Positions 1-49,595 of a stretch of DNA of 49,595 nt are shown piece after piece. The stretch lies in contig CAMDXE010000004.1 in assembly GCA_945878925.1 (NCBI GenBank), positions 1 to 49,595 on the forward strand. The letters are read 5' to 3'. Numbering within the stretch: the first letter of the stretch is position 1; each line of letters opens with the position of its first letter. Under the pieces are notes generated by a model. That model was not told the DNA's origin. It did not search any database and was given only the letters and a program-made list of their open reading frames with translations. Both the position numbers and the translations under genes were made by a program. This DNA comes from Chitinophaga pinensis. GTDB taxonomy: Bacteria; Bacteroidota; Bacteroidia; NS11-12g; UBA9320.

Positions 1-75
1 GAAAACGAAAAGAAGGATGAAAGGCCGAAAATTAAGGTTAATCCGTATTGGAAAACTCTCCTAATCGTAAGCTGA
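1..75 (+). CDS. possible C-terminal tail of an upstream gene (partial)
   Basis: The first 75 bases are open in frame 1 and end in TGA at 73-75, giving 24 residues (begins ENEKKDERPK, ends KTLLIVS) with no start in the window. It could be the 3' end of a gene transcribed toward yidC. CTP synthase often lies upstream of yidC in Bacteroidota, but this tail does not let me confirm that. An open frame this short can arise by chance, so the call is weak. Confidence 0.3.
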   Translation, partial: ENEKKDERPKIKVNPYWKTLLIVS

Positions 76-405
76 TGATAAACCTCTGTCATGATAACCA
101 AATTAGGTTTACCATTAATTTGCAATTTATTAACCAAAATTGTAAATAAGTATTAATCAGTGCTTTGATTTTTTTTAAATACTATAATAATCTCAAATTT
201 GGAATATTTTGGTTCAAAATGAAATGTTTATTCTCTTGCAATATGGGTTCGAAGCAAGGTAAAAAAGAAGGCGCGCAATTCCTAATCTAGATTTGAATTT
301 TTTAATTCAAAAGTCGTATTCTGGCCTACTTTTTTAGATAAAAGAAACGCAAAATTTTGTAGATTTAAGCCTATTTTTGCAGCCGTTTTTAAGCAGTATA
401 TACAA
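76..405. other. 330-base intergenic region before yidC
   Basis: No convincing gene is present; the longest ATG frames are about 23 codons. It is very AT-rich. A small hairpin with 8-bp arms (TTTGAATT / AATTCAAA, loop TTTT) lies at 292-311 but has no T-run after it, so it is not a clear terminator. The likely yidC promoter -7 element is at 372-379. The rest shows nothing I can interpret. Confidence 0.5.
372..379 (+). promoter_or_regulatory. probable -7 promoter element of yidC
   Basis: TATTTTTG matches the Bacteroidota primary-sigma -7 consensus TAnnTTTG and its last base lies 27 nt before the yidC ATG. A TTTG occurs at 356-359, but the 12-nt spacing is too short for the usual -33 box, so only the -7 half is convincing. 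Confidence 0.5.
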
Positions 406-2202
406 ATGGATAAAAAATCGATCATTGGTTACGTTCTTATCTTTATAATTTTATTAGTTACCTTCTATTTCAATCAGCAAAATGCTGCCGAAATAGAAGC
501 TCAAGCCCAAACTGAAGACTCTCTCAAAAGTGTTAATCACCTTAAGGATTCGCTGAGTGCTCCAAAATCGGCCACTTTATCGTCCATTACCGATACTGCA
601 TCCACAGCTATTATTCCTGTTATTGATACCTTTATTGCCAAAACATACTCCATTGAAAATAGCAAACTAAAAATTGCCATCTCTAACAAGGGTGGCCGAA
701 TGATGGGCGTTTTACTTAAGGGGCTCAAAAAATATGACTCAACGGATCTTTACCTCCTTAATAATCCCAACGATACCTTTAATTATAAAATTAACTTAAA
801 AGATGGGGTGGTAATTAATACCTCCGACTTAAATTTTGTTCCTTCAGCGAGCTCAAAATCAGCCATTGTAATGGACGCAAAAGTTAACGGGGGAACGGTT
901 AGGATGACCTATAAGCTTAAGACGCAATCTTATTGCTTAACTTACAATCTCGAGTTGATTAACTTCCATGACATAATTCCTCAATCGGGCAATTATATTG
1001 AGTTTGATTGGGTGAGCAACATTGGATTGGCCGAACGCACCATTTCGGACGAACGCTCTACTTCAACAGTTTTTTATAAATACAAGACCGACGAAAGTGT
1101 CGAAAGTTTGTCGACCACCGAAAACGAAGAAAAAAAGCTTCAAAAGGGTGTAGAATGGTTTTCGTTTAAGCAAAAGTTTTTTAATACTACGTTAATTTCT
1201 AAGACGGGTATTATGGAAGACGTAACGGTAAATGTTGAGATTCCTGTGGACGAAAACCCGACATGCATCAAAAAAATGACGGCATCGGCTGTATTGCCTT
1301 ATGAATTTAATCCTAACCAAAAATATGAATTTGAGTTTTATATTGGAACCAATCACTATCCAACTTTAACAGCGCAAAAAATTGGCTTGCAGCAAGTTAT
1401 TTCTCTAGGATTTTTTGGATGGGTGAGCAAGTATATGATTATTCCAATTTTTAACTGGTTGGCAACGTTCATTCAAAATTTTGGCTTAGTGATACTCATG
1501 CTAACTTTAATTATTAAGCTACTTCTGTTTCCCTTGGTATACAAATCCTATGTATCGTCGGCTAAAATGAGAATTTTAAAACCGGAGATTGATGAAATTA
1601 AAGAAAAGCATGGCTCTGATATGACCAAGGTACAGCAAGAAAACATGAAGCTGTATAAGCGCGCAGGCGTTAGCCCAATGGGTGGGTGTTTGCCAATGTT
1701 GCTTCAGTTGCCAATACTTTTAGCTATGTTCAATTTTTTTCCGGCGAGTTACGAGCTTAGGCAAAAAGCATTTTTGTGGGCCAATGACCTTTCAACTTTT
1801 GATTCGGTATTCGAATTAGGGTTTAACATACCATTTTACGGCACGCATATAAGTTTATTTACGCTTTTGATGACGGTGTCGACTCTGCTTTATACCCGAA
1901 TGAACAATCAACTTACGGGAGTGAGCGGCCAAATGAAATGGATTTCTTATTTAATGCCTATTCTGTTCCTAGGCTTCTTTAATAATTATGCATCGGGACT
2001 TACCTATTATTACTTTTTGGGCAATATGATCACTTTTGGGCAAAATGTATTGATTCGCAAATTTTTTGTTGATGAGGTTAAACTTCATAAGCAAATCGAA
2101 GAAAATAAAAAGAAACCGGTGGTTATTAAAAAATCGGGATTTCAGAAGCGCTTGGAAGACATGGCAAAGAAAAATGCCACCAAAACGATAAAGAAGAAAT
2201 AG
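406..2202 (+). CDS. yidC: membrane protein insertase YidC
   Basis: YidC/Oxa1 insertase, 598 residues, which inserts and folds inner-membrane proteins alone or with the Sec translocon. The N-terminus has one transmembrane helix (about residues 6-23) followed by the large periplasmic beta domain (about 75-340). The conserved five-helix insertase core occupies the C-terminal third, with the family signature SPMGGCLPMLLQLPILLAMF and the FFPASYELR segment typical of Bacteroidota YidC. The tail is very lysine-rich, as is common for ribosome-contacting C-termini. ATG at 406 is the only sensible start. It stands alone, with a promoter-like -7 box upstream and unrelated genes downstream. Confidence 0.97.
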   Translation: MDKKSIIGYVLIFIILLVTFYFNQQNAAEIEAQAQTEDSLKSVNHLKDSLSAPKSATLSSITDTASTAIIPVIDTFIAKTYSIENSKLKIAISNKGGRMMGVLLKGLKKYDSTDLYLLNNPNDTFNYKINLKDGVVINTSDLNFVPSASSKSAIVMDAKVNGGTVRMTYKLKTQSYCLTYNLELINFHDIIPQSGNYIEFDWVSNIGLAERTISDERSTSTVFYKYKTDESVESLSTTENEEKKLQKGVEWFSFKQKFFNTTLISKTGIMEDVTVNVEIPVDENPTCIKKMTASAVLPYEFNPNQKYEFEFYIGTNHYPTLTAQKIGLQQVISLGFFGWVSKYMIIPIFNWLATFIQNFGLVILMLTLIIKLLLFPLVYKSYVSSAKMRILKPEIDEIKEKHGSDMTKVQQENMKLYKRAGVSPMGGCLPMLLQLPILLAMFNFFPASYELRQKAFLWANDLSTFDSVFELGFNIPFYGTHISLFTLLMTVSTLLYTRMNNQLTGVSGQMKWISYLMPILFLGFFNNYASGLTYYYFLGNMITFGQNVLIRKFFVDEVKLHKQIEENKKKPVVIKKSGFQKRLEDMAKKNATKTIKKK

Positions 2203-2366
2203 TTTCTCTTCTTAAATCAGTTCTTCCCAACAAACTTTAAAATAATAATCATTGTCTTAAATTTGCGAATGTAAATATAAATGATATTAGTAACTTAAGA
2301 GCAACTAGGTTATTAGGTCTGATTAAAGAATTTGAAGATTATAAAAAACCACCAATTACCAGCAAA

Positions 2367-2606
2367 TTAATGAATTTTCTTCATCGCGAAATTAATTTTA
2401 GTTTTAGTAATTGATTTGCCAATATAAGTATGTGATTTAAAAAAATATGTGGTGTCATTTTTATTATATGCACTATCATACGGAATAGGGAAATTTGAAA
2501 TTATTCTAAAACTCGAATCAGTATTTTTTTTTATTTGTTTTATTAGCAAGGCCGAAAGGCACATCAAAGCACAAAAAAGTATCAATATAGTTGTGTTGAA
2601 TTTCAT
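2367..2606 (-). CDS. small membrane-anchored protein of unknown function
   Basis: A 79-residue frame starting at ATG 2604-2606 (MKFNTTILILFCALM...). The first 22 residues form one hydrophobic helix or an uncleaved signal, followed by a short polar domain rich in Ser, Asn and Tyr. A longer frame begins at 2645, but its first 13 residues overlap the preceding gene and add nothing hydrophobic, so the internal ATG is preferred. The start lies 10 nt after the stop of the 65-residue gene at 2617-2814, suggesting a two-gene transcript. I do not recognise the family. Both genes sit in a poorly coding-like AT-rich stretch, so this could be a chance frame. Confidence 0.45.
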   Translation of the reverse strand: MKFNTTILILFCALMCLSALLIKQIKKNTDSSFRIISNFPIPYDSAYNKNDTTYFFKSHTYIGKSITKTKINFAMKKIH

Positions 2607-2616
2607 CTTGAATAAT

Positions 2617-2814
2617 TTACACGACCTGAATAGAAGAAATTTCAAAACTTGATAAATTTACACCAGTAATTTGCTCTCCTATTTCAACATTTTCTGTGTT
2701 AATCAGCACACCATCAAGTCCAGAATTTGTTATTCCAGATATTGTCAATACATTATTATCGATTGTAAGTACAGCGTTTCCGCAAGGCGAAATTTTAAAT
2801 CCGTCAAATTGCAT
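2617..2814 (-). CDS. small hypothetical protein, beta-rich
   Basis: A 65-residue frame with no signal peptide. Alternating hydrophobic and polar residues (NAVLTIDNNVLTISGITNSG) suggest short beta strands. ATG at 2812-2814 has no visible ribosome-binding site, which is usual in this genome. It is followed 10 nt later by the small membrane protein gene on the same strand. The composition looks like a real protein rather than an antisense shadow, since no longer gene overlaps it, but I cannot assign a family or role. Confidence 0.42.
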   Translation of the reverse strand: MQFDGFKISPCGNAVLTIDNNVLTISGITNSGLDGVLINTENVEIGEQITGVNLSSFEISSIQVV

Positions 2815-2915
2815 AGTTTTTTACAATAATAAGTTAGGTTTTAATTAAAACAATATGCAATATATTACATCTCTATGAAAAAAAAACAATTCTATTCAAA
2901 TTCTTTTATAAGCAA

Positions 2916-2934
2916 TAGGGGCTCGAGGCCCCTA
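2916..2934 (-). terminator. hairpin downstream of the M42 aminopeptidase gene
   Basis: AGGGGC / GCCCCT arms (2917-2922 and 2928-2933) around a 5-nt loop, extended by one T-A pair. It is GC-rich in an AT-rich setting and lies about 43 nt past the aminopeptidase stop codon. There is no T-tract immediately after it on the minus strand; one begins about 25 nt further on. It may be a terminator or a 3'-end stabilising hairpin. Confidence 0.4.
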
Positions 2935-2976
2935 ATGGTATTAAAACTCTTAATGAAATTATGTTTGTGGCTTTGT

Positions 2977-4047
2977 TTACTTAATGTACCTAAAGTCGTG
3001 GCCTGCTTCTAATTGAAGAAGGGTTTCGTACATAAGTTTGATAACGTTGTCGAGATCGTCTTTATGAATCGTTTCGACAGTGGTGTGCATGTATTTTAAG
3101 GGCAAGGAAATTAATGCCGAAGCCACACCTTCGGATGAATAAGCAAACATATCGGTATCGGTACCGGTGCTGCGCGAAGTGGCATGGCGTTGGTAGGGTA
3201 TTTTATGGGTTTCGGCCACTTCTTCGAGCATTTTCAAAACATTGTTGTGCACGGCTGGGCCAATGGTAAGGGTAGGACCTTTGCCACACGCAATATCGCC
3301 TTGATCTTTTTTGCTATACATGGGCGAAGTGGTGTCGTGGGTTACATCGGTAACGATGGCCACGTCGGGTTTCAAACGCCTTGAGATCATTTCGGCACCT
3401 CTCAAGCCTATTTCTTCTTGAACCGAATTTACAACGTATAGAGTATAAGGGAGTTTAATTTTGTTTTCTTTCAACAAACGAGCCACTTCGGCTATCATAA
3501 ACCCACCAATTCTATTGTCAAGGGCTCGCCCCACTATAAAATGATCATTAAGTTCCATCATTTCGTCAACAAAGGTGATTACCGAACCAATTTGAATACC
3601 CATTTCCAAAACTTCTTCTTTGTTTTTTGCCCCGCAATCGATAAAAATATTTTTGAGGGTTGGGTGATCTTCTTTACCAGGTTCGCGCACATGTATGGCA
3701 GGCCATCCAAATACGCCTTTAACGATTCCTTTTTTACCGTGAATGTTTACCCGCATACTCGGGGCAATTTGATGATCGGAACCTCCGTTTCGAATCACAT
3801 AAATATAACCTTCGGGTGTAATAAAATTGACATACCAAGCAATCTCGTCGGCATGTGCTTCGATAACAACCTTGTATTTTTGTCCTGGATTTATTACGCC
3901 AACCGCTGTACCATAGGTATCTACAATATAATCGTCGCTATAGGGTTTTATGTAATTCAGCCAAATTTGCTGTCCCGAATGCTCATGTCCGGTAGGGGAA
4001 GCATTATTTAAATATTCTTTTAAAAATTTTTTGGATTCTTTTCTCAT
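2977..4047 (-). CDS. M42 family metallopeptidase (glutamyl aminopeptidase / FrvX-like)
   Basis: Cytosolic co-catalytic dinuclear-metal aminopeptidase of clan MH, family M42, trimming N-terminal residues from peptides. Numbered from an upstream TTG at 4068, the expected ligands are His72 (AHADEI), Asp184 (ALDNR), Glu218/219 (QEEIGLRGA), Asp241 (TDVTHDT) and His328 (YMHTTVE). About 356 residues from the chosen start is normal for the family. The start chosen is ATG at 4045-4047, because the upstream TTG lies inside the TATTTTTG promoter box at 4066-4073 and so would probably not be transcribed fully. It is monocistronic, with a hairpin downstream. Substrate preference cannot be told from sequence. 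Confidence 0.93.
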   Translation of the reverse strand: MRKESKKFLKEYLNNASPTGHEHSGQQIWLNYIKPYSDDYIVDTYGTAVGVINPGQKYKVVIEAHADEIAWYVNFITPEGYIYVIRNGGSDHQIAPSMRVNIHGKKGIVKGVFGWPAIHVREPGKEDHPTLKNIFIDCGAKNKEEVLEMGIQIGSVITFVDEMMELNDHFIVGRALDNRIGGFMIAEVARLLKENKIKLPYTLYVVNSVQEEIGLRGAEMISRRLKPDVAIVTDVTHDTTSPMYSKKDQGDIACGKGPTLTIGPAVHNNVLKMLEEVAETHKIPYQRHATSRSTGTDTDMFAYSSEGVASALISLPLKYMHTTVETIHKDDLDNVIKLMYETLLQLEAGHDFRYIK

Positions 4048-4065
4048 GGTGTTCTTTAGGGTTTG

Positions 4066-4073
4066 CAAAAATA
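4066..4073 (-). promoter_or_regulatory. -7 promoter element of the M42 peptidase gene
   Basis: On the minus strand this reads TATTTTTG, a match to TAnnTTTG, with its G 19 nt upstream of the ATG at 4047. No TTTG is present at the preferred spacing. The box contains the TTG that would otherwise be taken as an upstream start, so it decides the start codon. Confidence 0.5.
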
Positions 4074-4100
4074 CGTGTGTGATTGGTTTATTATTATGAG

Positions 4101-7100
4101 TTAAGCATTAAGTTTATTAATAAATTTATTTGATTTTTCTTTAACCTTAACCGAAATCAAATACATGGCTGGCACCAAAACTAAAGTAAGAAAAGTTGCG
4201 AAACCAAGTCCAAAAATCATAGTCCAACTTAATGGCCCCCAAAAAGCTACGCTATCTCCTCCAAAAAACAAGTGCGGGTTTAGCTCGGTAAACAAAGTAA
4301 CAAAATCAATATTTAAACCAACAGCCAAAGGCACTAAACCCAGTATTGTGGCCGAAGCGGTTAATATAACTGGTGTCATACGAATTCGTCCTGCTTCAAT
4401 AATAGCGTCTTTGGTGGGCATGCCCTGTTCGATGAGATGATCGGTAAATTCAACCAATAAAATTCCATTACGCACCACGATACCCGCAAGCGCAACGATG
4501 CCTATACCCGTCATAACAATTGAAAATTCCATTTTAAAAATAGCAAAACCCAGAAAAACTCCAATGATGCTAAAAATGATTTCACTTAAAATAATTAAGG
4601 GCTTACTTATCGAATTAAATTGTATGACCAATATTAAAATTATTAAACCTATGGATGAAAGCAAAGCCATTCCCAAAAACGCTCCGGTTTCTTTTTGCTG
4701 CTCCTGTTCGCCACCCATTTTTATGCTGATGGTTTCGGATATTGGAAACCCATTTACTACTTCGGTAACCTGAGCTACCACTTCGTTGGCATTATAATCG
4801 CTCAATATATTTGACGATAGTGTAACCAATCGTTTTTGATTTTCTCGTTTTATTCCTCCGTAAGTATTGCTATAATGTATGTTGGCCACCGAGCTTAGCG
4901 GAACCTGACGGATTAGCCCATTCATATTCATATCGCGATACGAAATTTTCAGGTTCATGAGCTTGCTAATATTTGCTCTTTGGCTTTCTTGAAATCTTAA
5001 TTGTATAGGGTAGTCGTCGTTTTCGTCTTTAAATTTCGAAATTTCTTTTCCATATACGGCCGTTCTAATTTCCATGCCAATTTGTGCCGTAGAAATTCCT
5101 TCGTGGTTAGCCCTTTCTCTATCAATATCCACTACAATTTCAGGTTTTATATTGGCAAGGTCCGATTTTAGTTCTTCGACGCCTTCAATATTTACACTGT
5201 CCAAAAATCGCTTGAGATGGTTGCTGGTGTTGATGAGTTCTTCAAAATCATCACCGGCAATTTCAATGCTGATGGGTTTGCTCGTTGGTGGGCCATTGGC
5301 TTCTTTGCCAACCGTAATGGTGGCTCCAGGTATTCCTTTTACCGCATCGCGAATTTTGGTGAGGTAATCGGACGTTGATTCGCCGTTGCGCTTATCAAAT
5401 TCGACAAACGACACCGAAACTTTTGCTTTATTGCTAGCCACAGATCTATCGTTTTCTTGAGGATCGGTGGCTCCAACAGCAACATTTGATATAACAGATT
5501 CGACCATGGGATTGTTTTTGCCCAAGACCTTATAAATGCGAGATTCAACCTCTTTAGTTACTTCATTGGTGTGTTTTTGATCGGTGCCAACCGGCAGAGT
5601 TATATATGTATATACAAAATGAGGTTCTCCACTGGGGAAAAATACCACCTCTGGTTTTCGAATAATTAATAATACTACAGAAAAAATTAGCAATCCAAGT
5701 GTTGCAAAAACCAAACCTACACTTCGTTTGCCTGTTAGGCACCACGCAAGTATAGAGGCGTATTTACTTTGCACAGCCGGCCATATATTTTTCTGAAATT
5801 TTGTAATACTTTGCTTCAACACAAATTTATAGAGGAGGAATAAAAGCAATAAGCTTATCATAAAATTGCCACCTCCAAAGTTTCCTGTTAGGTAAAACAA
5901 AATGGCCACAAACCCAATTACAGTGGAAATGGCAAGCATGTTTTTTTTGTTTTTGCTAATGTTTTCAGGACTTTTGGGATCGCTATGGGGTTTCATAAAT
6001 TGAACCGCAAACACAGGATTAATAACATAAGCAACCACAAGAGAAGCTAATAGCGTAACGATTAAGGTAACGGGCAAAAAGAACATAAATTTGCCAATGA
6101 TTCCTTGCCAAAATGCCAGGGGAACAAAGGGCGCTAAAGTGGTTAATGTGCCTGATAACACAGGAAGAAACACCTCGCCTGCAGCTTGTTTTGAGGCTAT
6201 TTTAATAGGTACTTTTCCATTGTCGAATATCCTATGGGTGTTTTCAACTACTACTATGGCATCGTCAACCACAATGCCCAAGGCCAACAAAAACGCAAAA
6301 AGCACGATCATGTTTAAGCTAAAACCAATTAAGGGGAAGACCAAAAACGCAATAAAACACGATAGAGGAACCGATAAGGCGACAAATATTGCATTGGTTG
6401 CCCCCATAAAAAACATTAAAATAAAGGTTACGAGTATAAATCCTATGATAATGGTATTTATTAAGTCGTGCAAGGTTAGTCGCGTATCGTTGCTTTGATC
6501 GCCGGTTAATACTACGTTTAAATCTTTAGGAAATTTTGTTTTTTGCAATTCAGTTATGATGGCTCTGCTTTTGTCGCTGGCTTCAATTAAATTTTCGCCG
6601 CTTCGCTTTAATATATTTAAGGTTATAACATTTTTATTGTTCAATCGAGCAAAGCTTTCTTGTTCTTTAAAGGCATCGTTTACGGTGGCAATATCACGCA
6701 GATATACGGCAGAGCCGCTCATGCCCCTAATCATTAAATTTCGGATTTGATCAATGGTTTTGAACTCGCCCGAAATATTTAAGGTGCGTTGCATGTTTTC
6801 AATTTTCATGTTTCCGCCTGAAATTCTCATGTTTTCATAAGCGATGGCATTTTCAACATCCCGCAGGGTGATATTCGATGCTTCCATCTTATACATATCT
6901 ACATCTACCTGAATTTCGCGGTCTAAGGCTCCAACTAAATCAACGCGCGTTATTTCGGGTAAGGTTTCGATTTTGTCTTCGGCCAATTCGGCAAATTTTT
7001 TGAGTTGATTTAAATCATAATCGCCCGAGATATTGATAAAAAGAATGGGCATCTCGCTAAAATCCAGTTCCTTTACTGTGGGCTCCTTTGGTAGGTCGTT

Positions 7101-7490
7101 TGGCAAATCGCCGCGGGCTTTATCCACGGCATCTTTTACCTTTCGTTTGGCTTCGGTAACATCTACATCGGTGTTAAATTCGACCACTACCATCGAAAAA
7201 TCTTGTACCGAATTGCTTGTAAGTTTTTTAACCCCCGTTATCGATTTTATTTGTTTTTCGATGGGCTTGGTAATCAAATTCTCAATATTTACAGGCGCCG
7301 ATCCCGGATAAATCGTGTTTATCATGATGGTTGGAATCACAATATCAGGAAATTTCTCTTTCGGGAGGCTAAAGTAGGAGGCTATGCCTATGAGGGTGAG
7401 AATTATCGTAAATATGAAAATACTGGTTTTATTATCGATGGACCAACTGCTTGCAAAAAACTCTTTTGGCCCTCTTTTTGGTTCGTTCAT
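4101..7490 (-). CDS. RND efflux permease (AcrB/HAE1-like)
   Basis: Inner-membrane proton/substrate antiporter of the resistance-nodulation-division superfamily, 1129 residues. TM1 is at about residues 22-41. Two periplasmic porter domains alternate with TM bundles. The proton-relay pair Asp409-Asp410 lies in GIVVDDAIVVVEN, corresponding to D407/D408 of AcrB. The protein is about 80 residues longer than AcrB; the extra length includes hydrophobic segments between residues about 525 and 575, before the second half. It is the last gene of a tetR-tolC-MFP-RND operon, 63 nt after the adaptor. The substrate is unknown; the family includes drug, lipid and bile-type exporters, and nothing here suggests a heavy-metal pump specifically. 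Confidence 0.95.
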   Translation of the reverse strand: MNEPKRGPKEFFASSWSIDNKTSIFIFTIILTLIGIASYFSLPKEKFPDIVIPTIMINTIYPGSAPVNIENLITKPIEKQIKSITGVKKLTSNSVQDFSMVVVEFNTDVDVTEAKRKVKDAVDKARGDLPNDLPKEPTVKELDFSEMPILFINISGDYDLNQLKKFAELAEDKIETLPEITRVDLVGALDREIQVDVDMYKMEASNITLRDVENAIAYENMRISGGNMKIENMQRTLNISGEFKTIDQIRNLMIRGMSGSAVYLRDIATVNDAFKEQESFARLNNKNVITLNILKRSGENLIEASDKSRAIITELQKTKFPKDLNVVLTGDQSNDTRLTLHDLINTIIIGFILVTFILMFFMGATNAIFVALSVPLSCFIAFLVFPLIGFSLNMIVLFAFLLALGIVVDDAIVVVENTHRIFDNGKVPIKIASKQAAGEVFLPVLSGTLTTLAPFVPLAFWQGIIGKFMFFLPVTLIVTLLASLVVAYVINPVFAVQFMKPHSDPKSPENISKNKKNMLAISTVIGFVAILFYLTGNFGGGNFMISLLLLFLLYKFVLKQSITKFQKNIWPAVQSKYASILAWCLTGKRSVGLVFATLGLLIFSVVLLIIRKPEVVFFPSGEPHFVYTYITLPVGTDQKHTNEVTKEVESRIYKVLGKNNPMVESVISNVAVGATDPQENDRSVASNKAKVSVSFVEFDKRNGESTSDYLTKIRDAVKGIPGATITVGKEANGPPTSKPISIEIAGDDFEELINTSNHLKRFLDSVNIEGVEELKSDLANIKPEIVVDIDRERANHEGISTAQIGMEIRTAVYGKEISKFKDENDDYPIQLRFQESQRANISKLMNLKISYRDMNMNGLIRQVPLSSVANIHYSNTYGGIKRENQKRLVTLSSNILSDYNANEVVAQVTEVVNGFPISETISIKMGGEQEQQKETGAFLGMALLSSIGLIILILVIQFNSISKPLIILSEIIFSIIGVFLGFAIFKMEFSIVMTGIGIVALAGIVVRNGILLVEFTDHLIEQGMPTKDAIIEAGRIRMTPVILTASATILGLVPLAVGLNIDFVTLFTELNPHLFFGGDSVAFWGPLSWTMIFGLGFATFLTLVLVPAMYLISVKVKEKSNKFINKLNA

Positions 7491-7553
7491 GAGAATTAAC
7501 TATTGATTAATAAGTATGTAATCGTAAATATTATTGTTATCGACTTATGAAAC

Positions 7554-8693
7554 TTAAAATTTAATTTCATCGCCATCTTCTAATTCTTGATACCCAACAG
7601 TTATCAGTTTGTCGCCTTCATTCAACCCTGTGCTTATTTCAGTTTGTCCGTTATAGGTCCATGTAAATGTAACTTCTCGTTTTGTTGCGCGCATAATGCC
7701 ATTGGTTTCGGTAGCAAGCATTACGTAACTTTTAGATCCAATGGTGCGAATGGTATTGATAGGAACAATCAAGGCTTTGTCATTTTGATAATCGGCAATT
7801 TTAATCTGAGCCATCATATTGGGCTTATAGTTTTCGTCCGAATCAATAGGAATTTCAACATTGAAAGCTCGATTAATTGGGTCGATTATTTTAGAAACAA
7901 AGCTTACCGATCCCTTGGCTTCTAAATTTAAATCGGGAAAAAATAAGTGTACGTTATTTCCTTGTTTTATTTTTCCGGCATACGATTCGGCTACACTCGC
8001 CCTAACTTTTAGTTTGCTCGTATTTACAATTCTAAAACATGGTACACCTGGTGCTACCGTTTGTCCAATTTTTGCAAAAACATCATCTACTACTCCATTT
8101 ATAGGCGATTTGATACGTGCCATGCCTAATTGTTGGTTGGTGGTTTGCAAACGCTTTTGCAAAGCTTCATAATTATTCTTGGCCGAAATAAATTGCACCT
8201 CTGTTCCTATTTTTTGATCCCATAGATTTTTTTGTTTTTCATAAATCGTTTTTGCAAATTCAATTTGTTGCTTAAGCTCGTTTACGGCAATTGACGAAAC
8301 AGTATTGTCAATCTCGCCTAAGGTTTGGCCTATGCTTACCGATTGGCCGGTATGCACTGCAATGCGATGTATAACGCCAGGAATTTCACTGCTTACGGTG
8401 GTATTGAGTTCAGCATCTATTTTTCCCATTATTTCAATAAAATTAGTAAAAGTTTGATAGGCTAAGGGCCTCACACTAATAAGCTTTGCTTTGGAGGCAA
8501 AAGCCGAGTTTGAGTCAAGTTTTGCAATATCTTTTTCTAAGGCTAAAATTTTAGAATTCAGAGTTTTTCTTTCTTCTTTCAGTTTCAACAGCTCGTCTTT
8601 TTTCTGCACTAATGTATTCGTATCCGAATTCGAACATGAAGCCATGATGCTGATGGCGAAAAAAATAAAGGATAAATTTTTAATTAATTTCAT
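7554..8693 (-). CDS. RND efflux periplasmic adaptor (membrane fusion protein), lipoprotein
   Basis: 379-residue adaptor that bridges the RND permease and the TolC-like channel. The signal peptide ends in the lipobox SIMASC with lipidation predicted at Cys20. A charged coiled-coil stretch (about 26-62) precedes the barrel-sandwich/lipoyl half-motifs (PGVIHRIAVHTGQSVSIGQ and later MARIKSPINGVVDDV), which flank an alpha-helical hairpin (about 138-185). The beta-barrel and membrane-proximal domains follow. It lies 38 nt after tolC and 63 nt before the permease. The N-terminal coiled coil before the lipoyl domain is somewhat long for the family. Confidence 0.93.
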   Translation of the reverse strand: MKLIKNLSFIFFAISIMASCSNSDTNTLVQKKDELLKLKEERKTLNSKILALEKDIAKLDSNSAFASKAKLISVRPLAYQTFTNFIEIMGKIDAELNTTVSSEIPGVIHRIAVHTGQSVSIGQTLGEIDNTVSSIAVNELKQQIEFAKTIYEKQKNLWDQKIGTEVQFISAKNNYEALQKRLQTTNQQLGMARIKSPINGVVDDVFAKIGQTVAPGVPCFRIVNTSKLKVRASVAESYAGKIKQGNNVHLFFPDLNLEAKGSVSFVSKIIDPINRAFNVEIPIDSDENYKPNMMAQIKIADYQNDKALIVPINTIRTIGSKSYVMLATETNGIMRATKREVTFTWTYNGQTEISTGLNEGDKLITVGYQELEDGDEIKF

Positions 8694-8731
8694 AGTAATA
8701 TTTTTTTTAAGTAGGGTTGTTAGATTTGAGT

Positions 8732-10036
8732 TTATAATTTTCCGTAAGCTTTTTTAATTTCAATTTGTGCGTTCAACAAATCGAAAATTGCATTTAAATA
8801 ATTGGTGTGTGAGGTTTTTAATTCTTGTTGGGCATTGGCTATTTCTAAATTCGAACCCACACCTTCTTTAAGTTTGGCATTGGTTGTAGATAGTATTTCG
8901 TTGGCTAAGCTTAAATTTTGTTTTTGAATTTCAATAGCTTTTAAGCTTCGCTGATATTTGGTTAAGGCCATACTTGCTTCGAGGTTTACCGCATTTTCAA
9001 ACATTTTTATGCCAGTTAAAGTTTGTTCAATAATTACATTTCGTTTTACAATTTGGGCCTTGTTATTAAATCCCGAAAAAATGGGGATTCCAACTTTTAG
9101 GCCCCAAAATGAATTTCCGTACCAAGTGCTATAATCCAATTTATCGCCAAAATTATTTTGCTGGTAATTGCCAAACATCACAATATTTGGATATTTGCCC
9201 ACTTCAAATTGTTTTTTATCGAGCCGAGCAAGGGTTAATTGGTTGCTGAGTAATTGGTATTCAAGTCTTTGTTTTGCATCGGCTTTCAAATCGTTGTTTT
9301 CTATTTGCAAACCATAAAGCGACTCAAGGTTATCGGTAAGTTCAATATCGGTATCGATGGGCATGCCCATGTTAAATTTTAAAAGCTTTTCGGTGATTTG
9401 AACTTGATCGCTTAGCGCATCTAATTGGGTATTAAGGTTAGAAAGGGCAAGTTTTAAGCGATCGACATCAATTTTTTCGGCAAATCCATTCTTATAATAG
9501 CCTTCGGTTTGGAATAAAATAGATTCCAAGGTTTTAATATTTTGAGAGAGTAATCCAATATTTTCTTTGGTAATTAATACGAGATGGTATGATTTGGTTA
9601 CATTTATAATGACTTCGCGTTTGGTTAAGTTGGTTTGTATTTTGGCCAATTCAGTAAAGGCAGCCGCCGCTTTTAAACCTAAAAAATAGGTAGCATCAAA
9701 GGCTAGCCATGTGGCTTGGATAGTACCTGTGCTCACAAAGGTATTTCCAACACGAATAGGTGTTGGGGTTCCGTTAACAGGAAAGACAAAAACTTGCTTT
9801 TGAATATTGTCAACAAATTGAAGATTAGCGCTTACCTGAGGAATGCCGAAAGATCGCGTTTCGTTTAATTGTGCCTTGGCATAGGTTTCGCCCAATATTT
9901 TATTTTGCATATCGGGATGATTTTTTACGCCATAATTTACAGCATCGTTCAACGAAAGTTTTGTTGTTTGGCCAACAGCAAGGTTTGATGCTATTATTGC
10001 CAAGGCAAGGGTTGAAAACTGGATTAAATATTTCAT
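8732..10036 (-). CDS. TolC family outer membrane efflux channel
   Basis: 434-residue outer-membrane factor with an N-terminal signal peptide (MKYLIQFSTLALAIIASNLAVGQ, cleavage probably after AVG). Two structural repeats rich in long amphipathic helices are visible, beginning LSLNDAVNYGVKNHPDMQNK and later SLNEILS/AQQELKTS-type helices with regular Leu/Asn/Ala spacing. It forms the outer-membrane exit duct for the downstream MFP-RND pair. ATG at 10034-10036 lies 8 nt after the tetR stop, so the four genes probably share one transcript. Confidence 0.93.
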   Translation of the reverse strand: MKYLIQFSTLALAIIASNLAVGQTTKLSLNDAVNYGVKNHPDMQNKILGETYAKAQLNETRSFGIPQVSANLQFVDNIQKQVFVFPVNGTPTPIRVGNTFVSTGTIQATWLAFDATYFLGLKAAAAFTELAKIQTNLTKREVIINVTKSYHLVLITKENIGLLSQNIKTLESILFQTEGYYKNGFAEKIDVDRLKLALSNLNTQLDALSDQVQITEKLLKFNMGMPIDTDIELTDNLESLYGLQIENNDLKADAKQRLEYQLLSNQLTLARLDKKQFEVGKYPNIVMFGNYQQNNFGDKLDYSTWYGNSFWGLKVGIPIFSGFNNKAQIVKRNVIIEQTLTGIKMFENAVNLEASMALTKYQRSLKAIEIQKQNLSLANEILSTTNAKLKEGVGSNLEIANAQQELKTSHTNYLNAIFDLLNAQIEIKKAYGKL

Positions 10037-10044
10037 TTTAGTGA

Positions 10045-10638
10045 TTACGTTAATATTGTGTTAATGTGCTTTCTTCCTTTATCAGTGCATATCCCATATA
10101 AGTGATACTTAACCATATCGCTATAAACATGGCTAAAATTATAATCGATATTTGAGAATAATTCAGGATTAGAAATGGTTTGAAGAAGCGAAATATAAAG
10201 TTGTGAAATAATATCTACATTGATATCTTTTCGATAATCGCCTTTTTTAATGCCGTCAATTAAATTTTCTTTGATTTGGGTGATGATAAATTGATTGCTG
10301 TAATTTTCGAATAACTGCCAGGCCTCGCTATGGTATTTTCTTAAATCAAAAAATACAGAAGGATTCGTACTTATCATTTGCTGAGAAATATCTCTACTTA
10401 TCAGCAATATTTCATCCACAGGACTATGCTTTTCGTTTTTTATACACGTGCATCTCGCCTTGTTTACCGCTAGTATTTTGGTGAAGGTTTTTTGAACTAA
10501 ATCGTTTTTATCGCTTACATACAGATAGATCGTTTTTTTACTCATACCCAATTCGCGGGCTATGTCGTCCATACTTAAGCTTTTTATACCAAATTTTCTG
10601 AAAAGCTTATCGCATCCGTCAATTATTTTCTCCAGCAT
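10045..10638 (-). CDS. TetR/AcrR family transcriptional regulator
   Basis: 197 residues, the usual TetR length. The N-terminal helix-turn-helix is clear: SMDDIARELGMSKKTIYLYV (about 22-41), followed by DKNDLVQKTF. The C-terminal ligand domain is variable and its inducer is unknown. It is the first gene of the efflux operon and very probably represses it and itself, because a 29-bp palindrome overlaps the promoter just upstream. The start is ATG at 10636-10638, giving a protein with only four residues before the first helix. The promoter box ends 9 nt upstream, so the mRNA would be leaderless or nearly so. Confidence 0.93.
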   Translation of the reverse strand: MLEKIIDGCDKLFRKFGIKSLSMDDIARELGMSKKTIYLYVSDKNDLVQKTFTKILAVNKARCTCIKNEKHSPVDEILLISRDISQQMISTNPSVFFDLRKYHSEAWQLFENYSNQFIITQIKENLIDGIKKGDYRKDINVDIISQLYISLLQTISNPELFSNIDYNFSHVYSDMVKYHLYGICTDKGRKHINTILT

Positions 10639-10646
10639 AAGGGCTG

Positions 10647-10677
10647 CAAAATTAATATAATCAAAGCAGGAAACAAA
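10647..10677 (-). promoter_or_regulatory. promoter of the tetR-tolC-MFP-RND operon
   Basis: On the minus strand, TTTG (10674-10677), a 19-nt spacer, then TAATTTTG (10647-10654): an exact match to the Bacteroidota TTTG-N19-TAnnTTTG promoter. The -7 box ends 9 nt before the tetR ATG, predicting a very short leader. Confidence 0.75.
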
Positions 10678-10697
10678 TAATACTATTAAATGTTTCC
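10669..10697. promoter_or_regulatory. 29-bp palindromic operator, probably bound by the TetR regulator
   Basis: Inverted repeat with arms GGAAACA-AA-TAATA and TATTA-AA-TGTTTCC around a single central C (10683); 12 of 14 positions per half are complementary. It covers the -33 box of the tetR promoter (10674-10677), the expected place for an autorepressor. Length and symmetry fit a TetR dimer or pair of dimers. Confidence 0.75.
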
Positions 10698-10756
10698 AGT
10701 GTGATAGAAATATTCAATCATACATCAAAAAAAGCAAGAAAAGGGTGTGTGAAAAA

Positions 10757-13700
10757 TTATTTGAGCAATAAGATGGTGCCCTTATAATGATACTTATGAT
10801 TGGTAATGCTATTGATTTTTACCGAATAAAAATATGTATCGGGTGTGCAATAGGTTAATCCTGATTTGCCATCCCAGGTGTCTTTAGGGTTTTCGGAATA
10901 AAACAATTTATGCCCCCAACGGTCATAAATTTCGATGGAATACGAATTGTAATTATCCAAGCTCACTCCAAACACATTATTTTTTTCTTCATCCTTATTA
11001 TTAGGCGAGAAAGCATTGGGTATAAACAGTAATAATTCGGGCCTTACCACTACGGTTTTGTATCGTGTGTCGGCACATCCAAAGGCATCGGTACCGGTTA
11101 ACGACACCTCGTAATTGCCAGTATCACTATAGCTATAAGTTGGATTAATAAGGCTCGAGAATGCATTGGCTTGATGGCTGCCAAAATTCCACAACCATTT
11201 TAGATTCGGAGCTGATCGATTGACGAACCAAAAACTTGGCTGAACAACCGTCGTTTTTTCGGACGGCATAACAATAAAATCAACCAATGGTTTTGGTTTG
11301 ATTTCATGATTTATGAGCATTGAATTGCCACAATATGAATTTCCGCAAATAAAAGAAAGCTTATGGGGGCCAACTGGTAATTTTGAGGTAACCAAATTCT
11401 TTTGTGCATTTATTTCTGTTAATTTTTCAATCCACGAAAATGCTAAAGGCTCGTTTCCGTTATACTTAATTTGAGGGGAAAGTATTGTGTTTGAATTTTC
11501 ACAGCTAAAGGTATCCTTAAAGGGTTCAATTTGCGGAGTGTCGTGTACTTTAATAAAAAATTCTTTTTCTAACAAACACCCCTCGGAATTAGAAGCTAAC
11601 ACTTTGATAGTTTGGAATTCAAGCAATTTGTCGAACTGGCTTTCAAATAGTTTTGTTTTATAATAAGTACTGGCGCCAGGAAGAGTAAGTGTAACGGAAT
11701 TGGATAAATAACTAAAAACCATTTTATTAGTTTTGGCAACCATGCCCGAAAAAGCAATGGATGCTGGATGGCATAAATCGATGCTGCTTGGATTTATTTT
11801 CAATTCAGGCGATGGATTAATGGTCACCGTTCGGCTTTCCTTAAATTGACATTGGTCGTCTTTTAATATATAATTTACGGTGTATTGGTCGGCGTATGAT
11901 GATGCCGGCGGATTGAATTGATTGAGACTAATATAATCGCCCGTCCAATTTCCGCCCATTGGAATAGCGCTTAAAGAAATGGGTAACTTTGAATCGCATA
12001 TAGCTTTTTCTAAATTAAGTATCTCAATTTTAGGTTTGCAGGCAATTGTTAATTTCAAGCTTTTTTGATCATAACAGCCATAATTGTCATAGATGTACGT
12101 TAAATCGTAGGTTCCACAAGTGTCAGTTTTTACAAGTTTTTTATCGTTAAATAAACTAAAGTTAGTGAAATACCAATTGCCATTGTCGGGTGTGGCACCA
12201 GCCAATGACGTAATGTTAATTTCGCCCGATTCTTGACAAATAGTTAATTCGGGTGCAAGCTTAATTTTTACAATTTTTGTAATTTCGAGCGAGGCCGTAT
12301 CGTAAGTTTTACAACCGTTAGGCGCCGTAAGTTGACCTATATAGGTATGTGTGCCAAACCCAATTTCACTGGGATAAAACGACTGATAACCATTTACCTG
12401 CTTTATTTTTCCAGGAAACAAAGGTAAAGTCCAAGAAAAAGATAAGCCCGTTAATGTAGAGGGGCTCTTTATTAAATTTTCGAAAGCTACCGGGCTATTG
12501 ATTTCGCAAACCGAAAACGTGCTCAATTCGAAGTCGGGCACCGATTTAAGTACCAATGGCCAATTTTGCTTAGCTATACAACCCGAATGACTAATTTCAT
12601 AATATAAATTAACGGTATCGTCTTTGCTTGTGGGACCAATACTTGTATGGAGGTTTCCATTTATAAAATTTGCATGTTTTGAGGTCCAAATTCCATCTGT
12701 TGGTTTAGTAATTACAGTCGACAAATCAAAAATCCCTGTTTTATGGCATAATGAAATCGTATTGGGTAATATAATTTTTGGCATACTGATGGTTTTTATC
12801 CACTTGTTAAGTGTATCGAAACATTGCCATTTTCCTTTTTGAAAGTTCATCATAACTTGCAAATAGGTAGAGGTGTTAAATTTGGTTTTGATAGTAAGCC
12901 CAGTGTCTACATATTGGCCATTGGCCATCCATTTCAAATTAAGATTTGGTATTGAAAGATTGGAAACTGAATAGGGATAAATCATATTCTGGCATACCGA
13001 ATCATTGCCAACAAGCATGGCCGATACATTTGGGTTTGTATAGTAAAGTGTATCGAATATTTTGGTCACACATCCCTTTGCCGAGGTGAGGGTGGCCATA
13101 AGCAGATAGGATCCTTTTTGCAAAAAACTAAGCGTATCGGTGGTTTTCGAAGTTGTAAATATACTTTTTGCTAAATCCTCAAGGCGAAATACGCTTAATA
13201 AAAAGTTGGATTGGTTTGCTATCGTACTCGATTTTATTTCAAAATTACCACAGCCTAAGTCTGTTTTTGTAAGCTTTACTTTTTCCTTGGCCAATACTTT
13301 AATAGAAATAACTTGTTGATTCTGACCATTTAAATCGCAATGATTGTCGGTGGCTATTATCGAAATTTTATAAATTCCTTTATCGGATGCAGCCTTAGGA
13401 GGCGTCCATTTAAAAAGTCCATAATTATATGGGGCATTCGATTGCGACGATTGCGTAAATGTACTGCCTTGAATGGAACTATTGATGCTAAACGTATTAG
13501 AATCGAGCTGCGATGTAATTGAATTGCGATCATCTTTTGATTCTATTTTGATAACCAGCGGGTCTTCTTCACAGACTTCGAAATAATCTTTGTTCAAAAA
13601 TTTAGGAATATTATTGCCATCATTGGTTCTAACATTTACTTGATAATCGCGTTTGATATAACCAATGTGTTCCCAAGTGCCTGATATTTTTCGATATTCG

Positions 13701-14542
13701 TCAATTTTTATAGCGATTATGGCTATTTCAGAACTTTGTATAGGCACAAAAACGATGGAGCCATTGTGGCGATCGATATAAAAACCAGTTTCTTTTTCTT
13801 TATTGGCAATACATGGGGAGGGTTCGGTACAAAACACCGAAAGGGGGTTGGTATAACTAAAGCCCAGGCCATAATTTACTTCTTTGTCGAGGTCATAAAA
13901 TGCAGGTGTTAAACTATAAACCAAGGAGTCGTTATCGCTTTCTTCGGCAAACGAACTTTGATAACTTGATTTGTTGCTGTTTACAAAAAATGTAGGTGGA
14001 GAAGCAAATTGAGGTGAATTGTTTTTTGAGCTTAAACAAGTGTTGATTAAAGCATCAATGCAAAAATTTTGAAGCGATTGGCCAGTAGTAATATTTGTAT
14101 TTCTTTCGGCAATACTTACATAAATTTTGTAATTGCAAAATCCTTTAATTTTTGAATGATCCAAATCAACAATGCTTGTAAATTGATGCAATTCAATACC
14201 ATGTATTGTGTTTGGGTTTGATTTGCATGCCGAAATTTTAGAACGGCAAAGAGGGCTGATGTCCTTAATACTTTCGCGATTTAAGGCAAATTTTGTCTCT
14301 TTCGTAATGGTATTATCCGAACCCTTTACAAAAACATAATCTATTTCTGAACAATTTTCGGTGCTGTTTCCACCTCCCGATCCATTTATTTTACACCCAT
14401 TGCAATCGCGATAAATTAATAAAGTAACTTTATATTGATTGTCTTTGATGTGTTTGTAGGTAAGTTCGCCACCAAGAATGTGCGACGCAAGGGTGTTAAA
14501 CCCTATTGACAGTAAAAGCCATATTAGTCCAAATCTTAACAA
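10757..14542 (-). CDS. giant T9SS-secreted protein with PKD and CHU_C (type B sorting) domains
   Basis: 1261 residues. The signal peptide (MLRFGLIWLLLSIGFNTLA) is followed at once by SHILGGELTYK, an N-terminal module also seen in the next gene (THMMGADITYK, then YRDC). The middle is a series of beta-sandwich/Ig-like repeats rich in Cys, Thr and Asn. A PKD domain (about 1085-1165, with WNFG and YSYSDTGNYEVSL) precedes the C-terminal sorting domain (IPNAFSPNN, IYDRWGHKLFYS, WDGK, YHYKGTILLLK). The start is TTG at 14540-14542, since no ATG precedes the signal peptide and an in-frame stop lies 3 codons upstream. It is probably surface-attached or secreted by the type IX system; the function may be adhesion. 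It is last in the sigma-led gene run. Confidence 0.9.
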   Translation of the reverse strand: MLRFGLIWLLLSIGFNTLASHILGGELTYKHIKDNQYKVTLLIYRDCNGCKINGSGGGNSTENCSEIDYVFVKGSDNTITKETKFALNRESIKDISPLCRSKISACKSNPNTIHGIELHQFTSIVDLDHSKIKGFCNYKIYVSIAERNTNITTGQSLQNFCIDALINTCLSSKNNSPQFASPPTFFVNSNKSSYQSSFAEESDNDSLVYSLTPAFYDLDKEVNYGLGFSYTNPLSVFCTEPSPCIANKEKETGFYIDRHNGSIVFVPIQSSEIAIIAIKIDEYRKISGTWEHIGYIKRDYQVNVRTNDGNNIPKFLNKDYFEVCEEDPLVIKIESKDDRNSITSQLDSNTFSINSSIQGSTFTQSSQSNAPYNYGLFKWTPPKAASDKGIYKISIIATDNHCDLNGQNQQVISIKVLAKEKVKLTKTDLGCGNFEIKSSTIANQSNFLLSVFRLEDLAKSIFTTSKTTDTLSFLQKGSYLLMATLTSAKGCVTKIFDTLYYTNPNVSAMLVGNDSVCQNMIYPYSVSNLSIPNLNLKWMANGQYVDTGLTIKTKFNTSTYLQVMMNFQKGKWQCFDTLNKWIKTISMPKIILPNTISLCHKTGIFDLSTVITKPTDGIWTSKHANFINGNLHTSIGPTSKDDTVNLYYEISHSGCIAKQNWPLVLKSVPDFELSTFSVCEINSPVAFENLIKSPSTLTGLSFSWTLPLFPGKIKQVNGYQSFYPSEIGFGTHTYIGQLTAPNGCKTYDTASLEITKIVKIKLAPELTICQESGEINITSLAGATPDNGNWYFTNFSLFNDKKLVKTDTCGTYDLTYIYDNYGCYDQKSLKLTIACKPKIEILNLEKAICDSKLPISLSAIPMGGNWTGDYISLNQFNPPASSYADQYTVNYILKDDQCQFKESRTVTINPSPELKINPSSIDLCHPASIAFSGMVAKTNKMVFSYLSNSVTLTLPGASTYYKTKLFESQFDKLLEFQTIKVLASNSEGCLLEKEFFIKVHDTPQIEPFKDTFSCENSNTILSPQIKYNGNEPLAFSWIEKLTEINAQKNLVTSKLPVGPHKLSFICGNSYCGNSMLINHEIKPKPLVDFIVMPSEKTTVVQPSFWFVNRSAPNLKWLWNFGSHQANAFSSLINPTYSYSDTGNYEVSLTGTDAFGCADTRYKTVVVRPELLLFIPNAFSPNNKDEEKNNVFGVSLDNYNSYSIEIYDRWGHKLFYSENPKDTWDGKSGLTYCTPDTYFYSVKINSITNHKYHYKGTILLLK

Positions 14543-14609
14543 TTGCTTTTATATTTAAATAGTACATCCAAACAGAAGACGAACTTGCCCTCTGTTTGGA
14601 TGGTTAATT

Positions 14610-17600
14610 TTATCGTATTAAGAGCACAGTGCCATTGTATTTATAAAGTTCGCCGGCGTAGCTCGTAATATTAACATGGTAAACATAGGCATCCATTTGG
14701 CAAGGCTCTCCTTTATAAATGCCATCCCAAGGTTTGTCTAAACTTGTTGCTTCATATAATAATTCGCCCCAACGGTTGAATATTAAAATTTGATAGGTTA
14801 TAAAACCGCTTGCCTGCACCCAAAATTTATCATTTTTCAGAGGGCCCGAACCATCTGGAGTAAACACGTTTGGAATAAATACAAGAATATCAGGATCGAT
14901 TACCACCAAATGTTCAATAGAATCTTTGCAGCCGTGATTGGTTGTAACCACTAGTTTGACTTTATATTGGCCTGTATCGTTTGTATAATAATATTCTGGA
15001 TTGGTTTTAGACGAGGTATCGGTTTCTAATTTTAAATCTCCAAAATTCCAAAAATTGTTTACAATTTTACTGTTAAGTACCAACTGTTTAGTTGTGCTTT
15101 CGTTTGTAAACCTAAATCTGGGCAAAGCTGCTGTGGTTCTGTTATTTGGGTTAGGGGTAAAGTCGGCTTTAGGCAATGGATAAACCAATATTGGCATTGG
15201 TCCAATTAGAGTATCGCACCCAAATTCGCTGCTTATTTTAAGAAAAACCTTGTTGCTATCAATTATATTGAATTTATTAGTTGGACTTTGAAGGGCGCTG
15301 AAGGTTAATTGATCTTTAGTGTTTTCCCAATTATATTTAGACTTGCTTGAATCGACGCCATTGGTAATTTTAGTTAAAAAATTTACAGTATGAGGCACAC
15401 ATCCATCGGGGTCGTCGATGCTAACAATGGCATGTGGACGTGGGTGTATGGTAATGGTCATGGCATCTTGCGAAAACGGACATACACCTTCTTGCTCAGT
15501 AAAACATGTTACCATAAGGGTTGTAGCCGAATCGCTTCGAGGTCTAATGGTAAATGTTACAGGGTTTTGATTGCTTAATTGATTATTGCTTTCGAAACTG
15601 GCGCGTATTGGATCGGCACTGTGTACCCAATTGATTTTTGAAGTATATTGATAATTGGCTCTTAAGGTGAGGTTCATTAAATTGCTACGGCAAGTGTCAA
15701 TATCAGGAGTAATGATGTCAACAATGGGTTTATTTTGCACAAATACCTTTAAGGTTTTGGAGGTATCACATTTTGTAGTGGGGTGCATATAATAATAAGT
15801 GAGCGTTATCCATTTGTCGCGTTCGCCGGCAGGTACCGATGTTGGTTTAAATTTACCTCCCCCAATAACTCCTGGAACCGAACTCGACCATGTGCCACCC
15901 GATGGGCTAGCATTAAGCGTTACGTCGGCATCTATTTCACAAAATTTGCCAAAGTCGCCTTTTGGAGATATGCTTATATCTACTGTTGGCAATGCATTGA
16001 TTCGTAAATTGGTATCGCGCTGCACAGGGCATCCACTTGCAGTATGAGTGTATCTCATTTTATACAAACCTGGTCCATTTTGAAGATTGAGCAAAAAGGT
16101 ATTTATTGAATCGCAACCCATCATGCCTGGCAAAAGGAAATTTTTTGATTTAAATCCTGGAGTGTCAATAACGGTCCAACATCCATCGTTTGGTTGAACA
16201 TTCGATATTTTTTTCAAATCTACTTTGCCAGCATCTATGCACAAGTCAGGAAATATGTTAAAGGTAATAACCGGAACCTTCCATATAAAAATTATCAAGG
16301 TATCTTTATTAAAACATCCTTGACCATCCTGTATGGTAATTTCAAAGACCAGTGAATCTTTTGGAAGCGAGCCTATATCTATGGTTGAAGAATCTACCTT
16401 CAATCTAAAATCATAATTTAAGCTAGCATCGGCATCATAAATAAGGTCGGTAACTGTATTTAATCCACCAGAAGGTTTTTTCAAGGAGCGCAATACCTTC
16501 CACTGTACATCTACCATCGAATTAAGGTTTATGGGGGCTACAATGTGAGGGCGTAAAACCGCTTCCATCTTATCCTGACAGTAATAACCGCCTTTTACCA
16601 TCAATGGTGGTAGAGGGTTTATAGTAAACATGGTGCTGTCTTTATTTATGCATGATGTTGTTGGTTCTTGGTAAACATAAATCAACCTGAAGGTACCCGA
16701 TTTTTTAGGGTCACAGGCAATGGGGGTCAAAAATGAATTGCCTACCACATAGGATGGATTTTGGCGACAAGACCAATTTCCTCCGGTGGGGCTGCCATAA
16801 AATGCACTTCCTAAGGCAATGTTCCCATAATCACAACAAAATTTTTGAGGTGTGGCCAGTGTTAATGTAGGCAAGGGGTTAACCTTTATATAAACGGTAT
16901 CGTATCCCCAACATCTCGTGGTATCTTCTTGCACCTGCAATTCGAGCAAATAATTATCTGAATCTTGGATTTTAAACATCCATTTTTCTTTAGTGCTCAG
17001 TCCTGGCGGCACCTTCGGCAGCCCTCTATACCAAATATAGGTTCCTTTTTTATCGTTAGCTACGGTGTCTAAACCCGAGGCATTTAGGATAAGGGTATCG
17101 TTCCAACATTTAATTTGATCGGGTCCGGCATTTGGATACAAGGTGTCGTTTACAAACAGGTACATCGAATCGGTCCAATTACAACCTAAACTGTCGATAA
17201 CCGTAGCGGTATAGAGCCCTCGCTCGGTAAATGTAGCTGTGGTATCGGTACTAAAACCTATTCCATTTCTGCTCCACATCCACCATAAAGTATCGCCTTG
17301 AATTAAGGTGTCGCCAATTTGAGGGTCAACCCAATAGGCGTTTTTTGCATTAGGCGTAAGGGTAACTTCACCATACCAACAAATTCGTAAGTCGGGACCC
17401 ATATCTACTTTAGGGTTAGGCTTAAGAAACACGCTTACCGTATCAAAAGCTGTGCATTTATTGTCATCTGTAATTTCAACCATAAACATCGTGTCGTGAG
17501 TGCTCATAAACACATCGATGTATGTATTGGTATCTTTTTTGTCAAATGCTATAGGGGTAAACCATTTGTAGGTGAAGCGTGGAAGTCCATTAGCAGCTTT

Positions 17601-19229
17601 AGCTCCTAAACGCAAGGTAGTTCCGGCACATACAAAACTATCGGGCCCCAAGGCCAAATCTACTTCTAAAAGTGGCGGAACTATGATAGTATCGAAATAG
17701 GTGGATGGGCAGTTGAGGGGGGGGTTATTGATGCTGTGCGTAATAATATACTTTCCTCCTTTTCTAAACTGTATGGTATCTTTGGCCTTGCTCGACTTTA
17801 AACTTTTGCTTGGTTTGAAATAATAATAGCTTCCATCCACAAATTTATTGATAGAATCGGTGACTATCCAATCGTATTTTGGGGTGCCTTTAAAATTGGC
17901 AACTATTTTACTCTCAACGGCATAGGCACCGCAAATGAGTTTTTTGTAGCTTCGGTTGGTTTCGGCTATTTGTTTAACTTTAACAGAATACGATTTAACA
18001 GTTACAGCATTTCGAGGGCAGGCATTGTCGCGCGCTGTTACTGTAAAAGTATAAGGCAAATCACTGGCTTGATTTTTCTTAGGCGTCCAGCAAAACCTTC
18101 CTCTCTGTAATCTATCCTTCGCATCAATAATGGTAAATGTACCTCCAGGTATACCACGGTTCCAGGTTAACCTTACCGTATCGGGTGGGTTTGGCTTTAG
18201 AGGAGGAGGAGGAATAAATTGTTTGTCGTCGGAGGCAATAGTCCAACAAATTTGAGTGCCTGCGCACACCTCTTGTTTAAAAGGACCATAAAGAAGCGGT
18301 GGATTATTATCAGGACAGGTTTGAACCCAAAACTGAATATCGCGATGCGTAACGCCAATAACTACATATCTTCCAGTGGTATCTTTGCGCCATTCAGTTA
18401 CCTTGATGCTCGCTACTGTGCTTTCGCTGCAATCGGTAGGTGTAAAAATTATATCGCCAGTTTCCTTATCCAAATACGTTCCAATAGGTGGATTTGTACT
18501 AGGGTTTGGTCCTTTATTTTTATCGTAACCTTGTGGCCAATAATCGCTAAACGGGCTTTGAGAAGATTTGCCACCAGCCCACGATGTTTTGGATGAAAAA
18601 CTTTGAAGTGGATCATCCCAAGAATAAGAAAGTGAATCGAAATCGGTAGTATCGGAGGCCCCATTGTTATAAAAATAAGGCTGATTGCAACATAATATCG
18701 CAACGGGCTCGGAAGTTAAAGAAGGCGATGAATTGCATTTTTTGGTACAAATATCAATTTCGGCTGTGGTCCAAAAGTTTTGACTAGCAGCTCCGGTAGT
18801 TATTGCACCGTTTCGGCAGCATTGGCCTGTTCCAATGGTAACCTTACAGCAGCCATTTTTTTTGGCCGTAGTAAAATCGTAGGTGTAGGTATACGTGTGT
18901 TCTTCAACCCCTGTTCCTGTTCCGTAAGTGTTTTGAGGATTACAAGGTTTTCCAGCGCCAGCACATGTTGGCGTAACATCTCTTACTCTAATTTCGGTAG
19001 GAGTAAAGGATGCAATTGAATTTCCTCCACATAAAATTGTAGAACCTGGAGCCCCTATCGGTACGCCCCTACAATCCCTGTACATTTTAATGGTTATTTC
19101 ATATTTGTTATTGCCCAAGCACTTGTAAGTAATGTCGGCACCCATCATGTGTGTGGCATTAACTTTGGAGTTAAATCCGGCAATGGTCAAAAGCAAAAAT
19201 GTAAAATACTTCAGAAGTATTTGCTTCAT
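14610..19229 (-). CDS. giant T9SS-secreted protein with PKD and CHU_C (type B sorting) domains
   Basis: About 1539 residues from the ATG at 19227-19229, which gives a clean signal peptide (MKQILLKYFTFLLLTIAGFN); an in-frame ATG at 19259 would add ten residues. The N-terminal module (THMMGADITYK ... YRDCRG) is paralogous to that of the following gene, but here it is richer in Cys (CCKVTIGTGQCC). Many repeated Ig-like units follow, then a PKD domain (about 1360-1445, FWNFGD, YYYTNDTGQYKVKL) and the type-B sorting domain (FIPNVFTPDGSGP, IFNRWGELLYE, PWDGIYKGEPC, YNGTVLLIR). It is likely a surface adhesin or gliding-associated cargo. It lies 55 nt downstream of the type-A cargo gene on the same strand. 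Confidence 0.9.
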   Translation of the reverse strand: MKQILLKYFTFLLLTIAGFNSKVNATHMMGADITYKCLGNNKYEITIKMYRDCRGVPIGAPGSTILCGGNSIASFTPTEIRVRDVTPTCAGAGKPCNPQNTYGTGTGVEEHTYTYTYDFTTAKKNGCCKVTIGTGQCCRNGAITTGAASQNFWTTAEIDICTKKCNSSPSLTSEPVAILCCNQPYFYNNGASDTTDFDSLSYSWDDPLQSFSSKTSWAGGKSSQSPFSDYWPQGYDKNKGPNPSTNPPIGTYLDKETGDIIFTPTDCSESTVASIKVTEWRKDTTGRYVVIGVTHRDIQFWVQTCPDNNPPLLYGPFKQEVCAGTQICWTIASDDKQFIPPPPLKPNPPDTVRLTWNRGIPGGTFTIIDAKDRLQRGRFCWTPKKNQASDLPYTFTVTARDNACPRNAVTVKSYSVKVKQIAETNRSYKKLICGAYAVESKIVANFKGTPKYDWIVTDSINKFVDGSYYYFKPSKSLKSSKAKDTIQFRKGGKYIITHSINNPPLNCPSTYFDTIIVPPLLEVDLALGPDSFVCAGTTLRLGAKAANGLPRFTYKWFTPIAFDKKDTNTYIDVFMSTHDTMFMVEITDDNKCTAFDTVSVFLKPNPKVDMGPDLRICWYGEVTLTPNAKNAYWVDPQIGDTLIQGDTLWWMWSRNGIGFSTDTTATFTERGLYTATVIDSLGCNWTDSMYLFVNDTLYPNAGPDQIKCWNDTLILNASGLDTVANDKKGTYIWYRGLPKVPPGLSTKEKWMFKIQDSDNYLLELQVQEDTTRCWGYDTVYIKVNPLPTLTLATPQKFCCDYGNIALGSAFYGSPTGGNWSCRQNPSYVVGNSFLTPIACDPKKSGTFRLIYVYQEPTTSCINKDSTMFTINPLPPLMVKGGYYCQDKMEAVLRPHIVAPINLNSMVDVQWKVLRSLKKPSGGLNTVTDLIYDADASLNYDFRLKVDSSTIDIGSLPKDSLVFEITIQDGQGCFNKDTLIIFIWKVPVITFNIFPDLCIDAGKVDLKKISNVQPNDGCWTVIDTPGFKSKNFLLPGMMGCDSINTFLLNLQNGPGLYKMRYTHTASGCPVQRDTNLRINALPTVDISISPKGDFGKFCEIDADVTLNASPSGGTWSSSVPGVIGGGKFKPTSVPAGERDKWITLTYYYMHPTTKCDTSKTLKVFVQNKPIVDIITPDIDTCRSNLMNLTLRANYQYTSKINWVHSADPIRASFESNNQLSNQNPVTFTIRPRSDSATTLMVTCFTEQEGVCPFSQDAMTITIHPRPHAIVSIDDPDGCVPHTVNFLTKITNGVDSSKSKYNWENTKDQLTFSALQSPTNKFNIIDSNKVFLKISSEFGCDTLIGPMPILVYPLPKADFTPNPNNRTTAALPRFRFTNESTTKQLVLNSKIVNNFWNFGDLKLETDTSSKTNPEYYYTNDTGQYKVKLVVTTNHGCKDSIEHLVVIDPDILVFIPNVFTPDGSGPLKNDKFWVQASGFITYQILIFNRWGELLYEATSLDKPWDGIYKGEPCQMDAYVYHVNITSYAGELYKYNGTVLLIR

Positions 19230-19284
19230 GGTTTTGTTGTTTAGTAAGTTTCTTATCATAAATGTGCTAAATTAATTGTTATTT

Positions 19285-20781
19285 TTAATATACCAATATC
19301 TTTTTTATAAACATCTGATTATCAGATTCAAATCTAAGGTAATAAATTCCAGCATTTTCAAAGATCAACTGGTTTTTAAGCCTAGGATTATATGCCTCGA
19401 GTAATTTACCTTGCATGGTATAAACTGATATTTTTTCAAAAAAATCGAACCAGAAATGGTTAAGAGTTTCGCCCACAAAAATTGGGTTTTTAAGAAGGTA
19501 TTTTTCTTGAATCGCCAATTTTGTTTTGGCTGAACTTTTTACCCAAAGGTCTTTAATTTCGATGGCTTTGGTGGCCAAAAATTTATAGGGAAGTTCATCG
19601 CTTTTTTCATAACCCGAAATGGCAATATCTATGTCTAAATATCCTTTTGCTTTGAGGTCGCTATAGCTTAAATTGGCTAGCATGCTGCGCATTCCAGGAG
19701 TTGAACTTTCCTCCCAATTTTGACCAGAAAAGGCTTTGTCGGACAGTCCAGGATAAATAAAATTTGCAGGCAAATTATTTGAGGTTCCTTCTGCACCATA
19801 TGTTAGCGGTATATTCGATTTCCATTTTCCATCCATAACTAAGCGATGCTGGAATGGTGTAGCTGGCATACCCGAAATAAGATTTGTATCGCTTTGCAGC
19901 GCAAGTGTTGATGTTAAATTAGTGCTTAATATCATGAGCGATCCCAAAGGCCTGCTGTTTCCAAAATGATTTTCGTCATTCAAGTCCCCATTATAAGCGA
20001 ATATGGTATTTTCGGTAACTAATGTTCCGCAATAGTTGTCGCCATCATAACCTAACTGAAAACCGGTGTGGAACGAAACTTTTAAATCATGATAGTCTTT
20101 ATTGGTTCTGTTTACCAAATAATATTTTACAAAAACGGTATTCGGTAATTGGTTTAGCGAATACGCCATTCCATAAATTTCAAGTTTGAGGGGGGCGCCA
20201 CCAGAAGCCTTATGTTCCGAATAATTGTCGTTTACAATAAAATAGCTGCATTTGTTTCCTTTAATATCAGGATAATCGCCACTTTCGGGATTGTATTTTC
20301 CATTGGCATCATAATCGATAAAGGGGGCTAAATATTTATTAAATTTTCCAGACCCATTTGAAGGCCAGTTTTTTATGCTTTCGGGCATTTGATAGGAGGC
20401 CGATCTGAAATTTTTTCGATGACTGTAAATTTCATCATCTGCAACCGACCAAACAAAGTTCCAGGCTGAAGGTTCGGCACCAGCAAACGATAGGCTGTCG
20501 ATTGGTCCTGGACTGTAATCGGACTTATTTGTAAACCCATTTACACTTGTGATGTACAATTTATTAGCGGTGTCGTAACCCGATATCCACATGTTAATAA
20601 ATTTGAATATGTGGTTGTTGCTTCCCGAATTAATCTCGGAAGCGGCCATATTATTAAATGTAGCTATTTGGCCATCGGCGTTTACACGCAATTTTAAAGG
20701 GCCCGACTCTATCCAATCGCCATTCATCTGCGCAAACGTAGTGTTGCTCAATAGAAATGCTATGATGGCGAATACTCTCAT
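19285..20781 (-). CDS. secreted protein with T9SS type-A C-terminal sorting tail
   Basis: 498 residues. The signal peptide MRVFAIIAFLLSNTTFAQ has the -AQ cleavage typical of Bacteroidota. The body is an uncharacterised secreted domain rich in aromatic residues, with a possible calcium-binding-like stretch (DYDANGKYNPESGDYPD, about 152-168). The last 70 residues (ISVYTMQGKLLEAY, ENAGIYYLRF, KKILVY) have the features of the Por secretion/type-A sorting domain. Its ATG overlaps the stop of the preceding gene by one base (TAATG), so the two are translationally coupled. The function of the body is not recognised. Confidence 0.85.
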   Translation of the reverse strand: MRVFAIIAFLLSNTTFAQMNGDWIESGPLKLRVNADGQIATFNNMAASEINSGSNNHIFKFINMWISGYDTANKLYITSVNGFTNKSDYSPGPIDSLSFAGAEPSAWNFVWSVADDEIYSHRKNFRSASYQMPESIKNWPSNGSGKFNKYLAPFIDYDANGKYNPESGDYPDIKGNKCSYFIVNDNYSEHKASGGAPLKLEIYGMAYSLNQLPNTVFVKYYLVNRTNKDYHDLKVSFHTGFQLGYDGDNYCGTLVTENTIFAYNGDLNDENHFGNSRPLGSLMILSTNLTSTLALQSDTNLISGMPATPFQHRLVMDGKWKSNIPLTYGAEGTSNNLPANFIYPGLSDKAFSGQNWEESSTPGMRSMLANLSYSDLKAKGYLDIDIAISGYEKSDELPYKFLATKAIEIKDLWVKSSAKTKLAIQEKYLLKNPIFVGETLNHFWFDFFEKISVYTMQGKLLEAYNPRLKNQLIFENAGIYYLRFESDNQMFIKKILVY

Positions 20782-22094
20782 TATTTTAGGATGTTTATTT
20801 TTAAGCCAAGACTTAAATTGGTTCCTGAATTTTTTTGTTTGTAAGCGGCCTCTGATGCTAATCGATTATTTAAATTTTGGAAATGCGATAATTCTGCAAA
20901 AACCTGATAATTAAGATTTAATGGAATATAAACGGCTGCAGAACCTACAAGTGACGATTTAATTTTTGCAGATTCCTGATAGGGGGTTAAAGCTATTTTA
21001 TCATTTATTCTATCCAAGTTATGGGCCTTGTTAATTGAATAAATGTTGATTAAGCTGCCAGCCGAAATTCGGTAAACCAATTTGCCAATTCCAAAATTAT
21101 ATCCCAAAATAATTGGAATGGAAAGGGTGGTGTATTTATTAGTGGTATTAAACTTGTAATTTGTAGTTTCAGTGGTATTTACTGAATCGGTAATGGTTAT
21201 TATTTGAGGTTGTAGAACAGGATGGTAAATAGTTACTTGGCGTTTGGTTATAGATAGATACTCAGTAATCTCAGATTTGTCATAGGCAATTTTTTCAGCC
21301 CTGTTTTCTAAACTCAATCCAGTTTGAATTTGCCATTTTGGGTGAAAAAGGTAATTGAATTTGAAGCCAGTTTGTATGGATACCAAGGCCGATTCTGATT
21401 CGTTGCGCAAAGCAATATCCGAACCTGTTAATTTTCGAGTTACATAATTTGGTCCCACACCAATTTCAAAACTGTAAGTATTTATTATGGTTTTATCTTT
21501 TTCTTTATCATCATTCGTCTTGTATTTTTTTGATATCTGTTTGGTGGAATAAACAAATGGAGTGAGCGATGGATAAATGAGATAGCTAAGGTTGATTCTG
21601 TTTTTATTAATCATGTTCATTTCCAACTCTCGCGTGTCAAAAGCCAAAAATTCATTTGCTGAAATTGGCATATTCGGTTCAAATTGCGAGTTTGCTAATT
21701 CTTTAGGACTTGATTTTTGCGTTGGCAAATTACCTTTGATTGATGTAATGGTTTGTTCAGTTGCTTTGTTTTCGATAACAGTCGATTCAGTTAAATCAGT
21801 TTTTTCATAAACCTTTGGTTGGGTAGAGGCCTTCAAATCATTGCTGGCTTTGGTTTGAGTGTAAGATTCGGTGTTGGTATTGCTTTTGTTAGGTGTGCTG
21901 TATGGCAAATAATATACAGTGAGGCCTACTAAGCCTATCAACAGCATTAAGGATGCGAGTTTAAGTTTATAAAACAGCATTCCTCTTCGTTTTTGTTTTT
22001 GAATATTGGCCCAAACATGTGCAGATGGCTTCACCTCGTGGTTGTAAAGCCCTTCTGAAAACATGCGTTCCAAATCGTTAAATTCTGAATTCAT
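20781..22094 (-). CDS. anti-sigma-like membrane protein fused to an outer-membrane beta-barrel-type domain
   Basis: 437 residues in three parts. Residues 1-40 are a short cytoplasmic segment with the motif EVKPSAHVWANIQ, seen in many Bacteroidota proteins encoded next to ECF sigma factors. Residues 41-62 are one transmembrane helix. A low-complexity Ser/Thr/Lys linker (about 63-150) leads to a C-terminal domain of amphipathic beta strands (about 205-437, ending LSLGLKINILK) resembling PorT/OMP_b-brl barrels. A zinc-binding anti-sigma motif is absent. The start ATG lies inside the end of the sigma gene (17-nt overlap), so it is the likely partner of that sigma factor. How a single inner-membrane helix and a barrel-like domain coexist is unclear; the domain may span the periplasm. 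Confidence 0.75.
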   Translation of the reverse strand: MNSEFNDLERMFSEGLYNHEVKPSAHVWANIQKQKRRGMLFYKLKLASLMLLIGLVGLTVYYLPYSTPNKSNTNTESYTQTKASNDLKASTQPKVYEKTDLTESTVIENKATEQTITSIKGNLPTQKSSPKELANSQFEPNMPISANEFLAFDTRELEMNMINKNRINLSYLIYPSLTPFVYSTKQISKKYKTNDDKEKDKTIINTYSFEIGVGPNYVTRKLTGSDIALRNESESALVSIQTGFKFNYLFHPKWQIQTGLSLENRAEKIAYDKSEITEYLSITKRQVTIYHPVLQPQIITITDSVNTTETTNYKFNTTNKYTTLSIPIILGYNFGIGKLVYRISAGSLINIYSINKAHNLDRINDKIALTPYQESAKIKSSLVGSAAVYIPLNLNYQVFAELSHFQNLNNRLASEAAYKQKNSGTNLSLGLKINILK

Positions 22095-22620
22095 TTTTAT
22101 TGATTTTATCTAGTTTTTCTCTTAAAAATTGTCTTGCTCTTAAATATTGCGATCGCGAGGTGGCTTCCTGTATATCAAGTGCCTCTGCTATTTCTTTATG
22201 CGAGTACCCCTCGATGGCAAACATATTAAAAACCAATTTATAGCCTTGTGGCAACTCATTTACCAATTTCATCAAGTCGTTGAAGCATAGCTTCGACGAT
22301 ATCTTTTCATCGGTAGATGGCTGCGGAATATTTTCCAAATTATTAATTTCATGCGAACGGTAAGTGATATATTTATTTCGTATAGCTGTATGTACCATTA
22401 TCCTACGTATCCAACCTTCGAATGATCCCATGAATTTAAAAGTGTTAATTTTATTAAAAACCTTAATAAATCCATCCTGAAGTACATCTTCTGCCTCCTC
22501 TCTGCTTGCGCAGTATCGAAGGCATACCACAAACATTTTGGGTGAAAATCGTTTATATACTTCATATTGATAGGCATCTTTGCCTCTGACGCACCCTTTA
22601 ATAAGTTCTTCATCACTCAT
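22078..22620 (-). CDS. ECF-type sigma-70 family RNA polymerase sigma factor
   Basis: 180 residues from ATG 22618-22620. Region 2 is clear (YKRFSPKMFVVCLRYCASRE, then EEAEDVLQDGFIKVFNKI), and region 4 follows (ELPQGYKLVFNMFAIEGYSH, KEIAEALDIQEATSRSQYLR), with no region 3: the ECF (group 4) layout. An upstream TTG frame (22659) would add 13 residues, but it lies within the TAATTTTG promoter box, so the ATG is preferred. It overlaps the anti-sigma-like gene by 17 nt and leads the run of T9SS cargo genes. It probably directs transcription of those genes or of other envelope genes. Confidence 0.92.
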   Translation of the reverse strand: MSDEELIKGCVRGKDAYQYEVYKRFSPKMFVVCLRYCASREEAEDVLQDGFIKVFNKINTFKFMGSFEGWIRRIMVHTAIRNKYITYRSHEINNLENIPQPSTDEKISSKLCFNDLMKLVNELPQGYKLVFNMFAIEGYSHKEIAEALDIQEATSRSQYLRARQFLREKLDKINKNEFRI

Positions 22621-22656
22621 CAATATCAATTGTTCACTATTCTTATTTAGGGTTTT

Positions 22657-22664
22657 CAAAATTA
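22657..22664 (-). promoter_or_regulatory. -7 promoter element of the ECF sigma operon
   Basis: Minus strand TAATTTTG, a match to TAnnTTTG, 37 nt upstream of the sigma ATG. No TTTG is at N19. Since this is a primary-sigma-type box, the operon appears at least partly under housekeeping control rather than only autoregulated. Confidence 0.45.
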
Positions 22665-22856
22665 AGACTCTGCTTAAAGTTATTTTGTTGCTTCAAAGGT
22701 TGTGATTTTAATACTTTTTTCAGCATTTATTAATAAACCCTTGATTTTTATAGTTTTGATACTGAAAAACAAGACATTTAATAAGGTTGAACCTGATGAA
22801 TATCATAAAAAAATTCAACATTTTATCGGACATTTGTTGCGTGTAATAAAACCGAA

Positions 22857-23666
22857 ATGAAAACGATACTCGTTCCTATAGATTTTTCGACACACTCTGA
22901 TAATGCTTTAAATTTTGCGTGCCATATGGCTTCAGATTTAAAAGCAAAACTTTACATACTTACCATTCAAAGTTTGCCGGCGAGCGACGATGCGAATATG
23001 GCCATCGAACTGATTAATACCATTGAAGTTGCCGCCAAAGAAACATTAAATAAAAAAGTCGTTGAATTAAAAAAGGCATTCAAATACCTCGAAATATCCT
23101 CGCATTTTGTATTTGGTATACCTTCGCTTACTATAAAAGAATATTTAGCGTCCAATTCATTTGATTTGGTAATTATGGGAACACGAGGAATTGATGGAAT
23201 TCGTAAACTATTATTTGGCAGTTTGGCCCAATCCATTTCACAACATGCCCCTTGTCCGGTTCTTATTATTCACGATTCTAACCATTATGAATCAATCAAA
23301 CGCATGGCTGTTGCCATTGATTTAGAAACGAAATTTGGGGAAATGCATGCCATGCTCGAAAAAATTCACTGTTTTGCGGCATTATTTCGTGCCAAACTTA
23401 ATTTATTTAACATTCATACCCAAAACGATAAACCTGCCGACGATATTCAATTTAAGTTAAAAAGTGGGGAACCCATTAAAGTCGAAGTCGTTCATAGCGA
23501 TTCGGTTTATAAAGGAATTGAACAGTATTGCAATACAAACACTTTCGAGTTATTGATCCTTACCAAACACAATCATACCTTTGTCGAGCAATTTTTTAAT
23601 CGAAATGTTTTTGGCGAAATACTTCAAAATAAATCAATACCCATTATGGTATTTCAATTTTCATAA
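22857..23666 (+). CDS. tandem universal stress protein (UspA family)
   Basis: 269 residues comprising two Usp domains. The first (1-140) carries the ATP-binding signature G-x2-G-x9-G-S at residues 108-122 (GTRGIDGIRKLLFGS) and starts with the usual ILVPIDFS. The second (about 148-269) keeps the fold pattern but lacks that signature, ending LLILTKHNHT...VFGEILQNKS. Such pairs usually bind nucleotide in one half only. It is divergent from the sigma operon, across a 236-nt gap containing a TAGTTTTG box at 22751-22758 that is poorly placed. It may be cotranscribed with the dehydrogenase 39 nt downstream. Confidence 0.93.
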   Translation: MKTILVPIDFSTHSDNALNFACHMASDLKAKLYILTIQSLPASDDANMAIELINTIEVAAKETLNKKVVELKKAFKYLEISSHFVFGIPSLTIKEYLASNSFDLVIMGTRGIDGIRKLLFGSLAQSISQHAPCPVLIIHDSNHYESIKRMAVAIDLETKFGEMHAMLEKIHCFAALFRAKLNLFNIHTQNDKPADDIQFKLKSGEPIKVEVVHSDSVYKGIEQYCNTNTFELLILTKHNHTFVEQFFNRNVFGEILQNKSIPIMVFQFS

Positions 23667-23705
23667 AGATTAGAATCAGGAACATTAAATTTAATAAATA
23701 CACAC

Positions 23706-24812
23706 GTGATTAAGAGCGAAGATACAGGGTATAAAACCGTCGGACTAGAAGAACTAAAGCAATTTGCACAATCTGTTTTTAAGTTTATGGGTTGTAGTAC
23801 CGACGATGCCAATTTAGCATCCGACGTTTTAATACAAGCAGATTTGCGTGGCATTGATTCGCATGGGGTTGCTCGGCTTAGCGGGTATTTAAGATTATGG
23901 CAAAAAGGAAGAATTAATGCGCAGCCAAACATTAAGATTAAACGTCAAACGGCCTCAACCGCAACGCTTGATGGAGATGCAGGATTAGGCCTTGTGGTAG
24001 CACCAAGGGCTATGGATTTGGCCATCGAAAAAGCAAAAATTTGTGGAAGTGGTTGGGTTGCAGTTGGCAATTCAAACCATTTTGGAATTGCCGCTTACCA
24101 TGCCATGAAAGCCTTAGAATTTGATATGATTGGCCATGCCTTGACCAATGCAAGCCCACTTGTGGCCCCAACTTTTTCGAAAGAACGATTATTAGGAACC
24201 AATCCGATTTGTTATGCCATACCTGCTGGGAAATTCGAACCCGTAGTTATCGATATGGCAACCTCGGCAGCTGCCAACGGCAAACTCGAAATAGCCCAGC
24301 GAAAAAAAACTCAGGTACCCAACGGTTGGATTCAAATGTCAAACGGTTTGATTACAAATGATCCGGATGGGGTGAAAAATGGCGGCGCTTTATTGCCTTT
24401 AGGGGGCAACAGAGAGGGGGGGAGTCATAAAGGATATGGATTAGCCGCTATGGTCGACATTTTTTCGGGTGTTTTATCGGGTGCTAATTTTGGGCCTTGG
24501 GTTCCTCCTTTTGTTAGTTTTTTAGATGTACAACCCAATTTGCCAGGAAAAGGACTAGGGCATTTTTTAGGAGCCATGCAAGTGGATGGATTTTGCGAGC
24601 TAAGTCAATTTAAAAGCAATATGGATATTTGGATTAATCGCTTTAAAACGGCTCAGCCCATCGATTCATCGCAGCCGGTTATTATCCCTGGCGAGCCCGA
24701 AGCTGAGTGTTCTAGAGCACGAAGCCAAAATGGAATTCCGCTAATAGAATCCGTTGTTCAAGACCTTAAAAATATTGCAGAAACCAATCGTTTAGATCAT
24801 CCGTTTACGTAA
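23706..24812 (+). CDS. Ldh2-family malate/L-lactate/ureidoglycolate-type dehydrogenase
   Basis: 368 residues of the NAD(P)-dependent Ldh2/MDH2 oxidoreductase family, which reduces or oxidises 2-hydroxy/2-keto acids and is unrelated to classical Rossmann MDH. Key features: DSHGVARL with catalytic His53, SNHFGIAAYHA (His125), GTNPICYAIP, and the GGSHKGYGLAAMVD segment near the nicotinamide site. The start is GTG at 23706; no closer ATG precedes the conserved N-terminal helix (GLEELKQFAQSVF). Exact substrate (malate, lactate, ureidoglycolate or sulfolactate) is not decided by sequence. The stop is 3 nt before the 45-residue gene. Confidence 0.92.
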   Translation: MIKSEDTGYKTVGLEELKQFAQSVFKFMGCSTDDANLASDVLIQADLRGIDSHGVARLSGYLRLWQKGRINAQPNIKIKRQTASTATLDGDAGLGLVVAPRAMDLAIEKAKICGSGWVAVGNSNHFGIAAYHAMKALEFDMIGHALTNASPLVAPTFSKERLLGTNPICYAIPAGKFEPVVIDMATSAAANGKLEIAQRKKTQVPNGWIQMSNGLITNDPDGVKNGGALLPLGGNREGGSHKGYGLAAMVDIFSGVLSGANFGPWVPPFVSFLDVQPNLPGKGLGHFLGAMQVDGFCELSQFKSNMDIWINRFKTAQPIDSSQPVIIPGEPEAECSRARSQNGIPLIESVVQDLKNIAETNRLDHPFT

Positions 24813-24815
24813 GCC

Positions 24816-24953
24816 ATGAACCGAAAGTATATTTATAAAATTGCCGTTTTGCTAATTTTTGTGATTGGGTTTGCTGCAACGGGCTTATTTTTTTATTCAA
24901 CAATCGTAAAACAAAATAGCTTCAAATCCCATCAGTTTAAAAATGCAAGATAA
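24816..24953 (+). CDS. 45-residue single-pass membrane peptide
   Basis: ATG at 24816, TAA at 24951-24953. The sequence is MNRKYIYKIAVLLIFVIGFA then ATGLFFYSTIVKQNSFKSHQ and a short polar end: positively charged start, one transmembrane helix (about 8-29), then a polar tail. It begins 3 nt after the dehydrogenase stop and overlaps the ung start by 11 nt, the tight packing of an operon member. No family is recognised. Short length means a chance frame is possible, but position, charge pattern and hydrophobicity favour a real gene. Confidence 0.6.
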   Translation: MNRKYIYKIAVLLIFVIGFAATGLFFYSTIVKQNSFKSHQFKNAR

Positions 24954-25626
24954 GTTATCGGTTGGTCCTTCGTGGAACGAAATTATTAATACCGAGCAAA
25001 ACAAACCTTATTTTAAGAACTTATGTAATTTTTTGGATGAGGAAGAAAAATCGGGCTATGCCATATTTCCTTCAAAATTTTGCCAAATGGCAGCCTTCAA
25101 CCTAACGCCTTTTGATAAAGTAAAGGTGGTTTTAATAGGCCAAGATCCTTACCATAATTCGGGACAAGCCAATGGGCTTTGTTTTTCGGTAAATAATGGA
25201 ATACCAATACCCCCATCCTTAAAAAATATTTTTAAAGAATTAGAAAATGATTTACAGATAGCCTCGGGCTTGAATGGAGATTTATCAAAGTGGGCGGCCC
25301 AAGGTGTATTATTATTAAACACCGTATTGACAGTAAGGGCCAATATACCCGCATCGCATCAAAATAAAGGATGGGAAAGGTTTACCGATACCATTATTCA
25401 AACCTTAAATGAGCAAAAATCCGGCTTAGTATTTTTACTTTGGGGCAATAATGCCAAACGTAAAAAACGATTAATTAGCGCTCAAAATCATTTAATTATT
25501 GAAGCACCACATCCCTCTCCATTATCGGCATATAAAGGATTTTTTGGAAGCCAGCCCTTTTCAAAATCCAATGCCTATTTGAAACATAAAGGACTTGGGA
25601 TAATTGATTGGGCCCTCAAGGGCTAA
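24943..25626 (+). CDS. ung: uracil-DNA glycosylase, family 1
   Basis: 227 residues. It removes uracil from DNA as the first step of base-excision repair. Family-1 signatures are complete: GQDPYH with catalytic Asp68, NGLCFSV, PPSLKNIFKEL (the Pro-rich backbone-pinching loop), LLLNTVLTV, and HPSPLSAYKGF with His190 in the minor-groove Leu loop. The ATG lies inside the end of the 45-residue gene. A DUF3127 gene with an SSB-like C-terminal tip lies 115 nt downstream under its own promoter. Confidence 0.97.
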   Translation: MQDKLSVGPSWNEIINTEQNKPYFKNLCNFLDEEEKSGYAIFPSKFCQMAAFNLTPFDKVKVVLIGQDPYHNSGQANGLCFSVNNGIPIPPSLKNIFKELENDLQIASGLNGDLSKWAAQGVLLLNTVLTVRANIPASHQNKGWERFTDTIIQTLNEQKSGLVFLLWGNNAKRKKRLISAQNHLIIEAPHPSPLSAYKGFFGSQPFSKSNAYLKHKGLGIIDWALKG

Positions 25627-25704
25627 GGTTATACATCTTGATATTCTTAAATTTTTTGATAAAATGTGCCAACTCAAGGAGTTTTAGCCAATTTATGCAC
25701 ATTG

Positions 25705-25735
25705 TTTGAAATGCCATGATGGCCTATTAATTTTG
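25705..25735 (+). promoter_or_regulatory. promoter of the DUF3127 gene
   Basis: TTTG (25705-25708), a 19-nt spacer, then TAATTTTG (25728-25735): exact TTTG-N19-TAnnTTTG. The -7 box ends 7 nt before ATG 25742, so the transcript is predicted leaderless or nearly so. This also shows that an in-frame codon at 25706, within the -33 box, is not the true start. Confidence 0.75.
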
Positions 25736-25741
25736 CCCATC

Positions 25742-26122
25742 ATGGATATTCAAGGAAAACTAGTTATGCTACTGCCACTACAAAGTGGAACGAGTGCCAA
25801 AGGCGAATGGAAAAAGCAAGATGCTATATTAGAAACGGCTGAACAATACCCAAAAAAGGTTTGTATTTCTTTTTGGGGCGATAAAGCCGATGAGTTAAAA
25901 ATTGTAAAAGAAGGGTCTTTAATTAAGGTGCATATTAATATTGAATCGAGAGAATTCAATGGCAAATGGTATACCGATGTAAGGGCTTGGAAAATTGAAG
26001 CTGGCGACAGCTCTGGTAATGCCAACTCATCCACAGGCAACACAACCATTGATAAACCATTTTCGGACCAACCAGCCGATTTAAGTCCTTCGAACGACGC
26101 GGTGGATGATTTGCCTTTTTAA
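25742..26122 (+). CDS. DUF3127 protein, OB-fold-like with SSB-type C-terminal tail
   Basis: 126 residues from ATG 25742. Residues 1-82 match the Bacteroidota DUF3127 family (ILPLQSGTS-type LLPLQSGTSAKGEWKKQD, YPKKVCISFWGDK, IESREFNGKWYTDVRAWKIE). The alternation of strands resembles an OB fold like that of single-stranded DNA-binding protein; this is inference. Residues 83-116 are a Ser/Asn/Thr/Pro-rich disordered linker, and the protein ends DAVDDLPF, very close to the DDDIPF tip by which SSB recruits repair enzymes. The gene follows ung. It may be an auxiliary ssDNA-binding or repair-recruiting protein. The start is set by the promoter ending 7 nt upstream. Confidence 0.88.
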   Translation: MDIQGKLVMLLPLQSGTSAKGEWKKQDAILETAEQYPKKVCISFWGDKADELKIVKEGSLIKVHINIESREFNGKWYTDVRAWKIEAGDSSGNANSSTGNTTIDKPFSDQPADLSPSNDAVDDLPF

Positions 26123-26165
26123 GGCAAGCCGAATAAATAGTTCAATAAAAATTTAAAGTTTTGGG

Positions 26166-26780
26166 CTAATTCAATAGGTTTAGTATTTGGCTCATAAATA
26201 ATGAGAAAAATTCGGGCCTAAGTATTCCTGTAAATACAAATCCAAATATGGCGCCATAAAAATGAGCGTCATGACCCACATTGTCGTTTCCTTTTTTAGC
26301 CATATACTGAGTGTAAATCAGATAGAGTATGCCATATAAGAACGCGGGAATGGGGACGATGGCAAAAAATAATATTTTTTCGAGCGGGGCAAACAACACA
26401 AAGGCAAATACCACCGCCGACACAGCACCCGAAGCACCCACTGCATTATACCAAACGTTATTTTTATGGTCATAAAGCGTTTTTAGGCTAGCAGAGGCTA
26501 TAGCAACAATGTATAGCACGCCATACATAGCCAATCCAAACGGAATATAAGCAGCATAAACTTGTTCGATATAGGAGCCAAATGAAAATAAAACCAACAT
26601 GTTGATGAGCAAATGTGGGACATCGGCGTGAAGTAATGCACTGCTAAATAATCTGTAATATTGCTTTTTGTGCATCACCGAATATGGATTGAAAATTAAT
26701 TTAGCATAGAGAGCGTTATTATTCCAAGCCATAAAAGAAACGGCTGTAGTAATCAAAATAATTAAAAGTGTAAGGTTCAT
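26166..26780 (-). CDS. rhomboid family intramembrane serine protease
   Basis: 204 residues, six predicted transmembrane helices. The catalytic dyad is visible: Ser117 in GASG and His173 in HDAHFYGAIFG; the oxyanion-side HxxxN is His56/Asn60 (HLLIN). It cleaves membrane proteins within or near their transmembrane segments; its substrate is unknown. It converges on the DUF3127 gene and diverges from yfcE, with only 57 nt separating the starts. Confidence 0.92.
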   Translation of the reverse strand: MNLTLLIILITTAVSFMAWNNNALYAKLIFNPYSVMHKKQYYRLFSSALLHADVPHLLINMLVLFSFGSYIEQVYAAYIPFGLAMYGVLYIVAIASASLKTLYDHKNNVWYNAVGASGAVSAVVFAFVLFAPLEKILFFAIVPIPAFLYGILYLIYTQYMAKKGNDNVGHDAHFYGAIFGFVFTGILRPEFFSLFMSQILNLLN

Positions 26781-26837
26781 TCTTAAAATACCAATATTTT
26801 TGAAAGGTTCAAACTTACCTTAAATTTAGAAAAAGAA

Positions 26838-27338
26838 TTGAAAAAAATTGTCCTTTTGTCCGACACTCATGGCCATTTAGATGAACAGATATTGAAATTC
26901 TGCAAAGAGGCTGATGAAATTTGGCATGCGGGCGATTGGGGACCAAACGTTAGTGAGGGCCTTATGGATTTGAAAATAACCTTACGAGGCGTTTATGGTA
27001 ATATTGACGATGCATTGCTGCGCTTAATTTATCCAGAAAACAATATCTTTACATGCGAAGGAGTTAAGGTTATGATCAAACATATTGGAGGATATCCGGG
27101 CCATTATGCTGCTGGAGTAAAGATAAAATTGGCTGAGGAAATACCCGCTATATTTATAAGTGGGCATTCGCATATATTAAAGGTAATGCGCGATTCATCG
27201 CATCGTAATTTGCTTCATATAAATCCTGGAGCAGCTGGGGTTCATGGGTTTCATAAAGTAAGAACGATGGTTAATTTTAAAATTGATAATGGCAAGGTTT
27301 TTGATATGAATGTGATTGAACTTGGAGCAAGGGCATAG
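26838..27338 (+). CDS. YfcE-family metallophosphoesterase
   Basis: 166 residues, calcineurin-like phosphodiesterase fold. Metal-binding motifs appear in order: SDTHGH (8-13), AGDWG (about 36-40), YGNIDD (about 56-61), HIGGYPGHY and SGHSH (about 111-115). The family hydrolyses phosphodiesters such as bis-p-nitrophenyl phosphate in vitro; the natural substrate is uncertain. The start is TTG at 26838, directly before the KKIVLLSDTH strand; no ATG is near. A TATTTTTG box lies at 26795-26802. The stop is 22 nt before the PorE-like gene. Confidence 0.93.
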   Translation: MKKIVLLSDTHGHLDEQILKFCKEADEIWHAGDWGPNVSEGLMDLKITLRGVYGNIDDALLRLIYPENNIFTCEGVKVMIKHIGGYPGHYAAGVKIKLAEEIPAIFISGHSHILKVMRDSSHRNLLHINPGAAGVHGFHKVRTMVNFKIDNGKVFDMNVIELGARA

Positions 27339-27360
27339 TACAAATAAAAGATTTGATTAA

Positions 27361-29286
27361 ATGAAGACACAAAAAATGAGAATAATAAAAGTGCTTGTGA
27401 TAATCCTCTGGATTCAAGGATTAAGCTTTGCGCAACCTTTGCCCGATGGCATATCGAAAAATAAAAAAGCAGTAGAATTTTTTGATAAAGCCATGCAGTT
27501 TTACGAACAGCGCGAATACAACCAAGCCTTAAATTTATTAAATATAGCCATTGACAAAGATCCAAACTATTTGGATGCCAACGATTTGGTGGGGCAAGTA
27601 TACATGGAGATGGGCGAATTTGTCGCCGCCGAAAAAATGTATTTAAAAATTATTAAGCTTAATGCCGATTATTGGCTGGCATATTACCAATTGGCCGAAG
27701 TAAGTTTCGATCAAATGAATTATAATACTGCTGAGATTTGGTATAAAAAGTTTTTATCTTATAAACTGCTGCCGGAAAAAGAGGAAGCCGAAGCCAAAAA
27801 ACAAATTGCAAGTTGCCAGTATGCAGCTAAAGCACTCAAAAATCCTGTACCGTTTAGTCCTGTAAATTTAGGTTCAGGAGTCAATTCAATTTTAAGCGAA
27901 TATTTCCCAACGCTAACGGCCGATGAGCAAACCATGTTTTTTACATGTATGGATTTTAGAAGCCAGGAAGATTTTTTAATTTCAACCTTTGTTGATGGAA
28001 AATGGACGGATGCCATAAATATGGGTCCCCCAATTAATTCACCAGAAAATGAGGGAGCTTCAACAACCTCGGCCGATGGCCAATATTTATTTTTTACAGC
28101 CTGTCAGAATCCTAAAAATTTAGGATCCTGCGATTTATGGCTAACCTTTGTTAAAGGGGATAAATGGCAAGCGGCCATGCACATGCCCGACAACGTCAAT
28201 TCGAAATACAAAGAAACCCAGCCATCGTTGAGTGCCGATGGCAAAACACTCTATTTTGCAAGCAACCGTCCAGGAGGCTATGGCGATATGGATATTTGGA
28301 AAACCACCTTTGAAAAAAACGGATGGACCAATCCTGTAAATTTGGGCCCCACCATAAACACACCCTTTGATGACGAATGCCCCTTTATTCACCAAGATGG
28401 AAAAAGCTTGTATTTTGCCTCCGATGGATGGCCAGGCATGGGAGGGCGCGATTTGTTTCGATCGCAATTAAATGAAAATGGAGTTTGGCAGGAGCCCGAA
28501 AATTTGGGTTATCCTGTAAATACAGTTGGCAACGAAGAAGGACTGATAGTAAACCGATCGGGAACGATGGGATATTTTTCGAGCGATAAAAAAACAAATC
28601 CAGGACATTTAGGGCGAGTGGATATCTACAGTTTTTTACTTCCCGAAAACGCCAAGCCGGGACTAGCAAGTTATGTGAAAGGAAAAGTTTACGATGCCGA
28701 TACTAAAGCAATTGTTTCAACAAAGGTTATTATTGAACTTACAGATTTAAGCACGTCCACCTTGGCTGGTTTTTGCAAAGCGAATGATAAAACCGGAAAG
28801 TTTTTAATGGTCATTCCAGGCAATAAAAATTATGCCATGAATGTTGCAGCTGATGGGTATCTTTTTTATTCCGAAAATTTTGCAATCAAAAACAATCCAT
28901 CTTCAGATCCATACTTAGTGGATGTGCCCCTTAAAAAAATTCGTGTAGGCCAAACGGTGCCACTCTACAATATTTTATTTGATGTAAATAAATTTGAAAT
29001 CAAAGCAGAATCGAATGCCGAACTCGAACGTCTTTTGAATCTGCTAAAAACCAATAGCGCATTGAAAGTAGAAATTGGTGGACATACCGACAATTCGGGC
29101 ACCGAAACCCTTAACCTTTCGCTTTCTAAAAACAGAGCAAAAGCTGTACAGGATTGGTTAATAAGCAAAGGCATTACGGCAAATCGTCTAACCTTTAAAG
29201 GCTATGGATCGTCCATCGAAATAATGCCAAATACATCCGACGAAGGAAAGCGCAAAAACAGGAGAACTGAAATTAAAATTTTATAA
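27361..29286 (+). CDS. PorE-like protein: TPR, WD40/PD40 propeller, carboxypeptidase-regulatory and OmpA domains
   Basis: 641 residues. Signal peptide 1-24 (ends SFAQ), TPR repeats about 33-155, PD40/WD40-like beta-propeller blades about 165-430 (each with the TLYFASNRPGGYGDMDIW type of motif), a carboxypeptidase-regulatory/CNA-like sandwich about 435-525, and a C-terminal OmpA domain about 535-641 with GHTD and NRRTEIKIL for peptidoglycan binding. This order is the architecture of PorE, the periplasmic T9SS component of Porphyromonas. Many Bacteroidota have several such paralogues, so the identity as the essential PorE is not certain. The genome clearly uses T9SS, as the cargo proteins upstream show. 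Confidence 0.88.
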   Translation: MKTQKMRIIKVLVIILWIQGLSFAQPLPDGISKNKKAVEFFDKAMQFYEQREYNQALNLLNIAIDKDPNYLDANDLVGQVYMEMGEFVAAEKMYLKIIKLNADYWLAYYQLAEVSFDQMNYNTAEIWYKKFLSYKLLPEKEEAEAKKQIASCQYAAKALKNPVPFSPVNLGSGVNSILSEYFPTLTADEQTMFFTCMDFRSQEDFLISTFVDGKWTDAINMGPPINSPENEGASTTSADGQYLFFTACQNPKNLGSCDLWLTFVKGDKWQAAMHMPDNVNSKYKETQPSLSADGKTLYFASNRPGGYGDMDIWKTTFEKNGWTNPVNLGPTINTPFDDECPFIHQDGKSLYFASDGWPGMGGRDLFRSQLNENGVWQEPENLGYPVNTVGNEEGLIVNRSGTMGYFSSDKKTNPGHLGRVDIYSFLLPENAKPGLASYVKGKVYDADTKAIVSTKVIIELTDLSTSTLAGFCKANDKTGKFLMVIPGNKNYAMNVAADGYLFYSENFAIKNNPSSDPYLVDVPLKKIRVGQTVPLYNILFDVNKFEIKAESNAELERLLNLLKTNSALKVEIGGHTDNSGTETLNLSLSKNRAKAVQDWLISKGITANRLTFKGYGSSIEIMPNTSDEGKRKNRRTEIKIL

Positions 29287-29306
29287 AATTTAACTTAATA
29301 AACAAA

Positions 29307-29337
29307 TTTGAAAGGCGTTTAAAAATTTGTAAATTTG
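29307..29337 (+). promoter_or_regulatory. promoter of the 51-residue membrane peptide gene
   Basis: TTTG (29307-29310), 19-nt spacer, TAAATTTG (29330-29337): exact TTTG-N19-TAnnTTTG. The -7 box ends 14 nt before the ATG at 29351. It supports the small gene as a separately transcribed unit. Confidence 0.75.
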
Positions 29338-29350
29338 CCCAAAAATTACC

Positions 29351-29506
29351 ATGACTGAGAAAAGAAAATATGTTGGCTTTTATTGGGGTTTGACCCTTGT
29401 TTCATTTGCTGCACTTATGTTGTTTTTAGTGTTTTTGCCAGGAGGTTTTTGGCTAGGATGTCCTACTTTTTTTGGCGGCCTAGTGTTGGCAATGGATTGG
29501 GTGTAA
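29351..29506 (+). CDS. 51-residue hydrophobic membrane peptide
   Basis: ATG 29351, TAA 29504-29506. Sequence begins MTEKRKYVGFYWGLTLVSFA, followed by two hydrophobic stretches separated by LPGGFWLGCP, ending FGGLVLAMDWV. It may form a helical hairpin in the inner membrane. It has its own consensus promoter just upstream, unlike most short frames in the window. I do not recognise a family; the Lys/Arg-rich start and short loop fit a small membrane peptide. Confidence 0.75.
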   Translation: MTEKRKYVGFYWGLTLVSFAALMLFLVFLPGGFWLGCPTFFGGLVLAMDWV

Positions 29507-29536
29507 GCTAAACCTAATCTTTAAAAATTAAATTTT

Positions 29537-29983
29537 CTATTTTAAAAACAAAGGTTTCAAGCAATTCCAAAGCTTCGATTTGAGCACTGGATTGTTAATG
29601 ATATCTTGTAGTGCATCCAACGCAATTATTGTGGCATCCTTTATTATTTTTGGGCTATATTTCTCCATCGCATCGTATTCAATTCCCCATAATAATAGGG
29701 TTCCAGATTTGCCCTTAATTTGATCGTTTATGGCATCTGAATCTTTAAGGATATTGAGTTCAACATCGGTTGACGAAAGGCCTATCGAAGCATATATTTT
29801 TCTTAGAAATTCGGTTTCAGCGCTTGTGCATTCACTTTTTAAAAATAAAATTAAAGTTGGAGCATTAAGCCTAACTTGGTCAATTTCGAGAGAATTAATT
29901 GGTTTTTCAATTGGAATAATTAAGGTGTCAAATAAGCTATATAAGGCTTCGGGTTCTATATTCATAAAGGCATTGTTTGGCAT
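29537..29983 (-). CDS. conserved-looking cytoplasmic protein of unknown function
   Basis: 148 residues from ATG 29983 (MPNNAFMNIEPEAL). The frame runs back to 30076 but that would overlap the divergent ilvE coding region, so the later start is preferred. No signal peptide. The pattern of a hydrophobic strand (TLILFLK), an amphipathic helix (AETEFLRKIYASIGL), a second strand, and later TLLLWGIEYDA resembles Rossmann-like/uracil-glycosylase-like small proteins of Bacteroidota, possibly a HolD-type clamp-loader relative; this is a guess only. It converges with the 51-residue gene 30 nt away. Confidence 0.62.
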   Translation of the reverse strand: MPNNAFMNIEPEALYSLFDTLIIPIEKPINSLEIDQVRLNAPTLILFLKSECTSAETEFLRKIYASIGLSSTDVELNILKDSDAINDQIKGKSGTLLLWGIEYDAMEKYSPKIIKDATIIALDALQDIINNPVLKSKLWNCLKPLFLK

Positions 29984-30029
29984 GCAAATTAAGTAGAAAT
30001 TGCGCCACAAATACACACCTAAAAAATTA

Positions 30030-31085
30030 ATGATCGATATACACATAAATCCAGTTATACAGTCAAGGTTTAACACGGTAGATTTTTCTAATTTGGTATT
30101 TGGAAAGGAATTTTCGGATCATATATTCATTGCCGATTTTGATGGAAATTCGTGGGGCAATTATAGAATACAACCCTATGGCCCAATACCATTAAGTCCA
30201 TCCTTGTCGTGCATGCATTATGGCCAAGCCATTTTTGAAGGGATGAAAGCGTTTAGGACTGAAAAAAATGAGATACAAATTTTTCGACCACTCGATAATC
30301 TAAGGCGAATGAATCAAAGCGCCGAAAGAATGTGTATGCCTTTTATTCCAGAAGAAATGTTTATGGAAGGTTTAAAAGCCTTGTGTCGAATCGACCAAAA
30401 GTGGGTTTCGTCGCTCAACGACAATGCCCTGTATTTACGCCCTTTTTTAATTGCCTCCGACGATTCGCTTGGCATAAGACCCTCTCAAAATTATATGTTC
30501 ATGATTTATGGATGTGCTGTAGGTGGGTATTACTCCGAACCATTAAAAGTAAAAGTTGAAACCCATTATGTGCGCTCATGCCAAGGCGGCGTTGGCGAAG
30601 CCAAAACAGCGGGTAATTATGCAGCGGCACTATATGCCACTCAAATAGCTCAAAAGGAAGGCTACCATCAGGTATTGTGGACCGATGCTTTCGAACATAA
30701 ATACCTAGAAGAATTAGGAAGTTCTAATCTTTTTATCCGCATAGGTAAAACGCTGATTACACCCTCAACTACTGGAACTGTTTTGAAAGGAGTTACCCGC
30801 GATTCGGTTATAAAACTAGCACAAAATTTGGGATATGCGGTCGAAGAAAGAGCTGTATCCATTGATGAAGTTTTGGCATGGAATAGCCAAGGCAAATTAG
30901 ATGAATTATTCGCCACAGGAACTGCAGCGTCTATTATTGGCATTGCTCAATTAGATTATAAAGAAACTACCATTTGCATAGCACCCAAAGAAAATTCATT
31001 GGCCAAAATCCTCAATTCGAAACTCGATAATATTAAGCGATCAAAAGAAGAGGATATTTTTGGGTGGAATGAAAAAGTAATATGA
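30030..31085 (+). CDS. ilvE: branched-chain amino acid aminotransferase
   Basis: 351 residues, fold-type IV PLP enzyme interconverting Leu/Ile/Val and their 2-keto acids with glutamate/2-oxoglutarate. PLP lysine is Lys192 in GEAKTAGNYAAA. Other signatures: ALYLRPFLIASD, LEELGSSNLFI, and the GTAASI phosphate-binding loop. The start is ATG 30030; an upstream TTG (30000) is unlikely. This is the longer (group II, about 355 residue) BCAT type. It has no biosynthetic ilv or leu neighbours here. Confidence 0.95.
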   Translation: MIDIHINPVIQSRFNTVDFSNLVFGKEFSDHIFIADFDGNSWGNYRIQPYGPIPLSPSLSCMHYGQAIFEGMKAFRTEKNEIQIFRPLDNLRRMNQSAERMCMPFIPEEMFMEGLKALCRIDQKWVSSLNDNALYLRPFLIASDDSLGIRPSQNYMFMIYGCAVGGYYSEPLKVKVETHYVRSCQGGVGEAKTAGNYAAALYATQIAQKEGYHQVLWTDAFEHKYLEELGSSNLFIRIGKTLITPSTTGTVLKGVTRDSVIKLAQNLGYAVEERAVSIDEVLAWNSQGKLDELFATGTAASIIGIAQLDYKETTICIAPKENSLAKILNSKLDNIKRSKEEDIFGWNEKVI

Positions 31086-31108
31086 GAAAACAGTGGCCTA
31101 TTTAGGGT

Positions 31109-31579
31109 TTACCAAGTATGATCAATTATTATTTTCCAGCCATCAGGCTTTTGTTTCATTATTAGTGAAAAATTTCCACCAACGCTGCTCTCTTTTGTAA
31201 TTAACCAGTTGCCATAAACTTGAGCGATGCTATCCGACAATGGTTTGACAATTAGATTATTAAACTGTAAGGATCCCATTTCCTTTTTTGTTGGATAATA
31301 CTTTATGTATGTTTTTAGCACATTATCCCAACCCAGTGTCCTTCCTTTTTTAGTTATAAATTGTAGAGAATCGGAAACGTCGTATCCCTGCATAAATCCT
31401 TTAATATCGGCCTTGTTCCAAGCAATAACCTGACGGTTAAAAACCTCTGTGATTTTGGCGCATGGATCGTTTTGATGGGCTTTATTATTTGATTGACATG
31501 AAAATAATGTAAAAATTAGGCATAGAAGTATCAAAATACTAAAATTAAATTTACGATTTATGAGGTGTAATTTTATCAT
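31109..31579 (-). CDS. lipoprotein with DUF4440/NTF2-like domain
   Basis: 156 residues. The signal peptide ends in the lipobox LFSC (Cys28). The mature domain has the NTF2/DUF4440 pattern: an N-terminal helix with VIAWNKADIKGFMQGY, SDSLQFITKKGRTLGWDNVLKTY, and the closing beta sheet (VYGNWLITKESSVGGNFSL, GWKIIIDHTW). Such cone-shaped proteins bind small ligands or act as enzymes; no catalytic residue can be assigned. It converges on ilvE across 23 nt. An imperfect box TATTTTTA lies upstream. Confidence 0.85.
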   Translation of the reverse strand: MIKLHLINRKFNFSILILLCLIFTLFSCQSNNKAHQNDPCAKITEVFNRQVIAWNKADIKGFMQGYDVSDSLQFITKKGRTLGWDNVLKTYIKYYPTKKEMGSLQFNNLIVKPLSDSIAQVYGNWLITKESSVGGNFSLIMKQKPDGWKIIIDHTW

Positions 31580-31630
31580 GATTTAAAATATGGCTGTAAA
31601 AATACATGAACCTTTCTCGTTTTGTTGCTA

Positions 31631-31660
31631 TTGTTTTTTTATGCAAAAGAAGTATGTTTG
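31631..31660 (+). promoter_or_regulatory. promoter of the tandem-OmpA gene
   Basis: TTG (31631-31633), 19-nt spacer, TATGTTTG (31653-31660). The -33 box has three of the four consensus bases (ATTG). The -7 box ends 16 nt before the ATG at 31676. Confidence 0.6.
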
Positions 31661-31675
31661 GTTTTTTAATACATA

Positions 31676-32746
31676 ATGCAAAGAATTGGTTTAATAGCAC
31701 TATTGCTTTTGGGTATTGGGCCCAAGCTTATTGCACAGGATCAGCAACAGCATGTTTTTAATATTTATTTTAAAACCAATTCGGATATTACCACCTCCGA
31801 ATCTATGAATGCCATTCGGCACGAATTATTAACGATAGGGCCTCAAAATATTCGTGAAATTAAATTAAGAGGCCATGCCGATTCTGATGCCAACGATTCG
31901 TTTAATAGAGAGCTTTCGCATCGAAGGGTCCTCAATTCGCTTAAGTATTTTATGACTCAAGGTGTGCCCGAACGGCTCATTAATTTTGAATCTTTTGGCG
32001 AAGCAAATCCAGTTTCGGAATTGAAATCGATGAACCGAAGGGTCGAAATTACCATAGTGTATGAGTTTGGGGTAGTGCCAAGCAATTTAGGACTTAAAAA
32101 GTTTTGGGTATTTGGGCGAGTTTCAAATTTTAACACAGGCCGAACCCTAGCTTGTGCCTATGTTATGGAGGAACAGAATTTAAATGTGTTTCAAAAAACC
32201 ATGGCCGATGGCAAATTTTATTTTACCACACCAACTGCTAAAAGTTTTTCAATAACATTTTCTAAAGAAGGATTTTTGAGTGCAACCATACAGGTTAATC
32301 AAGCCCATTATTTAAAGGCTAAAAATGATACGGTTTACCTCGATATAAAAATGAAACCGATTGAGGTTATCGAAAAGATAGTGTTCGACAACATATTCTT
32401 TTACTCCGATTCGGATTCATTAAAGCCTGAGAGTAAACCTGACTTAGATAAGTTGATGGCCATATTAAAAGCCGATAAAAATTTATTTGTCGAAATTCAA
32501 GGGCACATGAATTGCCCGCGTTCGCGCCCATTAAATATTTATCAAAAACGATATAACCATGAGTTGTCGCATAAGCGCGCCAAAACCATTTATCGCTATT
32601 TAATTAACCGAGGAATCCCAAGAGATCAACTTACTTTTAAAGGCATGAGCAACGAAAATATGATTTATCCTGAGCCAAAGAACGAATTGGAGGCGGATAA
32701 AAACAAGAGAGTGGAAGTATGGAAATTAAAAATTGTTGAAAAATAA
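31676..32746 (+). CDS. envelope protein with two OmpA-like domains around a carboxypeptidase-regulatory-like linker
   Basis: 356 residues. Signal peptide 1-20 (ends LIAQ). An N-terminal OmpA-like domain (about 27-130) keeps the acidic residue in RGHADSDAND and the NRRVEI helix end. The middle (about 140-225) looks like a CRD/CNA-B sandwich (FWVFGRVSNFNTGRTLACAYV, MADGKFYFTT). A second OmpA-like domain (about 230-356) ends NKRVEVWKL but reads IQGHMNCPRS where GHTD is usual, so the Asp that contacts diaminopimelate seems lost. It lies 2.4 kb from the PorE-like gene. It may crosslink envelope layers, but the function is unknown. Confidence 0.85.
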   Translation: MQRIGLIALLLLGIGPKLIAQDQQQHVFNIYFKTNSDITTSESMNAIRHELLTIGPQNIREIKLRGHADSDANDSFNRELSHRRVLNSLKYFMTQGVPERLINFESFGEANPVSELKSMNRRVEITIVYEFGVVPSNLGLKKFWVFGRVSNFNTGRTLACAYVMEEQNLNVFQKTMADGKFYFTTPTAKSFSITFSKEGFLSATIQVNQAHYLKAKNDTVYLDIKMKPIEVIEKIVFDNIFFYSDSDSLKPESKPDLDKLMAILKADKNLFVEIQGHMNCPRSRPLNIYQKRYNHELSHKRAKTIYRYLINRGIPRDQLTFKGMSNENMIYPEPKNELEADKNKRVEVWKLKIVEK

Positions 32747-32775
32747 GGGATTAACTCAAGTTTTTCGGGCTACCC

Positions 32776-34005
32776 TTAATCCACTTCATAATAATCCAAA
32801 TCTTTTTCAAAGGTCTCTTCAATGGTACTTGCCGAATAAAATGCAGCGGCCAAAACCACAATACCAACGGCAATACCCGCCCCTAAAATTCCAAACGAAC
32901 CCGATTTAAAATAATTGAAGGCCGTGGTTACTACCACTGTAGCGCCTCTCACAAAATTAGGAATCGTGGTGGTGGTAGTGGCTCGGAGGTTGGTACCAAA
33001 TTGTTCGGAGGCTGTAGTTACAAATACCGACCAATATCCATTCGGTATACCAATAACTAACAGTATAAAGTAAAACCAAGGCGCTGTAACCCCCGATGAC
33101 AAAAAGAACCAAGTTAAGGTAAGGGTTAATAATGCTAAGGAAATGAGCAATGCTTTTTTGCGCGATTTTATATACTGGCTTAGTATTCCGGTAAGAAATG
33201 CACCAACTGATGCTCCAATATAGTGATACATAACGGCTTTGCCTCCTACGATAGTACCTGAAATATTTAAGCCATCCGACGAGGCAAATTCAGGTGCAAG
33301 CGTTATCAAAATGCCTATAATATACCATACAGGTACCCCAATTAATATGCATTTAATATATTTAACAAACCGTTTTCGCTGGGTGAATAAACTTATAAAG
33401 CTGCCCTTTTTTACGTGGCTTTCTTTTAATTTGGTATACATGCCCGATTCGTACATGATTAAGCGCAAAACCAATAACATTAAGCCCATACCTCCGCCAA
33501 AATAATAGGCAATGCGCCAATCAAAAATATCGGCCACAAAAAATCCAGCGACAGCCCCTGCAATACCAATTCCCGATACAATGGTGGTGCCGTAACCTCG
33601 TTTTTCTTGGCTCATAACTTCGGATACTAAAGTTATACCAATGCCTAATTCCCCTGCCAAACCAACGCCTGCAAAAAAGCGACACAAGTAATACTCTGTT
33701 AATGTATGAACCATGCCGTTTAAAATATTGGCAACAGAATAGAGCATAATGGTTAAAAACAAAACCGATAAACGCCCTCTTTTGTCGCCCAAAACTCCCC
33801 AAATTATGCCCCCAATGAGCATTCCTATCATTTGAATATTTAATAGGTTGAGTCCGGTGGTAGTCAATTCGTCGCCGCTGAGGCCTAGTGATTTTAAACT
33901 TGGTACCCTAACAATACTAAAAAGGATAAGATCGTATACATCTACAAAGTAGCCTAAAGCAGCTACGATTACAGCAACATTGAGAATTTTTTGTTGGGGT
34001 TTCAT
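32776..34005 (-). CDS. MFS transporter
   Basis: 409 residues, about 12 transmembrane helices. The loop 2-3 motif is GDKRGRLSV, and motif RFFAGVGLAGELGIG resembles the sugar/organic-acid porter group (SP/AAHS-like). The Asp pair in TM1 (GYFVDVYDLILF) is typical of the aromatic acid:H+ and metabolite symporters. The substrate cannot be assigned. It lies 38 nt downstream of the methyltransferase gene, so may be cotranscribed with it, and converges with the OmpA gene. Confidence 0.88.
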   Translation of the reverse strand: MKPQQKILNVAVIVAALGYFVDVYDLILFSIVRVPSLKSLGLSGDELTTTGLNLLNIQMIGMLIGGIIWGVLGDKRGRLSVLFLTIMLYSVANILNGMVHTLTEYYLCRFFAGVGLAGELGIGITLVSEVMSQEKRGYGTTIVSGIGIAGAVAGFFVADIFDWRIAYYFGGGMGLMLLVLRLIMYESGMYTKLKESHVKKGSFISLFTQRKRFVKYIKCILIGVPVWYIIGILITLAPEFASSDGLNISGTIVGGKAVMYHYIGASVGAFLTGILSQYIKSRKKALLISLALLTLTLTWFFLSSGVTAPWFYFILLVIGIPNGYWSVFVTTASEQFGTNLRATTTTTIPNFVRGATVVVTTAFNYFKSGSFGILGAGIAVGIVVLAAAFYSASTIEETFEKDLDYYEVD

Positions 34006-34043
34006 CGGCCGCTAAAATAATTTTTTTAGCAGTATAAAAAAAA

Positions 34044-34781
34044 TTAACCCATAATAAAGGAATGACACACAATAGCGGAGGCTATAGCGGCATTCAAACT
34101 TTCGGCATGGCCTTTTTTGGGTATCGTTATTTGATGAGTGCAAAGCTTGATAAGGTTTTCTTGAATTCCATTTGCCTCGTTTCCAATAACTATAAATCCC
34201 TCTGCCGGTTTGGAGATGGTAGCTAAAGAATGGCCGTTCATCACGCATGCATAGGAGGGCAAATTGGTTGTTTTTAAAATAGTATCAAGCGCGGTGTAAT
34301 AAAGGTTTACACGTAGAAACGAACCCATTGTGGCGGCAATAGTTTTAGGATTATACAAATCAACACAATCGGGCGAACAAAGGATGGATTTGATGCCATA
34401 CCAATCTGCAATTCGAATAATGGCCCCTAAATTTCCAGGGTCAGAAACGCCATCCAACATTAAACTTATTTGATGGTCGAAGGAGGTTATTTCAAGTGCA
34501 GGTTCCTCGAAATTAGACACTGCAATTATACCGGGCGAAGTGTCAAGCGAACTGTATTGTTTGTGTTCCTTTTCGTTTAGTATCAACACATTTGACTTGG
34601 GTAGTTTGTTTTTAAGTTTATCAAAAACAGGTTGGGTAACTAATATTTCCTCAATCGAAAACGAACTTTGGCATAACTCTAGGACTGATTTTTCACCCTC
34701 AACCATAAATTGCCCGTATCTTTGCCTATATTTTTTTTGTTTGAGACTAATTATTTCTTTTTTTCTTGAATTAGAAAGCAT
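34044..34781 (-). CDS. TrmH/SpoU family RNA 2'-O-methyltransferase
   Basis: 245 residues from ATG 34779-34781. An N-terminal L30e-like RNA-binding domain (about 1-80) precedes the SPOUT methyltransferase domain. The three SpoU motifs are clear: DGVSDPGNLGAIIRIADWYG, FIVIGNEANGI, and IPKKGHAESLNAAIASAIVC. It uses S-adenosylmethionine to methylate a ribose 2'-OH in rRNA or tRNA; the target site is not known. The frame could extend to 34970 but that would run through the divergent tamL; a TATTTTTG box 9 nt before this ATG supports the short form. Confidence 0.92.
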   Translation of the reverse strand: MLSNSRKKEIISLKQKKYRQRYGQFMVEGEKSVLELCQSSFSIEEILVTQPVFDKLKNKLPKSNVLILNEKEHKQYSSLDTSPGIIAVSNFEEPALEITSFDHQISLMLDGVSDPGNLGAIIRIADWYGIKSILCSPDCVDLYNPKTIAATMGSFLRVNLYYTALDTILKTTNLPSYACVMNGHSLATISKPAEGFIVIGNEANGIQENLIKLCTHQITIPKKGHAESLNAAIASAIVCHSFIMG

Positions 34782-34789
34782 TCTAAGGG

Positions 34790-34797
34790 CAAAAATA
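34790..34797 (-). promoter_or_regulatory. -7 promoter element of the SpoU methyltransferase gene
   Basis: Minus strand TATTTTTG, its G 9 nt upstream of the ATG at 34781. No TTTG at N19. It lies inside the 25-nt gap to tamL, so any tamL promoter must lie within the methyltransferase coding region. Confidence 0.45.
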
Positions 34798-34806
34798 CTC
34801 ATATTA

Positions 34807-37134
34807 ATGAATATTGTTATTTTGCTTTCTACGGGGTGCAATGTTCTAAAATTTGTACCCAAAGGCAGTTCATTGGTAGATGTAAATTTTGTTAAAGTTG
34901 AGGGCAACGAAAAAATTGAAGCGCTTAAAGAACAAATATTATTGGTACCCAATCGGAAAATGTTGGGCATCGTAAAATTTAATTTATGGTCATACTATGT
35001 AGGTCTTAAGCTTTTTCCAAGTGATACAGTGTCTTCAAAAATTGGAAAAAAAACTAAAAACATATTAACCGAAATAATGGGCGAAAAGCCTATCTATCTC
35101 GATACCTTATTGGTAGTCAAATCAGAAAAAAACCTAAAGCAATATTTAATACAAAAAGGATATTATCAAGCCAGCGTTTCATCGAAGGTCAAAACATATT
35201 TAAAACGCTCGTACATCACCTATACAATTAATCCAGGCAAGCCCTATGTAATTAAAGATGTGGTATTTAATGGGTCGGACCGACTGATGGACGAAGTGGC
35301 CAATAAGGTTGCAAAAAATAGCATTTTAAAACTCAGCGATAATGTGGACACTGATAAATTATCGGAGGAGCGCGATAGGCTAACAGCCGATTTTAAAAAC
35401 AACGGATTTTATTATTTTAATAAAGCGTTCATTGATTTAGTTGTGGATACTGGCGGGTATAAGAAAGGCGCAAAAATTTATTATAACATTAGCAATCCGG
35501 GCACCCTGCGAAATGCGCGTCAACAAACCATTCAAAAGGTTGTGGTTGAGATGAATTATACCCAACAATTTGGGCGACGCGATACCATAATCTATTCCGA
35601 TATTCACTACCTCTTTAACGGATACAATATAAAACCCAATATTATTAACAGGTCGATTCGCTTAAAACCTCGCGATCTTTTTTCTCAAAAACAATTAGAA
35701 GCTACCTATAAAAAATTAATAGGACTCGGGCTTTTTAAATCCGTTAGCATTGCAATAACCCCTTACAAGTCGGATACTATCAATTTATTATTGGTTCACA
35801 TTCAACTCATCCCATGTGCAAAGCACGATTTTAACTGGGAACCTCAAGCTATAACAACAGACAAGCAAACCGATTTAAACTCGCAAGATAATAATCCACG
35901 CAATTATGGCATATCCAATTCTATTATGCTCAATAATAAAAATGTATTCAGGAATGCCGAAGATTTTAACATTAAATGGCGTTTGGCGGCCGAATGGCAA
36001 TTTGGAAACAGTAAAGGCGTACCTGTTGAAATTTTAGGCCGAACCTTTAATTTGGGAAATTATGAAAGCAATTTGACTTTCGAATTATTATATCCTAATT
36101 TAGTTTGGCTGCGCAAATTGGATTTAAATTCAAATCTGCAACAAAACAGAACCTCCCTAAATTTTAACATGATTAGCGAAAAAAATTCGAATTATTATCG
36201 CCGATCGTATCCTATTAATTATACTTGGCAAACAGTTTTCGAAACCAAAAAGAAGCAGCAATTTTACCTTTACTATTCGCCTATTCAATTGAGTTTTAAT
36301 AATTCCGAAATTTCACAAAGTTTTTTAGATCGTTTAAGCCCATCGGATAGCTTGATATTAGTACGAACCTTTAGGAGCTATATAATACCATCCCAAAAGG
36401 CCTCCATTTATTTTAGCAATAAAACCAAATCGCCTAAGAAATATTGGAATATTAGGAGTAATGTGTTCGAGCTTTCGGGCAATTTGGTTGAATTGGTCTA
36501 CCAAAAAACCATGAACAATAGCAGCCAGGAAAAACTATTTTTAGGCATACCCTATTTTCAATATTTTAGATCAGACATTGATATGGTTAGGTATCAGATA
36601 TTTGGAAAAAATAAAACACTGGTTTTACGTGCGAATATGGGTATAGGAGTGCCCTATGGCAATTCGGTTATTATGCCTTTCGAGCGTCAATTTTTTGTAG
36701 GAGGCAGCAACAGTCTTAGGGCATGGAGCCCACGTGTAATCGGCCCGGGAACGTATAGAAATTCGGGAAATATTCAGATTGACAAAACGGGCGATATGAT
36801 GATGGTATTTAATGCCGAATATCGTTTTGCCATAGCACCCGGAACGCTCGACGGCGCCTTGTTTTTGGATGCTGGAAATATTTGGGAAGTTACAAAATCG
36901 GCCAACGATGAGTCAAAGTTTAAGTTGAATTCGTTCTACAAACAAGCCGCTTTAAATACAGGACTTGGGTTGCGTTTTGATTTAGAATTTTTTATATTGC
37001 GTATCGATTTTGGAATTCCCATTCACGACCCCTCAAAACCCAAAGAAGATCGTTTTGTAATCAAAGAATTTAAGTCGCTTAAATGGTTGGTAAACAATAC
37101 CCAACCCTTAATTGCAGTTGGTTTCCCATTTTAA
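34807..37134 (+). CDS. tamL: TamL: BamA/TamA-type outer-membrane assembly lipoprotein
   Basis: About 775 residues from ATG 34807. An N-terminal lipobox-like LLSTGC leads into NVLKFVPKGSSLV, a close match to the start of Bacteroidota TamL. POTRA-like domains follow (KNLKQYLIQKGYYQASV; KPYVIKDVVFNGSDRL; LEATYKKLIGLGLFKSVSIA), then an Omp85 barrel with the RGF-like loop FVGGSNSLRAWSPRVIGPGT and a C-terminal strand ending IAVGFPF. Function: outer-membrane protein assembly with TamB. The ATG leaves only ten residues before Cys, short for a signal; an upstream non-ATG start in the same frame is possible. tamB is not adjacent here. Confidence 0.88.
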   Translation: MNIVILLSTGCNVLKFVPKGSSLVDVNFVKVEGNEKIEALKEQILLVPNRKMLGIVKFNLWSYYVGLKLFPSDTVSSKIGKKTKNILTEIMGEKPIYLDTLLVVKSEKNLKQYLIQKGYYQASVSSKVKTYLKRSYITYTINPGKPYVIKDVVFNGSDRLMDEVANKVAKNSILKLSDNVDTDKLSEERDRLTADFKNNGFYYFNKAFIDLVVDTGGYKKGAKIYYNISNPGTLRNARQQTIQKVVVEMNYTQQFGRRDTIIYSDIHYLFNGYNIKPNIINRSIRLKPRDLFSQKQLEATYKKLIGLGLFKSVSIAITPYKSDTINLLLVHIQLIPCAKHDFNWEPQAITTDKQTDLNSQDNNPRNYGISNSIMLNNKNVFRNAEDFNIKWRLAAEWQFGNSKGVPVEILGRTFNLGNYESNLTFELLYPNLVWLRKLDLNSNLQQNRTSLNFNMISEKNSNYYRRSYPINYTWQTVFETKKKQQFYLYYSPIQLSFNNSEISQSFLDRLSPSDSLILVRTFRSYIIPSQKASIYFSNKTKSPKKYWNIRSNVFELSGNLVELVYQKTMNNSSQEKLFLGIPYFQYFRSDIDMVRYQIFGKNKTLVLRANMGIGVPYGNSVIMPFERQFFVGGSNSLRAWSPRVIGPGTYRNSGNIQIDKTGDMMMVFNAEYRFAIAPGTLDGALFLDAGNIWEVTKSANDESKFKLNSFYKQAALNTGLGLRFDLEFFILRIDFGIPIHDPSKPKEDRFVIKEFKSLKWLVNNTQPLIAVGFPF

Positions 37135-37149
37135 CTAAGTTTATTTCTT

Positions 37150-37157
37150 ATTTTTGC
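37150..37157 (+). promoter_or_regulatory. candidate -7 element of lysA
   Basis: TATTTTTG at 37150-37157, 95 nt before the lysA ATG. No clear -33. If used, the transcript leader of about 90 nt would carry the inverted repeat at 37185-37219. Confidence 0.4.
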
Positions 37158-37184
37158 ACGTTATTAACAAAGAGGCAAAATAAC

Positions 37185-37219
37185 TCACATTTTGAACAAG
37201 GTTGTTTGAAAATGTGAGG
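37185..37219 (+). promoter_or_regulatory. inverted repeat in the lysA leader
   Basis: Perfect 10-bp arms CTCACATTTT and AAAATGTGAG at 37185-37194 and 37210-37219, separated by a 15-nt loop that adds two more pairs (AA/TT). No T-run follows, so it is not a standard terminator. It sits between the candidate promoter and the lysA ATG, so could be an operator or an RNA hairpin affecting lysA expression. Confidence 0.5.
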
Positions 37220-37251
37220 GCCAATAAATATTAAATACCAGATTTTTAAAA

Positions 37252-38484
37252 ATGCAATTAAACAAAAACCGTTACAGCTTTGGGGGCGTCGATTTATTAG
37301 AAACAGCGCAAACTTTTGGTACACCACTTTATGTTTACGATGCCGAAACTATAAAAAAGCAGTACACCAAACTGGTTGCTGCCTTTCCTGAAGTGAAATT
37401 GAAACTAAAATATGCTTGCAAAGCGCTTAATAACATTAACATTATTAAATATTTAAAAAGTTTGGGCTCGGGCCTCGACACCGTTTCGATTGAAGAAGTT
37501 GAATTGGGCCTCAAAGCAGGGTATAGCCCTTCCGATATATTATATACGCCTAATTGTGTGGCGTTTTCCGAAATAAAACGAGCCGTCGAATATGGCGTAA
37601 TTATAAACATCGATAACCTTTCGATATTAGAGCAATTTGGCCACGAATATGGCAATTCGGTATCGTGTTGCATTCGTATTAATCCTCACATTATGGCGGG
37701 TGGAAATAGCCACATTTCGGTTGGGCATATCGATTCGAAATTTGGCATTTCTATCTATCAGGTGCCTCTAATAAAACGTATTGTAAATAATCATAAAATT
37801 AAAGTTACCGGATTGCACATGCACACCGGAAGCGATATTTTGGATGCCGATGTATTTTTGAGAGGGGCAGACCTCCTGTTTGAAGCGGCACAAAATTTTA
37901 CAGATTTAGAGTATATGGATTTTGGGTCGGGTTTTAAAGTAAGCTATAAAGAGGGCGATATTACCACTGACATTAACAAAATTGGACGTAAAATTACAGC
38001 TAGTTTCAAAAAATTAACTAAATTTTATGGCCGCGAATTAGAATTGTGGTTCGAGCCTGGAAAATTTTTAGTGAGCGAATCTGGAGTACTGTTGGTTAAA
38101 ACAAATGTGGTTAAACAAACCCTTTCTACAGTTTTTGTTGGCGTAAACAGTGGCCAAAATCATTTGCTTAGGCCTAAAATGTATGACGCCTATCACCACA
38201 TAGTAAACATAAGCAATACCAAGGGCAGCCGACGTATTTACTCGGTGGTTGGGTATATATGCGAAACCGATACCTTGGGATACGATAGAAAATTGAACGA
38301 GGTGAAAGAAGGCGATATTTTAGCCATACTCAATGCTGGCGCTTATGGATATACCATGAGTTCGAATTACAATAGCCGAACGCGCCCTGCCGAAGTGTTT
38401 ATAATAAATGGCGAAGCCAAGCTTATTAGAGAGCGCGAAACTTTAGAAGATCAATTGCGACATCAGGTTGATATTGGCTTATAA
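37252..38484 (+). CDS. lysA: diaminopimelate decarboxylase
   Basis: 410 residues, alanine-racemase-fold (type III) PLP enzyme that converts meso-diaminopimelate to lysine. PLP lysine is Lys57 in YACKALNN. The barrel motifs HMHTGSDI, EPGKFLVSESG and the CETDTLG segment from the partner subunit are present. ATG at 37252 has an AT-rich upstream and no visible Shine-Dalgarno. It stands alone after tamL. Confidence 0.95.
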   Translation: MQLNKNRYSFGGVDLLETAQTFGTPLYVYDAETIKKQYTKLVAAFPEVKLKLKYACKALNNINIIKYLKSLGSGLDTVSIEEVELGLKAGYSPSDILYTPNCVAFSEIKRAVEYGVIINIDNLSILEQFGHEYGNSVSCCIRINPHIMAGGNSHISVGHIDSKFGISIYQVPLIKRIVNNHKIKVTGLHMHTGSDILDADVFLRGADLLFEAAQNFTDLEYMDFGSGFKVSYKEGDITTDINKIGRKITASFKKLTKFYGRELELWFEPGKFLVSESGVLLVKTNVVKQTLSTVFVGVNSGQNHLLRPKMYDAYHHIVNISNTKGSRRIYSVVGYICETDTLGYDRKLNEVKEGDILAILNAGAYGYTMSSNYNSRTRPAEVFIINGEAKLIRERETLEDQLRHQVDIGL

Positions 38485-38593
38485 AATCGGCCCTAAAAAT
38501 AGAAAAGGCCGTGGCCTGATTTATCAAAAATTTAATTGTAATTTTATAGCCTAAAATAAACCCCTAAAAAACGACTAAGATATTTAATAAAAA

Positions 38594-39034
38594 ATGGCAA
38601 AAACACAAGAAACATTTAACAAAAAAGAAAAAGAAAAAAAACGATTAAAAAAGCGTCAGGACAAGCAAGTTAAAAAAGACGAGCGACGCGCTAATTCGGA
38701 AGGCGGAACTTTCGAAAGTATGCTAGCCTACGTTGATGAAAATGGAATGTTGTCGAGCACTCCTCCCGATCCAACAAAAAAGAAAGTATTTACAGCCAGT
38801 AGCATCGAAATTGGAGTTCCGAAACAGGAAGATTTAGGTCCGGTAGTTTATAATGGAAAAGTCGATTTTTATAACAATGACAAAGGATTTGGTTTTATAA
38901 TTGAGAACGACACAAAAGATAAATATTTCTTTCACGTGAATGGATTATTGCAACCCGTACAAGAAAACGATTTAGTAACCTTCGAACTTGAACAAGGTCA
39001 AAAAGGAATGAATTGTGTAAGAGTGAAAAAATAA
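38594..39034 (+). CDS. cold-shock-domain protein with basic N-terminal extension
   Basis: 146 residues. Residues 1-35 are very lysine-rich (KKEKEKKRLKKRQDKQVKKD), a probable nucleic-acid-binding tail. The C-terminal cold-shock domain (about 85-146) has RNP1 KGFGFI and RNP2 YFFHV. It probably acts as an RNA chaperone. A gene of this length and layout is common in Bacteroidota. It ends at a strong bidirectional terminator. Confidence 0.93.
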   Translation: MAKTQETFNKKEKEKKRLKKRQDKQVKKDERRANSEGGTFESMLAYVDENGMLSSTPPDPTKKKVFTASSIEIGVPKQEDLGPVVYNGKVDFYNNDKGFGFIIENDTKDKYFFHVNGLLQPVQENDLVTFELEQGQKGMNCVRVKK

Positions 39035-39049
39035 CAAAAGACAAAACAT

Positions 39050-39087
39050 AAAAAAAAGGATTCAAACCAGTTTGAATCCTTTTTTTT
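39050..39087. terminator. bidirectional rho-independent terminator
   Basis: Stem GGATTCAAAC / GTTTGAATCC (39058-39067 and 39070-39079), flanked by seven A before and eight T after, so each strand has a T-run after the hairpin. It lies between the convergent cold-shock gene and the coiled-coil gene and ends both transcripts. Confidence 0.92.
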
Positions 39088-39105
39088 ATGCCTTTTATTT
39101 TAAAT

Positions 39106-40059
39106 TTAGCGAAGTATAAAGGATGCTCTTCCCATCAATTTTTCGTTGTGAATGAGTTCGATTGAATACGTACCTTTTTTAAACGCGGCTTTCTGCGAAT
39201 AAAATATAGTTGCCTTTACCGCTTCATTTTGAAAATCAATGGTTTCGACCATGGTAGAAAGTTTATCGGTATCAGTTAAAGTTTCATTATTATTGGTTAA
39301 TACCTCGTTGTTAATACCTATTAAACGAACCGTCACTTCTTTGTTTCCGGCTTCTACCAAGTCGTTTGCAAGGATGGTAAAGCTTATCTTTAATTTAGTC
39401 GTTTTAAAGGCTTTAAAAGTTTCTTCCTCAGCAGATCCTTTTTTGCGCATTCCAATAACTTTTAAATCGGAGGCACTAAGCGAACTATTTTTTATCTTTT
39501 CTTGCAATACATTTTTTTGATCTTCAAATTCGGTGGCTTTGCTGCGCGCTTCTTCGGCACTGCTTTCGGTTTCCAATACTTTGGCTATAAGCTCTTGATT
39601 GCTGGCCGTTAATGAATCAGATTTGGTAATAAGCATTTGATGAAGGTCCTTAAGGCGTTCAATCTCAGCTTTAGCTTCACGCAAGGCTTTAGGATTGCCA
39701 AGGCCGCCCGACTTAATTTTTCGTAATAATTCTAAAGTTTTGGCATCGAGCTTTGCTTCCAAATCCATGTTATTGGCCAATAAACTTGCGTTGTTCTGAA
39801 TGGCTTCTTCTAATTTGGCCTTTATTTCATCCAACTCGCGTTTTAGCATCTTTTTTTCTTCGCTGTGTTTGGCTACAGCGTCTTTATAAATCGATTCATA
39901 AGATTGCCCATCGGCAGCATGCGTCGAATCGTAATATTTAGAATATAAATAACCCGTAGCGCAAAGCGACAGGACTAATAGAATAGGAAAGACAATCCAC
40001 CATAAAGGCCATTTTTTGTCGTTTTCCTCTTGATTATAAGGAGCTGTTTCTTCTGACAT
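39106..40059 (-). CDS. single-pass membrane protein with long coiled coil
   Basis: 317 residues. A short cytoplasmic N-terminus precedes one helix (about 17-41, WPLWWIVFPILLVLSLCATG). A long coiled coil (about 55-200) of Glu/Lys/Leu heptads follows, then a C-terminal domain (about 200-317) predicted as beta sandwich (TTKLKISFTILANDLVEAG, VTVRLIGINNEVL, KGTYSIELIH). It resembles a Bacteroidota family of unknown function (motif SDLKVIGMRKKGS). It could be a periplasmic scaffold. No signal cleavage is predicted. Confidence 0.82.
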   Translation of the reverse strand: MSEETAPYNQEENDKKWPLWWIVFPILLVLSLCATGYLYSKYYDSTHAADGQSYESIYKDAVAKHSEEKKMLKRELDEIKAKLEEAIQNNASLLANNMDLEAKLDAKTLELLRKIKSGGLGNPKALREAKAEIERLKDLHQMLITKSDSLTASNQELIAKVLETESSAEEARSKATEFEDQKNVLQEKIKNSSLSASDLKVIGMRKKGSAEEETFKAFKTTKLKISFTILANDLVEAGNKEVTVRLIGINNEVLTNNNETLTDTDKLSTMVETIDFQNEAVKATIFYSQKAAFKKGTYSIELIHNEKLMGRASFILR

Positions 40060-40125
40060 TATAATTTTTAAATTAAGTTTGACTGCAATGTTACTAAATT
40101 TATCTGTCGATTAAACGTATGGCGC

Positions 40126-40800
40126 TTATGATTTTGTAGAAAAAAATTTATTTTTAACAATTTCAATGCCAATTGGGATTACCGAAATAAAAATAATGCC
40201 CACAACCACTAATTCGAAATTTTGTTTAACCACGTCCATTCCTCCAAACCAATAGCCAGCCAATGTAGCAATGCTCACCCAAAGGATGCCACCAATAATA
40301 TCGTAGCCCAAAAATCGGCTATATTTCATTTCGCCAACCCCGGCTACAAAAGGAGCAAAGGTTCGTACAATGGGTACAAAACGAGCAAGAATTATGGTTT
40401 TTACCCCATATTTATCATAAAATTTTTCGGTTTTAGCTATGTATTTAGGATTGACAATTGGCTTGCCTCTAAATTTCCATTGAATGGCTTTGTCGCCTAC
40501 GAATTTTCCAATCCAATAATTGGTATTGTCGCCCAAAACAGCTGCAATAATTAATAAAACAATTAAATAAACGATGTTAAAATTACCCAAAGCCGCAAAA
40601 CTACCGGCCACAAATAGTAAAGAATCGCCTGGCAAAAAAGGCATAACTACTATTCCAGTTTCAACAAAAATGATTAAAAATAAAATGGCATAGGTCCAGG
40701 CTCCATAATTGTCGAGCAATATTTTTAGGTTATCATCTAAATGAAGAAAATAGTCAACAAAATGTAAAAAATAGTCGCTTAAGCTTTGTAGTAATTCCAT
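40126..40800 (-). CDS. DedA family membrane protein
   Basis: 224 residues from ATG 40798-40800. DedA/SNARE-associated fold with several hydrophobic segments and signatures FLPGDSLLFVAGSFAALG and ARFVPIVRTFAPFVAGVGEM, including the conserved Glu/Asp-Arg pair. These proteins act in membrane homeostasis, and some are phospholipid (undecaprenyl phosphate or phosphatidylethanolamine) flippases. A frame to 40848 would add 16 residues, but a TATTTTTG box 7 nt upstream of this ATG favours the shorter start. Confidence 0.93.
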   Translation of the reverse strand: MELLQSLSDYFLHFVDYFLHLDDNLKILLDNYGAWTYAILFLIIFVETGIVVMPFLPGDSLLFVAGSFAALGNFNIVYLIVLLIIAAVLGDNTNYWIGKFVGDKAIQWKFRGKPIVNPKYIAKTEKFYDKYGVKTIILARFVPIVRTFAPFVAGVGEMKYSRFLGYDIIGGILWVSIATLAGYWFGGMDVVKQNFELVVVGIIFISVIPIGIEIVKNKFFSTKS

Positions 40801-40806
40801 GGGTTG

Positions 40807-40814
40807 CAAAAATA
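40807..40814 (-). promoter_or_regulatory. -7 promoter element of the dedA-family gene
   Basis: Minus strand TATTTTTG, its G 7 nt before the ATG at 40800. At N19 the -33 position reads TTTA, one mismatch from TTTG. This predicts a near-leaderless transcript. Confidence 0.5.
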
Positions 40815-40905
40815 GATAAATGTGCGCAAGCAATAAAATTCCTTGCATTTTTTAGGCTTAATTTTCATAAGTTCAAAAATAAGCGTGATAATTAAAATCA
40901 AATTT

Positions 40906-40913
40906 TAGATTTG
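40906..40913 (+). promoter_or_regulatory. -7 promoter element of mtgA
   Basis: TAGATTTG (TAnnTTTG), its G only 5 nt before the ATG at 40918, predicting no leader. The second in-frame ATG at 40930 would give a leader of about 12 nt, so the start is uncertain. No -33 box at N19. Confidence 0.45.
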
Positions 40914-40917
40914 CGGA

Positions 40918-41646
40918 ATGTTAAAAGCAATGGCCAATTGGGTAATATGGAAACTAATAAAGCGCATCAGTATTTATTTTTTGGCAATTTCCTTATTGCT
41001 CGTTATGGTTTTTAAATGGATTCCAGTACCCATAACTCCTTTAATGATAAGCCGATGCATTGAACAAAAAGCCGAGGGCGAATCTTTAAAGTTAAATAAA
41101 GATTGGGAATCCTTGGATAACATCTCTAATTCGCTGCAGTTGGCTGTGGTATGTACCGAAGATCAAAATTTTTTGATTCACAACGGGTTTGATTTCACAG
41201 CTATTAAAAAAGCCTTGGCCGAAAACAAATGGAAAAAGAGAAAACGGGGAGCCAGTACAATTAGCCAACAAACTGCCAAAAATTTATTTTTATGGCAGGG
41301 GCGAAGTTGGTTGCGCAAAGGACTCGAAGTGTATTTTACATTTTTGATTGAGATCTTTTGGAGCAAGGAGCGCATCATGGAAGTGTATTTAAACATTATT
41401 GAAATGGGCGATGGCGTTTATGGCGCCGAAGCGGCTTCACAGACATATTTTCATAAATCGGCCGATGAACTATCAAATAAGCAAGCTGCTGCTATTGCAG
41501 CTATCTTGCCAAATCCTCGAAAATTTTCGGCCACCAATCCAAGCCATTACACCCAAAAACGACAACGATTTGCCATGCGACAAATGAGGTTTTGGGGAGG
41601 AGTATTAAAATATGAAAAGGCCCAATCCATGTCCGTTAACGATTAA
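40918..41646 (+). CDS. mtgA: monofunctional biosynthetic peptidoglycan transglycosylase
   Basis: 242 residues, GT51 family. It polymerises lipid II into glycan strands at the inner membrane. One N-terminal helix (about 16-38) anchors it. GT51 motifs: CTEDQNF with catalytic Glu81, RGASTISQQTAKNLFLW, RKGLEVYFTFLIE, and RIMEVYLNIIEMGDGVYGAEAA. No transpeptidase domain follows, so it is the monofunctional type. A second ATG (40930) is an alternative start. Confidence 0.95.
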   Translation: MLKAMANWVIWKLIKRISIYFLAISLLLVMVFKWIPVPITPLMISRCIEQKAEGESLKLNKDWESLDNISNSLQLAVVCTEDQNFLIHNGFDFTAIKKALAENKWKKRKRGASTISQQTAKNLFLWQGRSWLRKGLEVYFTFLIEIFWSKERIMEVYLNIIEMGDGVYGAEAASQTYFHKSADELSNKQAAAIAAILPNPRKFSATNPSHYTQKRQRFAMRQMRFWGGVLKYEKAQSMSVND

Positions 41647-41712
41647 ATCATATTCCATTAAACGTCTATCATTTAAAATGGTTCTTAATTGCATAAAAGT
41701 GTTTTAAAACCG

Positions 41713-41744
41713 TTTTGAAGATTCTGTAATTTCATCTAATTTCG
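41713..41744 (+). promoter_or_regulatory. promoter of the nuo operon
   Basis: TTTTG (41713-41717), 19-nt spacer, TAATTTCG (41737-41744, one mismatch to TAnnTTTG). It ends 22 nt before the nuoA TTG and is the only promoter-like sequence before the operon. Confidence 0.6.
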
Positions 41745-41765
41745 CGTACTTTTATTAAAAACCCA

Positions 41766-42131
41766 TTGAACGCACCTGCCAATTATTTGCCAATATTAAT
41801 TCAAGCTGCTGTTGCACTTGGTTTTGTCGGTTTTGTGCTCATCGTAACCCATATTCTTGGACCCTACAAAAAAACCAAAAATAAACAGGATAACTTCGAG
41901 TGTGGAATTGAAGCCAAGGGAAATGCACGCATTCCGTTTTCGGTTAAATATTTTATGACAGCCATTTTATTTGTGCTGTTCGATGTAGAAATTATTTTCT
42001 TTTACCCTTATGCTGTAAATTTTAAAGAAATGGGTCAAGCAGGATTTTTAGCGGTATTAATGTTTGTTGGGTTTTTTATGATTGGTTTTTTATATGTTTT
42101 GAAAAAAGGAGCCTTCGAATGGGACGATTAA
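41766..42131 (+). CDS. nuoA: NADH-quinone oxidoreductase subunit A
   Basis: 121 residues, three transmembrane helices. Conserved loop DNFECGIEAKGNARIPFSVKY and helix VLFDVEIIFFYPYA mark NuoA (ND3), part of the membrane arm near the quinone channel of complex I. The start is TTG at 41766; no ATG precedes the first helix. It leads the nuo operon, 10 nt before nuoB. Confidence 0.96.
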   Translation: MNAPANYLPILIQAAVALGFVGFVLIVTHILGPYKKTKNKQDNFECGIEAKGNARIPFSVKYFMTAILFVLFDVEIIFFYPYAVNFKEMGQAGFLAVLMFVGFFMIGFLYVLKKGAFEWDD

Positions 42132-42141
42132 TAACTAATCT

Positions 42142-42684
42142 ATGGAAGAATTAACATTAGCACAAAACCCAAAGGGCTTAGAAGGTGAAGGATTTTTTGC
42201 CACCAAATTGAGCAATGTAATAGGTTTGGCCAGAGCAAATTCATTGTGGCCATTGCCTTTTGCCACCTCATGTTGCGGCATCGAGTTTATGGCTACCATG
42301 GGTTCGAATTACGATTTGGCTCGATTTGGAATGGAGCGCATGAGTTTTTCGCCACGCCAAGCCGATTTATTGATGGTGATGGGTACAATATCAAAAAAAA
42401 TGGGTCCAATTTTGCGCCAGGTTTACGAGCAAATGGCCGAACCAAAATGGGTATTATCGGTGGGTGCTTGTGCATGCAGTGGTGGTATTTTCGATTCATA
42501 CAGTGTTTTGCAAGGTATTGATAAGGTAATTCCAGTTGACGTTTATGTGCCAGGTTGCCCTCCGCGCCCCGAGCAAATTATTGATGGCATCATGCGAATT
42601 CAAGATTTGGTTAAAACCGAGAGCATACGACGCCGTTATACTGAAGAATATAGAACCTTACTCGAATCTTATAATATTACCTAG
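42142..42684 (+). CDS. nuoB: NADH-quinone oxidoreductase subunit B
   Basis: 180 residues. NuoB (PSST) binds the N2 [4Fe-4S] cluster that passes electrons to quinone. Ligands: Cys44-Cys45 (TSCCGIE), Cys110 or nearby (GACACSGG) and Cys139 (PGCPPRPE). A normal length and full set of residues. Start ATG 42142, 10 nt after nuoA. Confidence 0.97.
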   Translation: MEELTLAQNPKGLEGEGFFATKLSNVIGLARANSLWPLPFATSCCGIEFMATMGSNYDLARFGMERMSFSPRQADLLMVMGTISKKMGPILRQVYEQMAEPKWVLSVGACACSGGIFDSYSVLQGIDKVIPVDVYVPGCPPRPEQIIDGIMRIQDLVKTESIRRRYTEEYRTLLESYNIT

Positions 42685-42690
42685 AACGAA

Positions 42691-43242
42691 GTGAACAACG
42701 GCGATTTATTAAAAGCAATCGAAAGCGAATTTCCTGGAATAATGGATAATTCATCTGAGCCTCATGGCTTATTGACCATTGAAATACCGAAAGCTAATAT
42801 AATTCCAGTCATTAATTGGTTGAAGACTAATGAATACACGAATTTTATGTTTTTAACCGATTTGTGTGGGGTGCATTATCCTAACGATATCGATAAGGAA
42901 TTTGCTATTGTTTATCACCTCCATAATTTGGAACAAAATGTCAGATTGCGTTTAAAAACATTTGCAAGTCGATTGGATTTAAATGTACCTACGCTATGCA
43001 ATATATATTCGGCGGCGAATTGGATGGAAAGAGAAACTTTTGATTTTTATGGTATAAATTTTGAAGGACACCCTAATTTAATAAGAATCTTAAATATGGA
43101 AGACATGGATTATTTCCCAATGCGTAAGGAATACCCCATGGAAGATGATACCCGTACCGATAAAGACGACCGATTTTTTGGAAGAGGAGGAAACGAAGAA
43201 GTTACGTTTGATGATAAAAAAGCATTAGCCCGAAAAAATTAA
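42691..43242 (+). CDS. nuoC: NADH-quinone oxidoreductase subunit C
   Basis: 183 residues, 30-kDa (Nqo5) peripheral-arm subunit with signature ERETFDFYGINFEGHPNLIRILN and the C-terminal FPMRKEYP. It contains no redox centre; it stabilises the quinone-binding region with NuoD. Start is GTG at 42691, 6 nt after nuoB. Separate from nuoD, unlike the fused NuoCD of enterobacteria. Confidence 0.96.
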   Translation: MNNGDLLKAIESEFPGIMDNSSEPHGLLTIEIPKANIIPVINWLKTNEYTNFMFLTDLCGVHYPNDIDKEFAIVYHLHNLEQNVRLRLKTFASRLDLNVPTLCNIYSAANWMERETFDFYGINFEGHPNLIRILNMEDMDYFPMRKEYPMEDDTRTDKDDRFFGRGGNEEVTFDDKKALARKN

Positions 43243-43244
43243 CC

Positions 43245-44450
43245 ATGAATAATATTCCTCAAAACTATAAGAGCGATAGCATGGATGGCGAGCTAACCAC
43301 CCTAAATTTAGGTCCAACTCATCCTGCCACCCATGGAATTTTTCAAAATGTATTGACCATGGATGGCGAGCGAATACAATCGGCCAACCAAACCATTGGA
43401 TATATTCACAGGGCATTCGAAAAAATTGCCGAACGCCGCCCATATAATCAGATTACACCGCTAACCGATAGATTGAATTATTGTTCATCGCCCATCAATA
43501 ACCTAGGATGGGATATGACGGTTGAAAAACTAATTGGCATCGAAGTTCCTAAAAGAGTGGACTATATGCGGGTTATTATCATGGAATTGGCGCGTATTTC
43601 CGATCACTTAGTATGCAATAGTGTGATTGGGGTAGATACAGGAGCTCTTACTGGATTTACGTATATTTTTCAAGAGCGCGAGCGAATTTATGATTTATTT
43701 GAGCAGGTATGCGGTGCCCGACTTACCACTAATATTGGACGAATTGGCGGGTTCGAAAGAGATTTTAACGAGGAGTTTTACCAAAAAATTAATTTATTTT
43801 TAAAAGAATTTCCGAAGCGCCTGTTAGATTTTGAAAATTTGCTTTGCCGTAACCGAATTTTTATGGATAGGGTTATTGGAGTAGGGCCCATAAGTGGCGA
43901 ACGCGCTTTGAACTATGGATTTACAGGGCCAAATTTAAGAGCAGCAGGTGTTGATTACGATGTTCGGGTATTGAACCCCTATTCGTCATATCAAGATTTT
44001 GATTTTTGTGTGCCCGTTGGAAAAAGTGGCGATACTTTCGATCGTTTTAATGTAAGGCAGGAAGAAATTCATCAAAGCCTTTCTATTATTCGTCAGGCAC
44101 TCGATAAAATGCCAGCCGGAAATTATCACGCCGATGTTCCCGAATATTATTTACCTGCCAAAAAAGATGTTTACAGAAGTATGGAAGCTTTAATCTATCA
44201 TTTTAAAATAGTAATGGGCGAAATGGCTATTCCAAAAGGCGAAGTTTATTTTTCGGTAGAAGGGGGCAATGGCGAGTTGGGTTATTATTTAATAAGCGAT
44301 GGAGGCCGAACGCCTTATCGCTTACATTTCAGACGACCATCCTTTATTTACTACCAAGCCTATCCCGAAATGATAAAAGGATCGTTGCTTAGCGATGCCA
44401 TTTTAACCATGAGCAGCATGAACGTAATAGCCGGTGAATTAGATGCATAA
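43245..44450 (+). CDS. nuoD: NADH-quinone oxidoreductase subunit D
   Basis: 401 residues, 49-kDa (Nqo4) subunit, hydrogenase-like fold, forms the quinone site with NuoB. Motifs: LGPTHPATHG near the N-terminus, NRIFMDRVIGVG, and EGGNGELGYYL near the quinone cavity. It starts 2 nt after nuoC and overlaps nuoE by 8 nt. Confidence 0.97.
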   Translation: MNNIPQNYKSDSMDGELTTLNLGPTHPATHGIFQNVLTMDGERIQSANQTIGYIHRAFEKIAERRPYNQITPLTDRLNYCSSPINNLGWDMTVEKLIGIEVPKRVDYMRVIIMELARISDHLVCNSVIGVDTGALTGFTYIFQERERIYDLFEQVCGARLTTNIGRIGGFERDFNEEFYQKINLFLKEFPKRLLDFENLLCRNRIFMDRVIGVGPISGERALNYGFTGPNLRAAGVDYDVRVLNPYSSYQDFDFCVPVGKSGDTFDRFNVRQEEIHQSLSIIRQALDKMPAGNYHADVPEYYLPAKKDVYRSMEALIYHFKIVMGEMAIPKGEVYFSVEGGNGELGYYLISDGGRTPYRLHFRRPSFIYYQAYPEMIKGSLLSDAILTMSSMNVIAGELDA

Positions 44451-44955
44451 ATCTATGGGTGAAATCAAAGAATTTAAACCAGAAATCCTTAAAGAAATTG
44501 ATAGGATAATAAAACAGTTTCCCGAAGGGAATCAAAAAAGCGCTATTCTAAGAGTACTGCATTTGGCGCAAAACGAATTTGGAAATTGGCTAAGCGCCGA
44601 TACAATGGATTACGTGGCGCGATTGCTGCACCTCAATCCAATTGAAGTGTATGAGGTAGCTACCTTTTATAGCATGTACAATGTTAAAGCCGTTGGTAAA
44701 GTGGTTATTGAGGTATGCCGTACGGGGCCTTGCTGCTTGGTTGGGGCCGAAAATATTATACGCCATTTAGAAAATTCATTAGAAATTAAGCCTGGTCAAA
44801 CCACTGCAGATGGATTATTTACTTTAAAAACCGTAGAGTGCCTTGGTGCTTGTGGGTATGGGCCCATGTTTCAAATTGGCGAAACCTATTATGAAAATTT
44901 AACGGAAGAAAAAGTGGATGGAATTTTAAACACTTTTCGAACAGCACAAAATTAG
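44443..44955 (+). CDS. nuoE: NADH-quinone oxidoreductase subunit E
   Basis: 170 residues. Thioredoxin-like [2Fe-2S] (N1a) subunit, with ligands Cys92, Cys97, Cys133 and Cys137 (CRTGPC and CLGAC). It partners NuoF. ATG at 44443 overlaps the nuoD stop; an alternative ATG is at 44455. The next gene begins 3 nt later. Confidence 0.96.
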   Translation: MHKSMGEIKEFKPEILKEIDRIIKQFPEGNQKSAILRVLHLAQNEFGNWLSADTMDYVARLLHLNPIEVYEVATFYSMYNVKAVGKVVIEVCRTGPCCLVGAENIIRHLENSLEIKPGQTTADGLFTLKTVECLGACGYGPMFQIGETYYENLTEEKVDGILNTFRTAQN

Positions 44956-44958
44956 AAC

Positions 44959-45480
44959 ATGAATACATTGGGTATAAAAAATTTAAGTATGGTTTTTATG
45001 GTTCTGTTTTTGGCCATTAAGGCCGAGGCCACAAAACCCCCAACTATTCAAATAGATACGGCCAATTTTTCAATAAAAATCAACGATAAACAAATCGACC
45101 ATTCAAAGTTCAATGATGTACTGATGATTATCGACAGGGAGTATCGCAAAGTTGAAAAAACAGGCAAAACCCTATATATTTTTGATGAGTTTGGATTTAC
45201 GATTCACAAAGAAAAAAAAGGAATTACCTATTCATTTTTATTTACCAAAGGCACAACCGATGACGAACCTAAGAACGCATTTAATGTCACCCTTAATCTA
45301 AATCAGTTGGCCATAAATTCGGCCACATCCATTGGGGATTTAAAAAAACAATTGCCAATAGCCGAAAAAACGATTCAAATGGAAAATATGTTTCTTTATG
45401 TCAATAAAAAATATGTAACGATGTGTGAAAGTAAGGATGGTCAGTTTATAAGAATGGATGTTGGATTTAAAACAAAATAG
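44959..45480 (+). CDS. exported protein of unknown function between nuoE and nuoF
   Basis: 173 residues. A signal peptide (MNTLGIKNLSMVFMVLFLAI, then KAEAT with cleavage after AEA) predicts export, so it is not an expected complex I subunit. The mature part (about 25-173) is beta-rich with one repeat-like motif IDREYRKVEKTGKTLYIFDE followed by FGFTIHKEKKG, reminiscent of small DUF7738-type proteins with a conserved DE/D-x-x-G pattern, a weak resemblance. It starts 3 nt after nuoE and stops exactly at the nuoF ATG (TAG then ATG), so it is an integral part of the operon. Its role could be assembly, sensing, or none related to NADH oxidation. Confidence 0.85.
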   Translation: MNTLGIKNLSMVFMVLFLAIKAEATKPPTIQIDTANFSIKINDKQIDHSKFNDVLMIIDREYRKVEKTGKTLYIFDEFGFTIHKEKKGITYSFLFTKGTTDDEPKNAFNVTLNLNQLAINSATSIGDLKKQLPIAEKTIQMENMFLYVNKKYVTMCESKDGQFIRMDVGFKTK

Positions 45481-46824
45481 ATGGGACAGAAACTACTATT
45501 AGACACCGTACATATTGAAAATATTCAAACCTATGAGGGCTATGCAAAGCAAGGCGGGTATCAAGCAATAGCCAAGGTTTTGAAAAGTATGTCGCCTGAA
45601 GAAGTTTTAGAAGAGGTTAAAAAATCAGGATTACGAGGAAGAGGAGGAGCAGGTTTTCCTACCGGAATGAAGTGGAGTTTTATTGCAAAACCCGAAGGCG
45701 TGCCTCGTTATTTACTTTGCAATGCCGACGAATCGGAACCTGGCACTTTTAAGGATAGATATTTGATGGAAAAAAACCCTCATTTACTAATTGAGGGAAT
45801 GATTGTATCCAGTTTTGCATTAGGTTGCCATACTTCCTACATTTATATAAGAGGCGAATTTATGTGGATACTGCATATACTCGAAAAAGCAATTGCCGAA
45901 GCTTATGCCAAAGGCTGGTTAGGAAAAAATATAAAAGGAAGTGGATACGATCTCGATCTTTATGTGAGCCCAGGAGCTGGAGCCTACATTTGTGGAGAGG
46001 AAACCGCTTTAATAGAATCGCTGGAGGGTAAACGAGGTAATCCCAGGATTAAACCTCCTTTTCCTGCCATAAAAGGTTTATGGCAAAGCCCAACAGTGGT
46101 AAACAATGTAGAAACCTTAGCCTCAGTTGTTCCTATCATTAACCGAGGAGGCGAAGAATATGCAAAAATAGGCATCGGCCGAAGCACGGGTACCAAACTA
46201 ATTTCGGCTTGCGGAAACGTTAACAAGCCAGGCGTTTATGAAATTGAACTGGGTATATCGGTTGAAGAATTTTTATATTCGGATGAATATTGTGGAGGAA
46301 TAAAGGGAGGCAAAAGGCTAAAGGCCTGTGTCCCTGGAGGTTCATCTGTACCTATTTTGCCCCATTACTTAGTAACTAAAACGGCTGCTGGCGAGCAGCG
46401 ACTTATGTCGTATGAATCGCTTTCAGACGGTGGATTTGCTACGGGGAGCATGTTGGGCTCTGGTGGATTTATTGTATTTGATGAAGATCAATGTGTGGTA
46501 AGGAATACCTGGAATTTTACACGATTTTATCACCATGAAAGTTGCGGGCAATGTAGCCCTTGCCGCGAAGGAACAGGTTGGATGGAAAAAGTATTGCACC
46601 GTATCGAAAACGGACACGGCCATATGCACGATCTCGATTTATTATGGGACGTACAGCGCAAAATAGAAGGCAATACCATTTGCCCATTAGGCGATGCAGC
46701 CGCATGGCCTGTTGCAGCAGCCCTCCGTCATTTTCGTGAAGAATTCGAGTGGCATATCAAAGAACCCATAAAGTGTTTAAAAGGAAATTATGGTTTGGTA
46801 AACGAACCAGCATTAGCAGTATAA
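45481..46824 (+). CDS. nuoF: NADH-quinone oxidoreductase subunit F
   Basis: 447 residues. Carries FMN and NADH (GLRGRGGAGFPTGMKWSF and GAGAYICGEETALIESLEG) and the N3 [4Fe-4S] cluster (SCGQCSPCREGTGWM plus TICPLGDAAAW). It is the electron entry point of the peripheral arm. ATG follows the TAG of the preceding gene with no gap, so translation coupling with that gene is likely. Confidence 0.97.
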   Translation: MGQKLLLDTVHIENIQTYEGYAKQGGYQAIAKVLKSMSPEEVLEEVKKSGLRGRGGAGFPTGMKWSFIAKPEGVPRYLLCNADESEPGTFKDRYLMEKNPHLLIEGMIVSSFALGCHTSYIYIRGEFMWILHILEKAIAEAYAKGWLGKNIKGSGYDLDLYVSPGAGAYICGEETALIESLEGKRGNPRIKPPFPAIKGLWQSPTVVNNVETLASVVPIINRGGEEYAKIGIGRSTGTKLISACGNVNKPGVYEIELGISVEEFLYSDEYCGGIKGGKRLKACVPGGSSVPILPHYLVTKTAAGEQRLMSYESLSDGGFATGSMLGSGGFIVFDEDQCVVRNTWNFTRFYHHESCGQCSPCREGTGWMEKVLHRIENGHGHMHDLDLLWDVQRKIEGNTICPLGDAAAWPVAAALRHFREEFEWHIKEPIKCLKGNYGLVNEPALAV

Positions 46825-46828
46825 AAAA

Positions 46829-47776
46829 ATGCCAAAAGTAACCATCGACGGACATAGCATTGAAGTAGCAGAAGGTACTACAATTTTGAATGCAGCACGA
46901 CAAATTGGAGGCGACTGTGTGCCACCTGCCATGTGCTATTACAGTAAATTGGATGTTAGCGGTGGCAAATGCCGAACATGCCTGGTAGAGGTAACCAAAG
47001 GCTCGGAAAAAGACCCGCGACCCATGCCAAAATTAGTAGCAAGCTGTTCTACGCCTATAATGGATGGAATGGAGGTAGGTAATAAAACGAGCGCCAAAGT
47101 ATTGGATGCACGCAAGGGTGTGGTCGAATTTTTATTAATAAACCACCCTCTCGATTGCCCTGTTTGCGATCAAGCTGGCGAATGCGATCTTCAGAATTTG
47201 GCTTACGAACACGGAGCATCTGGAACCCGCTATGAAGAAGACCGTCGCACGTTCGACAAAATTGACATAGGGGCCAATATACAATTGCACATGACCCGAT
47301 GCATTCTTTGCTATCGATGTGTAAATACGGCCGATCAACTTACCGAAAAAAGAGTTCATGGGGTGCTCAACAGAGGAGATGCCTCCGAAATTGGAACCTA
47401 TATAGAAAGCAGCATCGACAATGAGTTTAGCGGAAATGTGATTGATGTGTGCCCTGTGGGCGCATTAACAGACAGAACCGCGCGATTTAAAAGCAGGGTT
47501 TGGTTTTTGAATCCAATGAATGCCCATCGAAACTGCGATAAATGTTCGGGTGAAACTGTGGCATGGATGTTTGGAGATGAAATTTATCGGATTACAGGCC
47601 GCAAAGATCAATATGGTGAAGTCAAAGAATTTATTTGCAATACGTGTAGGTTCGACACAAAGGATTTAGCCAAATGGACCATTGAAGGCCCACGTCATAT
47701 CGAACGAGATTCAGTTATTGGGCAAGGCCATTACGAATTGACTCCGTCTGATTCGACAAAAGAATTGAAAAAGTAG
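46829..47776 (+). CDS. nuoG: NADH-quinone oxidoreductase subunit G, short form
   Basis: 315 residues, against 750-900 for full NuoG. [2Fe-2S] ligands Cys36, Cys48, Cys51, Cys73; His106-Cys110-Cys113-Cys119 motif for N5; [4Fe-4S] Cys158, Cys161, Cys164, Cys208; then a further Cys set (CDKCSG, CNTC). The large molybdopterin-oxidoreductase-like domain is missing after about residue 290. The gene ends in a normal stop just before nuoH, and short NuoG is usual in Bacteroidota, so this is not a frameshift. Confidence 0.95.
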   Translation: MPKVTIDGHSIEVAEGTTILNAARQIGGDCVPPAMCYYSKLDVSGGKCRTCLVEVTKGSEKDPRPMPKLVASCSTPIMDGMEVGNKTSAKVLDARKGVVEFLLINHPLDCPVCDQAGECDLQNLAYEHGASGTRYEEDRRTFDKIDIGANIQLHMTRCILCYRCVNTADQLTEKRVHGVLNRGDASEIGTYIESSIDNEFSGNVIDVCPVGALTDRTARFKSRVWFLNPMNAHRNCDKCSGETVAWMFGDEIYRITGRKDQYGEVKEFICNTCRFDTKDLAKWTIEGPRHIERDSVIGQGHYELTPSDSTKELKK

Positions 47777-47780
47777 CATC

Positions 47781-48833
47781 ATGAGTACATTATTAATAAT
47801 TAAAATTGGCTTAATAATCGTTATCTTTTCTATAACGCTTGTGGTGGCCATGTATTCTACCTATATGGAGCGCAAGGTTGCTGCTGTAATGCAAGATAGA
47901 ATTGGGCCCGATAGAGCAGGTCCTTGGGGTATATTGCAACCTTTGGCCGATGGAGGTAAAATGTTTTTTAAAGAAGATTTTATCCCCAACAAATCTGAGA
48001 AATGGTTGTTTATACTTGGGCCGGGCATTGCCATGTTTACCGCTTGTATGACGGGAGCCGTTATTCCATGGGGAGGCACGCTTAGCCTATTTGGCGAAAC
48101 CTTTACCCTGCAGATTGCTGATATTGATATTGGAATTTTATACATAATGGGTTTTGTATCCATTGGGGTATATGGAATAATGATTGGGGGCTGGGCCTCC
48201 AATAATAAATATTCGCTATATGGGGCCGTTAGAGCTAGTTCACAAATGATAAGTTACGAACTGGCCATGGGCTTGGCCATATTGGCTGTGGTGATGACCA
48301 CTGGTTCGTTGAGTTTAAAAGATATTGTTGAGTCGCAAAGCGGTGGACAATGGAATGTTTTTTATCAACCCTTAGCATTTTTATTGTTTATAGTATGTGC
48401 TTTTGCCGAATGCAATCGCGCGCCATTCGATTTGGCAGAATGCGAAACCGAATTAATTGGGGGATACCATACCGAGTACAGCAGCATGAAACTGGGATTC
48501 TATTTATTTGCCGAATACATTAATATGTTTATTTCGGCAGCTGTTATTTCAGTATTGTTTTTTGGAGGCTATAATTTTCCTTTTATGAACGATCTGGGTT
48601 TGTCGGCTAACGCGATAACCCTTATAGGCGTTGGCGTTTTTTTTGCAAAAATTACATTTTTTATATTCTTTTTTATGTGGGTACGTTGGACCATTCCACG
48701 ATTCCGCTACGACCAGTTAATGCATTTAGGTTGGAAAAAATTAATACCCTTAGCCATTATCAATTTAATGATAACAGGAGCTTGGTTAACTTTTAAAGAC
48801 GATTTTATGGCCATTTTTAATACCATGTTTTAA
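47781..48833 (+). CDS. nuoH: NADH-quinone oxidoreductase subunit H
   Basis: 350 residues, about eight transmembrane helices. NuoH (ND1) forms the quinone entry channel. Signatures: YSTYMERKVAAVMQDRIGPDRAG, FAECNRAPFDLAECETELIGGYHTEYSSM, and WVRWTIPRFRYDQLMHLGWK. Starts 4 nt after nuoG. Confidence 0.97.
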   Translation: MSTLLIIKIGLIIVIFSITLVVAMYSTYMERKVAAVMQDRIGPDRAGPWGILQPLADGGKMFFKEDFIPNKSEKWLFILGPGIAMFTACMTGAVIPWGGTLSLFGETFTLQIADIDIGILYIMGFVSIGVYGIMIGGWASNNKYSLYGAVRASSQMISYELAMGLAILAVVMTTGSLSLKDIVESQSGGQWNVFYQPLAFLLFIVCAFAECNRAPFDLAECETELIGGYHTEYSSMKLGFYLFAEYINMFISAAVISVLFFGGYNFPFMNDLGLSANAITLIGVGVFFAKITFFIFFFMWVRWTIPRFRYDQLMHLGWKKLIPLAIINLMITGAWLTFKDDFMAIFNTMF

Positions 48834-48853
48834 ACCCTAATATTGCAAAATTA

Positions 48854-49408
48854 ATGAAGCCCTTTACCAATAGAAGCAAAGCCGTAACCAAAACTGCCAT
48901 GACGTTTATGGAGCGCATTTATCTTCCGGCTATCCTTGGAGGGATGTTTATTACCTTTAAACATATTTTTAAGAAAAAAGCTACGGTTAGATGGCCCGAC
49001 GAAGAACGACCAAGGTCGGAAGTGTATCGTGGAAAACATGTTTTGAAACGCGACGATAAAGGAGCCGAACGATGCACCGCATGTGGTTTGTGTGCCGTGG
49101 CATGCCCAGCCGAAGCTATTACCATGGTATCGGCAGAGCGCAATAAAGGCGAAGAAAATTTGTATCGCGAAGAAAAATATGCAAGCGTGTATGAAATAAA
49201 CATGCTTCGCTGCATTTTTTGTGGATTGTGCGAAGAGGCTTGTCCAAAGGAAGCCATATTTTTAACCCAAGAACTCATGCCTTCGTTTTACGATCGCCAA
49301 GATTTTATTTATGGAAAAGATAAATTGGTAGAATCGATGGACAATAGAATTGATGTATCGAAACGACAAGAATCAAATGTGGTAACACATAAATACAATG
49401 ACAATTAA
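48854..49408 (+). CDS. nuoI: NADH-quinone oxidoreductase subunit I
   Basis: 184 residues. Two [4Fe-4S] ferredoxin motifs (N6a/N6b): Cys74, Cys77, Cys80, Cys84 and Cys120, Cys123, Cys126, Cys130 (CTACGLCAVACP and CIFCGLCEEACP). It relays electrons from the NuoG side to N2. The first about 30 residues contain an amphipathic membrane-associating helix. It starts 20 nt after nuoH. Confidence 0.97.
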   Translation: MKPFTNRSKAVTKTAMTFMERIYLPAILGGMFITFKHIFKKKATVRWPDEERPRSEVYRGKHVLKRDDKGAERCTACGLCAVACPAEAITMVSAERNKGEENLYREEKYASVYEINMLRCIFCGLCEEACPKEAIFLTQELMPSFYDRQDFIYGKDKLVESMDNRIDVSKRQESNVVTHKYNDN

Positions 49409-49423
49409 AAGCAAAAGATTATC

Positions 49424-49595
49424 GTGTTAAACTATCTATTTTACATCCTAAGCGGGTTAACCATACTTACAGCTATAATGATGATTGCAGCGCGCAATCC
49501 GGTTCATAGCGTTTTGTATTTGATTGTTACCTTTTTTCTTATTTCGGGGCAATATTTAATGATGAATGCCCAATTTTTATTTATCGTCAACCTTA
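49424..49595 (+). CDS. nuoJ: NADH-quinone oxidoreductase subunit J (partial, runs off the window)
   Basis: 57 codons visible from GTG 49424: MLNYLFYILSGLTILTAIMM then IAARNPVHSVLYLIVTFFLI, the first two helices of NuoJ (ND6) with the conserved NPVHSVLYL. It starts 15 nt after nuoI. The rest of the gene and any nuoK-N lie beyond the window. Confidence 0.92.
   Translation, partial: MLNYLFYILSGLTILTAIMMIAARNPVHSVLYLIVTFFLISGQYLMMNAQFLFIVNL

Follow-up and report, generated by a model that had tools for sequence, protein, structure and literature searches.

The gene at 25742-26122 (+ strand) of the window, by which we mean the whole stretch of 49,595 nucleotides of Chitinophaga pinensis DNA analysed here, encodes a DUF3127 protein that is probably a divergent OB-fold protein of the SSB type, which coats ssDNA and docks client proteins by its C-terminal tip, side by side with canonical SSB. 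Its OB domain (residues 1-86) would bind single-stranded nucleic acid, most likely ssDNA, the disordered linker would present a DDLPF tip, and this tip would dock in the pockets that read the tip of canonical SSB in PriA, RecO, RecQ, Ung and other clients. Such a protein would give replication, repair or recombination a second SSB-type hub, which phages may have taken as their own SSB. From the features presented below we infer ssDNA binding and client docking, together with oligomeric state and a division of labour with SSB. The gene is near-universal and usually single-copy in a dominant gut and environmental class, and its domain is named in one paper of the open-access collection searched. 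If it does specify a second SSB-type hub, which is what looks new here for the cellular, tip-bearing protein, models of Bacteroidota replication and repair with a single SSB are incomplete.

A predicted OB fold related to SSB

The gene runs from an ATG at 25742 to a stop codon at 26120-26122, and its 126-residue product is the DUF3127 protein named in the preliminary description. The interval given there, 25705-26122, ends where the gene ends, but its start is the TTTG of the promoter. Residues 2-86 match PF11325 (DUF3127) with an E-value of 9e-33 and a score of 112.7 bits (cut-off 27), over positions 1-85 of the 85 in the profile. The window protein also has a full-length match (E 1e-25) to PHROG_4932, 'single strand DNA binding protein', a family that matches 60/60 DUF3127 members. 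Three parts can be distinguished: (i) an OB-fold domain (residues 1-86, 25742-25999), delimited by pLDDT and conserved residues, (ii) a linker (residues 87-120, 26000-26101) rich in P, A, S, D and G, predicted to be disordered by its pLDDT of 40-60 and by its composition in 108 homologues, and (iii) an SSB-type C-terminal tip, VDDLPF (residues 121-126, 26102-26119), defined by alignment and consensus.

The comparison of residues 1-85 with OB folds that had been suggested beforehand favours the OB reading. AlphaFold, run on a 60-row alignment, models residues 1-80 with a pLDDT of about 88-94 (about 92 is typical) and predicts a strand-strand-strand-helix-strand-strand topology, which is that of an OB fold with its helix between strands 3 and 4. 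The predicted elements are strands at residues 2-10, 14-18, 21-32 and 39-45, a helix at 46-54 and strands at 60-72 and 75-87. Conserved residues in the domain are G16, G21, W23, E31, S69, R70, E71, N73, G74, K75, W76, Y77 and T78. Foldseek finds 11 PDB chains at E <= 1e-3, every one of them SSB, SsbA, SsbB or PriB. These E-values are modest (best 1e-4), and the query TM of about 0.5 is that low because the 40-residue tail is counted. In a viral structure library, the best named matches are DUF3127 and SSB proteins.

Kinship is much harder to see by sequence. The window protein has no match to PF00436 (canonical SSB) at its cut-off, which 1/60 members approaches with an E-value of 0.05, and neither single-sequence nor profile searches of PDB chains detected a solved structure. 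Profile-profile alignment with hhalign of 20 DUF3127 OB domains, divergent and phage members included, with 12 canonical SSBs, all with tails cut off to rule out a tail-driven match, nevertheless yields a probability of 92.1% (E 6e-7), whereas the controls, one reversed and five column-shuffled, reach 0.07-0.6%. The match is remote and covers mainly strands 3-5, in 51 columns where the aligned region reads '..G..V.V...L..R.W....G...Y.T...AW'. Given the distance between this probability and the controls, the simplest reading of the domain is as a very divergent SSB relative, and the SSB-like OB protein of the preliminary description has gained a detectable homology. OB folds also serve in RNA or protein binding, which is a point against the ssDNA reading, and some DUF3127 members have weak Pfam matches to PC4 and replication-factor OB domains.

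DUF3127 shares with canonical SSB (PF00436) the OB fold, OB homology, a disordered linker of Pro, Ser and acidic residues and an acidic-hydrophobic-Pro-Phe tip. It differs in being shorter (an OB domain of 86 residues in proteins of 111-152), in lacking the N-terminal NKVILIGNLG and TEWH motifs, and in scoring below the PF00436 cut-off in cells where the two co-exist. PriB, matched through 1woc and 4apv in Foldseek, is likewise a small OB-fold protein, but PriB is not known to have an SSB-type tip, whereas DUF3127 has both a disordered tail and the tip. The SsbB proteins of Bacillus, mycobacteria and Staphylococcus (matches 7dep, 5yyu and 5gqo) are also extra SSBs beside a main one. Second SSBs such as SsbB are PF00436 paralogues, whereas DUF3127 is a separate and far more divergent family.

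A conserved C-terminal tip

The protein ends in NDAVDDLPF, with DDLPF encoded at 26105-26119, just as described beforehand, and the proposed check of whether the acidic-Pro-Phe ending is conserved has a positive outcome. Among homologues found by a search made without selection for the tip (109, in two collections), Pro-Phe are the last two residues in 108. The consensus of the 109 is D-D-L-P-F: D occupies position -5 in 91 of them and position -4 in 99, position -3 is L, C, V, M or A, and P125 and F126 are invariant in the 60-row alignment. By comparison, a PF ending occurs in 4/740 unrelated neighbouring ORFs of the same loci, which places the DUF3127 tip far above chance. The tip is also present in 24/24 other loci of the window's family (a few of which overlap with the 109), in 26/28 full-length divergent proteins from a sample chosen for low domain scores, and in 9/10 phage proteins, the tenth of which ends in PLF. 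In one other family of the phylum (L182 and L187) the PF is lost and the acidic end is kept. Of the computational outcomes named beforehand as counting against the reading, a non-OB fold and a tip that is not conserved, this one subfamily is the sole instance.

The tip counts are without L196, whose frame is broken, and L197, which lies at a contig edge. L054 (3-770), where the gene begins at base 3 of a contig end, was excluded as probably chimeric, its frame continuing at the C-terminus into a sequence that we take to be pirin-like; a genuine fusion is the alternative to a chimeric contig.

The stretch between OB domain and tip varies among homologues, and a variable linker followed by a constant tip is what a docking peptide carried on a linker would look like. 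The motif -LPF is also the ending of canonical SSBs from this phylum, and it is established that the Pro and Phe of the SSB tip enter a pocket of clients such as RecO and ExoI (PMC7145534). Genome-wide, the pattern [DN]-hydrophobic-P-F-stop has 22 matches, compared to 27 in a reversed control, and the pattern alone therefore cannot list tip-bearing proteins.

Co-existence with SSB in cells, probable replacement in phages

DUF3127 is found in 96/98 genomes of the class (95/97 besides the window's own), usually as one copy, and also in other classes of the phylum; among 14 control genomes it is found in Bacteroides only. One genome of the class (G394, L013) has four copies and a few others have two. 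PF00436 SSB is encoded in 60/60 genomes tested, 58 of which also have DUF3127. With canonical SSB in every one of these genomes, cellular DUF3127 is an addition to it and not a replacement. No conserved DNA-repair neighbours of the cellular gene were found in 80 loci beyond same-clade synteny.

This co-existence in nearly all genomes would also suit a modulator of SSB, whose OB domain would have RNA, a protein or SSB itself as its ligand and whose tip would compete with SSB for clients, either to free them from ssDNA or to regulate them. The presence among the best fold matches of PriB, an SSB-derived OB protein that works in a protein complex, points the same way, although PriB is not known to bear an SSB-type tip, which counts against the parallel. 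We consider such a role unlikely, if not negligibly so, and an argument against it comes from phages that have DUF3127 and no other SSB. The PHROG_4932 phage proteins belong to the same family as the window protein, and in ten records they are the sole SSB-like gene (a PF00436 gene is present in 0/10), whereas the cellular copy is chromosomal and extra to SSB. Several of these phage genes lie within replication or recombination modules, with RecT, RusA, NinG, ERF/YqaJ, primase, helicase or DnaA-like genes nearby. Phage DUF3127 does look like a replacement for SSB, which suggests that DUF3127 coats ssDNA itself. Other Flavobacterium phages carry canonical SSB, and 62 of those records are from F. 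columnare hosts; the listed hosts of the DUF3127 phages differ from F. columnare, in records that were partly cross-checked.

Both PHROGs and RefSeq name the phage proteins single strand DNA binding protein, a label that was itself inferred. The link between DUF3127 and the SSB family is therefore partly known already, and the central SSB-like proposal, well supported by the computation reported here, was largely anticipated by phage annotation.

Canonical SSB is encoded twice in the window's genome. The housekeeping SSB (L031, G000:C38, 1495-1935), in an HU-mutY-ssb-gldE locus whose neighbours were named from sequence, ends in NEGELA, and 6/6 genomes examined within the genus have no terminal PF on this protein (L031; compared with L201-L203 and L260-L264). 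The endings within the genus are DDDLP, FNEDIS, HEGELS, GDLS and NEGELA, with a graded series from DDDLP to HEGELS. At the same mutY-ssb-gldE locus, the protein ends in DLPF in eight genomes that belong to other genera of the family. The loss of the PF terminus in the genus, set against the DLPF kept by sister genomes, is new here. A short SSB paralogue (L032, G000:C1, 1486-1869; compared with L198-L200, L244 and L247) ends in -LPF in this genus and in -LPF or -VPF in some related genera of the family, and is tipless in most other Bacteroidia groups. Within the genus, the tip was identified on two SSB-like proteins, DUF3127 and the short SSB.

This pattern agrees with a move of the docking role away from the housekeeping SSB. 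More broadly, and as a possibility that we hold tentatively, Bacteroidota may have two SSB-type hubs, highly diverged and sharing one docking tip, client recruitment having moved in this genus to DUF3127 and the short SSB. It is also possible that the modified tip of the housekeeping SSB still binds clients. The docking tip is essential in E. coli SSB, and a genus whose housekeeping SSB has lost it would show, as a natural experiment, whether the main SSB has to carry the tip.

The ung neighbour and the promoter

The preceding gene (24943-25626, + strand) is ung, encoding uracil-DNA glycosylase (PF03167, E 4e-19), which the preliminary description named as the upstream neighbour. Throughout the window's genus (7/7 genomes) ung does lie immediately upstream of the DUF3127 gene, although about 700 bases separate the two in L034 and L220, and an interaction between SSB C-termini and UDGs is known (Handa et al., 2001, cited in PMC7145534). 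A role devoted to recruiting uracil-DNA glycosylase, as gene order suggests, is nevertheless very improbable. The adjacency is seen in 0/18 loci of other genera of the family (flanks of about 1.5 kb) and in 0/76 wider, more distant loci (flanks up to 6 kb), the tip is no less conserved in loci that have ung elsewhere, and the DUF3127 gene has its own promoter. Being confined to the genus, the adjacency is an inherited local gene order, and a special Ung link is unsupported; for a divergent SSB-type DUF3127, Ung may be one client among many of its tip. Of the earlier reading, the OB fold, the kinship with SSB, the tip and the promoter are supported, and its emphasis on Ung is not. Hardly credible at all is an RNA-binding OB protein with a cold-shock or mRNA role and a fortuitous acidic tip, since, however often OB folds bind RNA and whatever the weak PC4 and replication-factor OB matches of some members may hint at, neither an SSB-identical tip in nearly all members of the phylum nor the replication-module context in phages is likely by chance.

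That the gene has a consensus promoter of its own was right in kind, the promoter being of the Bacteroidota TTTG/TAnnTTTG type. On the + strand, an upstream block (CAATTTATGCACATTGTTTG, 25689-25708), conserved in L033-L036 and with one exact copy in the genome, ends in the -33 TTTG box (25705-25708), which matches the Bacteroidota promoter, and the -7 box (TAATTTTG, 25728-25735) completes a TTTG-N19-TAnnTTTG match. The four nearest relatives also have the TTTG/TAnnTTTG block immediately ahead of their ATG, and all congeners have the -7 box 5-8 nucleotides ahead of it. The corresponding box lies at -12 to -5 in Flavobacterium (PMC9723704), a spacing that would place the transcription start at about position 25740, two bases ahead of the ATG. 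The recurrence of the block, and of its -7 box at this short distance from the ATG, makes a leaderless DUF3127 mRNA likely; leaderless mRNAs account for just 5.5% in Flavobacterium psychrophilum (PMC9723704).

A sigma-70-like match at 25638 was rejected as chance, with 7 such matches found and 7.2 expected. The upstream block CAATTTATGCACATYGTTTG was likewise rejected as a site shared by a regulon, the genome having one exact and one weak copy. At 25689-25735, the arrangement CAATTTATGCACATYGTTTG-N19-TAnnTTTG recurs in the nearest relatives and is a possible site for a gene-specific regulator.
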